Positions 1 through 64,000 of a stretch of 64,000 bases of DNA are shown in pieces. The position numbers were made by a program, and so were the translations under genes. This DNA is from an uncultured Chloroflexales bacterium (GTDB taxonomy: Bacteria; Chloroflexota; Chloroflexia; Chloroflexales; Chloroflexaceae): the NCBI GenBank assembly GCA_937918935.1, contig CAKZSI010000041.1, positions 62,001 through 126,000 of the forward strand, in the 5' to 3' direction. The notes beneath the pieces were generated by a model, which was not told the origin of the DNA, made no database searches, and worked only from the letters and a program-made list of their open reading frames with translations. Positions within the stretch are counted from its first letter, which is position 1. Each line of letters begins with the position of its first letter.

Positions 1-16
1 CGAAAGCAGGCTGTCT

Positions 17-1327
17 ATGCGCGCGGTAGAGTTGATCGCCAAAAAGCGGGACGGCCACGCCCTCAGCAGCGCGGAGATCGCCTGGCTGATCGAGCAGTAC
101 GTCGCCGGGACCGTCCCCGATTATCAAATGAGCGCGTGGGCGATGGCGGTGGTGTTGCGCGGCATGGATGAGCGCGAGACCGCTGATCTGACCATCGCCA
201 TGGCCCGTAGCGGCCGTATGCTCGACCTGCACGATCTGGCGCCGATCACTGTGGACAAGCACTCCACCGGCGGGATCGGCGACAAGACGACGCTGGTGGT
301 CGCGCCGCTGGTGGCGGCGGTGGGCCTGCCAGTGGCCAAAATGAGCGGGCGCGCCCTTGGCTTTACCGGCGGCACAGTGGACAAACTGGAGAGCATCCCC
401 GGCTTCCGTGCCACGCTGAACGCGGCGGAGTTCCGGCGCCTGGTGCGTGAGGTGGGCCTGGTGGTGGCCGCGCAGAGCGAGGATCTGGCGCTGGCGGACA
501 AGAAGTTCTATGCGCTGCGCGATGTTACCGCGACGGTGGAGTCGATTCCGCTGATCGCCGCCAGTGTAATGAGCAAAAAACTCGCCGCCGGGGCAGACTG
601 TCTGGTGCTGGACGTCAAGTACGGGCGGGGCGCCTTTATGCACACGCTCGAGGAGGCCCGGGAGTTGGCCCGGCGCATGGTGGCGATTGGCCGCCACGCG
701 GGGCGGCGCGTGGCCGCGGTGATCAGTTCGATGCAACAGCCCCTGGGGTACAATATCGGCAACGCCCTGGAGGTGCGCGAGGCCATCGCCGCGCTGCACG
801 GTCACGGCCCGGCGGATGTGGTGGAACTTAGTTTGATCCTCGGCGCGCAACTGGTGCAACTGGCCGGTCTCCGCGATAATGAGGCAGAGGCCCGGGCGCT
901 GGTGCGCGAGGCCCTGGACCGTGGTGAGGCCCGGGCTATGTTCCGCCGCATGGTGGCAGCCCAGGGCGGCGATGTGAGCTACATTGATGCCCCGGAACGG
1001 CTGCCTTCCGCCCCGGTGCAGCGTGATGTCCCGGCGCCGCGGAGCGGCTACGTGACCGCGATTGATGGTATGGCCCTTGGCCTGGCCGTAAATGCCCTCG
1101 GTGGCGGACGCGCGCGCAGGGACGCACCGATTGACCCGGCCGTGGGCCTGGTGCTGCGCGCCAGAATTGGCGATGCTGTGACCGCGGGCGCGCCGCTGGC
1201 GACCATCCACGCCGCCAGTGATGGCGATGCGGAGCAGGTGTTGCCAGCGTTGATCGCCGCCTTCACGCTCGGCGACGCGCCGGTGACGCCGCCAGCGTTG
1301 GTGGAAGAGATCATCAGGGAGGTTTGA
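17..1327 (+). CDS. pdp: Pyrimidine-nucleoside phosphorylase (thymidine phosphorylase family)
   Basis: 436 residues, the usual length for the family. The enzyme phosphorolyses pyrimidine nucleosides to the base plus (deoxy)ribose 1-phosphate for cytosolic nucleoside salvage. Visible signatures are the phosphate-binding stretch '[12 protein letters not shown]' (about residues 81-92) and the family motif '[16 protein letters not shown]' (about 110-125), followed by the C-terminal pyrimidine phosphorylase domain. Only 16 bases precede the ATG, with a weak purine-rich RBS, so the upstream context is not visible. The FmdB-like gene starts 7 bases after its stop, suggesting one transcript. The N-terminus looks like the Gram-positive Pdp type rather than enteric DeoA; substrate range (uridine versus thymidine) cannot be read from sequence. 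Confidence 0.93.
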
Positions 1328-1334
1328 AGAACCT

Positions 1335-1730
1335 ATGCCGATCTACGAATATCTTTGCCCGGAGTGCAATGGCAAGTTTCAAAAACTTGTGCGCGGCTTC
1401 GCCGACCCGCCGGGTCTGGTTTGCCCCCGCTGCGGCAGCGGCGATGTGCGTCGCGCCGTCTCACGCTTCGCCACCCTCAAGTCGGAGGATGACCGGATCG
1501 AGTCCCTCGCCGATCCCGCCAACCTTGCCGGCCTTGATGAGAGTGACCCGCGCTCGATCGCCCGCTGGGCCAAACGCCTGGGCAAGGAACTGGGTGAGGA
1601 CGCCGGAGAGGACTGGGACGAGATGGTGGACCAGATGCTCGAAGAGGAGCTTGAGGGCGAGGGTGCTGAAGAAGGCGAGGAGCGGCCAGAGGGCGCGTCC
1701 AGAGGGGTTGATGATCTGGGATGGGCATAA
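1335..1730 (+). CDS. FmdB-family zinc ribbon protein
   Basis: 131 residues. The N-terminus 'MPIYEYLCPEC' with paired cysteines at about C8/C11 and C30/C33 is the FmdB/CxxC_CxxC_SSSS zinc-ribbon signature. The rest is a charged tail that becomes very acidic (runs of Glu/Gly) near the end. FmdB proteins are thought to be small regulatory or assembly factors; no precise role is established. A GGGAGG ribosome binding site lies at the end of the upstream gene, 7 bases before the stop, so the two genes are probably translationally linked. The function here is unknown beyond metal binding. Confidence 0.85.
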   Translation: MPIYEYLCPECNGKFQKLVRGFADPPGLVCPRCGSGDVRRAVSRFATLKSEDDRIESLADPANLAGLDESDPRSIARWAKRLGKELGEDAGEDWDEMVDQMLEEELEGEGAEEGEERPEGASRGVDDLGWA

Positions 1731-1760
1731 TTAGTTTGTAAAGCAAGTTTCTTGGCATTT

Positions 1761-1848
1761 CCGCCCCCCTCCCAGCCTCCCCCCAACGGGGGGAGGCGCC
1801 CGGCTCCCTCCCCCGGCGGGGGAGGGTTGGGGAGGGGGCGGGGGTGTA
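1761..1848. repeat. Nested GC hairpins with a G-run block before ftsY
   Basis: Two perfect hairpins follow one another: 10-bp arms with a 3-nt loop at 1775-1797, and 9-bp arms with a 3-nt loop at 1806-1826. They are enclosed by an outer C-rich/G-rich pair. The + strand from about 1816 to 1845 has five runs of three or more G separated by short spacers, so it could fold as a G-quadruplex. It lies in the 161-base gap between the FmdB gene and ftsY and may end the first transcript. Confidence 0.7.
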
Positions 1849-1891
1849 GCGAAAGTAGAGCTACACGCCGGCGAAAGGATACACGTAACGC

Positions 1892-2875
1892 ATGTTCAAA
1901 CGACTCTTCGGGCGTCGCCAGGATGCCCCACGTACCGAGGAAGAGGCGCAGCGCGAGGAAGAGCAGGTTGTCCAGAGTCTCGAAAAGTCGCGCCAGGGCG
2001 TGTTTGGCCGCATCGCGCAGATGTTTCAGACCGATGACCCCATCACCGACGAGCTCTGGGACGAACTGGAAGAGGCGCTGATCCAGGGCGACGTGGGTCT
2101 GGAAACGACGCAATACCTGGTCAACCGGACGAAGGACCGGGTGAACCGTTACGGCACGAAGCGCGCCCGCGAGGCCCGTGATATGCTGAAGGCGGAGATG
2201 GTGCGCGTGTTCCAGGAGCAGGTAAAGCCGGCGCCCGCCACGACGCCGAAACCCTACGTTGTGCTGGTGGTGGGGGTGAACGGCGCCGGTAAGACGACCC
2301 TGATCGCCAAACTGGCCCATCGCTACAAGAACCGCTTCGGCAAACGCGTCTTGCTGGCGGCTGGCGACACCTTCCGCGCTGCCGCCACCGAGCAGCTTGA
2401 GACCTGGGCCGAACGCGCCGGAGTGCCCTGTGTGAGCCTTGGGCAGGGCGCCGACGCGGCGGCAGTGGTCTACAAGGCGATCGACGCCGCTCTGGAGCAG
2501 GACATTGACGTGCTGATCGTTGATACCGCCGGGCGCTTGCAGGCCAAGTACAACCTGATGCAGGAATTGGAGAAGATCCGCAATATCATTGCCCGCAAGT
2601 TGCCCGGCGCGCCCCACGAGGTCATCCTGGTGATTGATGCAACCACGGGACAGAATGGCGTGTTGCAGGCCAAGGCCTTTCTCAAGTCGGCCGGGGTCAC
2701 CGATGTGGCTGTGACGAAGATGGATGGAACCGCCAGGGGGGGCATCGCCTTTGCCGTGGCCCAGGACATCGAGCGGCCCATTCGCTACCTGGGCACCGGC
2801 GAGAAACTCGATGCTCTGGCGCTGTTCGACGCGCAGGCCTTCGTTGACGCGCTGTTTGGCGAGAGCCAGGGTTGA
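1892..2875 (+). CDS. ftsY: Signal recognition particle receptor FtsY
   Basis: 327 residues. FtsY is the membrane-associated SRP receptor GTPase that docks ribosome-nascent chain-SRP complexes at the Sec translocon. An N-terminal charged region (1-45) precedes the four-helix N domain and the G domain: G1 'GVNGAGKTT' at 128-136, 'DTFRAAATEQL' at about 159, G3 'DTAGR' at 211-215, and 'TKMDGTARGG' near the C-terminus. The acidic N-terminal extension is short, as in many non-proteobacteria. The ATG is preceded by GCGAAAGGATACACGTAACGC, giving a GAAAGGA RBS. It is likely transcribed from its own start after the GC hairpins, since the upstream gap is 161 bases. Confidence 0.97.
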   Translation: MFKRLFGRRQDAPRTEEEAQREEEQVVQSLEKSRQGVFGRIAQMFQTDDPITDELWDELEEALIQGDVGLETTQYLVNRTKDRVNRYGTKRAREARDMLKAEMVRVFQEQVKPAPATTPKPYVVLVVGVNGAGKTTLIAKLAHRYKNRFGKRVLLAAGDTFRAAATEQLETWAERAGVPCVSLGQGADAAAVVYKAIDAALEQDIDVLIVDTAGRLQAKYNLMQELEKIRNIIARKLPGAPHEVILVIDATTGQNGVLQAKAFLKSAGVTDVAVTKMDGTARGGIAFAVAQDIERPIRYLGTGEKLDALALFDAQAFVDALFGESQG

Positions 2876-2909
2876 GTGTTTGGAAGCCGCGCCCCCGTGC
2901 GGGGAGGGT

Positions 2910-2932
2910 CCGGGAGGGTGCAGTTCTCCCGG
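2910..2932. repeat. Dispersed hairpin, GGGAGGGtgcaGCCCTCCC family copy
   Basis: Seven-base arms CCGGGAG/CTCCCGG enclose a GGTGCAGTT loop. The same hairpin type recurs between other genes of this window (16621, 22383, 28016, 28069, 31126, 52308, 56118). It lies between ftsY and the LysW-like gene and may act as a weak terminator or RNA-processing element. Confidence 0.65.
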
Positions 2933-2993
2933 ACAAACCATTCTTTGTTTCGTTGGTGTACGACGAAGCCCCTTTGAAGAGCAACAAACGCCT

Positions 2994-3197
2994 ATGGCCG
3001 TCGAGTTCGTGAAATGCCCCACCTGCAAGCAAAAACTCGCCATCATGGACTATGTGACCGAAGGGATGCTGGTGGTGTGCGCCAATCCAGACTGCGGCAC
3101 CAGCCTGCGCATTGTCGGACGGCGACCATTGCGGGTGGAGGCGGTACCCGAGGAAGAGACCTACACGCCCGATTATCGGCCCGAGTCCTATGGCTGA
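2994..3197 (+). CDS. LysW-like small zinc-ribbon protein lacking the EDWGE tail
   Basis: 67 residues. Cysteines C8-x2-C11 and C29-x4-C34 form a zinc ribbon. The following 'SLRIVGRRPLRVEAVPEEE' resembles LysW, the amino-group carrier protein of lysine/arginine synthesis. Canonical LysW ends in EDWGE, whose terminal Glu carries the substrate; this protein ends 'YRPESYG', so it probably is not a working carrier. I chose the ATG at 2994 because the zinc ribbon begins there and the upstream in-frame sequence is repeat-derived. Its TGA overlaps the ATG of the next gene (TGATG), implying translational coupling with the lipoprotein. The LysW comparison is from memory and needs a profile search. Confidence 0.7.
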   Translation: MAVEFVKCPTCKQKLAIMDYVTEGMLVVCANPDCGTSLRIVGRRPLRVEAVPEEETYTPDYRPESYG

Positions 3198-3661
3198 TGG
3201 CAAGCCGCCAGGTGCCGGGGTGGTCGCGGAAACGGAGTTTCCCCGGCCACCTGCCTGAGGGAAGAACTGTTCTGAAGTTGCTGTTGCTGGTGGCCGCGAC
3301 CCTGCTGCTCGCCAGTTGTTTGCAGATCAGCGGCGAGTCGACGACAATCGATCTTGGGCCAGACGGCGGCAATGTGAGCACCAGCTTTGTTGGCGCAGAG
3401 GGCAGCGCGGAGCGCACCCTGGCGCTGGGTCGCCCGGGTGTTGCGGCGCAGGTGATCGTGATGGTCGAAGTGCGCTCGGGCGATCTGGAGGTGAGCCTGT
3501 TGCAACCCGATGGCGCGGTCGCCTTCGTGACCGCCTCGCGCCCTGGCGCTCAGGTCACGCGCTCGGGGGTTGTACGCGCCGATGAGGCGGGGCGCATTCG
3601 CTATCGGTTGAGCGCCCGCGGCGCCCGTGACGGGGCGTTTCAGGTGTTTGTACAGTTGTGA
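3197..3661 (+). CDS. Small predicted lipoprotein
   Basis: About 154 residues from the ATG that overlaps the preceding stop. A hydrophobic segment 'LKLLLLVAATLLLASC' with lipobox LLASC predicts a lipoprotein anchored at its cysteine. The N-terminal stretch before the signal (about 26 residues) is long. A CTG at 3272 lies 6 bases after a GAGGGAAGA motif and could be the real start, giving a conventional signal peptide. The mature part is beta-rich and resembles pre-peptidase C-terminal or DVUA0089-like domains ('VEVRSGDLEVSLLQPDG'). I do not recognise a specific family. The gene ends at a convergent junction with the M50 fusion gene. Confidence 0.65.
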   Translation: MASRQVPGWSRKRSFPGHLPEGRTVLKLLLLVAATLLLASCLQISGESTTIDLGPDGGNVSTSFVGAEGSAERTLALGRPGVAAQVIVMVEVRSGDLEVSLLQPDGAVAFVTASRPGAQVTRSGVVRADEAGRIRYRLSARGARDGAFQVFVQL

Positions 3662-3680
3662 CCCTGTGAGGGGCGTCGGT

Positions 3681-3766
3681 CTTCACCCTCCCCCTGGCCC
3701 CCTCCCTCTCCACCGCAGGTGAAGAGGGAGGGGGCGCCGAGCGTAGCGAGGCGGGAGAGGGTGAAG
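3681..3766. terminator. Bidirectional terminator-like inverted repeat at a convergent junction
   Basis: Outer arms CTTCACCCTC (3681-3690) and GAGGGTGAAG (3757-3766) are perfect, as are inner 12-bp arms at 3698-3709 and 3723-3734. It lies between two genes that converge. The same element, inverted, occurs at the other convergent junction near 12911-12980 (shared CTCTCCACCGCAGGTG-like core and a GCGCCGAGCG..GCGAGG segment). Confidence 0.7.
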
Positions 3767-3774
3767 ACTGCCAG

Positions 3775-6700
3775 TCACCCGAGCAGCGCGGCGATTGCCG
3801 TGTGGGGCAGCGCGACCAGGTCCACCGGGCTGGTGGCGACCACGCTGGCCGGGGCCGGGCCGCCGCGCAGGAGTTCCATATCACCGAAGAGTTCGGCTGG
3901 ACCCAGTCGCGCCACTGCACGCGGCGCGGCCCCATCGTCGCGGCGAACCACGGTGACATGCCCCGCGACGATGACGAAAAGGTGCTGCTGCGCCTGACCC
4001 TGCCGGATGATCAGCGTGCGCGCGGGGAAGTGGAGCGTCTCGGCCTGCGCCGCGAGTTGCGATAGCGTGGCCCGCGGCAGGGATTGGAAGAACGGCGTTC
4101 GCTCCAGGGCGTGTACCACTGCCGTGGGGTTCTGGGCGGCGCTAACGCGCGGAACGATTCGCTCCAGGTCGGCGTTGCTCACGAAGAGCAGCACACTGTC
4201 AACGCTGGCGCGATACTCGCGGGGCGCGGCGCGTTCCTCGTTATCGTCGGCGCCGAAGGTCGCGCCGCGATGCAATTCGGACACCACGCGGTCCCGCTCC
4301 CGAACCACCACTTCCCCTGCTTCGATGATCCACTGGCCCCCCTCCGCCTGCCCGCTGACCATAAGGCGCGTTCCGGCGCGAACGTGGCGCCGTTGCAGCG
4401 CGTCGGCGAGGGCGTGCAGTTCGGCATCGTCGCAGGCGGCAAAGTGTTCCACCTCGCGCAGCAAACGCAGGCGCGCGGTGCGGGCGTCGCCGAAGGCGCG
4501 CGAAAGCTGCCGTGCCCAGGGCGTGTGGGGAAAGCAGCGCCGGTCGGCCACCTCGCGCTCGGGCCAGGGCAGGGCGTCGTAGGCAGACTGGATGGCGCGA
4601 CGGGCAAAGGTGAGGCCGGCCAGTTGCTCGATTGTCGCCACGGTGTAGCGCAGAACCTCGGCATAGCGCACACCCTGGATGTCGAGGGGCGCGGCGGCGA
4701 GGCCCGCCCCGATGCGGGCCTCGTCGTGGTCGAGGGTCACGTCCCAGTTAGCGGTGGCCGCCACGATGTCCAGGCGGTCATCGAGGGCGCGGGCGCGCCG
4801 CGCGCCGTGGTAGGTGCGGAACATCAGGTAGAGGCCGGCGTAGGTGTAGCGGAAGGAGTTTTGCAGCCGTTCGGCCTCACCGCTTTCAGGCGCCAGGGGC
4901 CACGTCCGCTCCTGGGGGCCGATCTGCCGCAGGGCGACCACGTGCGAGCACCAGGCCGCCGTCCAGAGTCCCGCGGCGAGGATGGCGGCGCTTTGCCTCA
5001 CGGGAGTAGCGCGTAGCTGCGGGTCGATTTCCAGCACATAGGCCGCTGTCTGAGCGGCAATGCCGAACCAGAGCAGCAGCCAGCTCCACAGCAGCCAGGA
5101 GGTGCGCATACCGGCGATGAGTGGCAGCAGTAGCCCCAGGGCCGCCGTGCCACAATAGACCGGCGCGGCGATGATCACTTGCAGCACGACGGGATCGGCG
5201 GGTCGGGCGCTCTGCGCCAACCCCATGGTGAGGCCGCCGCCGAGGAAGGCCACGACCAGCATCAGGGCGCTGGTGGCCAGTTCCAGGGACGAGGCCAGGC
5301 GCAGGTCCACATCGAGCAGGGCGATGAAGCCGGCGAAGAAGAGCAGGGCAAAGCCGGCGTTCTGCAGGAACGACCAGAGCAGGGCCCGTGCTGGAAAGAG
5401 GAATGCCCCGCTCAAAGCCAGGATTTCGAGGGCTGTAACCAGCAGAAAGGCGTCGAGGGCGAGAGCGAGGGTGGCGCGGCGATAGTCGGCGTGGAGGGTG
5501 ATCTGGGCCGCCAGAGCCACGCACCAGAGCAGCGGGGCAATCAGGGCCGTCTCGACGCTGCGCCCGAAGCGCATGGGCGGCGCGGCGAGGGCCAGGACGA
5601 AGAGCGTCAGCGTGGCGGCGACGAAGGCCGGGCTGCGCCCGTAGCCGCGCCGGGCCAGGCGGGCAGCGGCGGCGTGGACGAGCCACCACGCCGCTAGCAG
5701 CAGGCCCAGGCCCAGAGGTGCTACTACAGCGGCCACGATGACGATTGCCACCACGCGGTTGAACGGCCCGCCGGCCCACAGTGTACCAAGGAGACGAGCC
5801 AGGTGCACCTGCCAGAAGGCCAGGGCCAGGATCACGGCAAGGACGGTGTAGGCTGCTGCGAACAGGCCGTAGAGGGCGTAGACCCGCTCCGCAGGGGCCA
5901 GGGGCGCGCCGGCGCGGAGTTTCCGCCACAGAGGGCCGCTGATGAACTCCAGGGACTCCCGGCGCAGGTTGGGCATCCCCAGCCAGTCGCTGAGGATGTG
6001 GTAGCCGTCCAGTTCCAGCAGCGGGTTGAGGTTGCACAGCGCTGCAAGGTAGGCCGCTACGGCCAGGGTGTAGGCCGCCGCGCCCGAAGCGCCCACGGGC
6101 AGCAGCGCCGCCGCCAGGGCCGCCGTCGAGCCTACCAGCAGGTCGCACAGCGGCCCTGCCAGCGAGACGATTATGCGCGCGCGGCGCCCGGCCAGCCACA
6201 TGTCGCTGGTGTCCACGAAGGCAGCGGGCATGCCGTAGTAGATCATCACACCGCCGCGCGGTACGCGCCGCCCGAAGTGCTTCACCGCCAGGGCATGGGC
6301 CAGTTCGTGCAGCACAAACGACACCAGCAGCGCCCCCCAGAGGGCCAGCAAGCTCAAACCGGCGTTAGCGGCGTCAATCACCGCGTAGCGTCCGCCCCCG
6401 GCCACCAGGCCAAAAGCGCCGAACCCGGCCATGACGAAGATCGCCAGCACGATGACGAAGGGTCGGGTGAAGAACAGCCAGCCACCGCCGCGGTAGAGCG
6501 CGCCCGCCAGCGCGTCAACCCCCTTGATGGGAATGGGGTATGCCCCGAGCGCGCCGGCAACGCGGCGGCCCCACCCCTGGAGGCTCCGTCGTTCCAGACG
6601 CTGCCGCAGCCCGCGGTAGACGTCCGCCGGCGTGTCGTCGAGGAAGCCGCCACGGCGCAAACTCTCAACCAGATCCAGCACCGGCAGCAGGCGCCCAAAG

Positions 6701-7050
6701 CGCGTGAAGCCCAGCAGCGCCAGTTGCTCCACGGTACGTTCGCCGTCCATCGCCGTCCAGACGGCGTGCTCGGCGCTGCTCAGGCGCACATAGCCACCAG
6801 CGGGGCTGCGCAGCGCGACGTAGGTCGCACCGTCCTCGACCAGCGTTTCCTCGGTGATGCCCGTGACCCGGCGGGGGCGATAGTAGCGCCGGTCGGCGCG
6901 GGCCCGCAACCCCGCCCAGATGCCCGCTGTGGATGGCGCTACCGAAGCGCCCACGTGTTGCCTCAGGTCGTCATACAGCCGACCTGGACCGTCGGACGCG
7001 CCAGCGCGCGCCGCCAGAGTTGCCCAGAAATCTCCGTGCCGGTGGTTCAT
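3775..7050 (-). CDS. PqqD-like / M50 zinc metalloprotease / tandem cyclic-nucleotide-binding fusion protein
   Basis: 1091 residues. Domain order: a PqqD-like (RRE-type) winged helix at about 62-145 ('YVRLSSAEHAVWTAMDGERT'); an integral-membrane M50 protease with the HELAH zinc motif at 248-252 and 'NPLLELDG' at 342-349; a long stretch with many more membrane helices (to about 700); and two cyclic-nucleotide-binding-like domains at about 830-950 and 965-1090 ('LIIRQGQAQQHLFVIVAGHV', 'GPAELFGDMELLRGG'). M50 enzymes with PqqD-like N-termini are usually linked to peptide maturation or export. Two CRP-like sensor domains suggest ligand gating, though whether the phosphate-binding Arg is kept is unclear: the second domain has 'GDMELLRGGPAPASV' where RxA/RxS would be expected. 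Weak RBS (AGGACT). No transporter neighbour. Confidence 0.82.
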   Translation of the reverse strand: MNHRHGDFWATLAARAGASDGPGRLYDDLRQHVGASVAPSTAGIWAGLRARADRRYYRPRRVTGITEETLVEDGATYVALRSPAGGYVRLSSAEHAVWTAMDGERTVEQLALLGFTRFGRLLPVLDLVESLRRGGFLDDTPADVYRGLRQRLERRSLQGWGRRVAGALGAYPIPIKGVDALAGALYRGGGWLFFTRPFVIVLAIFVMAGFGAFGLVAGGGRYAVIDAANAGLSLLALWGALLVSFVLHELAHALAVKHFGRRVPRGGVMIYYGMPAAFVDTSDMWLAGRRARIIVSLAGPLCDLLVGSTAALAAALLPVGASGAAAYTLAVAAYLAALCNLNPLLELDGYHILSDWLGMPNLRRESLEFISGPLWRKLRAGAPLAPAERVYALYGLFAAAYTVLAVILALAFWQVHLARLLGTLWAGGPFNRVVAIVIVAAVVAPLGLGLLLAAWWLVHAAAARLARRGYGRSPAFVAATLTLFVLALAAPPMRFGRSVETALIAPLLWCVALAAQITLHADYRRATLALALDAFLLVTALEILALSGAFLFPARALLWSFLQNAGFALLFFAGFIALLDVDLRLASSLELATSALMLVVAFLGGGLTMGLAQSARPADPVVLQVIIAAPVYCGTAALGLLLPLIAGMRTSWLLWSWLLLWFGIAAQTAAYVLEIDPQLRATPVRQSAAILAAGLWTAAWCSHVVALRQIGPQERTWPLAPESGEAERLQNSFRYTYAGLYLMFRTYHGARRARALDDRLDIVAATANWDVTLDHDEARIGAGLAAAPLDIQGVRYAEVLRYTVATIEQLAGLTFARRAIQSAYDALPWPEREVADRRCFPHTPWARQLSRAFGDARTARLRLLREVEHFAACDDAELHALADALQRRHVRAGTRLMVSGQAEGGQWIIEAGEVVVRERDRVVSELHRGATFGADDNEERAAPREYRASVDSVLLFVSNADLERIVPRVSAAQNPTAVVHALERTPFFQSLPRATLSQLAAQAETLHFPARTLIIRQGQAQQHLFVIVAGHVTVVRRDDGAAPRAVARLGPAELFGDMELLRGGPAPASVVATSPVDLVALPHTAIAALLG

Positions 7051-7358
7051 AGTCCTGAGTGAGTCATTCCTGCCGTGTGATGCTATGAACCCTCACATCC
7101 GGCAGGGGCGTGGGGGAGACCTGGTTTCCATGCCTTCCCATCAAACCGGGCCAGGGCGAAACCAGGTTTCTCCTGCGGTAACCCGGAGGGTTGCGCCAGC
7201 GCAGGTCCCCTCCAGCAGGAGTGAGGAGAGGGGCGCTCCCTTCCGGATCTTCACTCTCACCTACTTCTCATCAACGATAGAGAACCAACAATCTGGTTGC
7301 AACGTCATGGTAAATGATCAGGCTGAGAGCAATCACAGGGGGAGAAGGAGCAACAATC
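7051..7358. other. Divergent intergenic region with two GAAACC/GGTTTC palindromes
   Basis: 308 bases between the divergently read M50 fusion and the 68-residue gene. It holds two imperfect copies of the dispersed GAAACC-N-GGTTTC palindrome (centres 7122 and 7164) and, at 7344-7350, the RBS of the + strand gene. I see no convincing -35/-10 pair and no further gene. Confidence 0.5.
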
Positions 7359-7565
7359 ATGCACGAGTGTGTAGTAACCCTGACCAACGATCTGCGCGTG
7401 TGGCAGGACGAGCGTCTGGGAAGGCGCTGGCGGGTGGCCTATCGCGAGGGCGACGAAGAGACGGTGGTCAGCTTTCCAGATACTGAGGCCCTGGGCGATT
7501 TCATTGCTGAACGCTTTGGGTTGACGCTGCTCGACCAGTCCGAGCCGGCGCTGCTGGCTGCGTGA
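7359..7565 (+). CDS. Small hypothetical protein, 68 residues
   Basis: A strong GGAGAAGGAG ribosome binding site just before the ATG at 7359 decides the start; an in-frame ATG 45 bases upstream lacks one. The protein is a small, charged, probably cytosolic domain ('WQDERLGRRWRVAYREGDEE', then 'DTEALGDFIAERFGL') with no signal peptide, membrane segment or cysteine pair. I do not recognise a family. It is divergent from the M50 fusion gene and its stop lies only 3 bases from the stop of the convergent secreted subtilase, so there is no room for a terminator between them. A link with the protease is possible but not shown. Confidence 0.6.
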   Translation: MHECVVTLTNDLRVWQDERLGRRWRVAYREGDEETVVSFPDTEALGDFIAERFGLTLLDQSEPALLAA

Positions 7566-7568
7566 TTC

Positions 7569-10500
7569 TTAACGGTGGTACACGCTCGGCATGAACAACC
7601 AGTGGCGAACATACACGACATCAACCGCAATGCTTCCCAGGTCCCCTGCCTGGCCTGGATCCGGGTTGCTGCTGAGTTGCAGCACTCCCAGGTAACGCTC
7701 GGAAGCAGTCCGTTCGTCGGAGAAGTTCCACTGTAAACTTAGATCAAAAGGTTCTCCGGCTCGTACGGTTGCCGGGCCGGCCGCGCTGGCGTTACCCAGG
7801 GCCTCCGGCGGCACGACGGTGATGGCCAGGTCCATCCGGTCCTCGCTCATCCCCGAGCCAAGGTAGTTCTGCACCAGGACGATCATGGTCTGCCCGGGCG
7901 CGTCGCGCAGACGCAGATCGCAGAACTCGTTGTTGTTGCTCCCTGCGCTGATACAGATTATTTCCTCCAGTTGCGGCGCCCCATCGGCAGGGCCGTTCAA
8001 TCCATCGGCAAAAACGAACAGATCCACATCGCGCGCCGTTGCGCGCCGCACCTCCGCGCGCACCCGCGGCGTCGCCGGGGGTATGGCTACGTCGAGCCGG
8101 GCCACGCCAGCCGTGCCATCGAGGGGATTGCCGGGGGTGGGATCTTGAGCGACGTGCAAGGTGTGCACTACGGCGCGGCTCAGGCCAAGCACCCGCAGCG
8201 TAAGCGCCTCGGCCGAGATAGTGCGCAGCCCGGTGATAGCCACGGCGCCGCGCGGCTCGGCGGTGCGGGCGACCACGGCGGGCGGAAGGATGGAACTCAG
8301 GGCGTTGAGCGCCGCCGGTAACCGCGCCGGAGGCGCGAGACCACCGGCCTCGCTAAATGCAACTACGCCCGCCAGGTACGCGCCATCGGGCCGGAAGGCG
8401 TCGCGGGCGATGCGCGCGGTGATCGTCACGGGTCGAGTGGCGCCGGGTGCAACGATGAGTTGTTCAGGCGCTACGGTGAACGTCAGCCCTGGCTCGCCGC
8501 TGGTAGTAACGTTCCAGGTCGTGGTTGTCGGGAGCGGATTGCGAAAGACGCGGGTGAAGACGCACGCTTCCAGGCAGGCGTGGCTGGCAAGGGCGGGCAG
8601 ATTGAGGCTGGCGGGATCGCCGCCAGCGCGAGGGTCGGCTGCCCTGAAGCCGGCGGACGTCTCATCGAGGAGCAGACCGGCGCGGGCGGCCCGGTCCACC
8701 TGGAGGCGCCCGGCGCCAGCGGCGAGGGGCGAGGCCGGCGCGCCGCCAGCGGTGGTCGCGGTGGTGGCGGTGGTCATCAACGCCGCGCGGATCTCGGCGG
8801 GAGTCCAGTCTGCATGCACCTGGCGGAGCAAGGCAGCCGCGCCGGCGACGTGCGGGGTGGCCATCGAGGTGCCGCTGAGGAGAGTATAGGCCGGGGCGTC
8901 TGGCCGCGAGCCGATGGTGGTGGCAAGCACGTTCAACCCTGGCGCAAGCAGGTCGGGCTTGAGGGTGCCGGGCACGGTGCGGTTAGGACCGCGGGAACTG
9001 AACCAGGCGACCACGTCGGCAGGGCCGTCCAGGACGCGCCGTGCCGGGCCCAGGGCCGCCCGGTGGCCGGCGCCATGGGCAAGCCAGGCGAGCAGTTGCG
9101 CGCCCGTGGCGGCATCGAGGTGCACTGCGGGCAGTGGTAACGGCTCCATCGGCAGGAGGTCGCCGGCGACATCGGGCCAGATGATCACGATACCGCCCGC
9201 GCCCGCCGCCGCCGCGTAACGGGCCGCGCGTTGCGGATCGATCAACTGGCGACAGACAACGATGGCGCCCTGGAGACGGACCTGCGCGGCGAAGGGCAGA
9301 CAGGCGGGATTGGAGTCGTCGCCGGTTCCCGGCAGGGTGGCAGCGTCAACGATGGAGGTCAGGGGCAAGGTCTCCGCGCCGAAACCTGCGCCGCTCAACA
9401 GTGGAAGAGGAGGTCCGGCGCCTCCCGTAAACGGGCCAAGTTCGCGGACGAAGCGCCGCCCGTGACTGGCCGCGCCGACGCTCAGCACCCAGGGGGCATT
9501 GGCCGGCGCGGTGATGCTGGCCGGATCGGGGCCGGCGTTGCCCGCGGCCACGGCGACCAGCGTGCCGGCCTCGAGGGCGCCGAGCAGCGCCAGGGCCTCG
9601 GTGTCGCGCCAGGGATCCACGGCGAAGCCGCCGATCGAGAAATTGATCACCTCCACCCCATCGGCCACCGCCTGGTCAATCGCCTGGAGGATGGCCTCCA
9701 ATGGGCAAAGAATGCCGCAGGCGTCGTAGGCCACAATGGCCGCGTGGGGCGCCACCCCCGCCAGCGGGCCGGTGGCAACGCCGGCTACGGCGCTGGTTGC
9801 CAGCACGTGCCCCGCGAGGGTGCTCGCGACGTGGGAGCCATGGCCGTTGTCGTCGAAAGGACTGGGACGACCGAAGGGGTCGCCGGTCGCGGCGGTGGCG
9901 GGGAAAGTGTAGGCTCCGATCACCCTGGCGTTGCAGGGGAAAGCGGGGTTGAAATCGCTCCGCGCTGGATCGCAGACCCCCAGGAAGCGCCCGAAGGGAT
10001 TGATGGCCAGAAAGCCGTCATCGCCACGGGGAGCGAATGCGGGCGCGGTAGGGTTGATCCCGCTGTCAATCACCCCGGTCACGACGCCCTCGCCACGAGC
10101 CGGCAGAACTTGCCCGCGGATCTCGCCTGCCGGGTAGGCCGTGGTGGCAATCCGCAGGGCGGTGTTCCCGGTCAGGAGGGCCCGCTCGATCGTGGCAGCG
10201 GAGAGATCGGGGGTATCAGCAAGGGTCAGTTCGCCAGCATAGAACCTACCACCGGGGGTGGCAAGGGGCGTCAGGTCGAGCGCGACCACATCGGGTTGCC
10301 CCGGCGCGGTCACGAGCAGGCTGGCCGCCGTGGGCGGCCCGCTGAGGGCCCCGTGGGCCAATTGCAGTGCCAGGCGGCGCGTCGGAGCCGCGTAGGTGAC
10401 CACGGCCCAGCCGGCGGCGACTTCCTGAAGAGCCCGCTGCCGGGCCGCCTCGCTAGAGGACGTCGGCATAGTAGCATCCGTCACGGCGGCGACGCCGCGG

Positions 10501-11099
10501 GCGGAGTCGAGACGCGCGCTGAAGATCGTGGGCCCCAGGTCGGGCTGCGCCGCGCCGATGAGCGTTGGGCCAACATCGGTGGCGAGGCGGCGCGGTACAT
10601 CGGGCTGCACCAGGCGTACCCCGGGAAGGTCGGCGATGCGCGCCGCCTCGTCGGGCGCAAGGGTAAGCGAAACACCGTTCAGGGTATAGAAGAAGCGCGT
10701 CCGTGGAGTGACAGTGCGTTCCAGGACGGCGCTCACCCGGGCCAGGGCCTCGTCCTGGCGGGTGTGGAGGTAGGCATGGTAGGCCTGTGCGGCGGGCGAT
10801 GCCGTGTCGAGGCGTAGCTCGTCACGGGCGCGGGGACTGGTGGCCGCCAGGCCGGGCAGTTCACCCGCATAGGCCGCCAGGGGCGGATCGGTGAGTACGA
10901 CGATGTACACCTCGGGCGCCGCGGGTGTGGAGTTGCGTGGCGGGCCGTGCAGCGCCTCGCGTAGCCAGGGGGGCCGCGCTGGCGGCACGGAAAGCCAGGG
11001 CGCGGCTCCTACCCGGGCATTGCTGCTGGCGGGCAACAGGCCCCAGGCAAGACCGAAGAGCACCAGGGCGCACGTACAGATGAGGAGGCGCGGCGGCAT
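7569..11099 (-). CDS. Large secreted subtilisin-like serine protease with CHRD and PA insertions
   Basis: About 1176 residues from the ATG at 11099, which begins a clean signal peptide ('MPPRLLICTCALVLFGLAWG'). An ATG 78 bases upstream would add 26 non-signal residues. Order (numbered from 11099): inhibitor-I9-type propeptide (about 63-170); a CHRD domain (about 190-332) ending in 'TTAYPAGEIRGQV'; an S8 catalytic domain with Asp in 'VIDSGI' (about 345), His in 'NGHGSHVAST' (about 420) and Ser in 'SGTSMATPHVAG'; a protease-associated domain between His and Ser; and C-terminal beta domains. The CHRD domain sits between the propeptide and the first catalytic strand, an uncommon place. It probably degrades extracellular protein and matures by self-cleavage. 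Single gene. Confidence 0.88.
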   Translation of the reverse strand: MPPRLLICTCALVLFGLAWGLLPASSNARVGAAPWLSVPPARPPWLREALHGPPRNSTPAAPEVYIVVLTDPPLAAYAGELPGLAATSPRARDELRLDTASPAAQAYHAYLHTRQDEALARVSAVLERTVTPRTRFFYTLNGVSLTLAPDEAARIADLPGVRLVQPDVPRRLATDVGPTLIGAAQPDLGPTIFSARLDSARGVAAVTDATMPTSSSEAARQRALQEVAAGWAVVTYAAPTRRLALQLAHGALSGPPTAASLLVTAPGQPDVVALDLTPLATPGGRFYAGELTLADTPDLSAATIERALLTGNTALRIATTAYPAGEIRGQVLPARGEGVVTGVIDSGINPTAPAFAPRGDDGFLAINPFGRFLGVCDPARSDFNPAFPCNARVIGAYTFPATAATGDPFGRPSPFDDNGHGSHVASTLAGHVLATSAVAGVATGPLAGVAPHAAIVAYDACGILCPLEAILQAIDQAVADGVEVINFSIGGFAVDPWRDTEALALLGALEAGTLVAVAAGNAGPDPASITAPANAPWVLSVGAASHGRRFVRELGPFTGGAGPPLPLLSGAGFGAETLPLTSIVDAATLPGTGDDSNPACLPFAAQVRLQGAIVVCRQLIDPQRAARYAAAAGAGGIVIIWPDVAGDLLPMEPLPLPAVHLDAATGAQLLAWLAHGAGHRAALGPARRVLDGPADVVAWFSSRGPNRTVPGTLKPDLLAPGLNVLATTIGSRPDAPAYTLLSGTSMATPHVAGAAALLRQVHADWTPAEIRAALMTTATTATTAGGAPASPLAAGAGRLQVDRAARAGLLLDETSAGFRAADPRAGGDPASLNLPALASHACLEACVFTRVFRNPLPTTTTWNVTTSGEPGLTFTVAPEQLIVAPGATRPVTITARIARDAFRPDGAYLAGVVAFSEAGGLAPPARLPAALNALSSILPPAVVARTAEPRGAVAITGLRTISAEALTLRVLGLSRAVVHTLHVAQDPTPGNPLDGTAGVARLDVAIPPATPRVRAEVRRATARDVDLFVFADGLNGPADGAPQLEEIICISAGSNNNEFCDLRLRDAPGQTMIVLVQNYLGSGMSEDRMDLAITVVPPEALGNASAAGPATVRAGEPFDLSLQWNFSDERTASERYLGVLQLSSNPDPGQAGDLGSIAVDVVYVRHWLFMPSVYHR

Positions 11100-11294
11100 A
11101 AATGGTGCGGCGGCAAGGGCACATCTGGGAACATTACTGGCCCCTGCAACTGTACTACTGGCCATGGGGCTTGTCAATGCCGGGGTGTGCTTCCACGGGG
11201 CTTGTGCAATTTCCCAGGGGCAGACCCCAACCCGCCGCCGGAGGCGGAGTTTGCGTGAGCCCTACGGGTAAATCCGTGTTGAGTGTATCTCGCG

Positions 11295-11303
11295 TGCTAT
11301 AAT
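11295..11303 (+). promoter_or_regulatory. Extended -10 promoter for the PucR-type gene
   Basis: TGCTATAAT, a perfect -10 hexamer with the extended TG, 35 bases before the ATG at 11338. No well-spaced -35 box is visible: TTGAGT at 11279 is only 13 bases away. Confidence 0.6.
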
Positions 11304-11337
11304 TTCGGGTAAGAGACTTGCCACAAGGCCAGCACCC

Positions 11338-12900
11338 ATGCCGTCCGTCATCACCGTTCGCGATGTTCTACGCCTGGCTCTCCCTGCGGGCACCGAGGTT
11401 GTCGCGGGAAGCGCCGGTCTTGGCCGTCAGGTCAACTGGGTGGCCACCCTGCGCGCCACGCTACCGGCCTTCGCCGAGTTACGGGGTGGTGAACTGGCGC
11501 TATTGTCGGTCGAGGCGGCCCTTGCGCTCGACTCACGGCTCAACCTGGCGACGCTGGTGCGCCGGCTCGGCAGCGCCCCGGTACCGGTGGCCGGGGTAGC
11601 GGCCCTGGGTGACATCCGGCCCGAGGACGTCGCGGCTGCCGAGGAGGTGCGGCTGCCCCTGCTGAAGCTGCCCGACAGCGCCGATCTCCGCGATGTTGAG
11701 CGGGAAATCACCCGGCTGGTCACCGATTACGAGGCGCAGTTCGAGCGGCGCAGCGCCCAACTCTACGATCTGCTCACCCAGCGCTCGCTGGCCGGACAGG
11801 GGGTGCCCGGGCTGCTCGAGGTGCTGGCCGAGCGTACCGGCCAGAGCGTGGCCTGCTTCGCCCCCAATGGGGAGTTGCGGGCGCAGCGCGGGCGCGGCTC
11901 GGCCCGGGTGGCCCTGCAAGCCCTGCGTCCCAATGGGCGCGGCATGATGACATTGCTCAATCAGCAGATCTGGGTCGAGCCGATCGGATCAGGGGAGGTG
12001 CCTTCAGGCTATCTGGCCATCGCTGGCGCGACCCTTGATGACTGGGACCGTGAGGCGGCTCAGCGCGGCGCCGCGGCCCTGGCCCTGGAGCTGGCCAAGG
12101 AGCAGGCGGTGCAGGCTGCTGAAGAGCGCCTGCGTGGCGATTTTGTTGCGGGCATTCTCTTTGGGCAGCCAGGTGACGTGACTGCCGCGATGCAACGCGG
12201 CCAGGAGTTGGGGTACAACCTTGCCGCGCCGCACGTTGCTATGATCGTAACGGTTGAAGACGCCAGCCCGGCCGTACTGGCACGCTTGAGTGCGGCGCTG
12301 CAAACAGAACTGGCGCGCCGGAACGTGAGCGCGCCAATCTCGCGTCGTGAGAGCAGCATCCTCTGTATGTTGCCAGTTGTGGGCGCCACCCGCGCGCGCG
12401 ACCTGGTCGAGCACGTGCGCGAGCGTCTGTCGGGCGACTTTCCCAGGCTGGCGCTGGCGCTCGGCACGCCCGCGTCCGGCCTGAACGAGTGGCGCCGCTC
12501 GGTCGAAGAGGCCGAACAGGCCCTGCTGCTGGGGCGTCAACTCTTTGGCGCCGGGCGGGTCCTTGCCTTCTCCGACCTGGGGGTCTATCGGTTGCTGGTG
12601 CGGCTCCGTGAAACCCCGGAACTCTGGACGTTCTACCGCGAGACCCTGTCGCGCCTGGCCGACTACGACCATCGCCAGGGCGCCGAGTTACTCAAGACCC
12701 TCGAAGCCTACTTCAACCACCTGGGCAACCTGCGCGCCACCTCTGAGGCGCTCCACGTCCACCGGAACACGCTGCTCTACCGTCTTGAACGGATCAAAGA
12801 GATCAGCGGGATGGATCTGGACAATGCCGAGGAGCATTTCGCGCTCTGGCTGGCGCTGCGGGCCCACCGCATTCTCGCAACGCTGGAGGAGCCGGCGTAG
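11338..12900 (+). CDS. PucR-family transcriptional regulator
   Basis: 520 residues. The N-terminal purine-catabolism-regulator domain ('ITVRDVLRLALPAGTEVVAG', about 5-125) is followed by a coiled linker, a GGDEF-like/CdaR-type middle domain and a C-terminal PucR helix-turn-helix ('ATSEALHVHRNTLLYRLERI', about 466-485). Members activate or repress purine, allantoin, glycerate or amino-acid catabolism, often of adjacent genes. Here the neighbours are a secreted subtilase (divergent) and an alpha/beta hydrolase (convergent), so the target is not obvious. It has its own extended -10 promoter. The inverted repeat after the stop probably ends transcription. Confidence 0.85.
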   Translation: MPSVITVRDVLRLALPAGTEVVAGSAGLGRQVNWVATLRATLPAFAELRGGELALLSVEAALALDSRLNLATLVRRLGSAPVPVAGVAALGDIRPEDVAAAEEVRLPLLKLPDSADLRDVEREITRLVTDYEAQFERRSAQLYDLLTQRSLAGQGVPGLLEVLAERTGQSVACFAPNGELRAQRGRGSARVALQALRPNGRGMMTLLNQQIWVEPIGSGEVPSGYLAIAGATLDDWDREAAQRGAAALALELAKEQAVQAAEERLRGDFVAGILFGQPGDVTAAMQRGQELGYNLAAPHVAMIVTVEDASPAVLARLSAALQTELARRNVSAPISRRESSILCMLPVVGATRARDLVEHVRERLSGDFPRLALALGTPASGLNEWRRSVEEAEQALLLGRQLFGAGRVLAFSDLGVYRLLVRLRETPELWTFYRETLSRLADYDHRQGAELLKTLEAYFNHLGNLRATSEALHVHRNTLLYRLERIKEISGMDLDNAEEHFALWLALRAHRILATLEEPA

Positions 12901-12940
12901 GGTCCTTACCCTCCCTCGCCTTGCTGCGCTCGGCGCCCTT

Positions 12941-12967
12941 TCCCTCTCCACCGCAGGTGGAGAGGGA
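12941..12967. terminator. Bidirectional terminator hairpin
   Basis: A perfect 12-bp stem, TCCCTCTCCACC/GGTGGAGAGGGA, with a GCA loop, lies between the convergent PucR-type gene and hydrolase gene. It belongs to the same element as 3681-3766, in opposite orientation. Confidence 0.75.
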
Positions 12968-12988
12968 GAGGATGAGGAGGCCGTGTCC

Positions 12989-13783
12989 TCAAGTCGCCAG
13001 CAGGGCGCCGCTGGTCTCCTGCGCGAAGCGTTCAATCGCTTCAGCGGCGACAGGCCAGGCCGGGTCGAGCATCAGATCGTGGGCGGCCCCCGGCGCCACC
13101 ACCAGTTGCGCGTTGTAGGCGCGGGCCGTCTCGCGCTGGACGTCCAGGTCGAAGATCGCGTCGCGTTCGGCGGCGATCACCAGCACCGGCACGCGGCAGG
13201 CGGCGGGGCGGGGGCGGAGCAGCATACTGCTGAGCGCGACCAGGGGCGGTTCGGCCACCATGCGGGCGCGATGGCGCTCCAGTTGCGCATCAGGTATGTC
13301 GGGGCGGAAGAGGGCCTGGCGCAAAGCCGTCGGCTCGCGGCGCAGCAGGGCCGGCAGGTTGACCATGGGCGCGCCGTGCAGCCCGCGATCGAGAAAATAG
13401 GCCCCGATGTTCGTCGGCGAGCTGCAGAGCAGTACCGCCCCGGCCAGTGGGGGGCGCGGCCCGACGACGCCGGTGATCAGCAGTTGCACCACATAGCCCC
13501 CGGCGCTGTGCCCAACCACGATCGGCTGTCCACCAACCGCGGCAATCGCACCGCGCACCTCGCGCGCATAATCGAGGATTGTCGAACGCCTGTGCCCTGG
13601 CGGCGCCGGGCTGCCGCCGTGCCCCCGGACGCTGATCGCATGTACCTCGAAGCCGCGCGCCGCCAGATCCTCCCGTGCCGCTTCCCAGCACCAGGCCCCG
13701 TGCCAGGCGCCGTGGATCAGCAGCAGCGCTGAACGGTAGCGCTGCTGGGCAGGGTGGCTGGTGAGATGTTCGAGGGTCGCCAT
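12989..13783 (-). CDS. Alpha/beta hydrolase
   Basis: 264 residues. The fold is plain: oxyanion strand 'LLIHGAWHGAWCW', nucleophile elbow 'VGHSAGG' (Ser about 94), a late acid strand ('VLVIAAERDAIFDL') and a catalytic His in 'GAAHDLM'. No signal peptide, so probably a cytosolic esterase or lipase-like enzyme; substrate unknown. It lies 71 bases downstream of the acyl-ACP-reductase-like gene in the same direction, so the two may be cotranscribed and could act on the same acyl or ester metabolite (inference). RBS is weak. Confidence 0.85.
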   Translation of the reverse strand: MATLEHLTSHPAQQRYRSALLLIHGAWHGAWCWEAAREDLAARGFEVHAISVRGHGGSPAPPGHRRSTILDYAREVRGAIAAVGGQPIVVGHSAGGYVVQLLITGVVGPRPPLAGAVLLCSSPTNIGAYFLDRGLHGAPMVNLPALLRREPTALRQALFRPDIPDAQLERHRARMVAEPPLVALSSMLLRPRPAACRVPVLVIAAERDAIFDLDVQRETARAYNAQLVVAPGAAHDLMLDPAWPVAAEAIERFAQETSGALLAT

Positions 13784-13854
13784 TCTGAATAGTCTGCAAG
13801 GGAACTTCGTTCACAGACGCCTGATGGTGCGGCAAACAACCCTTTCTCCCCTCC

Positions 13855-15918
13855 TCACCCCTCGACATGCTCCACGGGCAGACCGAGGTGCCGACGGCGT
13901 TCTTCGGCCAGGCGGCGCTTCTCGGCGATCATTTCGTCGGTCACATACACGCCGAAGGAGCGGAGGCGGGCCAGTTGCAGGCCGTGCTTGTGCCAGAGGC
14001 GATACATCTCCTTGACCCGCTCCATCTCGATATTGCGACCGAGGGTGTAATCCTCGAACTTCCCCTCCATCGCCAGCAGCGCCGTCTCCGAAAGACAGGC
14101 GTAAGCCGTGCCGGGGGGCATATCAATATCGAAACCAAAATCGGGCTCGCCGGGCAGCACGATTTCGCCGCTCTCCACCACCAGCACATCGGGGCGGCGG
14201 GCGGCGTCTTCTTCCTTCACATCCGGCGGGCGGGCCACATCGCAGACCACGGCGCCTGGTTTCAGCTTGTCAATGTTGATGACGCGCCCGGTGAGCGAAC
14301 TGGTTGTTGTAATGACCAGATCAGCGTCGCCGAGATAGGCATCGGGACGGGTAGCGGCAATGACGCGGGCGCCGGGGGTCTCGTGTTCGATCTGCTGTTT
14401 GAGGGCCAGGAGGCGCTCGGCGCGTGGGGCGATCAGCACCACGTCGCGCACGGCCTGGGCCAGCAGGCGCGCGCACACCGAGCCAATCGAGCCGGTCGCG
14501 CCGATGACCACGGCGCGCACCCTGTCGGGTCGCCCGCCTTTCATCAGCAGTACGGCCTGTTTGGCTGCTTCGAGGGTCGCCGCCACGGTGAGCGAATTGC
14601 CCGAGGTGATGCCGATGTCGCTCTTCTGGGCGACGGTGATCCCCGCATCGCCGACCACCGAGGTGAAGGCGCCGAGACCCATAATCTGGGCGCCCATCTT
14701 CTCGGCCATCCGCGCGGCGCGGATGAGCCGCCGGTAAGTGAAACTGGGCGGGCGGCGCATCATTTCCCGGGGGGTGGTGCCAAGAGTGAGCAGAATACCC
14801 TCGACTTCCTCGCCCGTGGCCACCGAGCGAATGCCGCGAATGCGCGAGAGGTAGAGGGGTGGAATGTAAGCGGCCACACGCTCCACCAGTCGCGGCGGCA
14901 GGTAGCGCGTCCAGCGGAAGCGGGGATCATTGGCGATCAGACTGGTGCGCAGGGGGTGGATGACGAAGGCAAACTTCGGCTTTGGTCGCGGATTCAACTC
15001 CTGGACGTGCGCCCCCCAGCCCGTGGCGGCGATAAAATCCAGTACCTCGGCCTCGCCGGGCTGGGCGCCGGCTTCCTGAATGGCCGTGACGATCGCTTCA
15101 AGCACATCGGCAGCGACGAAGGGGCGGGGTGCGGGCGCGCCGTCAGCCCCGGTGAACGGCGGCGTCATCGTTACCAGCGTGACCACGCCGCGCTGCCGCA
15201 GGTCCTCGATCTCGGTGGGGGAAGGATCGTCGGTCACGATGGTTTTGCCGCGGAGATCCTGCGGAGCGAAGCGGCGGATGAAGGCGAAATCGCCGGCGAT
15301 CACCTCGGCCCAGCGGAAGAGACCCTCGGCGCGAGGGTCGTAGCCCTCCTGACCAAGTGCGACGGGATGCAGCAGGCGATAGGGCAGCAACGCCGTGATA
15401 GGCAGGGTGGTAGCGGCATAGAGTTCCAGTTGCTCCAGGGAACGGGGCACGGGCAGGGAGGGCAGCCCGATGTGCACAATCGGATCGGCGAAGCGCAGCT
15501 CGCCGCCGTACTCGGCCATTGCAGCGGCGAGCTGGTAGCGCTCGATACCGCTGGTAAAGAGGATCTTCTTGTAGCGAAAGATACCGGAAACCTTCCGGGC
15601 AGCCTGGGCTACAACCCAGCGTTCCAGGGTGGCCTTGATCACCCCCCCGTCCACCACTGGCGTGCGGTGGGCCTGGGCAGCGATATGGATGGCCTCCTGA
15701 TGCGGATACCGCGCCGCGCCCACCCGGAAGACTGGCGTGAGACCGCCGAGCCCGATCGCGTCCACCCGCCCATCGAAGGCGCGGATGAGTTCAGCCGCGC
15801 GCGCGGCCTCGCCATTCACGCCAATGCGCTCGACCTCGATCATGCGCCCGAGGATCGACGTCGTAAAGTGATAATCGCGGCCCGACGAGCCCAGACTGAT
15901 GCTCACGATGCGCTTCAT
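13855..15918 (-). CDS. Two-domain protein: quinate-dehydrogenase-like N-half fused to acyl-ACP-reductase-like C-half
   Basis: 687 residues. The C-terminal half (about 350-687) resembles cyanobacterial long-chain acyl-ACP reductase (AAR): 'MGLGAFTSVVGDAGI', the Rossmann loop 'VVIGATGSIGSVCARLLA', 'DADLVITTTSS', and the late 'GFDIDMPPGTAYACLSE' and 'YTLGRNIEMERV' segments. AAR makes fatty aldehydes from acyl-ACP. The N-terminal half (1-330, 'VSISLGSSGRDYHFTTSILG') resembles a family annotated as quinate 5-dehydrogenase in Deinococcus (from memory). AAR is normally about 340 residues, so this is a fusion. The AAR nucleophilic Cys region is not clearly conserved: the residue after 'SGNSLTVAA' is Thr. 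Good RBS (AGAGGAG, 6-7 bases before the ATG). Function is inferred only. Confidence 0.7.
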   Translation of the reverse strand: MKRIVSISLGSSGRDYHFTTSILGRMIEVERIGVNGEAARAAELIRAFDGRVDAIGLGGLTPVFRVGAARYPHQEAIHIAAQAHRTPVVDGGVIKATLERWVVAQAARKVSGIFRYKKILFTSGIERYQLAAAMAEYGGELRFADPIVHIGLPSLPVPRSLEQLELYAATTLPITALLPYRLLHPVALGQEGYDPRAEGLFRWAEVIAGDFAFIRRFAPQDLRGKTIVTDDPSPTEIEDLRQRGVVTLVTMTPPFTGADGAPAPRPFVAADVLEAIVTAIQEAGAQPGEAEVLDFIAATGWGAHVQELNPRPKPKFAFVIHPLRTSLIANDPRFRWTRYLPPRLVERVAAYIPPLYLSRIRGIRSVATGEEVEGILLTLGTTPREMMRRPPSFTYRRLIRAARMAEKMGAQIMGLGAFTSVVGDAGITVAQKSDIGITSGNSLTVAATLEAAKQAVLLMKGGRPDRVRAVVIGATGSIGSVCARLLAQAVRDVVLIAPRAERLLALKQQIEHETPGARVIAATRPDAYLGDADLVITTTSSLTGRVINIDKLKPGAVVCDVARPPDVKEEDAARRPDVLVVESGEIVLPGEPDFGFDIDMPPGTAYACLSETALLAMEGKFEDYTLGRNIEMERVKEMYRLWHKHGLQLARLRSFGVYVTDEMIAEKRRLAEERRRHLGLPVEHVEG

Positions 15919-15979
15919 CGCGCGCTCCTCTTCGGGGTATGCTGCCGGCGGTCACACGGCTCGATGCTGCGGTGATGCC

Positions 15980-15988
15980 AGTATAGCA
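15980..15988 (-). promoter_or_regulatory. Extended -10 for the acyl-ACP-reductase-like gene
   Basis: On the - strand the sequence reads TGCTATACT, an extended -10 with one mismatch, about 60 bases before the ATG at 15918. No clear -35 is visible. Confidence 0.5.
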
Positions 15989-16199
15989 CAACTGGAACGG
16001 GGGCGGGGAAATCGAGTTTGCCCATCCACGCGGCGGCGCTTTTTAGCTCGGGAGTCATCAACCGTCACGCAAAATCGAAGACCGTGTACGTTTTTCCTCA
16101 CAGGTGCCTGTAAGCCTGTTTGGAATACCTGGTGCACCCCCCCGACGGTCTGAACAGGTGCTCAGGCGTCCGGAGCATTAGCGGAAAGGGTAATAGCGT

Positions 16200-16571
16200 A
16201 TGGCACAGGCTTCGCCGCTCGTCTCCCAGGCGGACCATCCCGAGCGTTTGCAGGACCAGGTTCTCTGGACTACGGCTATTCTTGGGGCGAGCTATTCAGG
16301 TATTCTGGCAGTGCTGGAACGGGCGCTGCCCATCAAACCCACGTGGGTGGCGCTGGAAGTGATTGGCGGGGTGCTGCTGGTGGGGTTGCCCGTGCGCTGG
16401 ATCGCGCGGCATAGCGGCTCGAAGCTGACCTGGCGCGACTACGAACGGCTGGTGATCGCCGGTTTTGTGGGGGCAGGGGCACCGATCCTCATCTGGCAGG
16501 CTATTGAGTACGGTGTGCTACAGCGACGCCGGATGTGCCAGGAGAGTGGCGAGGCGCCGACGGGCGCCTGA
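16200..16571 (+). CDS. Small integral membrane protein
   Basis: 123 residues with an RBS GGAAAGGG 8 bases before the ATG. Three hydrophobic segments are visible: about 24-41 ('TAILGASYSGILAVLERA'), 48-62 ('WVALEVIGGVLLVGL') and 84-103 ('LVIAGFVGAGAPILIWQAIE'), separated by short basic loops. I do not recognise a family. It is read alone on the + strand, convergent with the four-gene protease operon, and the two share a strong bidirectional hairpin. Its position next to that operon may be incidental. Confidence 0.7.
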   Translation: MAQASPLVSQADHPERLQDQVLWTTAILGASYSGILAVLERALPIKPTWVALEVIGGVLLVGLPVRWIARHSGSKLTWRDYERLVIAGFVGAGAPILIWQAIEYGVLQRRRMCQESGEAPTGA

Positions 16572-16620
16572 TCGCAGGCCAGGGCACGGGGCAGCCAGGT
16601 TGCCCCGAAGGTTTTCACAG

Positions 16621-16659
16621 AGAAGGGTCCAGGAGGGTGCAGCCCTCCTGGACCCTTCT
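16621..16659. terminator. Perfect 17-bp bidirectional terminator hairpin
   Basis: Arms 16621-16637 and 16643-16659 are perfect complements with a TGCAG loop. It lies between the convergent membrane-protein gene and the end of the protease operon. No U-tract follows on either strand. The core GGAGGGTGCAGCCCTCC is shared with the dispersed hairpin family. Confidence 0.8.
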
Positions 16660-16664
16660 CTAGT

Positions 16665-16910
16665 TTACACGGATGGCGCGGCGCCGGCATCGGTAGCGCC
16701 AACAGCCTGGCCGTTGGAACTCACCACGCCGGCCTGGACGGCAAGACCCCCCGCTTCGGCGATGGCCGCCAGCAACGCGGCGGATGGGCCGCCACCATCG
16801 TTGGCCGGAAGTTGGACCGCGCCACGTTCCGCCAGACCGGCGCGGACCTCTTCGTGCTCGAGCGTTCGCACCCGCGCCGCCTGTTCGTCGATTTCGATGG
16901 TGATACGCAT
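16665..16910 (-). CDS. Small peptide/protein, last gene of the protease operon
   Basis: 81 residues. GGAGG lies 5 bases before the ATG at 16910 and decides the start over one 33 bases upstream. The N-terminal half is charged and likely structured ('MRITIEIDEQAARVRTLEHE'). The C-terminal half is made of Gly, Ala, Ser, Val and Asn and contains two related motifs, 'NDGGGPSA' and 'TDAGAAPSV', the second at the very C-terminus. No signal peptide and no cysteine. The layout (leader-like head, low-complexity tail, protease gene upstream) resembles a processed precursor peptide, but no modification enzyme is present. It could instead be a small regulatory partner. Family not recognised. Confidence 0.7.
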   Translation of the reverse strand: MRITIEIDEQAARVRTLEHEEVRAGLAERGAVQLPANDGGGPSAALLAAIAEAGGLAVQAGVVSSNGQAVGATDAGAAPSV

Positions 16911-16940
16911 TATCGCCTCCTGTGCGTCCTCCGGGAAAAG

Positions 16941-16965
16941 CAAGGCGAAACCTGGTTTCGCCTTG
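16941..16965. repeat. Perfect 25-bp palindrome, GAAACC-T-GGTTTC family
   Basis: Twelve-base arms around a central T, read identically on both strands. It lies between the 84-residue gene and the 81-residue gene inside the operon, just before the latter's RBS. In RNA it would form a hairpin that could separate expression of the two genes. Related copies: 7122, 7164, 31183, 37604, 41255. Confidence 0.8.
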
Positions 16966-16970
16966 TGCTA

Positions 16971-17225
16971 TCAGTTCATAATCGCGTAGCGCGCCTCGAT
17001 ATTGACCGGATTGGCGCTGACATTGCGGATACTGATCCAGTAGGTGATATGTGTTGGTGAGGCGCGCTCGACCTCTACGTCCCAGTCGATCTGAGGGCCG
17101 CCGGATTGTGGCGAGGTAGAGACAACGTTCCAGACGACGTGCCAGTTCGCGGGCCAGCTATGGGTAAACCAGCGCCGGGTCTGATTGGCCGGAACGCTTC
17201 CGGTGAATTGAACACCGATACGCAT
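16971..17225 (-). CDS. Stand-alone copy of the neighbouring subtilase's C-terminal domain
   Basis: 84 residues, starting with an AAGGAGACACGT ribosome binding site. It aligns along its whole length with residues 483-566 of the subtilase encoded 35 bases upstream, sharing 'VPANQT', 'RWFTHSWPA', 'GGPQI', 'VERAS', 'HITYWI' and 'PVNIEARYA' (about 70% identity by eye). It is a compact beta-type domain rich in aromatic residues, with no signal peptide. A tandem duplication of the 3' end of the protease gene is the simplest origin. It might compete with, bind or replace the protease's own tail. Family not recognised. Confidence 0.85.
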   Translation of the reverse strand: MRIGVQFTGSVPANQTRRWFTHSWPANWHVVWNVVSTSPQSGGPQIDWDVEVERASPTHITYWISIRNVSANPVNIEARYAIMN

Positions 17226-17260
17226 ACGTGTCTCCTTGACGCTAAGGTGCGAACCAGGGC

Positions 17261-18961
17261 TTACCAGCCAAGAACGGCGTAGCGAGCCTCGATATTGACC
17301 GGCACGTTCGTCAGGTTGGTAATCGCGATCCAGTAGGTAATGTGGCGGTCGGAGGCGCGCTCAACCTGCACGCGCCAGTGGATCTGCGGGCCGCCGGGGG
17401 TGACGCTGGTGGGCACGACCGTCCAGATCACGTGCCAGTGGGCCGGCCAGCTATGGGTGAACCAGCGGCTGGTCTGATTGGCCGGCACGACACCGGTGAA
17501 CTGCACGCCGATCCAGGTGCGGGTCGGCAGCACATAGTCAATCATCTGACGCATATTGGGCCGGTTGCCGATCCGCTGGGCGGCGGGGCGGCCCGGAGCG
17601 TCTTGCTGGGGTGAACCGGTGGTGCGCAGCACCTCGCGCGCCCGGGCCGGGCTCATCGGAATGCGTCCGGCGGCGCGGAGCACCCCCTGCACCCCGGCAA
17701 TGGCCCCGACGACGATCGGCGAGGCGCTCGATGTGCCGCTGAAGGTGTCGGTGTACCAGAGATCTTCGTTCGAGCCGCCCTGCAGATCGCCGTAGCCGGT
17801 GGTGGTTACCTCGCGCCCCCAACCCTGCGCGTCAACCAGTGCGCCGTAGTTTGAGAAGCCCAGACGCGAACGGTCGGGGCCGTGGTTCCGCCCGTGGGTG
17901 CCGGGGGGCGGCGCGCCGGCGCCGACCACGATCGCGCCCGAGTCGAGGGGAGCGCGGCGGTAGGGGTTGCGCCACCAGGAGGGGAAGGGGCCGAAGGGGG
18001 CGGGCGGGTTAGTGTTGTAGAGCGCATCATCGAGGTTCTCCTGGCCGTTCCCCGCGGCCTCGACAACGATGACGCCCTTGTTGACCGCGTAGCGAATCGC
18101 CTGGTAGTCATCAGGCCACCACTCGATGGCGACGTAGCCAGCCTGGTCAAGACGTGCGGCGAAGTTATGGCGCGGGCCGGCGCGGTGCAACTCGATCAGG
18201 ATCACGTCGCCGGGGTTGAGCAGATCGGCGGCCTGGCGGATCGCCCCGGCGCTGCCGACGCCGCCAAAGATCGAAATGGCGCGCACATTGGCATCGGGGC
18301 AGATCCCGGTAATGCCGAAGGTATTGCGGTCACCGCCGAATTCGCCGATGACCGCGGTGCCGTGATTGCGCCAGCCGAGGTCGCTTGAAGCGGCGCCGAA
18401 GACCATCCCGCCCTGATTCTGGACCAGATCCTCGTGCGTGAAGCGCCATGCGCCTTCGATATCGATGATGCGCACGCCGGCGCCGCTGCCGCCGGGCCGC
18501 GTCCAGGCAAAGCGCGCGTCAATGCCTTCGGGTGCGGCGTTGAGATAGCCCTGGCGGCTGGTAAAGTCCGGTGTGGCGGCCGGCTCTTCGGGCCGTGGCG
18601 CCATATCGTTGATACCGAGTTCGCCCCGCGGCAACTCCACCTCGGTCAGCACGGCAGGGCTGGCAGGCGGCTTTACATAGGCGGCTTCTACAGTGGGCAG
18701 TTCCTGCAGCCGCCGGGCCAGATCCTCGAGACGCTCATCCGGCGCATCAACGCGATAAAACGTAACCTCGGCAGGCAGGGCGCCCGCCGCCGCCCCGGCG
18801 CCGAGCGCCTCAGGGGGCGCTTCAGGGGCCGCAGCGAAGAGCCGGTGCATGGCGCCGCCAGCCTCCGACACGATCCGGGACAGATCAACGGGTGCGGCGC
18901 CAAGGACAGGGGCGCCCTCCTCGGCTCGCGTGATGACAATCAACTCGCGCTCCAGTTCCAT
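17261..18961 (-). CDS. Subtilisin-like (S8) serine protease without signal peptide
   Basis: 566 residues; AAGGAGGAG ribosome binding site. Order: an N-terminal prodomain-like region (1-100) ending 'RLQELPTVEAAYVKPP'; a linker; the S8 domain with Asp167 ('IIDIEG'), His200 ('NHGTAVIGE'), oxyanion Asn305 ('AAGNG') and Ser411 ('SGTSSASP'), so the full catalytic set is present; and a C-terminal domain (483-566). There is no signal peptide, so it is cytosolic or exported by an unseen route. Its prodomain is repeated in the upstream lipoprotein gene and its C-terminal domain in the downstream 84-residue gene. The four genes are spaced 31, 35 and 60 bases apart and each has a strong RBS. Confidence 0.88.
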   Translation of the reverse strand: MELERELIVITRAEEGAPVLGAAPVDLSRIVSEAGGAMHRLFAAAPEAPPEALGAGAAAGALPAEVTFYRVDAPDERLEDLARRLQELPTVEAAYVKPPASPAVLTEVELPRGELGINDMAPRPEEPAATPDFTSRQGYLNAAPEGIDARFAWTRPGGSGAGVRIIDIEGAWRFTHEDLVQNQGGMVFGAASSDLGWRNHGTAVIGEFGGDRNTFGITGICPDANVRAISIFGGVGSAGAIRQAADLLNPGDVILIELHRAGPRHNFAARLDQAGYVAIEWWPDDYQAIRYAVNKGVIVVEAAGNGQENLDDALYNTNPPAPFGPFPSWWRNPYRRAPLDSGAIVVGAGAPPPGTHGRNHGPDRSRLGFSNYGALVDAQGWGREVTTTGYGDLQGGSNEDLWYTDTFSGTSSASPIVVGAIAGVQGVLRAAGRIPMSPARAREVLRTTGSPQQDAPGRPAAQRIGNRPNMRQMIDYVLPTRTWIGVQFTGVVPANQTSRWFTHSWPAHWHVIWTVVPTSVTPGGPQIHWRVQVERASDRHITYWIAITNLTNVPVNIEARYAVLGW

Positions 18962-18992
18962 GGGCTCCTCCTTGAGGTATGCGCTGCCAACA

Positions 18993-19361
18993 TTACGACA
19001 GAGCGTCAGGGGGTTTCAGGTACGCTGACTCGACGCCCGGTGTCTGCTGCAGACGGGCCACCAGCGAGGCGGCCGCGTCGGCGGCGATGTCAGCCACAAA
19101 CGTTCGAGCCAGGACGGGATCAGACGCCCCGGGGTCCAGCGGGCGCAGATTGGGGGCCGCCTCCAGCACCGTTCGTGATGCCGCGGTGGGTGCGCTCTGA
19201 CCCTTCAGGGCCGCGGCCAGGCTTTCCTGGGCGATCACAATAACCTGCACGGTTTTCCCCTCGCCGGTACGGGTGGGCGTTGGCGCCGGGGTGGCGGTTG
19301 CACACGCCACGAGCATCGAGGCGAGGAGCAACCACGCGAAGATTGCCAGCGCTCGCCGCAT
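18993..19361 (-). CDS. Lipoprotein resembling the prodomain of the adjacent subtilase
   Basis: 122 residues with GGAGGAACACC before the ATG. Signal peptide 'MRRALAIFAWLLLASMLVAC' with lipobox LVAC; Cys20 would be lipidated. After a Thr/Pro-rich linker the mature part ends 'ARLQQTPGVESAYLKPPDAL', matching 'RRLQELPTVEAAYVKPPASP' at the end of the subtilase prodomain; the preceding segments also align loosely (VIVI, SRxVxEA). It is first in the operon behind a good promoter. It could be a membrane-tethered inhibitor or folding chaperone for the protease, as free I9-type prodomains can be; this is inference. Topology is a puzzle because the protease lacks a signal peptide. Confidence 0.8.
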   Translation of the reverse strand: MRRALAIFAWLLLASMLVACATATPAPTPTRTGEGKTVQVIVIAQESLAAALKGQSAPTAASRTVLEAAPNLRPLDPGASDPVLARTFVADIAADAAASLVARLQQTPGVESAYLKPPDALS

Positions 19362-19440
19362 GGTGTTCCTCCAGATGTTGGCGCAAGCGACCAGTTTTCG
19401 GAGGCGGATGACCTTTCAAGGAACGACATTGAACACTTCA

Positions 19441-19468
19441 AGTATAGCACCCACAGCAGATTTATCAA
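19441..19468 (-). promoter_or_regulatory. Promoter of the lipoprotein-subtilase operon
   Basis: On the - strand: -35 TTGATA (19463-19468), a 16-base spacer ending in TGC, and -10 TATACT (19441-19446), i.e. five of six consensus bases in each box plus an extended -10. The predicted start is near 19433, about 70 bases before the ATG at 19361. The local sequence is AT-rich. Confidence 0.7.
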
Positions 19469-19574
19469 TTTAAGATATGGATAATATTCTTAGAAGATAT
19501 GAAAATCCGTCACAAGGGTTGTGACGATGGGGAGGGGGTGAGAGGACAAAGCCCTCTCACCCCCTCCCCATGGA

Positions 19575-19611
19575 AGCGGGTATGGGAAAGACCGGTCTCC
19601 CCATACCCGCT
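19575..19611. terminator. Hairpin downstream of ilvA
   Basis: Arms AGCGGGTATGGG (19575-19586) and CCCATACCCGCT (19600-19611) are perfect, and the loop contains a further palindrome AGACCGGTCT. It lies 14 bases past the ilvA stop on the - strand, so it could terminate ilvA. The preceding 19535-19568 stretch repeats a CCCTCTCACCCCCTCCCC-type sequence. Confidence 0.6.
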
Positions 19612-19624
19612 AAACTGGTCCCTG

Positions 19625-21136
19625 TCACGTAAGAAAGGCGTGGTAGGCCGGGTTATCGCTCTGGTCAACGTAGTGGTACCCCAGGCGATCGAGGGAGGCG
19701 TGAAAGCGGTCGAGGTCGGCGGCGGGCACCTGAATGCCGGCGAGCACACGGCCGTGGGCGCTGCCGTGGTTGCGGTAGTGGAACAGACTGATGTTCCACG
19801 ACTCGTCGAGCGACTCGAGGAACTGGAGCAGCGCGCCGGGGCGTTCGGGGAACTGGAAGCTGTAGAGGCGCTCGTTGACGGCCTCGGGGGCGCGCCCGCC
19901 AACCATGTGCCGCAGGTGCACAATCGCCAGTTCGTTGCTGGTCAGGTCAAGCACCTCGTAGCCGTGGGCGACCAGGCGGGCGACGGTGGCAGCGCGCTCC
20001 TCGGGATGGGCCAGTTCGATGCCCACGAAGACACGTGCGTCGGGGCGGGGCGCGTAGCGGTAGTTGAACTCGGTGATGTTGTGCCGTCCCAGGTCGCGGC
20101 AAAAGCGCTTGAACGAACCGGGGCGCTCGGGAATGGTGACCGCCAGCAGGGCCTCGCGCTGCTCGCCGATTTCGGCCCGCTCGACCACGTGACGCAGGCG
20201 CCCGAAGTTGACGTTCGCTCCGCAGGTGAGGGCCACCAGGGCTTCGTCGCGCACCCCCCGTTCGGCGACGAAACGCTTGAGCCCGGCCACGGCCAGGGCG
20301 CCGGCCGGTTCCTGAATGCTGCGCGTGTCATCGAATACGTCTTTGATCGCCGCGCAGACCTCGTCGGTAGTGACCCGCACGATCTCATCCACGTACTCGC
20401 GCACCAGGCGGAAGGTATGCTCGCCGACTCGCCGCACTGCCACGCCGTCAACGAAGATGCCGACGTTGGCGAGGGTGACTCGCTCACCGGCATGGAGGCT
20501 CTGGTACATCGCGTCGGCATCGTCAGGTTCGACCCCGATCACCGCGATGTCCGGGTTGATGCTCTTCAGAAACACCGCGATCCCCGCGGCCAGCCCGCCG
20601 CCGCCGATGGGTACGAAGACGCGGTAGCGTTCGGCGCGCATCTGCTGGGAGATTTCCAGGCCGATGGTGCCCTGGCCGGCGATGACCAGCGGGTCATCGT
20701 AGGGGTGAACAAAGGCCAGCCCGAGTTGCCGTTGCAAGTTGTAGGCATGGGCCTCGGCGTCGCTATAGCTGTCGCCGTGCAGCACCACCTCGGCGCCGCG
20801 GGCGCGGCAGGCGTTGACCTTGATCTCCGGCGTGGTCACTGGCATCACAATGACGGCGCGGACGCCGAGCCGCTGGGCCGAGAAGGCCACTCCCTGGGCG
20901 TGGTTGCCGGCGGAGGCGGTAATGACGCCCCGTTGCCGTTCCTCTGGTGGAAGATGAGCGATGCGGTTGTAGGCCCCGCGGAGCTTGAAAGAAAAGATGG
21001 GCTGGAGATCCTCGCGCTTGAAAAACACCTGGTTATTCAGTCGCGCCGACAGGGCCGGCGCGAGTTGGAGCGGCGTTTCGACGGCGACGTCGTAGACCCG
21101 GCTGGTGAGAATGCGTTGCAGGTATTCGATGTTCAA
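19625..21136 (-). CDS. ilvA: Biosynthetic threonine ammonia-lyase (threonine dehydratase)
   Basis: 503 residues, the length of the two-ACT-domain biosynthetic form. It deaminates threonine to 2-oxobutanoate, the first step to isoleucine, using PLP. The PLP lysine lies in 'FSFKLRGAYN' (about residue 53), followed by 'ASAGNHAQGVA' and the phosphate-binding 'PIGGGGLAAG'. Two ACT-like regulatory domains fill about 330-500 ('AVTIPERPGSFKRF' and 'SFQFPERPGALLQF'), consistent with isoleucine feedback control. It stands alone on the - strand, divergent from bchM across a 500-base gap that holds a duplicated promoter-like block. Confidence 0.96.
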   Translation of the reverse strand: MNIEYLQRILTSRVYDVAVETPLQLAPALSARLNNQVFFKREDLQPIFSFKLRGAYNRIAHLPPEERQRGVITASAGNHAQGVAFSAQRLGVRAVIVMPVTTPEIKVNACRARGAEVVLHGDSYSDAEAHAYNLQRQLGLAFVHPYDDPLVIAGQGTIGLEISQQMRAERYRVFVPIGGGGLAAGIAVFLKSINPDIAVIGVEPDDADAMYQSLHAGERVTLANVGIFVDGVAVRRVGEHTFRLVREYVDEIVRVTTDEVCAAIKDVFDDTRSIQEPAGALAVAGLKRFVAERGVRDEALVALTCGANVNFGRLRHVVERAEIGEQREALLAVTIPERPGSFKRFCRDLGRHNITEFNYRYAPRPDARVFVGIELAHPEERAATVARLVAHGYEVLDLTSNELAIVHLRHMVGGRAPEAVNERLYSFQFPERPGALLQFLESLDESWNISLFHYRNHGSAHGRVLAGIQVPAADLDRFHASLDRLGYHYVDQSDNPAYHAFLT

Positions 21137-21187
21137 GGTTGGCTCCCTTTACCTACTGTTGGGCCTCATTGGGGAGACTGACGATGA

Positions 21188-21295
21188 GTATCCGCGCCAT
21201 TATACGGGTCTGGCGTGATCGGCTCGACATATGGGCCCGACCTGCCAATCGCAGAGGGGGTATCCGCGCCATTATACGGGTCTGGCGTGATCGGC
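21188..21295 (-). promoter_or_regulatory. Duplicated 36-bp promoter-like block upstream of ilvA
   Basis: A 36-bp sequence is perfectly repeated at 21188-21223 and 21260-21295 (72-base offset). On the - strand each copy contains CCCGTATAATGG, a perfect TATAAT -10 (21199-21204 and 21271-21276), so ilvA may have two identical start sites about 60 and 130 bases before its ATG. -35 matches are poor, suggesting activator-dependent or weak promoters. Confidence 0.6.
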
Positions 21296-21577
21296 GGTGC
21301 GGCGAACCGGGGTTCCCCACACCCTGGCCTGGGGGAGGAGGTGAGAGGGCTGTATCCTTCAAGGCAAACCCGCTATAATCCCGGCACCGTGCGGCGCAGC
21401 CGCGTGGATGTCTGACAACCGGTTGAGTGGCGAATTGTTCCTGCTACGCAAGATTCGGCAACTGTTTGCACAGAAGCGAACGATCTCAAGGAAAATTTTA
21501 CCCCTTCAGAAAGACCTGAATCGCCGCTTCAACCTTTTGTCCACCTTTTGCATATAGTGCGGTGGAGTTGACTTTTA
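21296..21577. other. Intergenic DNA between ilvA and bchM
   Basis: This stretch holds a GGTTCCCCACACC-type partial repeat near 21311 and an AT-richer tract (21420-21577) with the direct repeat CCTTTTGtccaCCTTTTGCA. No gene is visible on either strand. Confidence 0.5.
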
Positions 21578-21635
21578 TGCTATAATCGCGATGCAAGATC
21601 GTAGTATATAGTTCGCACTACGGCTTTCCCCCACC
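21578..21635 (+). promoter_or_regulatory. bchM promoter with a downstream dyad
   Basis: Extended -10 TGCTATAAT at 21578-21586 on the + strand, about 55 bases before the bchM ATG. A small dyad GTAGT-N11-ACTAC follows (about 21601-21621), near the predicted start site, and could be an operator. It would serve the bchM-acsF-bchH run. Confidence 0.55.
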
Positions 21636-21640
21636 AGCGA

Positions 21641-22339
21641 ATGCCGAGATCAAACGTGGACACCACCCAGCACAAAGCGCGTTTGCGCCAGTACTTCGAT
21701 GGGATAGGCTTCGAACGCTGGTCGGCGATCTATGGTGAGGCGCGGCTCTCGCCCATCCGCCGTTCGATCCGCGACGGGCACACGCAGATGCTGGCCCTGG
21801 CCGAGGAGTGGCTGGATGCCGAGGGACGGGGCCGTCACGGCGCGGCCCTCGACGCGGGCTGCGGCACGGGGCTGTTCAGTCTGGCCCTGGCGCGCCGGGG
21901 TATGCATGTGACGGCAGCGGATCTGGCGCCCCAGATGGTTGCGGCGACGCGGGCCGCGGCTGAAGCCGCCGGTCTCGCCGGGCGCGTTGATGGTCTGGTC
22001 GCCGATCTGGAGGAGTTGCAGGGGCGCTTTGCGGTGGTGGCGTGCTTCGATGTACTCATCCACTACCCGCCAGGGCCGTTTGAGCAGATGCTGCGCCATC
22101 TGGCCAATCTCTGCGCCGACACGCTGCTCTTTACCTACGCCCCGTATAGCCCGCTGCTGGCGGTGATGCATCGCGTGGGCGCCTTCTTTCCGCACAGCCA
22201 GCGCCGTACCGATATTCAAATGATCCCCGATGACCTGGTGCGGGCCACCCTCGCCGCCAGCGGCATGTCCATCCGCCGGGCCCGGCGGATCAGTAGCGGG
22301 TTCTACCACGTCATCCTCGTCCAGGCCATGCGCACCTGA
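21641..22339 (+). CDS. bchM: Magnesium protoporphyrin IX O-methyltransferase
   Basis: 232 residues, typical of BchM. It uses SAM to methylate the 13-propionate of Mg-protoporphyrin IX, making the substrate of the cyclase. 'YFDGIGFERWSAIYG' near the N-terminus is characteristic of BchM/ChlM, and the SAM motif 'LDAGCGTGLFSLALA' (about 69-83) is followed by 'DVLIHYP'. First gene of the + strand tetrapyrrole run: a 110-residue protein, acsF and bchH follow. Product and next enzyme (AcsF) are thus encoded side by side. The first ATG after the promoter is taken as start. Confidence 0.93.
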   Translation: MPRSNVDTTQHKARLRQYFDGIGFERWSAIYGEARLSPIRRSIRDGHTQMLALAEEWLDAEGRGRHGAALDAGCGTGLFSLALARRGMHVTAADLAPQMVAATRAAAEAAGLAGRVDGLVADLEELQGRFAVVACFDVLIHYPPGPFEQMLRHLANLCADTLLFTYAPYSPLLAVMHRVGAFFPHSQRRTDIQMIPDDLVRATLAASGMSIRRARRISSGFYHVILVQAMRT

Positions 22340-22382
22340 ACAGGTTATGTTCGCGCCCTGGCGAACACCGTTGGAGGGGCGC

Positions 22383-22401
22383 GAGGAGGCGTAGCCTCCT
22401 C
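22383..22401. repeat. Dispersed hairpin GAGGAGGCgtaGCCTCCTC
   Basis: A perfect 8-bp stem with a GTA loop, 43 bases after the bchM stop. It is a member of the GGAGGGC-N3-GCCCTCC hairpin family. A further inverted, terminator-like GC block (CCCTCACCCGCC..GGCAGTGAGAGGG) follows at 22470-22532. Confidence 0.65.
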
Positions 22402-22608
22402 CCAACCCTCGTTCTGTCCGCGGTGAACGCGCTCCGGCAAAACCAGGACCCGTCCGCCACTCCATCCCTGACCCTCACCCGCCGGGAGAGGGAAGCGGGC
22501 GCCCCCCGTCGCGGGGAGGCAGTGAGAGGGGCGGAATGCCGCGAACCGTAACACGCCCGCGCGAAACAATGCCTGAGAAAAATGCTTCGTACACGGAAAG
22601 GGCAGACT

Positions 22609-22941
22609 ATGCGAAAACTCTTCGGATTGGCGCTGGCAGTAGCGGCGGGCTACGCGCTCTGGCGCTGGTACGAGCGCGAGACGCTGCTGGAGGGTGAGGG
22701 CACGGTGCATTTGCAGAGCGAGCACGAGCACTTCCATCTGCACGTCGATCTGCCGCCGGGGATGGAGATCCAGCCCGGTGATACCCTGGAAATCGTCTCG
22801 CTGCCACGTATCAATGGCCAGACCCACGGCGAAATCACCTATGCCAGTCCCATCAAGCTCTACAAGGCAAGCTGGTTGCGGCGCAACCTGATCAAGAAGA
22901 GCAGCCTGGTTGAGGTGAATGAACTGGTGGAACACCCCTAA
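22609..22941 (+). CDS. Small membrane-anchored protein between bchM and acsF
   Basis: 110 residues. The start at 22609 is chosen because GGAAAGGG lies 6-7 bases before it and the protein then begins with a membrane anchor ('MRKLFGLALAVAAGYALWRW'). The rest is a soluble beta-rich domain with a His-rich strand ('EHEHFHLHVDLPPG') and a basic segment ('LRRNLIKKSS'). I do not recognise a family. It ends 9 bases before acsF, so the two are almost certainly cotranscribed and perhaps translationally coupled. In other lineages the AcsF cyclase needs a small partner (Ycf54 or BciE); this protein looks like neither, but its position makes it a candidate cyclase partner. Confidence 0.75.
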   Translation: MRKLFGLALAVAAGYALWRWYERETLLEGEGTVHLQSEHEHFHLHVDLPPGMEIQPGDTLEIVSLPRINGQTHGEITYASPIKLYKASWLRRNLIKKSSLVEVNELVEHP

Positions 22942-22950
22942 GGAGGAGCT

Positions 22951-24060
22951 ATGGAGCAGATGCCCGACCTGAGCGTCACGACGCGCCATGCCCTGCAGGA
23001 GGCCATCCTTACCCCGCGCTTTTATACTACTGATTTTAAGGCCATTGACGCGCTCGATATCGATCGGAACGGTTTACGTGATGAGTTTGAGTGGATCCGC
23101 GAGGAGTTTGAGCGCGATTATAACCGCAATCACTTCAAGCGCAATGAGGAGTTCCTGGCCAACTTCGATGATATGCCCGTCCGGCAATTGTTCATCGAGT
23201 TCCTCGAACGTTCCTGCACCGCGGAGTTCTCCGGCTGCATCCTCTACGCCGAGATGGTCAAGCATCTGAAGGACCCGACGATGCGGGCCATTTTCCGCTG
23301 CATGAGCCGCGATGAGGGCCGTCACGCCGGCTTCCTCAACAAGACGATGGCCGACCTCAACGTGGCGCTCGACCTGAGCGTGCTCCAGAAGCGCAAAAAG
23401 TATACCTACTTCCAGCCGAAGTTCATTTTCTACACCGTCTACCTCTCCGAGAAGATTGGCTACTCGCGCTATATCACGATCTACCGCCACCTGGAGAAGC
23501 ATCCCGACCGTGTCATCCACCCGATCTTCAAGTGGTTCGAGCAGTGGTGCAACGATGAGTACCGCCACGGCGAGTTCTTCTCCATGCTCATGCGCAGCCA
23601 GCCCGAACTGCTGAACAAGCCTGCCAACCGGCGCTGGATCCGCTTCTTCCTCCTGGCGGTGTACGCCACGATGTACCTCAACGATTGCCGCCGCGCCGAT
23701 TTCTACCGCGCCCTGGGCCTCGATTGGCGCACGTATGACCAGGATGTCATTCGCCTCTGCAACCGCATCTCGACCCAGGTCTACCCCGAGACGCTGCCGG
23801 TGGACGATCCGCGTTTCTTCCGCCACCTCGACAAGGCCGCCGAGTACGATGCGCGCGCCAATGAACTGGCCAATCGCGGCGGTACGGTGAACCAGGCCCA
23901 GGCCGCGCGCCTGCGGGCGGGGATCGTGCTGCGCCTGCTGGCGACCTATCGCCTGCCGCCATTGCCCACCAGCGAGGCGACGAAGTGGCGCGGTCTGGAG
24001 GGCTTCCCGAACTATCCCGGTCCGGGCTGGCAAGCCCGGCCCGTCGCCGCCGCGGATTAA
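22951..24060 (+). CDS. acsF: Mg-protoporphyrin IX monomethyl ester oxidative (aerobic) cyclase
   Basis: 369 residues, standard for AcsF. This membrane-associated di-iron enzyme uses O2 to close ring E, giving divinyl protochlorophyllide. Metal-ligand motifs are visible: Glu in 'TAEFSGCILYAE', ExxH in 'SRDEGRHAGF', and ExxH in 'NDEYRHGEFF'. The C-terminal 'KAAEYDARANELANRGG' region is also typical. AAGGAGGAG lies just before the ATG, a near-perfect RBS. It follows bchM and the 110-residue protein and precedes bchH by 16 bases. Presence of the O2-dependent enzyme implies pigment synthesis under oxic or micro-oxic conditions; no BchE is seen in the window. Confidence 0.96.
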   Translation: MEQMPDLSVTTRHALQEAILTPRFYTTDFKAIDALDIDRNGLRDEFEWIREEFERDYNRNHFKRNEEFLANFDDMPVRQLFIEFLERSCTAEFSGCILYAEMVKHLKDPTMRAIFRCMSRDEGRHAGFLNKTMADLNVALDLSVLQKRKKYTYFQPKFIFYTVYLSEKIGYSRYITIYRHLEKHPDRVIHPIFKWFEQWCNDEYRHGEFFSMLMRSQPELLNKPANRRWIRFFLLAVYATMYLNDCRRADFYRALGLDWRTYDQDVIRLCNRISTQVYPETLPVDDPRFFRHLDKAAEYDARANELANRGGTVNQAQAARLRAGIVLRLLATYRLPPLPTSEATKWRGLEGFPNYPGPGWQARPVAAAD

Positions 24061-24076
24061 GCAGCGAGGAACGCCG

Positions 24077-27000
24077 ATGCGCATCGTCTTTCTCACCATT
24101 GACGGCAACCACGCCGCCGCCCTGCGTCAGGCTGCGGTGAGGCTGCGTGCCGAGCAGGGGGTCGAAATGACCCCCGCCTGCTACGACGCCGCCTCGCTGC
24201 GTGATGAGGAGGGCTGGCGGCGCCTGGAGCGCGACATCGCCGGGGCGGCGTTCGTCTTTGGTGCGCGCCTCTTCGGCGAGGAGTACGTGCGCCCGCTGGA
24301 GCGTTTGCTCGAACGGGCCGCCTGTCCGGTGTTGATTATCACCTCGAACCCGGCGCTCATTCGCCAGACGCGCATTGGTAAGTTCGTGCTGGCGGCCCGC
24401 GAGGGCGAGGAGGCCGGCGGCCCACTGCGCCAGTGGATCAAGAAGCTGCGGCCCCAGGGCGGCGCGGGTGAGGCGCGCCGCCAACTGGCCGTGCTGCGGA
24501 ACCTCTCGCGGGTGCTGCGCCTCATTCCCGGCAAGGCCCGCGATCTCTACACCTATATCGTCGCCCATCAGTACTGGACCAATGCCTCGCCGGAGAATCT
24601 CTACCGGCTGATCTGCCTGCTGATCGAGGCCTATGTGCCTGGCTACAAGGGCAAACTGCCCATCCTTGACCCGGTCGGGTACCCCGAGCAGGCGCTGATC
24701 CACCCCGACGCCCCGGCGCCCTTCGAGACGCTGGCGGCCTATGAGCAGTGGCGCGCGAGCCGCGCCCGCGCGGCGGGTAAGAAGGGCCGCCGTCCGGCGC
24801 CGCCGCAGGGCGCGGTTGGCATTCTGGCCCTGCGAACGGTGGCGCTGAGCGGCAATACGGCCCATCTCGACGCGCTGGCACGGGCGCTGGAGGCGCGCGG
24901 GCTGGAGGCGCGCATGGCCTACGCCTCGGGCCTGGATATGCGCCCGGCAATCGAGGCATTCTTCAGCGCGCCGCCCGAGGCCCATCGCTGGCGCAAGAAG
25001 GCCCCCGTCGGTGAGCCGCGCCGGGCGACGGTGGACCTGCTGGTCAATGCCTCGGGCTTCGCCCTGGTCGGCGGCCCCGCCGAGAGCCGCCCGGCCGATG
25101 CGCGGGCCGCGCTCGAGGCCCTTGATGTCGGCTACTTCGCCCCGGTGCCCCTGGCCTTCCAGCGGGTGGAGGACTGGCGCGCCGATTGGGGCGGGCTGGC
25201 GCCGGTGCAGGCGGCGCTGAGTATCGCTGTGCCCGAACTGGAGGGCGCGGCCGAGCCGATTGTCTTTGGCGGCCCCACCGCCCGCGCTGAGGCCTTCGTG
25301 CCCGCCGAACCCGAGGTAGCGTTGATTGCCGACCGGATCGCCCGCCGGGTGGCCCTGCGGCGCGCGCCCAACCACGAGAAGCGCCTGGCCCTGGTGCTCT
25401 TCAGCTTCCCACCGAATCTCGGCAATGTTGGTACAGCCGCCTACCTCGATGTCTTCCGCAGCGTCTACGCCATCCTGCGGGCGCTCAAGGAGCGGGGCTA
25501 TACGGTGGATCTGCCCGCCGACGCCGAAGAGTTGCGCCAGATGGTGATCGAGGGGCGTGGCGACCCTGCTGCTTCGCCCCTGCTCCACGGCACCGACGCC
25601 GCCGTGGCGGGCTTTCTCAATGTGGAGGATTACCGGCGTCTCTTCCCGGCCTACACCGAGATCGAGCCCCACTGGGGCCGCGCTCCCGGCGAGTTGCTCA
25701 GCGATGGCCGGCGGCTGCGCATCCTGGGGCGGCGCTTCGGCAATATCTTCGTCGGCGTGCAGCCGCCCTTCGGCTATGAGCGCGATCCGATGCGTATGCT
25801 CATGGCCCGCGACGCCGCGCCGAACCACGCCTTCGCCGCCTTCTACACCTGGTTGCGGCACGAGTTCCAGGCGCATGCCGTTATCCACGTTGGCACCCAC
25901 GGCGCGCTGGAGTTCATGCCCGGCAAGCAGTCGGGCCTGAGCGCCGATTGCTGGCCCGCCCGGCTGATCGGCGATCTGCCCAACTTCTACCTCTACAGCG
26001 TCAACAATCCCAGCGAAGCAGCCATCGCCAAGCGCCGCAGCGGTGCGACGCTGATCAGCTACCTGGTGCCGCCGCTGCAACAGGCCGGCCTCTACAAGGG
26101 CCTGCGCCAGTTGAAGGACGCCATTGACGCCTACCGGCAGCGTCCCGACGCGGGAATGCTGGCGACCATCCGCGAACTGGCCGCTAAACTGGGCCTCGGC
26201 GCCGATGCGCCTGCTGAGCAGTCTTCTGACGCGGACTACCTGGCCCATCTCAGCCACGAGTTGCTGCAGATCGAGCAGCGCATGATCCCCGCTGGCCTGC
26301 ACGTCTTCGGCGCGCCGCCTTCGACCGAAGAACTGGTGGACCTGCTGGCCCTCACCGCGGCCTTTCACCGCTTCAGGTTGCGCGGCGAGGAGACGACCCT
26401 GCCGGCCCTCGTCGCCCGCAGTATGGGGCTGGACTATGCGGCGTTGCAGGAGCGGCTGGCCAGCGATTTGCAGGCCCAGGAGTCCTGGCGGGCGGTTGAG
26501 GCCCGCTGCAAGGAGAGTATCCGGCGCTTCGTGGGTGGGGCGCCGCTGGAGGTCGGCGGCTACGCCCCGGGTGACCTGGCGCCGCTGGCCCACTTCCTCG
26601 GCGACCTGCTCGCGCGGCTGACCAGCGATCAGGAACTGGCCGGGCTGTTGCATGCCCTGGAGGGCGGTTTCGTGCGCCCGTCGCCGAGCAACGACATTGT
26701 GCGTGACCCGAGCGTTGTGCCCACCGGGCGCAACGTCTACAGTCTCGACCCGGCCCGCGCGCCCTCGGCGGCGGCGGTGGAACGGGCCATGCGCCTGACC
26801 GACGAACTGCTGGCCCGGGCGGTCGCCGACGGCGGTGCGTTGCCGGAGAGCGTCGCGGTGGTGCTCTGGGGCAGCGACAACCTCAAGAGTGACTGCGAGG
26901 GTGTGGCTCAGGTGCTGGCGCTGATGGGTGTGCGTCCAGTTCCCGACGAGTTGGGCAATGTCTCCGACGTGGCCCTGATCCCCCTGGCCGATCTGGGCCG

Positions 27001-27922
27001 CCCGCGTATTGACGTGGTGGTAACCGTCAGCGGCATCTTCCGCGACCTGCTGGGCGGCCAGATGCGCCTGATTGACAAAGCCGCCCGGCTGGCCGCCATG
27101 GCCGACGAGCCGTTCGAGGCCAACTTCGTGCGCCGCAACGCCCTGGCCCAGGCGTCCGCCCTGGGCGTGCCGCTGGAAGAGGCGGCCACCCGCGTCTTTG
27201 CCAACGCGCCGGGCAGCTACGGCAGCCACGTCAACCACCTGATCGAGAGTGGTTCGTGGGAGGATGACAGCCAGATCAGCGATGCCTTCCTCAGCCGCAA
27301 AGGTTTCACGCTGGGCAAGGGCGGCGAATGGAAGGATTCCCGCCGCTTGCTCGAACAGGCCCTGGCCGGCGTGAACCTGACCTTCCAGAACATCGACAGC
27401 TTCGAGGTGGGCATCTCCGACATCGACACCTACTACGAGAGCCTCGGCGGGGTCACCAAGAGCATCGAGCAACTGAGCGGCAAACGCCCCGAAGTGCTGG
27501 TTTCGGACGCAGTGACCACCGGCGGCAACCGCGTGAGTACGTTGAACCAGATGGTGCGTCTGGAGACCCGGGCCAAGCTGCTCAATCCCAGGTGGTACGA
27601 GGCCATGCTGGCCCACGGCTACGAGGGCGCCCGCGAGATCGAGACGCGCCTGAACAACACCTACGGCTGGAGCGCGACCACTGGCGCGGTGGAAGGCTGG
27701 GTCTACCAGAGCGTCGCCGAGACCTACGCCCTCGACGACGAGATGCGCGAGCGCCTTGCCCGGCTCAACCCCCACGCTGCCGCGGGGATGGTGCGCCGGT
27801 TGCTGGAGGCGAGCGGGCGCGGCTTCTGGGACGCCGACGAGGAGACCCTCGACCGTCTGCGCTCGATCTACGAAGATCTGGAGGATCGGCTGGAGGGGAT
27901 CGTGGCCGGCGGCGCGGCGTAA
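24077..27922 (+). CDS. bchH: Magnesium chelatase subunit H
   Basis: 1281 residues, full length for BchH. This subunit binds protoporphyrin IX and, with the BchI/BchD AAA+ motor, inserts Mg2+ at the branch from heme to bacteriochlorophyll. The CobN/Mg-chelatase family is clear from the N-terminal DUF3479-like region ('RIVFLTIDGNHAAALRQAA') and later segments such as 'LFSFPPNLGNVGTAAYLDVF', 'THGALEFMPGKQSGLS', 'YLYSVNNPSEAAIAKRR' and 'GSYGSHVNHLIESG'. bchI and bchD are not in the window, so chelatase subunits are encoded apart. The RBS GAGGAACGCCG precedes the ATG. It is the last gene of the bchM-acsF-bchH run. Confidence 0.97.
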   Translation: MRIVFLTIDGNHAAALRQAAVRLRAEQGVEMTPACYDAASLRDEEGWRRLERDIAGAAFVFGARLFGEEYVRPLERLLERAACPVLIITSNPALIRQTRIGKFVLAAREGEEAGGPLRQWIKKLRPQGGAGEARRQLAVLRNLSRVLRLIPGKARDLYTYIVAHQYWTNASPENLYRLICLLIEAYVPGYKGKLPILDPVGYPEQALIHPDAPAPFETLAAYEQWRASRARAAGKKGRRPAPPQGAVGILALRTVALSGNTAHLDALARALEARGLEARMAYASGLDMRPAIEAFFSAPPEAHRWRKKAPVGEPRRATVDLLVNASGFALVGGPAESRPADARAALEALDVGYFAPVPLAFQRVEDWRADWGGLAPVQAALSIAVPELEGAAEPIVFGGPTARAEAFVPAEPEVALIADRIARRVALRRAPNHEKRLALVLFSFPPNLGNVGTAAYLDVFRSVYAILRALKERGYTVDLPADAEELRQMVIEGRGDPAASPLLHGTDAAVAGFLNVEDYRRLFPAYTEIEPHWGRAPGELLSDGRRLRILGRRFGNIFVGVQPPFGYERDPMRMLMARDAAPNHAFAAFYTWLRHEFQAHAVIHVGTHGALEFMPGKQSGLSADCWPARLIGDLPNFYLYSVNNPSEAAIAKRRSGATLISYLVPPLQQAGLYKGLRQLKDAIDAYRQRPDAGMLATIRELAAKLGLGADAPAEQSSDADYLAHLSHELLQIEQRMIPAGLHVFGAPPSTEELVDLLALTAAFHRFRLRGEETTLPALVARSMGLDYAALQERLASDLQAQESWRAVEARCKESIRRFVGGAPLEVGGYAPGDLAPLAHFLGDLLARLTSDQELAGLLHALEGGFVRPSPSNDIVRDPSVVPTGRNVYSLDPARAPSAAAVERAMRLTDELLARAVADGGALPESVAVVLWGSDNLKSDCEGVAQVLALMGVRPVPDELGNVSDVALIPLADLGRPRIDVVVTVSGIFRDLLGGQMRLIDKAARLAAMADEPFEANFVRRNALAQASALGVPLEEAATRVFANAPGSYGSHVNHLIESGSWEDDSQISDAFLSRKGFTLGKGGEWKDSRRLLEQALAGVNLTFQNIDSFEVGISDIDTYYESLGGVTKSIEQLSGKRPEVLVSDAVTTGGNRVSTLNQMVRLETRAKLLNPRWYEAMLAHGYEGAREIETRLNNTYGWSATTGAVEGWVYQSVAETYALDDEMRERLARLNPHAAAGMVRRLLEASGRGFWDADEETLDRLRSIYEDLEDRLEGIVAGGAA

Positions 27923-28110
27923 AAACCAGCCTCCCTCCCCGGCGGGGAAGGGTCGGGGGTTGGACGGCGAGACATGGTTTGTCGGGCCGCACTCCCTCCC
28001 CGGGGGGGAGGGTCGGGGAGGGCGCAGCCCTCCCGAGAAGGCCGCGAGGCTGCCCGCGGAGGTGGTCGGGGAGGGCGCAGCCCTCCCGGGAAACCGGTTC
28101 TTAGCAGTTC
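27923..28110. repeat. Repeat-rich gap after bchH
   Basis: The bchH-hemN gap is 366 bases. Its first half holds CCTCCCTCCCC/GGGGAAGGG, a CTCCCTCCCCGGGGGGGAGGG hairpin, and two perfect GGGAGGGC-gca-GCCCTCCC hairpins (28016-28034 and 28069-28087). These may end the bchH transcript. No gene is visible. Confidence 0.65.
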
Positions 28111-28121
28111 GTCGATACTCA

Positions 28122-28173
28122 ACAATTCTTGGTAAAGAATTAACAAGAAATGTTATGATTTGCTAAGAATTGT
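28122..28173 (+). promoter_or_regulatory. AT-rich promoter/operator region of hemN
   Basis: Perfect inverted repeats ACAATTCTT (28122-28130) and AAGAATTGT (28165-28173) enclose a second dyad, TAACA-agaaa-TGTTA (28141-28155). A possible -10, TATGAT, lies at 28154-28159. This sharply AT-rich patch in GC-rich DNA, about 120 bases before hemN, is a likely regulated promoter. No FNR-type TTGAT-N4-ATCAA site is seen. Confidence 0.5.
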
Positions 28174-28288
28174 AAACGTATCACCACCCACTGCGGAGGT
28201 GTCTTCACCGGGGGTGGCGGATGGCGCGGGTATAGTGCAAAGCGTAGAGAGCCAGCGCGGCGGACGCGCCGGTTCCAGGAGACAGGTC

Positions 28289-29656
28289 ATGGACCCTGTG
28301 CACGTGACGCGGGAGCAGATCGACCGCTACAACAAGCCCGGTCCTCGCTACACCAGTTATCCGACCGTGCCGGTGTGGAGCGCCCAGTTCAACGAGACCG
28401 ACTATCGGGCGGCCCTCGCTGCCGTCGCCGCCCGGCCCGACGAGACCCTTTCCGTCTACGTCCACCTGCCCTTCTGCGCCGAGCGTTGCGCCTACTGCGG
28501 CTGCAATGCCACTTCGACGAAGCATGCCCATGTGGTGGACGCTTACCTCGACCGGGTCGAGCGGGAGTTGAGCATGGTGGCCCCGCTGCTGGGCGAACGA
28601 CGCCGGGTGGTGCAGCTTCACTGGGGCGGAGGTACGCCCAACTTTCTGACCGAGGCCCAGGCCCGCCGGTTGATGGCCATGCTCGACGCGGCCTTCGCCA
28701 TTGACCGCGATGGCGAGATCGCCCTGGAGATGGACCCGCGCCTCGGCGGCCCCGAGCAGGCGGCCTTCTACCGCGAACTGGGCTTCAACCGCGTGAGCCT
28801 CGGTGTGCAGGACATTGAGCCGCGGGTCCAGGTGGCGATTGGTCGTCTACAGCCCTTCGAGCAAACCGCGGCGCTCTTTGCCGCCTGCCGGGCGGTGGGA
28901 TACACCAGCGTCAACCTTGACCTGGTGTACGGCCTGCCCTACCAGAGCGCGGAGAGTTTCGCCTCGACCCTCGACGCCATTATTGACCTTGGCCCGGACC
29001 GGCTGGCCTGTTTCAGCTACGCCCATCTGCCCCAGGCGCGCCCCAACCAGAAACGGGTGGATGCCGCCGGGCTGCCCTCTCCCTACGCCAAGTTTGGCCT
29101 CTTTCAGCAGGCCGTGCAACGCTTCACTTCGGCAGGCTACGACTGGATCGGCATGGATCATTTCGCGCTCGCCGACGACGAACTGGCGGTGGCCGCCCGC
29201 GAGAAACGCCTGCACCGCAACTTCATGGGCTACACCGTGCGCCCCGCGCCGCACCTGCTGGGTCTGGGGATGAGCGCCATCGGCGATCTGGGCGGCTGCT
29301 TCGTCCAGACCGACGCGCACCTGGGGCGCTACCAGAAGACCGTGGACGAGGGCCGTCTGCCGATCGTGCGCGGACACTGGCTCAGCGCCGACGACCGGCG
29401 CCGGCGCGCGGCGATCACCCACCTGATGTGCAACCTGGAACTGCCCCTTAACATCGCCCTCGACGAGGGCGACGAGGCCATGGTTGAGGCCATCGAGCGG
29501 GTGGCCGCGCACGCCGAGGAGGGCCTGGTGGAAGTGGACAGCGAGCGGATCGTGGTCACTGATCTGGGGCGCTTCTTCCTGCGCAACCTGTGTATGGAGC
29601 TGGACGCCTATCTGGCGCGCACGGCGGAGCGACCGCTCTTCTCACGGACGATCTAG
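28289..29656 (+). CDS. hemN: Oxygen-independent coproporphyrinogen III oxidase
   Basis: 455 residues from the ATG at 28289, which has an AGGAG site 8 bases upstream and matches the family length; an in-frame ATG 129 bases earlier would add a repeat-like extension. A radical SAM enzyme that decarboxylates coproporphyrinogen III to protoporphyrinogen IX without O2. The 4Fe-4S motif CxxxCxxC lies in 'FCAERCAYCGC' (about 60-70), followed by 'HWGGGTPNFL' and a typical HemN C-terminal domain with 'RNFMGYT'. It leads the hem gene run behind an AT-rich promoter and is paired in the cluster with O2-dependent hemF, giving redundancy across oxygen levels. Confidence 0.95.
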   Translation: MDPVHVTREQIDRYNKPGPRYTSYPTVPVWSAQFNETDYRAALAAVAARPDETLSVYVHLPFCAERCAYCGCNATSTKHAHVVDAYLDRVERELSMVAPLLGERRRVVQLHWGGGTPNFLTEAQARRLMAMLDAAFAIDRDGEIALEMDPRLGGPEQAAFYRELGFNRVSLGVQDIEPRVQVAIGRLQPFEQTAALFAACRAVGYTSVNLDLVYGLPYQSAESFASTLDAIIDLGPDRLACFSYAHLPQARPNQKRVDAAGLPSPYAKFGLFQQAVQRFTSAGYDWIGMDHFALADDELAVAAREKRLHRNFMGYTVRPAPHLLGLGMSAIGDLGGCFVQTDAHLGRYQKTVDEGRLPIVRGHWLSADDRRRRAAITHLMCNLELPLNIALDEGDEAMVEAIERVAAHAEEGLVEVDSERIVVTDLGRFFLRNLCMELDAYLARTAERPLFSRTI

Positions 29657-29707
29657 GGCGGCTCGCGCCACGCGGTGAGCCGCTCTGCGGTGAGGAAAGG
29701 CAACGCC

Positions 29708-31117
29708 ATGGAGACCTACGATGCCATCATTGTCGGCGGGGGGATCAGCGGCCTGAGCGCGGCCTACACGCTCTTCAAGCGCGGCCTCGAGGTGCTGGTG
29801 ATCGAGGCGGCCCCCGAGGTCGGCGGGGTGATGCGCAGCATCGTCACCCCGGAAGGCTACGTGCTCGACTGCGGCCCCAACACCGCCGCCACGAAGGACT
29901 CGCGCCTGTGGGCCGAGTTCGCCGACCTGGGGCTGGCGGCGCGACTGCTGCCCGCCGATCGCAAAGGCAAACGGCGCTACGTGCTGCTCAACGGCACGCC
30001 CGAGGAGATTCCCATGTCGCCGGTGGGCCTGGCGCACACGCCGTTGCTCTCCAGCGCAGCGAAGCTGCGGATCTTCCGCGAGCCGTTTATCCCCCGCGCC
30101 ACCGGCGGCGATGAGAGCGTGGCGAGCTTCTTCGCCCGGCGGCTCGGCCCGGAGCCGGCGGCGCGCCTGGTCGATCCCTTTGTCGCAGGTGTCTATGCCG
30201 GCAACCCGGCGCAGATCTCGGTCAAAGCGGCGTTTCCTACCCTGTGGGAAGCCGAGCAGCGCGCCGGCAGCATCATCAAAGGCATGCTCAGCGGGCGCGA
30301 GAAACCCGCCCCCGGTGCACCGAAAGGTCCGAAGATGCGCAGCCTGACCTTCACTTTCCCCGGCGGCATCGCCGAGTGGCCGCGGGCCATCGCCGCGGCC
30401 CTGGGGCCGCGACGGGTCTGGTGCAACACCCGGGCCACCGCGGTACGCCCCGACGGGGCCCTCTGGCAGGTCACCGTCGAGCGCGACCGACTGCCCGAGA
30501 CGCTAGAGGCCCGGGCGGTGATCCTGGCCCTGCCGGCCTACGCCGCCGCCGGGCTGGTTGAGGAACTGGACGCGCGGGCGGCGGCGGCGCTGCGCGGCAT
30601 TCCTTATGCCCCGGTCTCGGTGGTGCAACTGGGCTACCGCCGCGAGCAGGTGCAGCATCCCCTCGATGGCTTCGGCGTGCTGGCCCCCTCTTCGGAGCGG
30701 CGGCGCTTCCTGGGCATCCTCTGGTCCTCGTCGCTGTTCGCCGGGCGCGCTCCAGTGGGACGGGTGCTGACCACGACACTGATGGGCGGCGCTCTGGCCC
30801 CCGAACTGGCCCTGCAAAGCGACGCCGACCTGATTGCTACCGCCGTGGCCGAGAATGCCGCCGTGCTTGGCGCCACTGGCGAGCCGGAACTGGCCCACGC
30901 CACCCGCTGGGAACGGGCCATTGCCCAGTACACCTTCGGTCACGACACGCGCATCGCCGAACTCGAACGTCTGGAACGCGAGCAGCCAGGTCTGGCGTTC
31001 CTGGGAAGTTACCGTGGCGGGGTGGGCGTGCCGAAGTGCTGGCACAACGGCGTGGCCCTGGCCGACAGGATGGGCGATCGACTCGCCGGGCGTACCGAGA
31101 CCGTGGCGGCGAATTGA
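29708..31117 (+). CDS. hemG: Protoporphyrinogen oxidase (FAD-dependent, HemY type)
   Basis: 469 residues from the ATG at 29708 (RBS GGAAAGG). It oxidises protoporphyrinogen IX to protoporphyrin IX using FAD and O2. The N-terminal 'YDAIIVGGGISGLSAAYTL' is the dinucleotide-binding fold; 'EVGGVMRS', 'DPFVAGVYAGNP' (about 160) and the C-terminal 'SYRGGVGVPKCWHNG' fit the HemY-type family. The family name varies (hemY or hemG). It follows hemN by 51 bases, so successive pathway steps are cotranscribed. Its product is the branch-point substrate for BchH. Confidence 0.93.
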   Translation: METYDAIIVGGGISGLSAAYTLFKRGLEVLVIEAAPEVGGVMRSIVTPEGYVLDCGPNTAATKDSRLWAEFADLGLAARLLPADRKGKRRYVLLNGTPEEIPMSPVGLAHTPLLSSAAKLRIFREPFIPRATGGDESVASFFARRLGPEPAARLVDPFVAGVYAGNPAQISVKAAFPTLWEAEQRAGSIIKGMLSGREKPAPGAPKGPKMRSLTFTFPGGIAEWPRAIAAALGPRRVWCNTRATAVRPDGALWQVTVERDRLPETLEARAVILALPAYAAAGLVEELDARAAAALRGIPYAPVSVVQLGYRREQVQHPLDGFGVLAPSSERRRFLGILWSSSLFAGRAPVGRVLTTTLMGGALAPELALQSDADLIATAVAENAAVLGATGEPELAHATRWERAIAQYTFGHDTRIAELERLEREQPGLAFLGSYRGGVGVPKCWHNGVALADRMGDRLAGRTETVAAN

Positions 31118-31125
31118 ATGATGTA

Positions 31126-31150
31126 CCGGGAGGGCGCGCAGCCCTCCCGG
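31126..31150. repeat. Dispersed hairpin, perfect 10-bp stem
   Basis: Arms CCGGGAGGGC (31126-31135) and GCCCTCCCGG (31141-31150) with a GCGCA loop, starting 8 bases after the hemG stop. A partial GAAACC-a-GGTTC palindrome (centre 31183) follows before the next RBS. Both are members of window-wide families. Confidence 0.7.
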
Positions 31151-31204
31151 AGCCTCACCGCCGGCAGGGGCGTGGGGAAACCAGGTTCACCTCAGGAGCG
31201 CGCG

Positions 31205-32506
31205 ATGACCTTGTTCAAGAACTTCCGGCTTGGCCTGATCCATATGGCCGTGGCGGTCAGTCTGGTCCCGATCACCAGTGTTCTGAACCGGGTGATGATC
31301 CACGAACTGGGCATCCTGGCGACCATTGTGGCCGGGCTGATCATTCTTCCTCACCTGCTGTCGCCGATGCAGATGGTGATCGGGCAGTTCTCCGACGCTC
31401 ATCCGCTGTGGGGCTACCGGCGCACGCCCTACATCGCCGCAGGGTTGCTGCTGTGCGTGGGCGGCTCGATGCTCACCCCCCTTGCCGCGCTGGCGATGGA
31501 CGCCAACTTCTGGCCGGGGCTGGCCTTTGCCTTCGTCGCCTTTCTGATCTGGGGCATCGGCTACAACCTGGCCGTGGTCTCCTACCTCTCCCTTGCCAGC
31601 GATATGTCGAACGAGGAGCAACGTTCCCGAACCATTGCGGTAATGTGGTTCATGATGATCACCGCGGTGATTGCCACGGCGATCATCACCGGGCGGGCAC
31701 TGGAGCACTACGACCCCGAACTGCTGGTGCGCGTCTTCTCTGGCGCCGGCAGCATTGCCCTGACCCTGGGCTTCCTGGGGCTGATCGGTCTGGAGCCGCG
31801 CGGGCAGGTGGCCCGCACGGGCGAGCGCCACGGTGCGCGCGAGGCGATCGGCGCGGTGGTGAGTAACCCTCAGGCACGGGCCTTCTTCGTCTACCTGACC
31901 CTGCTGCTGGCGGCCATTCTCGGCCAGGACGTGTTGCTGGAGCCGTTTGGCGCCAAAGCCTTCGGCATGAGTGTGCGCCAGACGACCCAGTTGACCGCGG
32001 TGTGGGGCGGGGCGACGTTGCTGGCCCTGTTGCTCTACGGCTTCGTGTTGAGCCGCTTCCTCAGCAAGAAAGCCGGGGCCACGCTGGGGGCCTCGCTGGC
32101 GGCGCTGGGCTTCTTCACCATCACCCTGAGCGGCATGCTGCATGTCGAGGCCCTCTTCGTGCCGGGGATCGCCATTCTGGGCTTCGGCACGGGTATTGCT
32201 ACCACCACCAATCTGGCGCTGATGCTCGACATGACCACTCCCACCAACGCCGGCCTGTTTATCGGCGCCTGGGGCATGGCCGATGCCGCAGCGCGGGGAA
32301 TGGGCAACTTCCTGGCCAGCGTGGTGCGCGACATTGCCACCGCCATCCTCGCCAATCCCGTCGCCGGGTACGGCGTGGTCTTCCTGCTCGAAGGGCTGAT
32401 CCTCTGTCTCACCCTCGTGCTGCTGCGCCAGATTGATCCCGCCGCCTTCCGCGGCGAGCAGGAGGTCTCGCTGTCCGAACTGATCGCCGTTGCCGGGGAT
32501 GCCTAG
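31205..32506 (+). CDS. PucC-family (BCD) MFS transporter, copy 1
   Basis: 433 residues starting at 31205 with AGGAG 6 bases upstream; an ATG 87 bases earlier lies in repeat DNA. Twelve membrane helices are apparent. The N-terminal 'FRLGLIHMAVAVSLVPITSV' and 'GQFSDAHPLWGYRRTPYI' are hallmarks of the PucC/LhaA/G115 group, which helps assemble light-harvesting complexes, perhaps by delivering bacteriochlorophyll. It sits between hemG and a second PucC-like gene inside the tetrapyrrole cluster, which supports a pigment-related role. The substrate is not proven for any family member. Confidence 0.88.
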   Translation: MTLFKNFRLGLIHMAVAVSLVPITSVLNRVMIHELGILATIVAGLIILPHLLSPMQMVIGQFSDAHPLWGYRRTPYIAAGLLLCVGGSMLTPLAALAMDANFWPGLAFAFVAFLIWGIGYNLAVVSYLSLASDMSNEEQRSRTIAVMWFMMITAVIATAIITGRALEHYDPELLVRVFSGAGSIALTLGFLGLIGLEPRGQVARTGERHGAREAIGAVVSNPQARAFFVYLTLLLAAILGQDVLLEPFGAKAFGMSVRQTTQLTAVWGGATLLALLLYGFVLSRFLSKKAGATLGASLAALGFFTITLSGMLHVEALFVPGIAILGFGTGIATTTNLALMLDMTTPTNAGLFIGAWGMADAAARGMGNFLASVVRDIATAILANPVAGYGVVFLLEGLILCLTLVLLRQIDPAAFRGEQEVSLSELIAVAGDA

Positions 32507-32736
32507 AGCCATGACCGGAATGCTTGATCCGCTGAGGACCCTGCGCCGTGTGGCTCGCTGCGCGCACGCCGCCATCGTTGCGGGTCAATCGTTTCGGGAA
32601 ATGCTAGAGCGCGATTGCTGATTGCGGACTGGTAGATCGCCGATTGGGTAGGGCGCATCTGGAGCGGTGGCGCAAGCGGGAGGAGTGATCGCCGCGAGAG
32701 GCGCCTGATGACCGATGTTCTGGCAGGGGTAAAGCG
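32507..32736. other. Gap between the two pucC-like genes
   Basis: 230 bases without a gene. A direct repeat-like TTGCTGATTGCGGACTGG/ATCGCCGATTGG is visible. No clear promoter or strong hairpin is seen, so readthrough from the upstream gene is likely. Confidence 0.4.
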
Positions 32737-34098
32737 ATGCATAACGCGACCGAACGCAACGACCAGGCCGAGAAGCTGAATCTGCCGCGAACCTTCAAGA
32801 TCGGTTCGTTCCACGTCGGCTCCGCCTTTTCCGACATGCTGACCTCGGCCGTCTGGAACCGGGTGTTGATCAGCGATCTGGGGGTGCTCGCCACGCCGGT
32901 GGCCCTGCTGTCGGCGTTGCGCTACCTGCTGGCGCCGCTCAGCATCTGGGCCGGCAACCGCTCCGACAGCCATCCCCTCTTCGGGCGCCACCGGACGCCG
33001 TACATCTGGAGCGGACGGGGCCTGATGGTGGTTGGCCTGCTGCTCACGCCCCTGGCTACCCTGCAGATTGCCGAAGACGCGGCCTCGCTCGGGGGTTGGG
33101 TCCTGGCCACGCTGGCCTTTCTCATCTACGGCATCGGCACGCTGATCTCGGGCAGCCCGTTCATGGCGCTGATCCGTGATCGCACCCCGCCGAGCAAGCG
33201 CGGCCAGGCCTTGAGCATCGCCCAGATTATGCTCCTGGTGGCTTCGGTGATCGTGCCGGGGATCTACGCCGTGGTGATGAAGCACTACAGCCCCGAGGCC
33301 TTCTTCCGCACCGTGCTGATCGGGGTTGGGCTGGCCATCCCCTTCTGGTTCTTCTCGGTGCTGGGCGAGGATCGACGCGGCGCCGCTGCGACCGCGACAC
33401 CGGAGGGCGGGCCGGCCATCGGCTTCCTGCCCCTGCTGCGGATGATCTGGGCCGATCCGCGACCGCGCGCCTTCTTCTTGCTGCTGGCGCTCGGCTCGAT
33501 CTGCGCCTTCGCCCAGGATGCCATCCTGGAGCCCTTCGGCGGCGATGTCTTTGGTCTCGACGTGGGCGCGACGACGCGCTTCAATGCCTTCTGGGGGCTG
33601 GGGGTGCTGATCAGCATGATCACCGCCACCGTGCTTACCCGGCGGCGCGCCCCGCACGAACAAACCCCTACGGCGCGGCTCGGTCTGCTCCTCACCGCGC
33701 TGCCGCTGGCGCTCATCGGGGTGGTGGGGTTCTTCAAGCTGCAGGCCCTGCTCATCCCCGCCATCTTCCTTTTCGGCGTGGGCTTTGGCGTTTACACCGT
33801 CGGGGCGATCGGGCTGCTGATGGCCATGACCACCGATCGCCACGCCGGGGCCTATCTGGGTCTCTGGACGGTGGCGCAACTCGTCTTCCGCGGCGTTGGC
33901 GTGGCCCTCGGCGGGGTGCTGCGCGACGTCGTGCTCTGGATGACCGGAACGCCTTCTATCGCCTACGGCAGCGTATTCGTGCTGTCGGCCTTCGGTTTGC
34001 TCGTCTGTGTCGGTATTCTGGCTCGCGTAGATGCGCCTGGCTTTGTGGCGGGACGCGCGCCTGCCTCCGCCTCAGCGCTGGCTATGGCCGACGTCTGA
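32737..34098 (+). CDS. PucC-family (BCD) MFS transporter, copy 2
   Basis: 453 residues, a divergent paralogue of the preceding gene. The family motif appears as 'GNRSDSHPLFGRHRTPYIW', again with about twelve membrane helices and 'ILEPFGGDVFGL' where copy 1 has 'LLEPFGAKAFGM'. The N-terminus has a longer soluble head before 'FKIGSFHVGSAFSDML'. Two adjacent but clearly different copies suggest different partners, for example core versus peripheral antenna (inference). It precedes hemA by 183 bases with a hairpin and an operator-like array between. The RBS is weak (GCAGGGGTAAAGCG). Confidence 0.87.
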   Translation: MHNATERNDQAEKLNLPRTFKIGSFHVGSAFSDMLTSAVWNRVLISDLGVLATPVALLSALRYLLAPLSIWAGNRSDSHPLFGRHRTPYIWSGRGLMVVGLLLTPLATLQIAEDAASLGGWVLATLAFLIYGIGTLISGSPFMALIRDRTPPSKRGQALSIAQIMLLVASVIVPGIYAVVMKHYSPEAFFRTVLIGVGLAIPFWFFSVLGEDRRGAAATATPEGGPAIGFLPLLRMIWADPRPRAFFLLLALGSICAFAQDAILEPFGGDVFGLDVGATTRFNAFWGLGVLISMITATVLTRRRAPHEQTPTARLGLLLTALPLALIGVVGFFKLQALLIPAIFLFGVGFGVYTVGAIGLLMAMTTDRHAGAYLGLWTVAQLVFRGVGVALGGVLRDVVLWMTGTPSIAYGSVFVLSAFGLLVCVGILARVDAPGFVAGRAPASASALAMADV

Positions 34099-34112
34099 CG
34101 CTATTGCCTCCG

Positions 34113-34145
34113 GGGCGCGCCCTTCGCCAGGCTGAGGGCGCGCCC
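34113..34145. repeat. Hairpin GGGCGCGCCCT..AGGGCGCGCCC
   Basis: Perfect 11-bp arms (34113-34123 and 34135-34145) with an 11-base loop TCGCCAGGCTG. A related, more degenerate copy (GCGCCCT-gcaacaggctg-AGGGTGC) lies after bchL at 47742-47766. It possibly ends the pucC transcript before hemA. Confidence 0.65.
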
Positions 34146-34169
34146 ACGGTTGATCGCGGCCCGTGTAAG

Positions 34170-34193
34170 CGTGATTTTCTTCACGAACGTGAA
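34170..34193. promoter_or_regulatory. Three alternating CGTGA half-sites upstream of hemA
   Basis: CGTGA (34170-34174), TCACG (34181-34185) and CGTGA(A) (34188-34193) alternate in orientation, forming two overlapping dyads: CGTGA-N6-TCACG and TTCACG-aa-CGTGAA. They lie 90-110 bases before hemA. This looks like an operator for a dimeric regulator; no regulator is identified. Confidence 0.45.
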
Positions 34194-34281
34194 CGCGACG
34201 CAGAACGGGGTCTCGCCCGCGATGATGAGGGCGGGGTTCCGCAAGCACAGGAACTCTGGTCTCAGGATTTGGGGGTCGAGC

Positions 34282-35604
34282 ATGAAGCTCCTTCTCGCCG
34301 GCCTCGATCACACCACCGCGCCGGTGGAGATCCGCGAGCGGCTGGCGTTTTCCGCCACTGACATCACCGCCGCTCTGACACGACTCACCGGTAAGAGTGG
34401 TGACGCTCCGCCGCTCCTGGCCGAGGCGGCCATCCTTTCGACATGTAACCGCGTGGAGATCTACGGCGTGACCCACGCGGGCAGTACAGCGCAGAGTCTC
34501 GTAAGTTTTCTGGCCGAGTTTCATGGTCTCGAGGAGCGTGAATTCGCCCATACGCTGTACTTCTACAGCGGCGAGGATGTGGCGCGCCATCTGTGCGCTA
34601 CGGCCTCGGGGTTGCGCTCGCTGGTCCTCGGCGAGGCGCAGATCCAGGGACAGGTGCGCACTTCGTACGAGCAGGCCCAGGCCGCCGGCACGGTCGGTCC
34701 GGTTCTGCACCGCCTGTTCCAGCACGCCCTGGTGGCCGGCAAGCGCGCTCGTTCAGAGACGGCCCTGGGGCAGGGCGCGGCGAGTATTTCGCAGGCCGGC
34801 GTGGAACTGGCCCGGCAGCGCCTCGGTGAGTTGAAGGGCCGCGCGGTGCTGCTCGTCGGCGGCGGCGAGGTGAGTGAACTGGCCGCCCAGAACCTGCTCG
34901 CCAACGGCGCCGACCGGCTGATGATCGTCAACCGCACCACCGCGCGCGCCCGCGAACTGGCCGAGCGCTACGGCGCGACCGCCTACGGTCTGGAGGATCT
35001 GCCCGCGGTGCTGCCGCGCGCCGATATCGTCATCAGTTCTACTGCCGCCCCCGTGCCGATCATCTACCGCGAGCACATCTGTGATGCCCTGGCGGTCAAG
35101 ACCCTCTCTTGCGCGGTGAATGGCGCCGCGCCCTGCCCCGAGATGCTGCTGATCGATCTGGCGGTGCCCCGCGACATCCATCCCGATGTCGCCAGCGTGC
35201 CCGGGGCCTACGTCTACACCGTTGATGACCTCCAGGACGTGGTGCGGGCCACTCTGGGCCAGCGCGCCCAGGCCGCCCAGCGGGCCGAGGAGATCATCCT
35301 CGAAGAGATGCGCGCCTTTCAGGCCTGGGTCCGCACCCAGGAGGCGGTGCCCGCACTGACGATGCTCCGCGAGCACGCCGAGTCGCTCCGCAATGCCGAG
35401 TTGGAACGGGCCCTCCGTCGCCTGGCCGATCTCTCACCCGAACAACGCACGGTGATCGAGGCCCTTACCCGTAGCATTGTGAACAAACTGCTGCACATGC
35501 CCACCCGCCGCCTGCGTGATGCCGCCGCCGAGGGTGACGGAATGCGCTACGCGGCTATGGTGCGCGATCTGTTCAATCTGGAGCCTTCGACGGCGGATCG
35601 CTGA
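34282..35604 (+). CDS. hemA: Glutamyl-tRNA reductase
   Basis: 440 residues from the ATG at 34282, where family homology begins ('[20 protein letters not shown]'); a longer reading frame from 34150 adds 44 unrelated residues. It reduces glutamyl-tRNA to glutamate-1-semialdehyde with NADPH, the first committed step of the C5 route. The catalytic Cys is in '[10 protein letters not shown]' (about 50), the NADP-binding domain in '[16 protein letters not shown]', and the C-terminal dimerisation helix follows. The next enzyme, HemL, is encoded five genes downstream. The operator-like CGTGA array upstream may control entry to the pathway. Confidence 0.97.
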
Positions 35605-35670
35605 CCGGCGGACGACGCGCCATGATTTGCGCCCTGCTCTGGCGGCCATGCGAAGTACGGTGGAGAGTAT

Positions 35671-36660
35671 ATGCTCAAACGCATCCTCGGGACGCGGGGC
35701 TCACGTCTGGCCCTGGCCCAGTCAACCCTGATCGCCGATGCCCTGCGCGCCGCGCACCCCGGTCTTGCGGTGGAGTTGCGCGTGATTACTACCCGCGGCG
35801 ACCGCATCCTCGATGTCGCCCTCTCCGCCGTTGGTGACAAGGGGCTGTTCGTGAAGGAACTCGAGCAGGCGCTCCTGGCCGAAGAGGTGGACTTCTGCGT
35901 CCACAGTTGCAAGGATCTGCCCTCGATCGTTCCCGAGGGTCTGACCCTCGCCGCGTTCCCCGCACGGGTCGATCCGCGCGACATGCTGGTGCTGCGGGCG
36001 GAAACACCCGCGGCGGGCCAGGCCACCCTCGAAGCCCTGCCGCGCGGCGGGGTGGTGGGCACCAGTTCGCTGCGGCGCGCCTGCCAGATCCGCGCCCTGC
36101 GGCCCGACCTGGAACTGCGTGACGTGCGGGGCAATGTGGATACCCGCCTGCGCAAACTGGCCGAGGGGCAGTACGATGCCCTCGTGCTGGCCACGGCGGG
36201 CCTGGAGCGCCTGGGCCTGTTCGATGCTGATGGGCGCCTGCGGAGCGACGGCGCAGCCTTCGTGGCCGCGCCGGTTCCCGCCGAAACCATGCTGCCCGCT
36301 GTGGCCCAGGGCATCCTGGCCATCGAGTGCCGCGCCGATGATGCCGAGACGCTGGCCCTGCTCGCACCCCTCGATCACGCCCCCAGCCGCGCCGCCGCTC
36401 TGGCCGAACGGGCCTTCCTGCGGCGCCTGGAGGGCGGCTGCCAGGTGCCCATTGCGGCCTATGCCACCCTTGACGTGCCGGATCGCCTGCGCCTGCGCGG
36501 TCTCGTTGGCTCCCTCGATGGAACGATGGTCGTTCGCGGCGAGCGATCTGGCCCGGTTGAGACCGCCGAGAGCCTGGGGACGGTCCTCGCCGAAGCCTTG
36601 CTGGAGCAGGGCGCCGCCGAGGTGCTGACGGCGTTGACGGGTAGAGGCGGGGATTTGTAG
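35671..36660 (+). CDS. hemC: Hydroxymethylbilane synthase (porphobilinogen deaminase)
   Basis: 329 residues. It joins four porphobilinogen units into hydroxymethylbilane on a covalent dipyrromethane cofactor. 'RILGTRGSRLALAQS' opens the protein; the catalytic Asp lies in 'CVHSCKDLPS', and the cofactor-binding Cys in 'LEGGCQVPIAA' (about 256). Slightly longer than the usual 305-315 residues. It sits between hemA (66 bases) and hemD (78 bases), the classic hemACD order. RBS: GGAGAG 4-5 bases before the ATG. Confidence 0.96.
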   Translation: MLKRILGTRGSRLALAQSTLIADALRAAHPGLAVELRVITTRGDRILDVALSAVGDKGLFVKELEQALLAEEVDFCVHSCKDLPSIVPEGLTLAAFPARVDPRDMLVLRAETPAAGQATLEALPRGGVVGTSSLRRACQIRALRPDLELRDVRGNVDTRLRKLAEGQYDALVLATAGLERLGLFDADGRLRSDGAAFVAAPVPAETMLPAVAQGILAIECRADDAETLALLAPLDHAPSRAAALAERAFLRRLEGGCQVPIAAYATLDVPDRLRLRGLVGSLDGTMVVRGERSGPVETAESLGTVLAEALLEQGAAEVLTALTGRGGDL

Positions 36661-36728
36661 AGGTGTGCAGGTGTGGAGCTGGAGAGGAAGAGACAATTCC
36701 ACACCTCCGTACCTCCGCACTCCCCGGC
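36661..36728. repeat. Octanucleotide tandem repeats at the hemC-hemD junction
   Basis: Octamers GGTGTGCA, GGTGTGGA, GCTGGAGA run from 36662, then complementary octamers CACACCTC, CGTACCTC, CGCACTCC from about 36700. The two blocks can pair. The same octamer type occurs at 45408-45439 (bchB-bciB) and near 53560. Slippage here could alter the spacing before hemD. Confidence 0.6.
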
Positions 36729-36738
36729 GGAGCCACAT

Positions 36739-37560
36739 ATGTCTGACACGGAGCGCCGACAATCCGACCACCTACCTCTGGCGAGGCTGCGGGTGCTGGT
36801 ACCGCGCGCCGCCGGGCGCGGCGATGAACTGGCGGCGCGCCTGGCAGCCCTCGGCGCGACGCCGTTGCTGCGCCCGACGATTGCCTACGCCCCACCCGAG
36901 GACCAGGCGGCCCTGGCCGAGGCCATGAGCCGGCTGGAGGCGGGGATGTACGAGTGGCTGCTGCTGACGAGCGTTACCGCGGTCGAAGTGGTGGCCGAGG
37001 CCCTGGGCGAACGGGCGCCGCTGCTGGCCCATCGCGTGTCGCTGAAGATCGGCGCGGTTGGCCCGGCCACCGCCGCCGCCTGCCGTGAACTGCTGGGCGC
37101 GGAACCTGCGGCCGTACCCGAACGTTTCCTTGGCTCCGAACTGGTCGCCGCCATGGGCGAAACGGCGGGGCGGCGCGTGCTGCTGCCTAATGCCGACATC
37201 GCCCGCCCGGAGTTGGAGGAGCGCCTGCGCGCCGCTGGCGCCCTGGTAGACCGGGTGGTGGCCTACCGGACTGTGCCGGCCCCCGGCGGCGAGGAACTGG
37301 CGGCCTGGCTCCGCGATGGCGCGATTGATGTGCTGCTCTTCACCAGCGGTTCCACCGCCCGCTCCTTTGCACAGCAGGTGGGCGCCGCGGGCCTGGAGGC
37401 CGCCCGGCGCTGCCTGGTGGCCTGTATTGGCCCCTCGACGGCCGAAACCTGCCGCGAACTGGGCCTGCCGCCTGCCGTAGTTGCCGCCGTCTCGACCGAA
37501 GCCGGTCTGCTCGAGGCCCTGGTGGAGTATTACCGTTTGGAGAGACGCGGGGAGACGTAG
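36739..37560 (+). CDS. hemD: Uroporphyrinogen-III synthase
   Basis: 273 residues from the ATG at 36739 (GGAG 7 bases upstream). It cyclises hydroxymethylbilane with inversion of ring D to uroporphyrinogen III. The sequence is poorly conserved across the family, but the two-domain pattern is there: 'LRVLVPRAAGRGDELAARL' at the start, 'WLLLTSVTAVEVVAEAL', 'RVLLPNADIARPELEERLRA', 'TVPAP' and 'VLLFTSGSTARSFAQQV'. Position directly after hemC supports the call. The last codons lie inside a hairpin that continues past the stop. An in-frame ATG at 36673 would start inside the octamer repeats. Confidence 0.9.
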   Translation: MSDTERRQSDHLPLARLRVLVPRAAGRGDELAARLAALGATPLLRPTIAYAPPEDQAALAEAMSRLEAGMYEWLLLTSVTAVEVVAEALGERAPLLAHRVSLKIGAVGPATAAACRELLGAEPAAVPERFLGSELVAAMGETAGRRVLLPNADIARPELEERLRAAGALVDRVVAYRTVPAPGGEELAAWLRDGAIDVLLFTSGSTARSFAQQVGAAGLEAARRCLVACIGPSTAETCRELGLPPAVVAAVSTEAGLLEALVEYYRLERRGET

Positions 37561-37572
37561 CCTCCCCGCGTC
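37544..37572. terminator. Hairpin spanning the hemD stop codon
   Basis: Arms GACGCGGGGAG (37544-37554) and CTCCCCGCGTC (37562-37572) are perfect 11-bp complements; the TAG stop sits in the loop. No U-tract follows, so it may be an attenuator or an mRNA-stability element rather than a full terminator. Confidence 0.6.
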
Positions 37573-37587
37573 CCTCAGCCGGTTGCA

Positions 37588-37620
37588 GGGGTGTGGGGAA
37601 ACCTGGTTTCCCCACACCCC
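37588..37620. repeat. Perfect 33-bp palindrome between hemD and hemB
   Basis: Sixteen-base arms (37588-37603 and 37605-37620) around a single central T at 37604: the longest member of the GGGGAAACC-N-GGTTTCCCC family in the window. It sits 35 bases before the hemB start. Confidence 0.85.
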
Positions 37621-37654
37621 TACCGAATGAGTCGACGACGCAAAGGAGGAGCGC

Positions 37655-38668
37655 ATGTCTGGGTTTCCTACCATTCGGCCGCGGCGGTTGCGCCGCACCG
37701 CCACGCTGCGGCGCATGGTGCGCGAGACGGCGCCGCGCGTTGACCAGTTGATCGCGCCACTGTTCATCCGCCATGGCAGCGGTGTTGTGCGGCCCATTGC
37801 TTCCATGCCCGGCCATGCGCAACTCTCCGTAGATATGGCCGTGCGCGAGGCCGAGTCGCTGGCCGAACTGGGCGTCCCCGCCGTGCTGCTCTTCGGCATT
37901 CCCGCCCATAAAGACGCCCTGGGCAGCGAGAACTTTGACCCCGATGGCATTGTGCCCCGGGCCGCCGCCGCAATCAAGCGCGCCGTTCCGGAGTTGATCG
38001 TCATCTCGGATATGTGTTGCTGTGAATATACCGATCATGGTCACTGCGGGATCATCAACGTTCCTCGCAGTAAGTATTACAACGAACGTCTGGCCGAGGG
38101 GTATCTGCTCAACGACCCTACCCTGGAGATCCTGGGCAAGGCCGCAGTCGTGCATGCTCAGGCCGGGGCCGACATCATCGCCCCCTCGGGCATGATTGAC
38201 GGCATGGTGGCCCGCATTCGCACCGCGCTGGATCTGGCCGGCCTGCATGAGACGGCGATCATGAGTTATGCCGCCAAGTTTGCCTCGAGCTTCTACGGCC
38301 CCTTCCGCGATGCCGCCGAAAGCCCTCCCGGCTTCGGCGATCGCAGCGAGTACCAGATGGACCCGGCCAACCGCCGCGAGGCCATGCGCGAAGTGACCCT
38401 CGATGTCGAAGAGGGCGCCGATCTGCTGATGGTCAAACCGGCCCTGGCCTACCTCGACATCATCCGCCAGGTGCGCGACCGCTTCGAGTTGCCCCTGGCC
38501 GCCTACCAGGTGAGCGGCGAGTACAGCATGGTCAAGGCCGCCGCCGAGAAGGGCTGGATCGATGAGCGGCGCGTGGCCCTGGAGTCGCTGACCGCAATTG
38601 CCCGCGCCGGGGCCGACCTGATTATCACCTACTGGGCCAGAGATGCCGCGCGCTGGCTCCGCGGGTAA
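37655..38668 (+). CDS. hemB: Delta-aminolevulinic acid dehydratase (porphobilinogen synthase)
   Basis: 337 residues with a near-ideal AAAGGAGG ribosome binding site. It condenses two 5-aminolevulinate molecules to porphobilinogen. The zinc-type cysteine cluster '[14 protein letters not shown]' (about 119-132) indicates a zinc rather than Mg-only active-site metal. The two Schiff-base lysines are in '[13 protein letters not shown]' (about 208) and '[11 protein letters not shown]' (about 263). The next gene, hemE, begins 10 bases after the stop, so the two are tightly coupled. Confidence 0.97.
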
Positions 38669-38678
38669 GGAGACCCCT

Positions 38679-39719
38679 ATGACCAACCGTATTCTGGCCG
38701 CCTGCCGGCGCGAACCGACTGACCGCACCCCCATCTGGCTGATGCGCCAGGCGGGTCGCTATATGTCTGTGTATCGGGCCGTGCGCGAGCGCCACGGGTT
38801 CCTCGAAATGGTCAAGCGGCCCGAGGTGGCCGCCGAGGTGACCCTCCAGCCCATCGAGGCGTTCCACATGGACGCGGCGATTATCTTCGCCGATATTCTG
38901 CCGCCACTGGAGGGCATCGGCATTCAGCTCACCTTCGAGAAGGGCGAGGGGCCGGTCATCCACAATCCCATCCGCAGCCGCGCCGATATCGAGGCGCTGC
39001 GGCCCTACGTCGCCGAGGAGTCCTCGGAGTACACCCTGGAGGCGCTGCGCCTGGTGAAGCGGGCCTTGCCTCCCGATACGGCCCTCTACGGTTTCAGCGG
39101 GGCGCCGTTTACCCTGGCCAGTTACGCCATCGAGGGCGGGGGCAGCCGCGAGTACCGCCGCACCAAGGTGCTGATGTACAACGACCCGACCAGTTGGAAC
39201 CTGCTGATGGAAAAACTGGCCGGCCTGGTGGCGGACTACCTGGCAGCCCAGGTGCGCGCCGGGGCCGATGTGGTGCAGATCTTCGACTCCTGGGCCGGCG
39301 CCCTGGCCCCCGATGATTTCCGCGAGTACGTACTGCCGCACCTCCAGCGGGCCATCGGTCAGTTCCGCGCCGCCTTTGCTCCCGGCCAGGCGCCCCCGGT
39401 GGTCTACTTCGGCACCGATCTGAATGGCATGCTGCCCCTGCTGCGCGAGACCGGGGCCGAGGTCATCGGCCTCGACTGGCGCATCCGCCTCGACGATGGC
39501 TGGGCCCGGCTCGGCCCCGGCGTGGCTGTGCAGGGGAACCTGGACCCCCTGGCGCTCCACGGCCCCTGGCCCGAGATCGAGCGCCGCGCGCGGGCCATCC
39601 TCGACCAGGCCGCGGGGCGCCCCGGCCATATCTTTAACCTCGGCCACGGCATCCTCACCGAAACCCCCGAGGACAACGTGCGCCGCCTGGTTGAGTTCGT
39701 CCAGGGGTATCGTGTATGA
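38679..39719 (+). CDS. hemE: Uroporphyrinogen decarboxylase
   Basis: 346 residues from the ATG at 38679, with AAGGAG overlapping the hemB stop region. It removes four acetate carboxyls from uroporphyrinogen III to give coproporphyrinogen III. Signatures: '[12 protein letters not shown]' (about 20-31) and '[12 protein letters not shown]' (about 132-143), plus the catalytic Asp region 'FADILPP'. Its product feeds either HemN or HemF, both encoded in this cluster. Normal family length. Confidence 0.97.
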
Positions 39720-39738
39720 ACCCTGGTCCTCTCCCGGC

Positions 39739-39779
39739 AGGAGAGGTTCGGAGGCGCTTCGCCCCACTGAACCTCTCCT
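39739..39779. repeat. Hairpin between hemE and hemL
   Basis: Perfect 11-bp arms AGGAGAGGTTC (39739-39749) and GAACCTCTCCT (39769-39779) with a 19-base loop. A partial GTGGGG..GGTTGCCC palindrome follows. It may be an RNA-processing site in the hem transcript. Confidence 0.6.
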
Positions 39780-39861
39780 CAGGCAGAGGCGTGGGGCGCC
39801 CGGTTGCCCTATCCTCCCGCAGGAGTTACACGGACAGGCTCGAAAAGCCACGGAGTGAACC

Positions 39862-41169
39862 ATGAGCGATCGCTACGCCCGCTCGAAAGAACTCTACGCC
39901 GAGGCGGTCCGGCTGATCCCCGGCGGGGTCAACTCGCCGGTACGCGCCTTTCGCGGCGTCGGCGGCACGCCGCTGTTTATCGAACGCGGCCAGGGAGCCT
40001 ATATCTGGGACGCCGACGGTAATGCCTATATTGACTACGTGCTCTCGTGGGGGCCGCTGCTCCTCGGCCACGCCCACCCGGCGGTGGTCGAGGCCGTACA
40101 GGCCCAGGTGGCGCGCGGCTCCAGCTTCGGCGCGCCCACCGAACTGGAGACGGCCCTGGCCCGCCGCGTGCTGGAACTGATGCCCGGGCTTGACCAGGTG
40201 CGCTTTGTCAACTCGGGCACCGAGGCGACCATGAGCGCCCTGCGCCTGGCGCGGGCCTACACCGGCCGCGACAAAATCGTCAAGTTCACCGGCTGCTACC
40301 ACGGTCACGCTGATATGCTGCTGGTGCAGGCCGGCTCGGGCGTGGCCACCCTGGGCCTTCCCGACAGCCCCGGCGTTACCGCCAGCACCGCCGCCGACAC
40401 CCTCACCGCCGAATACAACGACCTCGAGGCGGTTCGGAACCTCTTCGCCGTCTACGGCGGGCAGATTGCCGCAGTGATCGTCGAGCCGATCGCCGCCAAT
40501 ATGGGCTTTGTGCTCCCCGAGCCGGGGTTCCTCGAGGGGCTGCGGGCGCTGACCCGCGAGCACGGGGCCTTGCTGATCCTCGATGAAGTGATGACCGGCT
40601 TCCGGGTCGCCCCCGGCGGCGCCCAGGGCCTGTGGGGCATTGACCCGGATCTGACCTGCCTTGGCAAGGTCATCGGCGGCGGCCTGCCCGTGGGCGCCTA
40701 CGCCGGCAAGGCGCCGATCATGCAGATGGTCGCGCCCGCCGGGCCAATGTACCAGGCCGGCACCCTCTCGGGCAACCCCCTGGCCATGGCCGCGGGCCTG
40801 GCAACGCTCAACACCGCTTTCACCCCGGAGCAGGGCGTGACACCCTTCGACCGCGCCGCTGCCTGCGCCGCCGAACTGGCCGCCGGGTTGCGCGTCCTGG
40901 CCGAGGAATGCGGCGTTCCGCTCCAGGTGGGCCAGGTCGGTACGATGTTCGGGTTCTACTTCTTGAAGGAGGCCGGCGCTCGCGTCACCAACTGGGCCGA
41001 GGCCAGACGTCTGGTGGACCCACAGCGGTACGGGCGCTTCTTCTGGGCCATGTGCGAGCGGGGGGTCTACCTGGCGCCGTCGCAGTTTGAAGCCGGCTTC
41101 CTCAGCGCCGCCCACGGCCCCGATGCGGTCGAGCGCACCCTGGCCGCCGCGCGCGAGGCGCTGGGGTAA
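39862..41169 (+). CDS. hemL: Glutamate-1-semialdehyde 2,1-aminomutase
   Basis: 435 residues. A PLP enzyme that converts glutamate-1-semialdehyde, the HemA product, to 5-aminolevulinate. Signatures: '[19 protein letters not shown]' at the start, 'LLLGHAHP', '[20 protein letters not shown]', '[11 protein letters not shown]', and the PLP lysine in '[17 protein letters not shown]' (about 272). Presence of HemA plus HemL shows the C5 pathway rather than the glycine/ALA-synthase route, as expected for Chloroflexota. RBS is modest (CGGAGTGAACC). Confidence 0.97.
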
Positions 41170-41245
41170 TGTCGGGTCAACCCGGTTGCTCCAACCTCAC
41201 AATGTATCGAGGGAGAGGCTTTCCCCACTTTTTCGGCAGGGGCCT

Positions 41246-41264
41246 GGGGAAACCCGGTTTCCCC
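41246..41264. repeat. GGGGAAACC-C-GGTTTCCCC palindrome between hemL and hemF
   Basis: A perfect 19-bp palindrome with a central C at 41255, the same family as 16941-16965 and 37588-37620. Confidence 0.8.
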
Positions 41265-41302
41265 ACCCTGTCAGCACGACAGAGCAACGGAGAGGAATGC
41301 CA

Positions 41303-42235
41303 ATGACCCTGACCGACACCCGTGAACTGGTCCACGAGATTATGCGCGAGGCGCAGGCGGCCCTGATCGCCGGCTTTGAAGACGTGGAGCGCGAGGGCGC
41401 GCCCTATGCCGGCCTGCCGCCCGGCCGGTTCGATGGAGCGACCTGGGAGCGCCCCGGCGGGGGTGGGGGCATGGCCCGCGTGCTCACCGAGGGCGCGGTC
41501 TTCGAGCGCGCCGGGGTGAACGTCTCTGCCGTCCACGGGGCCGAGACACCGTCCAGCATCTACCAGGAAAAGCCTGGCACGCGGGGACATCCCTACTTCG
41601 CCACCGGCGTTTCCATGGTGCTGCACCCGCGCAACCCCTACGTGCCCGCCTTCCATGCCAACTTTCGCTACTTTGAGGCCGGGACGGAACGCTGGTTCGG
41701 CGGCGGCATGGACCTGACGCCCTCCTACGGCTTCGAGGAGGATGCGCGCCACTTCCACACCACCCTCAAGGCCTATGTCGAGCGGCACGGCGTGGTGGAT
41801 TACCCGACGGTGAAGGACTGGTGCGACCGCTACTTCTACCTGCCCCATCGCAGAGAGATGCGCGGCATCGGCGGGATCTTCTTCGACGACCTGAGCCTCC
41901 CCGGCGAGGAGGGCTTCGACCGGGCGCTGGCCTTCGTCCGTGAGGGCGCCGCCACCATTCTGGCCGCCTACCTGCCCCTGGTGCGCCGCCGCTTCGGAAC
42001 CCCCTACGGCGAGCGCGAACGCCGCTGGCAACTCTACCGGCGCGGTCGCTACGTTGAGTTCAACCTGGTGCTCGACCGCGGCACCCGCTTTGGTCTGCAA
42101 ACCGACGGCAACATCGAGGCCATCCTGATGTCACTGCCCCCGCTGGCCCGCTGGGAGTTCCAGTACACGCCCGAACCCGGCTCGCCCGAGGCCGAAATGG
42201 CCCGCTTCCTGGTTCCCCGCGACTGGGCCGTGTAG
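41303..42235 (+). CDS. hemF: Oxygen-dependent coproporphyrinogen III oxidase
   Basis: 310 residues from the ATG at 41303; GGAGAGG is 7 bases upstream, whereas the ATG at 41297 is too close to it. It decarboxylates coproporphyrinogen III with O2. Signatures: '[21 protein letters not shown]', 'VHPRNP'-type '[20 protein letters not shown]', '[17 protein letters not shown]' and '[18 protein letters not shown]'. The functional twin of HemN in the same cluster. Last hem gene before the DPOR operon, which has its own promoter after a 119-base gap. Confidence 0.97.
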
Positions 42236-42266
42236 TCTTGCACACCTTATGCACAAAAAATGTTTA

Positions 42267-42297
42267 TATAACACGATCTTTCATAAAGTGTTATAAT
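42267..42297 (+). promoter_or_regulatory. bchN promoter overlapped by a perfect operator-like dyad
   Basis: -35 ATAACA (42268-42273), 18-base spacer, -10 TATAAT (42292-42297). A perfect inverted repeat, TATAACAC (42267-42274) and GTGTTATA (42288-42295), with a 13-base spacer, overlaps both boxes, so a bound dimer would block RNA polymerase. It is not the TGT-N12-ACA arrangement of PpsR/CrtJ; the half-sites face the opposite way. AT-rich local sequence. Confidence 0.65.
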
Positions 42298-42354
42298 GCG
42301 GGAAACGCCGTGACCCGGTGTGCGACGTACCGGCCTTCCCCAAGGGAGAGAGCT

Positions 42355-43638
42355 ATGCCCCCGAAGGCATCCTTTACACGCGAAGACGGTCTGTACCATT
42401 CGTTCTGCGGGCTGGTGAGCGTCGGCTGGCTCTACCAGAAGATCAAGGACAGCTTCTTCCTGATCCTCGGCACCCACACCTGCGCCCATTTGCTCCAGAA
42501 CACCCTCGGCGTGATGATCTTCGCCCGGCCCCGCTTCGCCGTCTCGCTGCTCGAGGAAGGCGATCTGAGTTCGGCCCAGCCGCACATCGCCGATCAAATC
42601 GAGGAGATCAAACGCGAACACCGGCCCTCGGTGATCTTTCTGCTCTCGTCATGCACGCCCGAGGTGATGAAGGTGGAGTTCGAGGGTCTGGCCCATTCGG
42701 TGAGTACGCCGGAGGTGCCGGTGCTGTTCGTGCCGGCCTCCGGGCTGGATTACACCTTCGCCCAGAGCGAGGATTCGGTGCTGCAGGCGCTGCTGCCCTT
42801 CTGCCCGGTGGCCCCCCCCGATGACCGGCGCGTGGTCTTCCTTGGCTCGGTCAACGACGCCATCGCCGACGATTTTGCCCTCGAGGCCGCCCGTCTCGGC
42901 ATTCCTGTGGCCGGGTTCCTGCCCGCCAACCATTTCCACGAGCTGCCGCCGATCGGCCCGGGCACGGTGATCGCCCCGCTCCAGCCCTTCCTGCCCAGAG
43001 TCGCCAACCAGATTGTCAATGAGCGCGAGTGTACCTTGCTCTCCTCGCTCTTCCCCTTCGGCCCCGACGGCTGCCGCGCCTTCTGGGAGGATCTGGCCGC
43101 CGAGTTCGGCCTCCAGGTCGATCTCTCGGAGCGCGAGGCCCGGGCCTGGGAACGCATCAAGCACCATACTGACCTGCTGCGCGGCAAGAAGGTCTTCTTC
43201 GCCGCTGATACGCTCCTCGAACTGCCCCTGGCGCGCTTTCTGCGCGCTGCCGGGGCCGAGGTGCTGGAGTGCTCCACTCCCTACATTAACCGGCGCTTCC
43301 ACAGCCGCGAGTTGCAGGCCCTGGAGGGGGTGCGCCTGGTTGAACAGGCCAATTTCGAGCGCCAGCTCCGCTCCATCGCCGAGGAACGGCCCGATCTGGT
43401 CATCTCCAACATCATTACCGCCAACCCGTTGATCGGGCGCGGCGTGGTCGCCAAGTGGGGCACCGAGTTTATCTTCTCGCCCATCCACGGGTGGGCCGGC
43501 GTCAATACCCTCGCCAGCCTGTGCACCCGCGCCCTGCGCCGCCACGCCCAGCTTGACCCTCTGGGCCTCGATCCGGTCTGGACCGCCGGGGTGATGCCCA
43601 GTCTGCCAGGCGAGGTGATCCCGCTCACGCGGAGTTGA
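42355..43638 (+). CDS. bchN: Light-independent protochlorophyllide reductase subunit N
   Basis: 427 residues from the ATG at 42355 (GGGAGAG site). With BchB it forms the nitrogenase MoFe-like catalytic component of DPOR, reducing ring D of protochlorophyllide in the dark. Cluster-ligand cysteines are visible in '[10 protein letters not shown]' (about 21), '[11 protein letters not shown]' (about 46) and '[13 protein letters not shown]' (about 100). It starts the DPOR operon behind its own promoter and probable operator. DPOR is oxygen-sensitive, in contrast to AcsF encoded upstream. Confidence 0.96.
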
Positions 43639-43658
43639 TCGCGCTGAAAGGATGAGCG

Positions 43659-45305
43659 ATGCGACTAGCCTACTGGATGTACGAGGGTACCGCCCACCAC
43701 GGCGTTGGCCGGATCGCCAACTCGATGCGCGGCGTCCACGCCGTCTTCCATGCACCCCAGGGCGATGATTATGTGACGACGATTTTCACCATGCTGGAGC
43801 GTACCCCCGGCTTCCCCGCCATGACCACCAGCGTGGTGAGCGGCACCGATCTGGCCCGAGGCGCCATTCGCCTCCCCGAAACCCTCAGGCAGGTCGAGGC
43901 CAGCAAGCACCCCGACCTGATCGTGGTGGTGGCCTCGTGCTCCACCATTCTGCTCCAGGAGAACCTGGAGATCGCGGCCCGCTCGTCGGGCGTCGGCTGT
44001 GATGTGATGGTCTTTGACGCCAATCCCTACCGCATGGCCGAGACCCGCGCCGCCGATGGGCTGTTTACCGAACTGGTGCGACGTTACGCCGCGCCCCAGA
44101 CGCCCACACCCCGCCCCAGCGTCAATATCCTCGGCCCCTCCTCGCTCGGCTTCCACGCCCGTCACGACCTGATTGCCCTGCGGCGCATGCTGCGGGTGCT
44201 CGGCGTGGACGTCAATGTTGTCGCGCCCTGGGGCGCTTCGCTTGACGATCTGCGGCGCCTCCCCGCCGCCTGGGTGACCATCGCACCCTACCGCGAGCTG
44301 GGCCGCCTGGCGGCCGAACATTTACAGACCCGGTTTGGCGTGCCTGCCCTGTGCGAGGCGCCCATCGGCGTGCAGCCCACCCTGCGCTGGCTCAATGCCC
44401 TGGTGGAACACCTCAATCAGGTCGGCGCCCGCGCCGCCGGGCCCGCCTTCGCGCCGCTCACGCTGCCGCCCCTCACCGCCTTCTCCCTCGATGGTATGTC
44501 CGCGCCCTCCAACGTGCCCTGGTTTGCCCGCACCGCCGATATGGAGAGTTTCTCCGGCAAGACCGCCTTTGTCTTCGGCGATGCTACCCATACCGTCGGC
44601 GTGGTCAGGTTCCTGGCTGATGAACTGGGGATGCCCATCGTGGGCGCGGGCACATATTTGCTCAAGGAAGCCGATTGGGTGCGCGAACAGCTCCAGGGCT
44701 ACGTCACTGATGAGCAGTTCCTGGCCACCGACGAGTTCCAGCAGGTGGCCGCTCGCCTGGCCGACCTGCGCCCCGAACTGGTCTGCGGTACGCAGATGGA
44801 ACGCCATACCGCCCGCCGCTATGGCCTGAACTGTATGGTGGTTGCGCCACCCACGCACATCGAGAACCACCTGCTGGCCTACCGTCCCTTCCTCGGCTTC
44901 GACGGCGCCGATGTGATCGCCGATGAGGTCTATACCACCTGCACCCTGGGTATGGAGAAGCACCTGATCGATCTTTTCGGCGACGCCGGTCTGGAGGATA
45001 CGGAGGAGAAGTCACCCGCCGGCAACGGCGCGCCGACGCCGCCCGTCGAAGTTGCCGAACCTGTGACCCGGGCCGCGCCAGCCCTCGCCGCCGCCAATGG
45101 CGGTGCGGTGGCCGCCGCCCCCGCGCCCGTCCCGACCGTCGTGACCCCTGTCTGGACCCACGAGGCCGAGGCGATGCTGAAGAAGGTGCCCTTCTTCGTG
45201 CGGGGCCGGGTGCGCGCCAATGTCGAGAAGTACGCCCGGGAGCGCGGTCACGCTGAGATTACCGCCGACGTGCTGCTCTCTGCCAGGGAGGCGCTGGGAG
45301 CGTAG
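43659..45305 (+). CDS. bchB: Light-independent protochlorophyllide reductase subunit B
   Basis: 548 residues, usual for BchB. It pairs with BchN and supplies one cluster ligand by an Asp instead of Cys, plus part of the substrate site. '[20 protein letters not shown]' opens the protein; '[16 protein letters not shown]' (about 89) and '[18 protein letters not shown]' are typical. A Pro/Ala-rich linker (about 455-490) leads to the C-terminal DPOR-specific helical domain ending '[15 protein letters not shown]'. The start at 43659 is chosen from the AAAGG site 8 bases upstream. It follows bchN by 20 bases. Confidence 0.96.
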
Positions 45306-45407
45306 AACGTGTCTTACACCCGTTTGACAATCCAGTCCTCATCTCCCCGAATCCTCCAGTTCTATGGACGGGTGGTGTGGAGATGTCCTTGCACAACGCT
45401 ACATCTT

Positions 45408-45439
45408 CACAGCTCCACAGTTCCACACCTCCACAGCCC
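45408..45439. repeat. Four octanucleotide tandem units before bciB
   Basis: CACAGCTC, CACAGTTC, CACACCTC, CACAGCCC in direct tandem; the same octamer type as at 36661-36728. It lies 33 bases before the bciB start in a 166-base gap. Confidence 0.65.
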
Positions 45440-45471
45440 TGTAGACCAGCGGTTAATACAGAGAGAGACAT

Positions 45472-46725
45472 ATGGCCACCACATCCGCCCGACCGCTGCA
45501 CGAAATCACCCTGCTCAGTCAGGCCGAGCGTTTCAAGGGTCGCCCGAAGCTCTGCTCTGACTGTGGTGTGTGCGGCGGCGAGTTGCGCCCGGCAATGGCG
45601 CGCTCCTGCGTCTTTGTCCACAACCAGCACGAGGCGCTCGAATTGCGCCTCCACGGTCGGAACCGGCGCGATGGCGACGAGTTGCTGTTCGGCATCTACC
45701 GGGCCATCCACGTCATTCGTCTGCGCCCGGTCAACCTCGAGGCCCAGTGGAGCGGCGTGGTGACCGCCCTGGGCGCGCTGCTGCTCGAGCGGGGCCTGGT
45801 GGACGGTGTCATTACTACCCGGGCCGTGCCGGGCACCCGCTGGGCGCCCCTGCCCTTCCTGGCCCGCACCCCTGCCGAGGTGATCGCCTCTGCCGGCAAC
45901 AAGCCCTGCCTCTCGCCGAACCTGGAAGTGCTCGACGAGGTGCGCGCCTGCGGTCTCAAGCGCCTGGCCTTCATCGGCACCGGCTGCCAGGTGCATGCCC
46001 TGCGGGCGCTCGAGGAGGAACTGGGCCTCGAACGGCTCTACGTCATTGGCATCCCCTGTACCGACAACACCGCCTACCCCGATCTCATGCGCTTCCTCAG
46101 GCTCGTCTCGAAGTCGCCGGAGACGGTCGTCCACCACGAATTCATGCAGGATTTCCGCATCCACCTGCGCCACGAGGACGGGCATGTCGAGAAGGTTAAT
46201 TTCGTTGATCTGGACGTGGCGAAGCTCGGCGGGGAGCGGGGTATCTTCCCCGCCGCCTGTCTGAGTTGCTTCGACTACCAGAACGGCCTGTCGGATCTGA
46301 CCATCGGCTACATGGGCGCGCCGCTGCCGCCCGAGGAACGCTGGCAGTGGACCCTGGTGCGCACCGAGCGGGGCGAGGAACTCTTCAACCTGATCCGCCC
46401 CTACCTGGACCTGGGTCAGCCTACCCAGGGCGGCAACCGCCGCCCAGGGATGCGCGCCTACGTGCGCATGCTGCGCCGCCCGCCCCGACGCCCGCCCGCG
46501 CCGGTGCGCAAGTTCGTCGCCTGGATGCAGCGGTCCAGAGGGACCAGAGGTCTGGAGTTCGCCCGCGGGGTGGTCGAGATGAAACTGCTGCGGAACCTGG
46601 TCTACGTGCGTGACCAGCATGCGCGGCTGGAGCGTCGCATTGTCCCGAGCTACGTCTATCGCGCCCTGGCCGGCATCGCCGATGTGTATGAGGAGGAGTT
46701 TGGAATCCCCCTGAACCCGGCATAG
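45472..46725 (+). CDS. bciB: 3,8-divinyl (proto)chlorophyllide 8-vinyl reductase, ferredoxin-type (BciB)
   Basis: 417 residues of the FrhB (F420 hydrogenase beta subunit)/HCAR family. BciB reduces the C8 vinyl group using ferredoxin, FAD and 4Fe-4S clusters. Cysteines are grouped as 'LCSDCGVCGGELRPAMARSC' (about 24-43), 'GTGCQVHAL', 'GIPCTDNTAY' and 'AACLSCFDYQNGLSDL', as expected for two clusters. Placement between bchB and bchL argues for the vinyl reductase over the homologous 7-hydroxymethyl-chlorophyll reductase or other FrhB proteins. The C-terminal tail (about 340-417) is basic and Pro/Arg-rich in the middle. Confidence 0.87.
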   Translation: MATTSARPLHEITLLSQAERFKGRPKLCSDCGVCGGELRPAMARSCVFVHNQHEALELRLHGRNRRDGDELLFGIYRAIHVIRLRPVNLEAQWSGVVTALGALLLERGLVDGVITTRAVPGTRWAPLPFLARTPAEVIASAGNKPCLSPNLEVLDEVRACGLKRLAFIGTGCQVHALRALEEELGLERLYVIGIPCTDNTAYPDLMRFLRLVSKSPETVVHHEFMQDFRIHLRHEDGHVEKVNFVDLDVAKLGGERGIFPAACLSCFDYQNGLSDLTIGYMGAPLPPEERWQWTLVRTERGEELFNLIRPYLDLGQPTQGGNRRPGMRAYVRMLRRPPRRPPAPVRKFVAWMQRSRGTRGLEFARGVVEMKLLRNLVYVRDQHARLERRIVPSYVYRALAGIADVYEEEFGIPLNPA

Positions 46726-46881
46726 AGCCAGAGGGCGGGGAACGCAAGGTTCCCTACCCTGAAGTCCCGTTCGTGTGCGACGCGCCACGGAAATCCTGCG
46801 GGGCCACGGCCTCCCGCAATCCCGCCGAGAAGAAGCGTCGTCGGCAATGAGAGCAGCCAGGGAGAAAAGGAGAGCACGAGA

Positions 46882-47700
46882 ATGAGCCTGATCCTCGCGG
46901 TCTACGGTAAGGGCGGTATCGGCAAATCAACCACCAGCGCCAACCTTTCCGCGGCCATGGCCCTCAAGGGCGCCAAAGTGCTGCAGATCGGCTGCGACCC
47001 GAAGCACGACAGCACCTTCCCCCTCACCGGGTTGCTCCAGCCCACAGTGATCGATGTGCTCGAAGAGGTGGACTTCCACGTGGAGGATGTGGCCCGCGAG
47101 GACGTCATCCACACCGGCTTCGCCGGTGTGGATACGCTGGAGTCCGGCGGCCCGCCCGCCGGCTCGGGCTGCGGCGGCTACGTCGTCGGCGAGACAGTGA
47201 AGCTGCTGAAGGAGTTTGGCCTGTACCACAAGTACGATGTGATCGTCTTTGACGTGCTGGGTGACGTGGTCTGCGGCGGCTTCTCCGCCCCGCTCAACTA
47301 TGCCGACTACGGGCTGATCGTTGCCTGCAACGACTTCGACAGCATCTTTGCCGCCAACCGCCTCTGCCTGGCCATCGCCCAGAAGAGCCAGCGCCACAAG
47401 GTGAGAATGGCCGGGGTGATCGCCAACCGGGTTGACCCGGAGTTCGGCGGAACCGAGTTGCTCGAACAGTTCGTCGAAACTGTCGGCACAAGGATCATCG
47501 GGCGCGTGCCTTACCACGATCTGATCCGCCGTTCCCGCCTTGCCGGTAAGACCCTCTTCGAGATGGAGGGCGAGGGCAAAGAAGAGTGCGTCAGGCCCTT
47601 CTACGCCATGGCCGAGTACCTGCTCGGCCAGCCCGAGGCCACCATCCCCAATCCGCTCCACGATCGCGCGATCTTCGACGCGGTCGGCGGTTGGAAGTAG
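46882..47700 (+). CDS. bchL: Light-independent protochlorophyllide reductase iron-sulfur ATP-binding protein
   Basis: 272 residues, a NifH-like ATPase that passes electrons to BchN-BchB. The P-loop is '[10 protein letters not shown]' (about 8-17), and the two cysteines that bridge the 4Fe-4S cluster lie in '[11 protein letters not shown]' (about 97) and '[11 protein letters not shown]' (about 131). GGGAGAAAAGGAG precedes the ATG by a few bases. Being separated from bchB by bciB is a variation on the usual L-N-B order. Last gene of the tetrapyrrole supercluster. Confidence 0.97.
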
Positions 47701-47926
47701 CCTGGATTCCCCATATTTTTATGCAAGTATACCGGCGGAACGCGCCCTGCAACAGGCTGAGGGTGCGTTTCGCTGTTAACGTGGTAGGACGACTAAAGTC
47801 GTTATTACGTGGTTTTTTGCGTGGCAGTGTTTTTTTTCTTAAGGTCCATTGTAACGACAGCAGTCATCCCCTCTGCGTGCTCTGTGGTAGATCCGAGCAC
47901 GTGCCGCTTAGCCGGTTAAACTCGTG
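47701..47926. other. Gap after bchL with repeat and terminator-like hairpin
   Basis: 366 bases separate bchL from the DsbA-like gene. It holds a degenerate copy (47742-47766) of the GCGCCCT..CAGGCTG-AGGGCGC hairpin seen before hemA, and ACGACT-aa-AGTCGT (47789-47802), followed by a T-run at 47812-47817 and a longer one at 47830-47838. This is the best terminator candidate for the DPOR operon. No gene is visible. Confidence 0.55.
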
Positions 47927-47956
47927 TTGACGCCCGACTCGCGGCTGGACTATAAT
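47927..47956 (+). promoter_or_regulatory. Sigma-70-type promoter of the DsbA-like gene
   Basis: TTGACG (47927-47932), 18-base spacer, TATAAT (47951-47956); 110 bases before the ATG at 48066. Confidence 0.75.
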
Positions 47957-48065
47957 ACCTCCGTTATACGGGCGGAAGCTCCGCCAGGGAAAGGGTGCGG
48001 CGCGAACCGTCAACCCGCCCTAACCAGATTGTCAAGCTAATGAACACTCTCGCGGAGAACATCAC

Positions 48066-48770
48066 ATGAGCAGCGTTTCGGGGCAGCGGGGGCGCAAAGT
48101 AACTGCGCGCAAGCAGAATCCTCTGACTATCTTCTACCTCGTTGTTGGCGCCATCGCGCTGATCGGGATAGCCGGTCTCGCCACCTGGTTCTTGCGTAGC
48201 CGCGCCAACCCGCCAGTTGCCGCGCCATCCGTTCCAGTGGGCCAGACGGACGAGGGCTTCTGGTATAAGGGTAACCCCGATGCGCCGGTGACCGTGACCG
48301 AATACGCCGATTATCAGTGCCCTGCCTGCGCCTACTACGATCGCAACATGGCCCCGATCATCTCCCGCGACTACCTCGAGACCGGCAAGGTCAAGTTCGT
48401 GTACCACGAACTGACCCTCGACAGCCACCGGCATGCCGTGGCCGCCGCCGCCGCCGCCCGCTGCGCCGGTGAGCAGGGCAAGTTCTGGCAGATGCATGAT
48501 ATGCTCTACCTCAACCAGCAGCAGTGGTCGCCCCTGAACAATGTACAAAACGTCTTTAGCGGCTACGCCGGGCAGTTGGGCCTCGACCGCGCTGCCTTCG
48601 ACGCCTGTATGAGCAACGGCGCCCAGGCTCAGGCTGTCACTGCTGCAACCGAGGCGGCCTTCGCCGCTGGCGTGAATGCGACGCCGAGCTTCAATGTTAA
48701 CGGCCAGATCGTGGATATGCGCCAGCTTCCTGGCGCTATCGAGGCGGCCCTGCGAGCGGCCAGCCAGTAA
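48066..48770 (+). CDS. Membrane-anchored DsbA-family thiol-disulfide oxidoreductase
   Basis: 234 residues. A basic head (1-20) and one membrane helix ('IFYLVVGAIALIGIAGLATW', about 23-42) anchor a periplasm-side thioredoxin fold. The active site is CPAC in 'YADYQCPACAYYDR' (about 90), and the cis-Pro loop lies in 'GVNATPSFNVNGQ'. The helical insertion between them fits the DsbA/DSBA-like thioredoxin_4 family. It probably oxidises or isomerises disulfides in exported proteins. Alone behind a good promoter, just upstream of secD-secF, so export and folding genes are adjacent. Confidence 0.88.
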   Translation: MSSVSGQRGRKVTARKQNPLTIFYLVVGAIALIGIAGLATWFLRSRANPPVAAPSVPVGQTDEGFWYKGNPDAPVTVTEYADYQCPACAYYDRNMAPIISRDYLETGKVKFVYHELTLDSHRHAVAAAAAARCAGEQGKFWQMHDMLYLNQQQWSPLNNVQNVFSGYAGQLGLDRAAFDACMSNGAQAQAVTAATEAAFAAGVNATPSFNVNGQIVDMRQLPGAIEAALRAASQ

Positions 48771-48777
48771 CCGCCAA

Positions 48778-48806
48778 TTGACAGGCCGTATCCGCGCCGC
48801 TATAAT
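48778..48806 (+). promoter_or_regulatory. Perfect consensus promoter of secD-secF
   Basis: TTGACA (48778-48783), 17-base spacer, TATAAT (48801-48806): both boxes and spacing match the sigma-70 consensus exactly. It lies 42 bases before the secD start. The spacer shares GTATCCGCGCC with the ilvA promoter block. Confidence 0.85.
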
Positions 48807-48847
48807 GCCGCAGTTCTTGCCACAGCAGCGCAGAAATCAGGTGCCTC

Positions 48848-50251
48848 GTGCGTAACCGGGAACTTATCTCGCTCATCCTCATCGCGGTCGTGACAGTCCT
48901 GGCCCTCTGGATCAACCTGGTCCCCAGCCAGACGTTCCTGGGCCGCGATGTCAGCTTCCGCCTCGGTCTCGACCTTCAGGGCGGCATCCAGGTGTTGCTG
49001 CGCTCGACCGACCCCGAAACCACCCCCGAGGAGATGGAAACTGCCCGCCGGGTGATCGAACGGCGCGTTAACGCCCTCGGCGTCGGCGAAACGGTGGTCC
49101 AGCTCGCCGGGAACGACCGCTTGATCGTCGAACTGCCCGGCGTGGAGAACCCTGAACAGGCTATTGACACCCTGCGCGGCACCGGGCGGCTCGAGTTCAT
49201 CGACTCGCAGGGCCAGTTCCTGGCCCCCGGCATCGTTGTTCGCACCAGCAACAGCCCCGATCCGCCCCAGTTGAGTGCCACCGAGGGTGTGACCGAAACC
49301 GTCGATCCTGCCACCCTCGGCCCGATCTACCAGAGTATCACCGATGGCGCCGACCTCGATACCAGTTCGGTCCAGCCGACCATTTCGCAGACCGGCGTTG
49401 CCAGCCGGCCCGCCGTGTCATTCACCTTCCGCGGCGAATCGGCTACGCGCCTGGCCCGATTCACCGCCAGTAACATCGGCCAGCCGATGTGCATCGTCCT
49501 CGACAACCGCATCGTCAGTTGTCCTGTGGTTGACGCCGCGCTGACCGATGGCTCCGGGGTGATTACCACCAACAGCGTTGAGGATCGCGACGCCATCCTC
49601 AACCAGTTGAAGTATGGCGCGCTCCCCGTTCCCCTGGTCGTGGAAACCACGCGCTCGATTACCGCCACCCTGGGTCAGGAGTCGGTCCAGGCCAGTATCG
49701 TTGCCGGCACGGTGGGTCTGGTCGTGGTGGCGCTGTTCATGATCCTGTTCTACCGCTTTCCCGGCGTGCTGGCGACCCTCGCGCTGGTCATTTACACCTT
49801 GATCAGCTTCGCGATCTACCGCTTCGTGCCCATTACACTGACCCTGCCCGGCATCGCCGGCTTCGTACTCTCGATTGGTCTCGCGGTGGACGCGAACGTG
49901 CTGATCTTCGCCCGTCTGCGCGAGGAGTATCGGCATGGCCGCGACATCCGCAGTGCGCTGGAACTCGGCTTCGAGGAGTCCTGGCCCGCCATTCGCGACT
50001 CGAGCGTTTCGACCTTGATCACCTGCGCGGTGCTCTTCGTCTTCGGCAGCAACTTCGGGGTGAGCATCATTCAGGGCTTTGCGCTGACCCTGGGCCTGGG
50101 CGTGCTGATCAGTCTCTTCACGGCGGTGGTGGTAACGCGCACCTTCCTGCGTCTGGCCGCGCCACTGTTCCGCGAGGACCGGGCCTGGCTCTTCGGAATC
50201 GATCGCCGCGAGTCGCTGGCAGCGCCGCCCGCCGGCCCCAGGGTGGTGTAG
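48848..50251 (+). CDS. secD: Protein translocase subunit SecD
   Basis: 467 residues, GTG start. SecD with SecF uses the proton-motive force to drive late steps of Sec-dependent export. It has an N-terminal membrane helix, 'RLGLDLQGGIQVLL' (about 38-51), a shortened periplasmic domain (P1), and five further helices from about 290, including 'LSIGLAVDANVLIFARLREE' with the conserved D-x-N motif. The form is the short type found outside proteobacteria. Eight bases separate it from secF; the pair share a consensus promoter. Confidence 0.96.
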   Translation: MRNRELISLILIAVVTVLALWINLVPSQTFLGRDVSFRLGLDLQGGIQVLLRSTDPETTPEEMETARRVIERRVNALGVGETVVQLAGNDRLIVELPGVENPEQAIDTLRGTGRLEFIDSQGQFLAPGIVVRTSNSPDPPQLSATEGVTETVDPATLGPIYQSITDGADLDTSSVQPTISQTGVASRPAVSFTFRGESATRLARFTASNIGQPMCIVLDNRIVSCPVVDAALTDGSGVITTNSVEDRDAILNQLKYGALPVPLVVETTRSITATLGQESVQASIVAGTVGLVVVALFMILFYRFPGVLATLALVIYTLISFAIYRFVPITLTLPGIAGFVLSIGLAVDANVLIFARLREEYRHGRDIRSALELGFEESWPAIRDSSVSTLITCAVLFVFGSNFGVSIIQGFALTLGLGVLISLFTAVVVTRTFLRLAAPLFREDRAWLFGIDRRESLAAPPAGPRVV

Positions 50252-50258
50252 GACGGTT

Positions 50259-51275
50259 ATGGAAAAACTTGTCGCCCGGCGTTACTGGTGGTTCCTCTTC
50301 TCCCTGCTGATGATCCTGCCGGGGATGTACTTTATGCTCCTGCACCCCCTGGTCACCACAGGGAAGTTCGCCCTTGGCCTGCGCCCGAGCATTGATTTTA
50401 GCGGCGGCGCCCTGTGGGAGTTACGTTTCGCCGATAAGGCCCCCGGCGAGATCAGCGACGAGGCCGTGGCGGCGGTCTTTGCCGCTCAGGGCTTCGATAA
50501 CGCCCAGGTGCGCATGAGCCAGATCGAACTCGATGGCCGCCAGGTGGCCGATGCGATTGTGCGCACCCGGCCCCTCAGTGAAACCAATCCCCGCGAAGAG
50601 ACTGCTGCGGTCGAGGCGGCCCTTCAGGCCGAGTTTGGAACGGTGACCCGCGAACGGCTCGAAAGCGTCGGCCCCACCGTCAGCCAGGAGAGCACCCGCA
50701 GCGCGATCATCGCCGTGGTCGTCGCAACGCTGATCATTTTGCTCTACCTGACCTGGGCCTTCCGCAAGGCGCCCCATCCCGTGCGCTACGGGATCTGTGC
50801 CATCCTGGCCATGATCCACGATGTGCTCGTCGTCCTTGGCATCGCGGCGATCTTCAGTACCTTCAACCCGCGCTTCGAGGTGGACGCCCTGTTCCTCACC
50901 GCCCTGCTCACTATTCTGAGCTTTTCGGTGCACGATACCATCGTCGTCTTCGACCGCATCCGCGAGAACCTGATCAATCGCCATCCTGCCGAGACGTTCG
51001 ATGCTATCGTCAACCACAGCATCGTGCAGACCCTGCCCCGCTCGATCAATACCCAGTTGACCACCTTCTTCACCCTCACGGCCTTGCTGCTCTTTGGCGG
51101 CGAGACGATCCAGAACTTTGTGTTGATCATGCTGATTGGCCTGATCAGCGGCACCTACTCGTCAATCTTCAACGCCGCGCAGTTGCTGGTGGTCTGGGAG
51201 CACCGCGAGTGGCGCCGCTGGTTCGGCCGTGGCGGTTCCAGCGCCGATGAGCGTAGCGCCGCCCCCGCGAACTAG
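50259..51275 (+). CDS. secF: Protein translocase subunit SecF
   Basis: 338 residues. Partner of SecD in the RND-type export motor. 'GLRPSIDFSGGALWEL' follows the first helix (about 42-57); five more helices follow from about 150, with 'ILSFSVHDTIVVFDRIREN' carrying the SecF D-x-x-V-F-D motif. It ends in a short basic, Ser/Ala-rich cytoplasmic tail. It starts 8 bases after secD. Confidence 0.96.
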   Translation: MEKLVARRYWWFLFSLLMILPGMYFMLLHPLVTTGKFALGLRPSIDFSGGALWELRFADKAPGEISDEAVAAVFAAQGFDNAQVRMSQIELDGRQVADAIVRTRPLSETNPREETAAVEAALQAEFGTVTRERLESVGPTVSQESTRSAIIAVVVATLIILLYLTWAFRKAPHPVRYGICAILAMIHDVLVVLGIAAIFSTFNPRFEVDALFLTALLTILSFSVHDTIVVFDRIRENLINRHPAETFDAIVNHSIVQTLPRSINTQLTTFFTLTALLLFGGETIQNFVLIMLIGLISGTYSSIFNAAQLLVVWEHREWRRWFGRGGSSADERSAAPAN

Positions 51276-51482
51276 AGCTTTGCTCAGACTGGTTGACCTG
51301 AAGGCGCAAAGATACTATGAGTAAGGCTAATGTTTTTCCTTACCGCATCCGCTCTGGCCCGCAAAGACGGGCTTCGCATACACTGGCCCGCAGCTCGATC
51401 CGCCGGGCACAGCGTACTTGTTCAAAAAATTAGCCCGCTTCCAGAAAACCATATATAAATCTAAAATCTAAAATCCAACAAT

Positions 51483-52295
51483 ATGCTTATCACCTTCCTC
51501 ACCGATTTCGGCTACACAGACGCCTACGTCGGGGCCATGAAGGGCGTGGCCCTGGGGATCTGCCCCGGGGCCACGCTCATTGATATTACACACGCCGTCC
51601 CGCCTCAGGACGTTCTCGCCGGCGCGCTGCTCCTGCCAGCCTATGTGCCCTTCTATCCGCCCGGTAGCGTGCACGTGGCCGTGGTAGACCCCGGGGTGGG
51701 CAGCGCGCGACGGGGGGTGGCACTCGAAGTATGGCTCGGTGGAGCGCGGCAACTCCTGGTCGGCCCCGACAACGGGCTATTCTGGCCACTGCTGGCCGAG
51801 GCCGAGAGCTTTCGCGCCGTCGGCCTGACCGAGGCGCGCTACTGGCGCCCCCAGGTCGCGCCAACCTTCCACGGACGCGATGTGTTCACCCCCGTGGCCG
51901 CCCGCCTTGCCGCTGGTCTCCCGCTTGAGGCCCTCGGACCGCCGATCAGCGACCTGGCGCGCCTTGACCTGCCTCCGGTTCGCCATGAGGCGGGTGCACT
52001 CCAGGGGGAGATTCTGGCCATCGATCACTTCGGGAACGGCGCGAGCAACATCCGCGCCGCCGATCTCGCCGGTCTGGGGGAGCCATCAGGGCTGCGGGTC
52101 GTGGTCGCCGGGCGCGATCTCGGGCCGCCCCGGCGCACCTTTGCCGATGTAGCGGTGGGCGCGGCGCTGGCGCTGATCAACAGCGCCGGTTACCTGGAAG
52201 TGGCCGTGCGCGACGGCAGGGCCGACGCGGCCCTCGGTCTGCGGCGTGGCGTGCCCATTCGGGTTGAAGTCTTCGGCACGTCGCCCGACGCCTGA
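51483..52295 (+). CDS. SAM hydroxide adenosyltransferase / SAM hydrolase (DUF62 family)
   Basis: 270 residues. The family, related to the fluorinase, splits S-adenosylmethionine with water to adenosine and methionine. 'FLTDFGYTDAYVGAMKGVA' at the N-terminus, 'DITHAVPPQDV', 'VVDPGVG', 'GPDNGLFWPL' and 'IDHFGNGASNI' are diagnostic. The His of the Asp-Arg-His triad characteristic of the hydrolase is likely in this set, but its partner positions cannot be checked here. A short AT-rich tandem TCTAAAATCTAAAATC lies right before the ATG. Stand-alone gene; physiological role in bacteria is unclear. Confidence 0.9.
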   Translation: MLITFLTDFGYTDAYVGAMKGVALGICPGATLIDITHAVPPQDVLAGALLLPAYVPFYPPGSVHVAVVDPGVGSARRGVALEVWLGGARQLLVGPDNGLFWPLLAEAESFRAVGLTEARYWRPQVAPTFHGRDVFTPVAARLAAGLPLEALGPPISDLARLDLPPVRHEAGALQGEILAIDHFGNGASNIRAADLAGLGEPSGLRVVVAGRDLGPPRRTFADVAVGAALALINSAGYLEVAVRDGRADAALGLRRGVPIRVEVFGTSPDA

Positions 52296-52307
52296 AGGGT
52301 GCGGCCG

Positions 52308-52355
52308 GGAGGGCGAAGCCCTCCTGCCAGGAGGATCTGGGAGGGCTTTGCCCTC
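52308..52355. terminator. Two consecutive hairpins of the GGAGGGC family
   Basis: GGAGGGC-gaa-GCCCTCC (52308-52324) and GAGGGC-ttt-GCCCTC (52341-52355), between the convergent SAM-hydrolase and flippase-like genes. Probable bidirectional termination. Confidence 0.7.
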
Positions 52356-52395
52356 TCAGGACGTTATCGGATACCCCGGGTATCCGGGCAGGCTC

Positions 52396-53442
52396 TTAGT
52401 GCTCCACGGGGGCGCGGGTCTCCACCCGCGCAGCAGTGCTCGATACCAGAGGCTTCACCGGTTCGTGCATCAGCCAGTGGTAGCAGGCCATCGCCGCCGG
52501 GGTGAGCAGCCAGAAATTGAAGAGGCGGAAGATAATCGCCGCCGGCAGCGCCGCCGCTCCAACGCCGAGCTGGGTGAGCACGGCGACCAGCGCGGCCTCC
52601 ACCGTTCCGCCGCCGCCGGGCAGGACATTGAACGTTGACGTGACCAGGGCGATGCCAAAGGCCGCCAGCATCATCCCGAAGCTGGCGCTGCCCCCCAGGC
52701 CGACGAGCACTGCCAGCATCGCCAGGCTGTGCCCGCTCAACGCCGTGAGTTGCACCAGCACCAGCAAGATGACATCGCGGCGCCGGCTGGCCAGCAAACC
52801 CCGCGCGCGGGTGAGGTCGGCGACGATCTGTGCGGCCCGCGCCCCCGTCCAGCGCTGGCCGAAGATCCTGCCGATGCCCAGTTGCAGACGGGTGACCCAG
52901 CGCCGCAGCACTGTCTCGGGGCGCGTCAGGAGGTAGATCGCGCCCCCAATCACTGCCACCGCGACCAGGGCCGCCACCAGGCTGGCGATGGTCGCGTCAA
53001 GGCCGTGGAGCGCCAGGTAAATCAGACTGAAGGTGAAGATCAGGAGCATGGCGATGGCGTAGCTCAAGGTTTCGAGCGAGGCGATCAGCGCCGACTCGCC
53101 TGGCGAAATGCCCCGCCGGGTAAAATTGCTCATCAGAAAGGCATAACTGCCGACGCCTCCGGCAGGTACCGACTGGCTGATGATGATCGCCACCAGCGCC
53201 GTGGCCCAGAGCCGGAGCACCCCGACGCGATAGCCCAGCGAGCGAAGCACAATGTTGAAGACCTGCGAACTGATCAGGTAACTGGCGCCGATCAGGATTA
53301 CCGAGAGCGCGAGCCAGAGGGGGCGCGCCTCGCCGAGCAGACCGAAGGCCTCGATGATCCAGGCCCGGTTCAAATAAGCGAGAACCAGAATGGTGAGGCT
53401 GATAAGCGCACTGGTAAAAAGCTTCCAGCGAAACGCGGGCAT
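52396..53442 (-). CDS. Flippase-like integral membrane protein (lysylphosphatidylglycerol synthase TM / AglD-type)
   Basis: 348 residues from the ATG at 53442, which has AAGGA 8 bases upstream; an ATG 69 bases earlier lacks family homology. About eight membrane helices. Family features: 'SVILIGASYLISSQVFNIVL', 'ALVAIIISQSVPAGGVGSYA', 'RRGISPGESALIASLETLSYA' and 'LPGGGGTVEAALVAVLTQLG'. Members of this UPF0104/LPG-synthase-TM group are linked to lipid or glycolipid movement; the substrate here is unknown. No catalytic LPG-synthase domain is attached. Confidence 0.85.
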   Translation of the reverse strand: MPAFRWKLFTSALISLTILVLAYLNRAWIIEAFGLLGEARPLWLALSVILIGASYLISSQVFNIVLRSLGYRVGVLRLWATALVAIIISQSVPAGGVGSYAFLMSNFTRRGISPGESALIASLETLSYAIAMLLIFTFSLIYLALHGLDATIASLVAALVAVAVIGGAIYLLTRPETVLRRWVTRLQLGIGRIFGQRWTGARAAQIVADLTRARGLLASRRRDVILLVLVQLTALSGHSLAMLAVLVGLGGSASFGMMLAAFGIALVTSTFNVLPGGGGTVEAALVAVLTQLGVGAAALPAAIIFRLFNFWLLTPAAMACYHWLMHEPVKPLVSSTAARVETRAPVEH

Positions 53443-53738
53443 CAGCGGGTCCTTTCGTGGCGTGACGTTGTCAGGCGTATGGACGCCGCCGGTCGGGGCT
53501 TGCAGCAGCACAGGCAGGAGAAAGATTCAGATTTGTATGCCAATGCGATCGTCACCTCCACACCTCCAGCGTGGTGCATGAAAGCGTTTGTTTGCGTGAA
53601 TAAGCTCGGGGTCAACTGATAGTCGGGGTGCGTGGGCATCACACCCGCATGCAGGCCGGAGACCTGCGTACCCGGGTTGCCCCGGGGCTTATATGCACGA
53701 ACCTCAAGATGGCTTGCCTTCTGCTATGTGCGCTGGCA
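53443..53738. other. Intergenic stretch with octamer-like repeats
   Basis: 296 bases. It contains a short CACCTCCACACCTCCAG octamer-type run near 53558-53575 and a GTGGGCATCACACCCGCATGC-type imperfect dyad near 53632. No gene or clear promoter is visible. Confidence 0.4.
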
Positions 53739-54017
53739 CTACCAGGCAATATGAAATTCGCCTTCTTTTCCGGTAGCTGGTTCCCATGTGACATCCACCT
53801 TTTCTACCGCGGCATAACTTGGGCCGCTATAGCACCAGCTTACCATCTGCTGTACGGCCGCACGCGTGCCCTCAAACACTGCCTCGACCCGACCGTCGGG
53901 GAGATTACGTACCCATCCCTCTACGCCCAGGCTGCGGGCGCGGGTGCGTGTGTGCGCCCGAAAACCCACACCTTGAACCCGGCCCGAAATCACCACGCAC
54001 GCCCGTACCTGTTCCAT
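53739..54017 (-). CDS. acyP: Acylphosphatase
   Basis: 92 residues, the family's standard size. It hydrolyses acyl phosphates. The catalytic Arg is in 'GRVQGVGFRAHTRTRARSLG' (about 20) and Asn in 'GWVRNLPDGRVEAVFEG' (about 38). The usual 'GV.P.A.V' C-terminal pattern appears as 'GPSYAAVEKVDVTWEPATG'. Stand-alone - strand gene, divergent from lepA across 190 bases. Confidence 0.93.
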   Translation of the reverse strand: MEQVRACVVISGRVQGVGFRAHTRTRARSLGVEGWVRNLPDGRVEAVFEGTRAAVQQMVSWCYSGPSYAAVEKVDVTWEPATGKEGEFHIAW

Positions 54018-54210
54018 GGCCGTTGATCGCTCCTAAAAGGGTTAAACGCGCGATATTCGGGCCTTCGCGGCCCGAACCACTCGCAAGTATACCCTGGCGT
54101 GAGTGTGCGTGCAATTGGGAACTTCCCCTTTCGGCCCGCCACGGCAAATAATGGTATACTGCCTGCGGAACAGCAATAGCGCGCCGATTGGTCCGCCCTG
54201 GAACCGCACA

Positions 54211-56031
<1,821 letters not shown>

Positions 56032-56117
56032 CATGGGCCGTGGATGGGAGGGTCTGGGAGGTTTGCGGCGGCCGCAGGCCCCTGAAGCTCCTCCCTTCCT
56101 GGTGCGGCGCGGAAAGC

Positions 56118-56140
56118 TCGGAGGGGTGCAGTTCCTCCGA
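56118..56140. repeat. Dispersed hairpin copy after lepA
   Basis: TCGGAGG (56118-56124) and CCTCCGA (56134-56140) enclose GGTGCAGTT, the same loop type as the copy at 2910-2932. Confidence 0.65.
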
Positions 56141-56211
56141 ACCTTCGCGCAGTAGAAGCCGCGGTAAGTGACAAAGTAGGGTTTCGGGCCAATATGTCTA
56201 TCTAAAAAACT

Positions 56212-57165
56212 ATGCAAACCACAGACCATCCTACCCGCACGCTCCTCCGGCTCTGCGCCGGTCTGTTGCTGCTGCTCACCCTGGCGGGATGCGCCAGCAC
56301 CCGGAACGGCCAGCAGGTCGCCCCGGCCGATAGCCCGGTGATCGTGCGCTTCGGCGGGCAGACCTACACCATCGCCGATTTTGAGCAGCGTCTACAGCGC
56401 GACATTGGCCCCGGCGTCGCCGATCTGGTCGCCCAGGGGCAGACCCGCGAGGAGATCGAGCAACTGGCCAACGAGGCCAATGTTCGTGTCACGATCTTCG
56501 ATCGCATGATCCAGGATCTGCTGCTGCTCGACTACGCCCGGCGCAACGGCATCGGCGCCGACCCGGCCGCCGTAGATGCCGCGGTGCTGCCGATGTTCTC
56601 CCCTGGTGTTGATGGTTCGCTGGCGCCGATGACGGCCCGGCGCGAGCAGGCGGCGCGAGAACAACTCGTGTTCGAGGTTATTGCCCGCAACACGCGCGCC
56701 GATATGGTGAAGGCGCGCCACATCCTTGTGGCCGACGAGAGCGCCGCGAAGCAAGTGCTGGCTGATCTGGCCGCGGGCGCCGATTTCGCCGCCCTCGCCC
56801 GTGAACGCTCGCAGGATACCGGTTCGGCCGCGAAGGGCGGTGACCTGGGCTGGTCGCCCCGTGGGCAATTCGTGCCCGAGTTCGAAGAGGTGGCTTTCTC
56901 CGCGCCGCTCAATACGCCCACCAGCGTCCAGAGCCAGTTCGGCTGGCACGTCATCGAGGTCCTGGCGCGCGAGAACCGGGCTTTTGACAGTTTTGAACAA
57001 CTGCGCGCCAGCAGCAGCGCCCAGGCGCTCTACGAGCAGACGTTCGTCCCCTGGTACGAGGAATTGCGACGCCAGGCCGAGAACAGCGGGTTGCTGGAGA
57101 TCGCCCCGGGCTTCGATCCGAATAGTGTGCCGCTGCCCTTCCCCGCCGAGGGCGGGGCGCGCTAA
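56212..57165 (+). CDS. Lipoprotein peptidyl-prolyl cis-trans isomerase (PpiC/PrsA-type foldase)
   Basis: 317 residues. Signal peptide with lipobox LAGC (Cys about 26). The N-terminal SurA-like helical region (about 45-165) precedes one parvulin rotamase domain: 'VKARHILVADESAAKQVL', 'DFAALARERSQDTGSAAKGG', 'DLGWSPRGQFVPEFEEVAFS' and 'QFGWHVIEVLARE' (about 167-262). Such foldases assist exported proteins outside the membrane. It follows lepA by 180 bases with a hairpin between, and probably has its own start. Ends near the convergent CDF gene. Confidence 0.9.
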   Translation: MQTTDHPTRTLLRLCAGLLLLLTLAGCASTRNGQQVAPADSPVIVRFGGQTYTIADFEQRLQRDIGPGVADLVAQGQTREEIEQLANEANVRVTIFDRMIQDLLLLDYARRNGIGADPAAVDAAVLPMFSPGVDGSLAPMTARREQAAREQLVFEVIARNTRADMVKARHILVADESAAKQVLADLAAGADFAALARERSQDTGSAAKGGDLGWSPRGQFVPEFEEVAFSAPLNTPTSVQSQFGWHVIEVLARENRAFDSFEQLRASSSAQALYEQTFVPWYEELRRQAENSGLLEIAPGFDPNSVPLPFPAEGGAR

Positions 57166-57198
57166 GAGCCCGGCTGGATCGGATGACTGATATTGTTC

Positions 57199-57807
57199 CT
57201 AATGTTCGGCAAACTTCTCACGCCGGGCCGCGATCCAGACCTGTCGTGCTGCATCTGCATTCATGACCAGGATCCCTAATCCTACGATCAGGTCAGGCCA
57301 TCCCGAAAGAATGACAGCGGTCACAAGCCCTGCCGCCACTGTGGCAATGTTTGCCAGTGCATCGTTTCGTGCTGAAAGAAAGGCGGCTTTTGCCAGGCTT
57401 CCGCGATGCTTTCGATGACGGACAAGCACCAGCGCACAGGTCAGGTTGACGACCAGGGCGCCCGTGCCCGCCAGCGCCAGCCATACCGGGTCGGGAGGGG
57501 TGGGATGCAGGAATTTCTCCCATGCTTTTTGAATTGTTGCCAGACTGGGGATCAAGAGAACGGCAGCAAGGATCATTCCCAGCCGTCCGCGCCAGACAGG
57601 TGACCATCTCAGCCCGACAAGGATGAGCAGGTTGAGCACCGTGTCTTCGAGGAAGTCAATACTATCGGCAAACAGCGCCACTGATCCAATGGCGATGGCT
57701 ATCGAGAATTCGAATCCAAAATAGACGAGGTTTGCCAGGGTCACGAAAAGTACAGCGCCACGCAACGCCGTATCCGACGATTGAAGGGATGTATGTTCAA
57801 CGCTCAT
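57199..57807 (-). CDS. Small cation-diffusion-facilitator-type transporter
   Basis: 202 residues with five to six membrane helices and no cytoplasmic C-terminal domain, so shorter than typical CDF proteins (about 300). Metal-site patterns are present in modified form: 'ALFADSIDFLEDTVLN' (D-x2-D-x3-D) in helix 2 and 'SARNDALANIATV' (usually HxxxD) in helix 5. A histidine-poor loop ('VRHRKHRGS') joins the halves. Probably exports a divalent metal. Its codon use looks less GC-biased than its neighbours and it borders a gene-poor stretch, so it may be acquired. Confidence 0.8.
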   Translation of the reverse strand: MSVEHTSLQSSDTALRGAVLFVTLANLVYFGFEFSIAIAIGSVALFADSIDFLEDTVLNLLILVGLRWSPVWRGRLGMILAAVLLIPSLATIQKAWEKFLHPTPPDPVWLALAGTGALVVNLTCALVLVRHRKHRGSLAKAAFLSARNDALANIATVAAGLVTAVILSGWPDLIVGLGILVMNADAARQVWIAARREKFAEH

Positions 57808-58687
57808 TGATGAAACCTCGTGCGGTTGCCAGCACGCTGCTGATGTACCGCCTCAGGATGACACGCTACGGCAGGCCTGTGGTCAGGTGATCGATCAACA
57901 CATCGTAGCTCTGACTGTATGAGACAGCTTAGCTCTCCTTTGTCGTGTTGCCCCTGGCACAGATCTGCGGGTGCCGCAGTCCTCCGCAGATCTTTAAGCT
58001 CGGAGCGGATACGGCGCTGATCACTGCCCTGCATGCGCCCGCTCACGCGCCGCTCGCGAACGCCGGTCCGGGATGGAGCCCGGGTCGAAGCAGCGAACTG
58101 CTGGACCAGGGGCGTCTCCAATGCTGTGTCCATTGCTCGCTCAAACCGCATCTAAACGGGTCAATGCTGTTTGTAATGCTAGCCAGTACGTAGTCAGTGG
58201 TATAATAACCTTACTTCGCTTCGTGTCAAGAATCGTGTCAGGCGCCTCTGGCTCGTGTCACTCATCCTGCCGATCACCATTCTTTGGAAGCAGTCAATCA
58301 GCGCTGCCACGCTGCGCGCTTGCCCTGACATCACCGCGCATGGGGTGGTACGGATCCTGTGCTTGAGATCCGCGCCCTGCGGCTGTGCTCGCTCCCGCGG
58401 CCAGGCCATCCTGGGCACACCCAGGATGGTCTATCGCCTGCGCTGCCACCCTCGCGCCATCCCCGGGCCGGCGTCGAGGCGCACAACAAATGGAACAAAC
58501 CATGCCCCGCCCGGGACTGGCGCACCGCCGGACGTCTCTCTGTAACCCATTGGATGCGCAACCGGTAGGGGATGTCGTTGGACCCCATGACCCCATGCCT
58601 GATGGAAGGCATCCAGGTTTCACGCATGTGGCCGGAAAGGCTGACATCCATGACGTATTTCCCCTCGCTCACCAGTGCCTCGTTTGA
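57808..58687. other. 880-base stretch with no convincing gene
   Basis: Several short open frames exist on both strands but none has a good RBS plus recognisable domain. On the - strand, 57905-58020 could encode 'RSELKDLRRTAAPADLC' then a Cys, vaguely like the end of a MerR-type metal regulator; this would suit the adjacent CDF gene but the N-terminal DNA-binding part is missing. The rest resembles decayed coding sequence. TATAAT occurs at 58201. Confidence 0.4.
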
Positions 58688-59920
58688 ATGCGAGCCAGTA
58701 TGAGAACCGGAGACCTCCTCGAGGCCGCCCTGCGCGCTCTGAATCTGGAGGCGCCGGCGGGCATACAACTGTGGATGGCGGAGGCATTGCTCGCCGCAGC
58801 GCAGCCCGCGGGTCTGCCCCCTCCCGATGCGCCACCGCGGGTGGCCTCGTATGCCGAAACACAGGGCCTGGGAACCTACGCGCCGCCCGCTGCGCCCTTC
58901 CCCCTGCTCGCTGGTGTGCCCGTGCTACTTGCAGGCCCCCCGGGCGCCGATTGGCCCGCCGTGGCGCGTCTCCTGCTCCTGCGCTATCCTGGTTCGCACC
59001 CCGTGCGCCTGGCGAGCCTCGACACCGCTGGCGCGACCCTGAGCCGCGACGAACGCCCTCTCGTCCACGTAATCGCCTGGCATACCGCTCCCGCCGCAGC
59101 GCTGCATGTCTGGTACCTGCCCCCCCTGACTTGCAGCGACGACCTGCGCAGCGCCGAGGGTCTGCGCTGGGTGGTGGCGCGTCTGCTCGGACCTGGCGGC
59201 TGCCCCTGGGACGTGCGGCAGACGCCCCGTTCGCTCCGCGCCGCCCTGCTGGAAGAGGTCCACGAAGTGCTCGAGGCCCTCGACAGCGGCGATACGGCCG
59301 CGTTGAGCGAAGAACTGGGGGATCTGCTGATTACCGTCTTCAGCCAGAGCGAAATGGCGCGGCAGGCGGGTCACTTCGCCCTCGAAGATGTGTTCGAGCA
59401 AGTGTCGCGCAAACTGATCGGACGCCATCCACACGTGTTCGGTGAACTGACCGTGGAGGGGGAGGGACAGGTGCTCCGCAACTGGGAACAGATCAAAGCC
59501 GCCGAGCATGCCCGCAAAGGGCGCGCCCGCACGAGCATCCTCGACGGGGTGCCTCCGACCCTGCCCGCGCTGGCTATGGCCCAGAAACTCGGCAAGAAGG
59601 CCGCCCGCGCCGGCTTCAACTGGAACGACATCGCTCAGGTGTGGGCCAGGCTCCAGGAGGAACTGGACGAACTGGCGGAGGCCGCGACCGCGGGTGACCC
59701 GAGCCACACCGCCGAGGAACTGGGTGACACGCTCTTCGTGCTGACACGCCTGGCTGACTGGCTGGGCCTCGATGCCGAGACGGCGCTACGCGAGGCCAGC
59801 GCCAGGTTTCGTCGCCGCTTCGGCGTGGTTGAGGCCGCTGCCGCGCGTCAGGGGCGTTCACTCGATGCCATGTCGCTCGACGAGTTGATGGCCCTTTGGA
59901 AGACAGCCAGGAACGCCTGA
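58688..59920 (+). CDS. mazG: MazG-family nucleoside triphosphate pyrophosphohydrolase with N-terminal methylase-like remnant
   Basis: 410 residues. Two MazG modules occupy about 170-410: 'EEVHEVLEALDSGDTAALSE' with 'ELGDLLITVF', and 'EELDELAEAATAGDPSHTAE' with 'ELGDTLFVLTRLADWLGL'; 'GGCPWDVRQTPRSLRAALLE' is the classic MazG start. It hydrolyses (d)NTPs to monophosphate, probably house-cleaning. The N-terminal 165 residues look like the second half of a tetrapyrrole methylase domain, as in YabN, without its SAM-binding first half. An in-frame TGA directly precedes the ATG, so the methylase part is truly short. DUF951 and NfeD genes follow. Confidence 0.88.
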   Translation: MRASMRTGDLLEAALRALNLEAPAGIQLWMAEALLAAAQPAGLPPPDAPPRVASYAETQGLGTYAPPAAPFPLLAGVPVLLAGPPGADWPAVARLLLLRYPGSHPVRLASLDTAGATLSRDERPLVHVIAWHTAPAAALHVWYLPPLTCSDDLRSAEGLRWVVARLLGPGGCPWDVRQTPRSLRAALLEEVHEVLEALDSGDTAALSEELGDLLITVFSQSEMARQAGHFALEDVFEQVSRKLIGRHPHVFGELTVEGEGQVLRNWEQIKAAEHARKGRARTSILDGVPPTLPALAMAQKLGKKAARAGFNWNDIAQVWARLQEELDELAEAATAGDPSHTAEELGDTLFVLTRLADWLGLDAETALREASARFRRRFGVVEAAAARQGRSLDAMSLDELMALWKTARNA

Positions 59921-59921
59921 T

Positions 59922-60131
59922 ATGCCGCCGCCGCTCGAATTGCATCTCGACGACATTGTGCAGACCCGCAAGCCCCATCCCTGCGGTGGCGATACCTGGC
60001 GCATCGTGCGCCTGGGCGCCGAGATCGGCATCAAGTGCGAACGCTGCGGGCGGCGCGTTCTGTTGCCCCGGGCCGAGTTCGAGCGGCGCATTAAACGCTT
60101 CGTCGCGCGCGGCCCTGCCGGGCCGGCCTGA
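59922..60131 (+). CDS. DUF951-family small protein
   Basis: 69 residues starting one base after the mazG stop. 'DIVQTRKPHPCGGDTWRIVR' and 'GAEIGIKCERCGRRVLLPRA' match the DUF951 pattern (PHPCG..W.V.R.G.D...C..C.r.v...R..F), with three cysteines that could bind zinc. The family is widespread in Gram-positive and Chloroflexota genomes; its role is unknown, with a nucleic-acid link suspected. The basic C-terminus ('RRIKRFVARGPAG') is a variable tail. Confidence 0.88.
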   Translation: MPPPLELHLDDIVQTRKPHPCGGDTWRIVRLGAEIGIKCERCGRRVLLPRAEFERRIKRFVARGPAGPA

Positions 60132-60180
60132 GAAAGCCATTGTCGCCGCTATCCGAATGTACTATCATGCATGTACAACC

Positions 60181-61587
60181 ATGAGCGACTTTTACCAGAA
60201 GCAATGCGCGTGGCACGTTGTCGGCAGGCGGTCCGTTGCATGGATCGCGGTGCTGCTGGTGGCACTCCTGGCGCTGGTAGCCGCCGTGGTTCCGCCCTCG
60301 ACCGTGACGGCCCAGGGGCGCGGACCAATCTACACCGTGACCCTTGACGGCGTGGTAAGTCGCTACAGTATCGGCTATCTGGAGCGGGCGCTTCGCGAGG
60401 CCGAAGCGGCCAATGCTGAAGCGCTGATCGTCCGGCTGTCGGCCACCGGCGCCGTGCTGCGCGATACGCGGATGTTCGCGGACCAACTGGCGCAGGCCCG
60501 TGTTCCCGTGGTAGTCCACGTGGCGCCGCCAGGCATGCGGAGCGGCGCCGCGGGTGTGTGGCTGCTGACGCCGGCGCACGTGGCGGCGATGGCGCCCAAC
60601 ACCAGTTTTGGCATTGTCGAGCCGCTGGTGCAGCCCGATCCGAACGTCAGCGACGCCACCCGCGAGTTGCTCTACACCGAGGCCATTGCCCGGCTCGGCG
60701 CCTGGAGCCGCGAGCGCGGTCGCAGTGATGTCTGGGTCGAACAGGCGGTTCGCGAGGGGATCGTGATCAATAATGAACAGGCGCTTGCCTCCACCCCCCC
60801 CGCAATTGACCTGGTTGCCCGCGATCTGAACGAACTACTCACGACCCTGGAGGGGCGCTCGGTTACGCTGGAAGGAGGCGAGACACGGACGTTATCCGTC
60901 CTGGGGCGCGCGCCGGAGCCGCTGGCGCCAACGGCGGGGGAACAACTGCTCTTGCTGCTGGCTACCCCCACCGTCGCCTTTCTGCTCCTGGTGCTGGCCG
61001 GCATCGCCATCTACGGCGAGTTCGTGACGCCGGGTGTGGGCGTACTGGCGGGGTTAGGGATTGTGCTGCTGCTTGCCGCTGGCGTGGGCCTGATCGCCCT
61101 GCCGGTGCGCTGGCTGGCTGTGCTGGGCCTCGTGGTTGCATTCGGGCTGATAGTGGTAGATTTGTATGCCCCGTCGCATGGAGCTTTTACCTTGGTCGGC
61201 ACGGTAGTTCTGGTGCTCAGCACCCTGAACCTGTTCGACTCGGCACAGGCGCCCGGCGTGGGCGTGGCACTGTGGGCAGTTGCCCTGGTGGTTCTCCTGC
61301 TGATTGTATTCGCGGCCACGGGGATCTACCTGGTGCTGCGCACGCGCAGCACTCCAATCACTACCGGTCAGGAAGGGTTGGTGGGCCGGCTTGCCGAGGT
61401 ACGCAAACGGCTGGACCCCGAAGGGATGGTATTTGTCGAAGGCGCCCTCTGGCGGGCAATCAGTGAAGACGGGGAGGTAGAGCCGGGCGAGTGGGTGCGC
61501 GTTACCGGCGTCTACGACCTGCGGTTGACGGTGCGGCGCCTGATTGAAGAGCCAGGACCCCGTGAGCGGGTCACTGGCGAACAGTGA
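60181..61587 (+). CDS. NfeD-family membrane protein with degenerate ClpP-like protease domain
   Basis: 468 residues (an ATG at 60157 is also possible; neither has a good RBS). Signal-anchor helix (about 18-38), a ClpP-class domain (about 45-230), four to five membrane helices (about 260-405) and a C-terminal NfeD OB-fold ('[20 protein letters not shown]'). In active homologues the catalytic Ser lies in PPG-x4-S-A-G; here it reads '[10 protein letters not shown]', with Ala in that place, and the upstream TPGG is 'SATGA', so the protease is probably inactive. It ends 10 bases before the slipin gene; NfeD-slipin pairs form membrane microdomain complexes. Confidence 0.88.
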
Positions 61588-61597
61588 GGAGAAACCG

Positions 61598-62413
61598 ATG
61601 GAACTCGCCCTGCTGGCCTGTCTGGCCGTACTGGCCTTTATCGCCTTAATGGTTCTGTTATCAGCAATCAAGATCGTGCCTGAGTACGAACGCGGGGTCA
61701 TCTTTCGGCTCGGGCGCCTGGTCGGCGCCCGTGGCCCTGGCCTGTTTCTGGTGATCCCCGTCTTTGAGCGCATGGTCCGGGTGGACACACGGGTGATCAC
61801 CATGGACGTGCCGGTTCAGGAGGTGATCACCCTCGATAACGTGACGATCAAGGTCAATGCGGTGCTCTACTTCCAGGTGATCAACCCGAACTGGGCCGTA
61901 ACCAAGGTGATGGATTACATCCGCGCCACGATGCAGATCGCTCAGACCACGCTGCGCTCGGTGGTGGGCCAGGTTGAGCTTGACGAATTGCTGGCCCAGC
62001 GCGAAAAGATCAACCAGAAGCTCCAGCAGATCATTGACGAGCAGACTGAGCCATGGGGCATCAAGGTGACGATCGTCGAAGTGAAAGACGTGGAACTACC
62101 GCAGAACATGCAGCGGGCGATGGCGAAACAGGCCGAGGCGGAGCGTGAGAAACGCGCCAAACTGATCCACGCCGAAGGCGAGTTGCAGGCGAGCCGCACC
62201 CTGGCGCAGGCCGCGGAAGTGATCGCCAACGAGCCGGTGTCACTCCAACTTCGCTACTTGCAGACGCTGACCGAGATCGCGGTGGAGAAAAACAGCACGA
62301 TCATCTTCCCTCTGCCGGTGGAGACCCTCAAGCCCTTCATCGACGCGGTGAGCCGCCAGGCGTACAATGACGTTACGCCTGCGCCCGCACCGTCACGGGG
62401 CGGAGAGCGGTGA
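61598..62413 (+). CDS. Slipin / stomatin-like SPFH protein
   Basis: 271 residues from the ATG at 61598 (GTGAGGAG 6 bases upstream). An N-terminal membrane hairpin ('[20 protein letters not shown]') is followed by the SPFH domain: '[20 protein letters not shown]', '[20 protein letters not shown]', '[15 protein letters not shown]' and '[20 protein letters not shown]', then a coiled coil ending '[17 protein letters not shown]'. Slipins oligomerise into membrane microdomains; prokaryotic members are the partners of NfeD, which is encoded directly upstream here. Confidence 0.95.
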
Positions 62414-62533
62414 GGCGCGAAGCGGGGTGGTCCAGGGCGGCTACCCCGCTCGCCAGAATCATTATCGAATAACCCGGAATCTGGGGCGAGCCTCAGAGAC
62501 GTTGCAGCAACTCTGGACCACCACGAGTTGCTA

Positions 62534-62938
62534 TTACCCGACGGCCCGCGCCCTGGACTGATTCACCAGACTGCGCAGTGTCTCGATCAGTTGATCAATG
62601 AAGAAAGGTTTTGACAGATAGGCACTGACTCCCAGGGCGCGCGCCTGGCGTCGCAGGTGGTCGGTGTCGTAGGCGGTGACCATCACGGTCGGAACCGCAG
62701 CGCCCCGGGCCAGCAGCGCTTCAATGAGTTGCAGGCCGTTCATGCCGCGGAGGTTGTAGTCAGCTACGACCAGATCGAAGGGCTGTTGATCCCACAACTC
62801 CAGACCTTCCTCGGCGCCCAGCACCGTGACGAATTCATACGGGATGCCTAGCTCGGGCAGCGCCATCTCAATGATCCGCCCGATGTGGTTGTCATCCTCA
62901 ACCAGGAGGATTCTGACCCGTTGGTTGTGCGCTGTCAT
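62534..62938 (-). CDS. Single-domain response regulator
   Basis: 134 residues from the ATG at 62938 (GGGGAGG 6-7 bases upstream); an ATG 24 bases earlier lacks an RBS. A lone receiver domain: acidic pair 'VEDD' (about 11-14), phospho-acceptor Asp in 'LVVADYNLRGMNGL' (about 56), Thr in 'VMVTAYD' and Lys in 'LSKPFF' (about 107). There is no output domain, so it probably relays phosphate or acts by protein contact. No kinase gene is adjacent. It is divergent from cruF. Confidence 0.92.
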   Translation of the reverse strand: MTAHNQRVRILLVEDDNHIGRIIEMALPELGIPYEFVTVLGAEEGLELWDQQPFDLVVADYNLRGMNGLQLIEALLARGAAVPTVMVTAYDTDHLRRQARALGVSAYLSKPFFIDQLIETLRSLVNQSRARAVG

Positions 62939-63113
62939 CGGCTGCCTCCCCGCAGGCGCCATACCTGTCTCAGTCCCCTGCGCCTCCTCTTCAAGTGGCG
63001 GTTGTGCAGAAGGGAAGGTTTTTGCCCTTTCATAAGATTGGGGATATATAATACCATGAAATTAAAAGCGAAAGCAAGTAAAAGAATCTTTACCGGAACG
63101 CCGTTATATGGCT

Positions 63114-63142
63114 TTGACAGGTAAAATGGCCGAATCTATAAT
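63114..63142 (+). promoter_or_regulatory. Perfect consensus promoter of the carotenoid gene
   Basis: TTGACA (63114-63119), 17-base spacer, TATAAT (63137-63142), 50 bases before the ATG at 63193. The surrounding 63030-63190 is AT-rich. A full sigma-70 consensus is rare in this GC-rich DNA. Confidence 0.85.
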
Positions 63143-63192
63143 GATTCCATGGGCTACAAAAGCTTCATCTGCCGCGATAGGAATGTTTATCT

Positions 63193-64000
63193 ATGTTAAG
63201 TCTGACAACACGGCCACGTCTCGCCGTAGCGACGCTCTTCGCCTTCTACCTCTTTCTGTACCCCGGCTCGATTACGCTGGTTGCGCTGGATCGGGTGCCG
63301 GTCTGGGGCACCTGGATGGGGGGCGCGCTGCTCATTCTCCAGGGCGCGTTGATGGGTCTCTGGCTCATCGTAAACTTCGGGCAATGGGGCGCGCTGGCCT
63401 CGTTGTGGGTGCTGTTCCTCTCGTGGCTGGTGGAGCATATCGGCGCGACCACCGGCTTCCCGTTCGGGAGTTACAGTTACACCGATGTGCTCCAGCCGAA
63501 GGTGTTCGGGGTTGTGCCGCTCGCCATTCCCTTTGCCTGGTTGTTGATCGTCACGGCTGCCATCGGGGTTGCCGAGCTGTTTCTCGACCGCGAAAGCCGC
63601 GCGCCCCAGGCAGAGGTGCGCGTGCGCCCCGCCCGTGTGCTGATTGCCACAGCCTTTGCGCTGCTCCTCGATGTCACCATTGAACCCTTCGCGGTACACA
63701 TTAACCACTACTGGGTCTGGAGCGATAGCGACCCGAGCGCCTACTACGGCATTCCGGCCTCGAACTTTGTGGCCTGGTGGTTCACCAGTTTGCTCTTGAG
63801 CTGGGTGCTGGCTCTGCATCGGACGGGCGCCGTTCGCGCCGCGCACTTCGGGCCGCGCCGCTTCGGCGAGTGGTTCTGGCCCTGGCTGCCGTTGACGCTC
63901 TACCTGACAAACCTGACCATGTTCGTGGTCGTCAACCTGGCGCGTGGTCAGGTCATTGCAGCGCTGATCGGCAGTTTGATCTTCCTGGTCATTGCGGGTC
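63193..64000 (+). CDS. cruF: CruF-type carotenoid 1',2'-hydratase (DUF422), cut by the window end
   Basis: 269 codons are visible and the frame stays open to base 64000, so the C-terminus is missing. An integral membrane protein with about seven helices. Family features: 'WLVEHIGATTGFPFGSYSY', 'VFGVVPLAIPFAWLLIV', 'DVTIEPFAVHINHYWVW' and 'GIPASNFVAWWFTS'. CruF/bacterioruberin-hydratase-like enzymes add water across the psi end of gamma-carotene-type carotenoids, giving hydroxy or myxol-type pigments, in keeping with the carotenoids of Chloroflexales. The ATG lacks a strong RBS; an alternative ATG at 63183 is in another frame. Confidence 0.85.
   Translation, partial: MLSLTTRPRLAVATLFAFYLFLYPGSITLVALDRVPVWGTWMGGALLILQGALMGLWLIVNFGQWGALASLWVLFLSWLVEHIGATTGFPFGSYSYTDVLQPKVFGVVPLAIPFAWLLIVTAAIGVAELFLDRESRAPQAEVRVRPARVLIATAFALLLDVTIEPFAVHINHYWVWSDSDPSAYYGIPASNFVAWWFTSLLLSWVLALHRTGAVRAAHFGPRRFGEWFWPWLPLTLYLTNLTMFVVVNLARGQVIAALIGSLIFLVIAG

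What the first reader, a model, noticed from the sequence alone, without database searches (positions are those of the whole stretch)
16665..19468. Four-gene operon in which a subtilase's prodomain and C-terminal domain are each re-encoded as separate neighbouring genes
Read 5' to 3' on the - strand: a lipoprotein whose mature end ('RLQQTPGVESAYLKPP') matches the end of the subtilase prodomain ('RLQELPTVEAAYVKPP'); the subtilase with intact Asp167/His200/Asn305/Ser411; an 84-residue protein about 70% identical by eye to subtilase residues 483-566; and an 81-residue Gly/Ala-rich peptide. All have strong RBSs and one good promoter. Free I9-type prodomains can inhibit or fold subtilases in trans, so the lipoprotein may be a tethered inhibitor/chaperone, the 84-residue protein a competitor or adaptor, and the 81-residue protein a substrate. 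Functions are inference; the domain re-use is seen directly.
Basis: partly seen in the sequence, partly recalled or inferred. Interest (0 to 1): 0.78.

Follow-up and report, generated by a model that had tools for sequence, protein, structure and literature searches.

The report
Subtilase operon with re-encoded domains
A protein-cutting enzyme is encoded beside separate genes that repeat its own inhibitor-like front end and its own tail domain, followed by a small motif-repeat protein, and the same gene order recurs in widely different bacteria and archaea, pointing to a previously unnamed, inhibitor-controlled intracellular protease system.

Summary
The lipoprotein, subtilase, 84-aa protein and 81-aa peptide are intact, under purifying selection, and occur in 3 of 5 species of the genus; in the other two the site is empty. 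[quoted passage not shown] The last follows all 26 jelly-roll subtilases and none of 57 sister loci. The subtilase and small proteins lack export signals, as does the free I9 protein almost everywhere; the lipoprotein form is lineage-specific. Sister subtilases with unrelated C-terminal modules also carry a free copy downstream, so re-encoding a module recurs. Most likely: a cytosolic subtilase held by a trans-acting propeptide-like inhibitor and positioned through jelly-roll binding to the motif protein. Domain relationships and gene conservation are shown; inhibition and motif binding are inferred. No matching system was found in Pfam, NCBIfam, PADLOC or the papers searched.

The parts
19441..19468 (-). 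promoter-like site TTGATA-16-TATACT with TG before the second hexamer
   Evidence: same site read upstream of the operon in L015 and L016
18993..19361 (-). gene 1: stand-alone propeptide-like (I9-type) protein, here with a lipoprotein signal; mature domain about 18996-19271
17261..18961 (-). gene 2: S8 subtilase, 566 aa, catalytic D167/H200/N305/S411
18665..18961 (-). cis prodomain of the subtilase (about residues 1-99)
   Evidence: position by alignment
17264..17515 (-). C-terminal beta-jelly-roll module of the subtilase (residues 483-566)
16971..17225 (-). gene 3: stand-alone copy of the jelly-roll module, 84 aa
16665..16910 (-). gene 4: DAG-motif protein, 81 aa, MRITIEID start
16761..16799 (-). 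internal motif DGGGPSAALLAAI (residues 38-50)
16668..16691 (-). C-terminal motif DAGAAPSV (residues 74-81)
16620..16660 (-). 18-bp perfect inverted repeat directly after gene 4, terminator-like stem without a T run
   Evidence: read; not reported by the terminator scan

Best explanation
The locus is a self-contained, horizontally spread operon for a regulated intracellular subtilase. The enzyme is made as a zymogen with its own propeptide; the first gene supplies the same kind of propeptide fold as a separate protein that inhibits, or re-folds and inhibits, the mature enzyme in trans (by analogy with POIA1, PBI2 and SUB1-ProM). The enzyme's C-terminal jelly-roll and its free copy (84 aa) recognise the repeated D-[A/G]-G-x-[A/P]-[P/S]-x-x-[L/W]-[L/V] motif of the small last protein, so that this multivalent protein clusters or positions the protease, with the free jelly-roll competing for or capping motif sites. 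Shown here: the domain homologies, the conserved gene order, the tie between jelly-roll and motif protein, gain or loss as one unit in the genus, and the lack of export signals on the subtilase and small proteins. Inferred: inhibition in trans, motif binding by the jelly-roll, and clustering. Physiological role unknown; regulated proteolysis in stress or conflict is a guess. In the window's lineage the inhibitor has become a lipoprotein, which may guard the cell surface against released enzyme (inference).
For: Stand-alone propeptide-like gene upstream of the subtilase in 18 of 25 jelly-roll loci and in many sister loci; 31 of 33 such proteins end in a conserved Lys...Pro tail against 35 of 5937 other ORFs, and I9 inhibitors act through the C-terminal tail (established knowledge). 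Free proteins and cis-prodomains are homologous, E 2e-16. The lipoprotein matches the free proteins of other phyla over its whole mature length, E 6e-19. The cis prodomain has the subtilisin propeptide fold. The motif protein follows 26 of 26 jelly-roll subtilases and none of 57 sister loci; 61 motif copies against 2.0 in shuffles; two or more copies in 21 of 26 proteins against 12 of 6982 other ORFs. It is kept where the free jelly-roll is absent from the whole genome (L044, L045, L053, L062), so its tie is to the subtilase's own module. Sister subtilases with an unrelated module re-encode it downstream (L073, L083, L104; 43-67% identity), followed in L083 and L104 by a Pro-rich repeat protein; in Streptomyces the free module is fused to a low-complexity stretch. 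Cassette against empty site in the genus. No subtilase has an N-terminal hydrophobic segment.
Against: No binding or inhibition was tested. AlphaFold left the motif protein disordered and undocked both behind the 84-aa protein (pLDDT mostly under 70) and behind an L053 subtilase (mostly under 31). Haloferax and several actinobacterial loci lack the upstream gene. In the window's own genus the propeptide-like protein should be outside the cell and the protease inside. Independent changes of the jelly-roll/motif pair are few: 6 on the best tree, 2 on well supported branches. The motif pattern was defined on the same proteins it was counted in, and the profile for the free propeptide-like gene was seeded with part of the hits it then counted.
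Confidence: 0.5

Rival explanations
1. The motif protein is a substrate or precursor: the subtilase cuts it at or between the D-[A/G]-G-x-[A/P]-[P/S] repeats to release peptides that act as signals or antagonists, and the free jelly-roll is a substrate-delivery or chaperone subunit.
For: Small, disordered, repeat-bearing protein encoded last in the operon; linkers between motifs vary; some sister subtilases sit beside an ATP-grasp ribosomal-peptide maturase (TIGR04187 E 4e-36).
Against: The repeats themselves are what is conserved while any would-be core varies; no modifying enzyme, transporter or signal peptide belongs to the jelly-roll operons; in other lineages the free module is re-encoded together with different low-complexity proteins, which fits module recognition.
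Confidence: 0.22
2. Effector and immunity unit: the protease is released or activated in conflict between cells or against invaders, and the propeptide-like protein is the immunity protein; its lipoprotein form guards the envelope.
For: Patchy horizontal spread and plasmid carriage; gain or loss as one cassette; lipoprotein signal in the window genus and a membrane segment in L043; other proteases or a caspase near some loci.
Against: No secretion signal or toxin-delivery gene; no link to eCIS; no PADLOC match; no phage or viral copies; does not explain the jelly-roll pair and motif protein.
Confidence: 0.17
3. The 84-aa protein and lipoprotein are leftover domain duplications without a joint function, carried along beside the protease.
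For: High identity of module and free copy in the window; four genomes do without the free copy and several without the upstream gene.
Against: Same gene order in many phyla; free and fused copies form separate old groups; purifying selection; recurrence with unrelated modules.
Confidence: 0.05

Closest known systems
Stand-alone I9 propeptide-like inhibitors (POIA1, yeast PBI2, Arabidopsis SPI-1, TgMIC5, Plasmodium SUB1-ProM; PMC6993865)
   Same: Small separate protein that resembles a subtilase propeptide; the SUB1-ProM gene even lies beside subtilase genes.
   Different: Those are eukaryotic and described singly; here the protein is prokaryotic, its gene lies directly upstream of its presumed target subtilase (which has its own propeptide), and it belongs to a larger conserved operon. 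Inhibition not tested.
[quoted passage not shown]
   Same: Catalytic domain followed by a C-terminal jelly-roll; best structural match of the 84-aa module is the Tk-SP jelly-roll, Z 7.8, 76 residues aligned, rmsd 2.4-2.5.
   Different: Z is below 8 and identity low, so common ancestry is not shown; here the jelly-roll has a conserved stand-alone copy and the enzyme has no export signal.
Effector-associated domain (EAD) coupling in NTP-dependent conflict systems (PMC7159879)
   Same: One copy of a small non-enzymatic domain fused to a core protein and a second copy encoded by the adjacent gene, predicted to couple proteins.
   Different: No NTPase core; the domain is an all-beta jelly-roll; the free copy is alone and not fused to an effector; the pair is ancient across phyla, whereas adjacent EAD copies tend to be most similar to each other.
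Graspetide loci with ATP-grasp maturases (microviridin type; PMC8939145)
   Same: Some sister subtilases (L058, L064, L065, L071, L072, L074) sit beside a MvdD/GRASP_SAV_5884-like ATP-grasp gene.
   Different: No ATP-grasp gene belongs to the jelly-roll operons.
Mycosin (TIGR03921) and PatA/PatG maturation proteases
   Same: Nearest named subtilase models by score.
   Different: Scores far below the curated cut-offs (40.6 against 278.75 bits; 28 against 421 bits for a sister enzyme).

Membership tests
Peptidase family S8 (subtilases) | Match to PF00082 above the gathering score | tested here: met
   49 bits against 21.8
Peptidase family S8 (subtilases) | Asp/His/Ser triad and oxyanion Asn | tested here: met
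   D167, H200, N305, S411 invariant in relatives
I9 propeptide / stand-alone propeptide-like inhibitor | Homology to a subtilase propeptide | tested here: met
   hhalign E 2e-16 free proteins against cis-prodomains; lipoprotein E 1.2e-7 to cis-prodomains and 6e-19 to free proteins
I9 propeptide / stand-alone propeptide-like inhibitor | Match to a curated I9 model | tested here: inconclusive
   No I9 model hit for the lipoprotein, the subtilase or 14 free relatives; the cis-prodomain does not match either although its fold does
I9 propeptide / stand-alone propeptide-like inhibitor | Inhibition of the cognate subtilase | not testable with these tools
   needs purified proteins
Subtilase C-terminal beta-jelly-roll (Tk-SP type) | Same fold as the Tk-SP jelly-roll | tested here: inconclusive
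   Z 7.8, rmsd 2.4-2.5 over 76 residues; GOLD domains close behind at 7.3-7.7
EAD-coupled conflict systems | Domain shared between a core NTPase-system component and an effector in the adjacent gene | tested here: not met
   No NTPase among the operon genes; the free copy is not fused to an effector
EAD-coupled conflict systems | Second copy of the domain in an adjacent gene | tested here: met
   22 of 26 loci
Graspetide biosynthetic loci | ATP-grasp ligase gene in the operon | tested here: not met
   None among the four genes
Extracellular contractile injection (eCIS) effectors | eCIS_core domain (PF13699) in the genome | tested here: not met
   Absent from the window's genome; not enriched in genomes with the operon
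Mycosin (T7SS) | TIGR03921 above cut-off | tested here: not met
   40.6 against 278.75 bits

The most novel reading that the evidence does not exclude
A previously undescribed class of modular intracellular subtilase systems in bacteria and archaea: a stand-alone propeptide inhibitor, a subtilase whose C-terminal recognition module is swapped between lineages, a separate copy of whichever module it carries, and a small motif-repeat protein that is the ligand of that module. The window is the jelly-roll/DAG version; a second version has an unrelated module and Pro-rich repeats.
Probability: 0.5. Interest if true: 0.82.

Novelty: new variant of a known kind. Interest (0 to 1): 0.74.

Why it matters
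Stand-alone subtilase propeptides have been described mainly in eukaryotes, and a protease without an export signal needs tight control. Here the presumed inhibitor, enzyme, recognition module and presumed ligand lie in one operon carried by culturable organisms (Haloferax, Zobellia, Thiomonas, Nonomuraea), so trans-inhibition by a propeptide, and recognition by a re-encoded module, become directly testable. The recurrence of module re-encoding with unrelated modules suggests a general design rule for regulated proteases. It also adds three unnamed protein families (free propeptide-like protein, stand-alone jelly-roll, DAG-motif protein); in the Haloferax mediterranei record the motif gene is annotated only for its last 50 residues.

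Tried and rejected
eCIS link, suggested by sheath-like and eCIS-like neighbours in L047 and L059: PF13699 absent from the window genome and not enriched. Viral or phage copies of the jelly-roll: none in viral contigs or phage records. Defence assignment: no PADLOC hit. Docking of the motif protein by stop-codon read-through single-chain models (window 84-aa plus 81-aa; L053 subtilase plus motif protein): tail disordered in both. Shared neighbours beyond the cassette across phyla: none convincing; only Flavobacteriia share a long downstream protein with a weak AAA match and, in four of five, an M10-like peptidase. Free copy as a recent local duplicate: rejected, the two copies group separately across phyla (4 label changes against 16 shuffled); a single clade for the free copy is not rejected (AU p 0.505). 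Free copy hidden elsewhere in genomes that lack it beside the subtilase: not found. GOLD-domain, lectin and mitogen fold matches of the 84-aa model were set aside as generic beta-sandwich similarity. A Fisher test printed used a wrong count of sister loci and is not cited.
Full report
What is there. On the - strand between 19468 and 16665 lie four genes behind one promoter-like site. They are a lipoprotein, an S8 subtilase with intact catalytic residues, an 84-aa protein 71-73% identical to the subtilase's last 84 residues, and an 81-aa protein. In the window's genome the 84-aa sequence has only these two homologous places. The lipoprotein resembles the subtilase prodomain far beyond chance. 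Between three species all four genes have dN/dS of 0.03-0.33.

Unit behaviour in the genus. The set is in three of five species and absent from the other two, which are 97% and 100% complete. The flanking threonine-dehydratase-like gene and 123-aa gene are present in all five. In the two negative species they are 59 and 640 bases apart instead of 3060, and essentially no cassette DNA was found in between; the G002 match to the 123-aa side begins at window 16689, just inside the 3' end of the 81-aa gene. The set is therefore gained or lost together.

Spread beyond the genus. In 400 Chloroflexota genomes the jelly-roll module was strongly found outside the genus in one further genome, which has the module, its free copy and the motif protein in the same order. 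A tblastn search found a Haloferax mediterranei megaplasmid subtilase 58% identical over its full length, followed by an 84-aa homologue and then a frame starting MRIIIEID that carries repeated DAG motifs; only the last 50 residues of that frame are annotated. The single genome-contig scan returned 80 loci from Cyanobacteria, Pseudomonadota, Bacteroidota, Actinomycetota, Acidobacteriota, Armatimonadota, Nitrospirota, Planctomycetota, Methanotrichaceae, Haloferax and others.

Three gene relationships. (a) Counting each locus once, 26 loci encode the jelly-roll module and 22 of them have the free copy directly downstream. The free and fused copies group largely apart across phyla, so the duplication is old. 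Four genomes have no free copy anywhere. (b) The next gene in all 26 is a small protein that usually starts M[KR]IxIE and carries D-[A/G]-G-x-[A/P]-[P/S] motifs: 61 copies against 2.0 expected from shuffles; none of 57 sister loci without the module has one. This includes the 81-aa protein. The pattern was defined on these proteins, so the count describes the family and is not an independent test. (c) A profile of the subtilases' own prodomains recovers a separate gene of about 80-95 residues immediately upstream in many loci, and a second profile seeded with these extends the set to 18 of 25 jelly-roll loci and many sister loci, including Flavobacteriia that were not in the seed. Free proteins and cis-prodomains are homologous (E 2e-16), and the window's lipoprotein matches the free proteins of other phyla over its whole mature domain (E 6e-19).

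Location. None of the 21 jelly-roll subtilases examined has an N-terminal hydrophobic segment, nor do the 84-aa or motif proteins. Among the propeptide-like proteins only the window's genus (lipobox) and one cyanobacterium show a clear signal or membrane segment, with a few ambiguous cases. The lipoprotein form is thus a local change of a protein that is otherwise cytosolic by prediction.

Structure. The 84-aa module is predicted with high confidence as a six-stranded beta-sandwich. Its best solved match is the C-terminal jelly-roll of the subtilase Tk-SP (Z 7.8, rmsd 2.4-2.5 over 76 residues), with GOLD domains close behind, so the assignment rests partly on context. The L053 homologue model aligns from prodomain through catalytic domain with pro-Tk-subtilisin (Z about 27), which confirms the I9-type prodomain. 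The motif proteins are predicted disordered and were not docked in two read-through models.

A wider rule. Sister subtilases without the jelly-roll carry other C-terminal modules. In Nitrospira, a Hyphomicrobiales genome and Methanosarcina an unrelated module of about 75 residues also has a separate downstream copy (43-67% identity), and in the two loci with enough downstream sequence a Pro-rich repeat protein follows. In Streptomyces the downstream copy (30-35% identity) is fused to a Q/G/P-rich stretch. That the same arrangement arises with non-homologous modules argues that the module, its free copy and a short-motif protein work together. Another branch has a Lys/Glu-rich tail and sits beside an ATP-grasp peptide maturase.

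Explanation. I take the first gene as a trans-acting propeptide-like inhibitor (the most likely part, about 0.6), and the jelly-roll copies as recognisers of the motif protein (about 0.45). The second step rests on co-occurrence: the motif protein stays where the free copy is lost, but was never seen without the module. Independent changes on the subtilase tree are few (6, of which 2 are well supported), so this is suggestive. Rivals are a substrate or precursor role for the motif protein and an effector-immunity unit.

Novelty. Stand-alone propeptide-like inhibitors are known singly in eukaryotes (PMC6993865), jelly-roll subtilases are known (PMC3599501), and adjacent-gene domain coupling is known for NTP-dependent systems (PMC7159879). 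I found no description of this operon, no family model for its three small proteins and no PADLOC hit. The paper library is incomplete, so this is absence of evidence within what could be searched. I file it as a new variant of a known kind (an inhibitor-controlled subtilase) because every enzyme-level part has a known relative; the assembled architecture is what appears new.

Noticed in passing
L073:3486-3734, L083:7683-7916, L104:7696-7932: Sister subtilases with a different C-terminal module also have a stand-alone copy of that module downstream; in L083 and L104 a Pro-rich repeat protein follows.
   Followed up: partly
L058:9484-11309, L065:7888-9566, also L064, L071, L072, L074: Subtilases with a Lys/Glu-rich coiled-coil-like tail are followed by a protein of about 200-275 aa without family match and a MvdD/GRASP_SAV_5884-like ATP-grasp maturase, a possible graspetide-type locus.
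   Followed up: partly
L077:7675-8325, L086:7672-8445: In Streptomyces the downstream copy of the subtilase C-terminal module is fused to a Q/G/P-rich low-complexity region.
   Followed up: partly
L035:8023-8661, L054:7927-8523, L079:7927-8571: Haloarchaeal motif proteins are about 200 aa and end in an extra conserved, probably helical domain (MDYEAIVSGTVEEVKDRV...LIEAERAG..RNTLIEWLE); one member tested had no Pfam match. In the H. mediterranei record only the last 50 residues are annotated as a gene.
   Followed up: no
L060:8492-13565 and the same region of L061, L066, L067, L068: Flavobacteriia loci share a long protein of roughly 1250-1400 aa with a weak AAA match downstream of the operon, and in four of the five an M10-like metallopeptidase.
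   Followed up: partly
L047:2769-4952: A single frame joins a phage tail-sheath-like protein to an AAA ATPase domain about 1 kb from the subtilase operon.
   Followed up: partly
L049:4677-5828: Caspase-domain protein with zinc ribbons encoded near the Methanotrichaceae operon.
   Followed up: no
L015 between 2494 and 2896: In sister species G004 about 400 bases lie between the subtilase and the 84-aa gene, against about 40 in the window.
   Followed up: no
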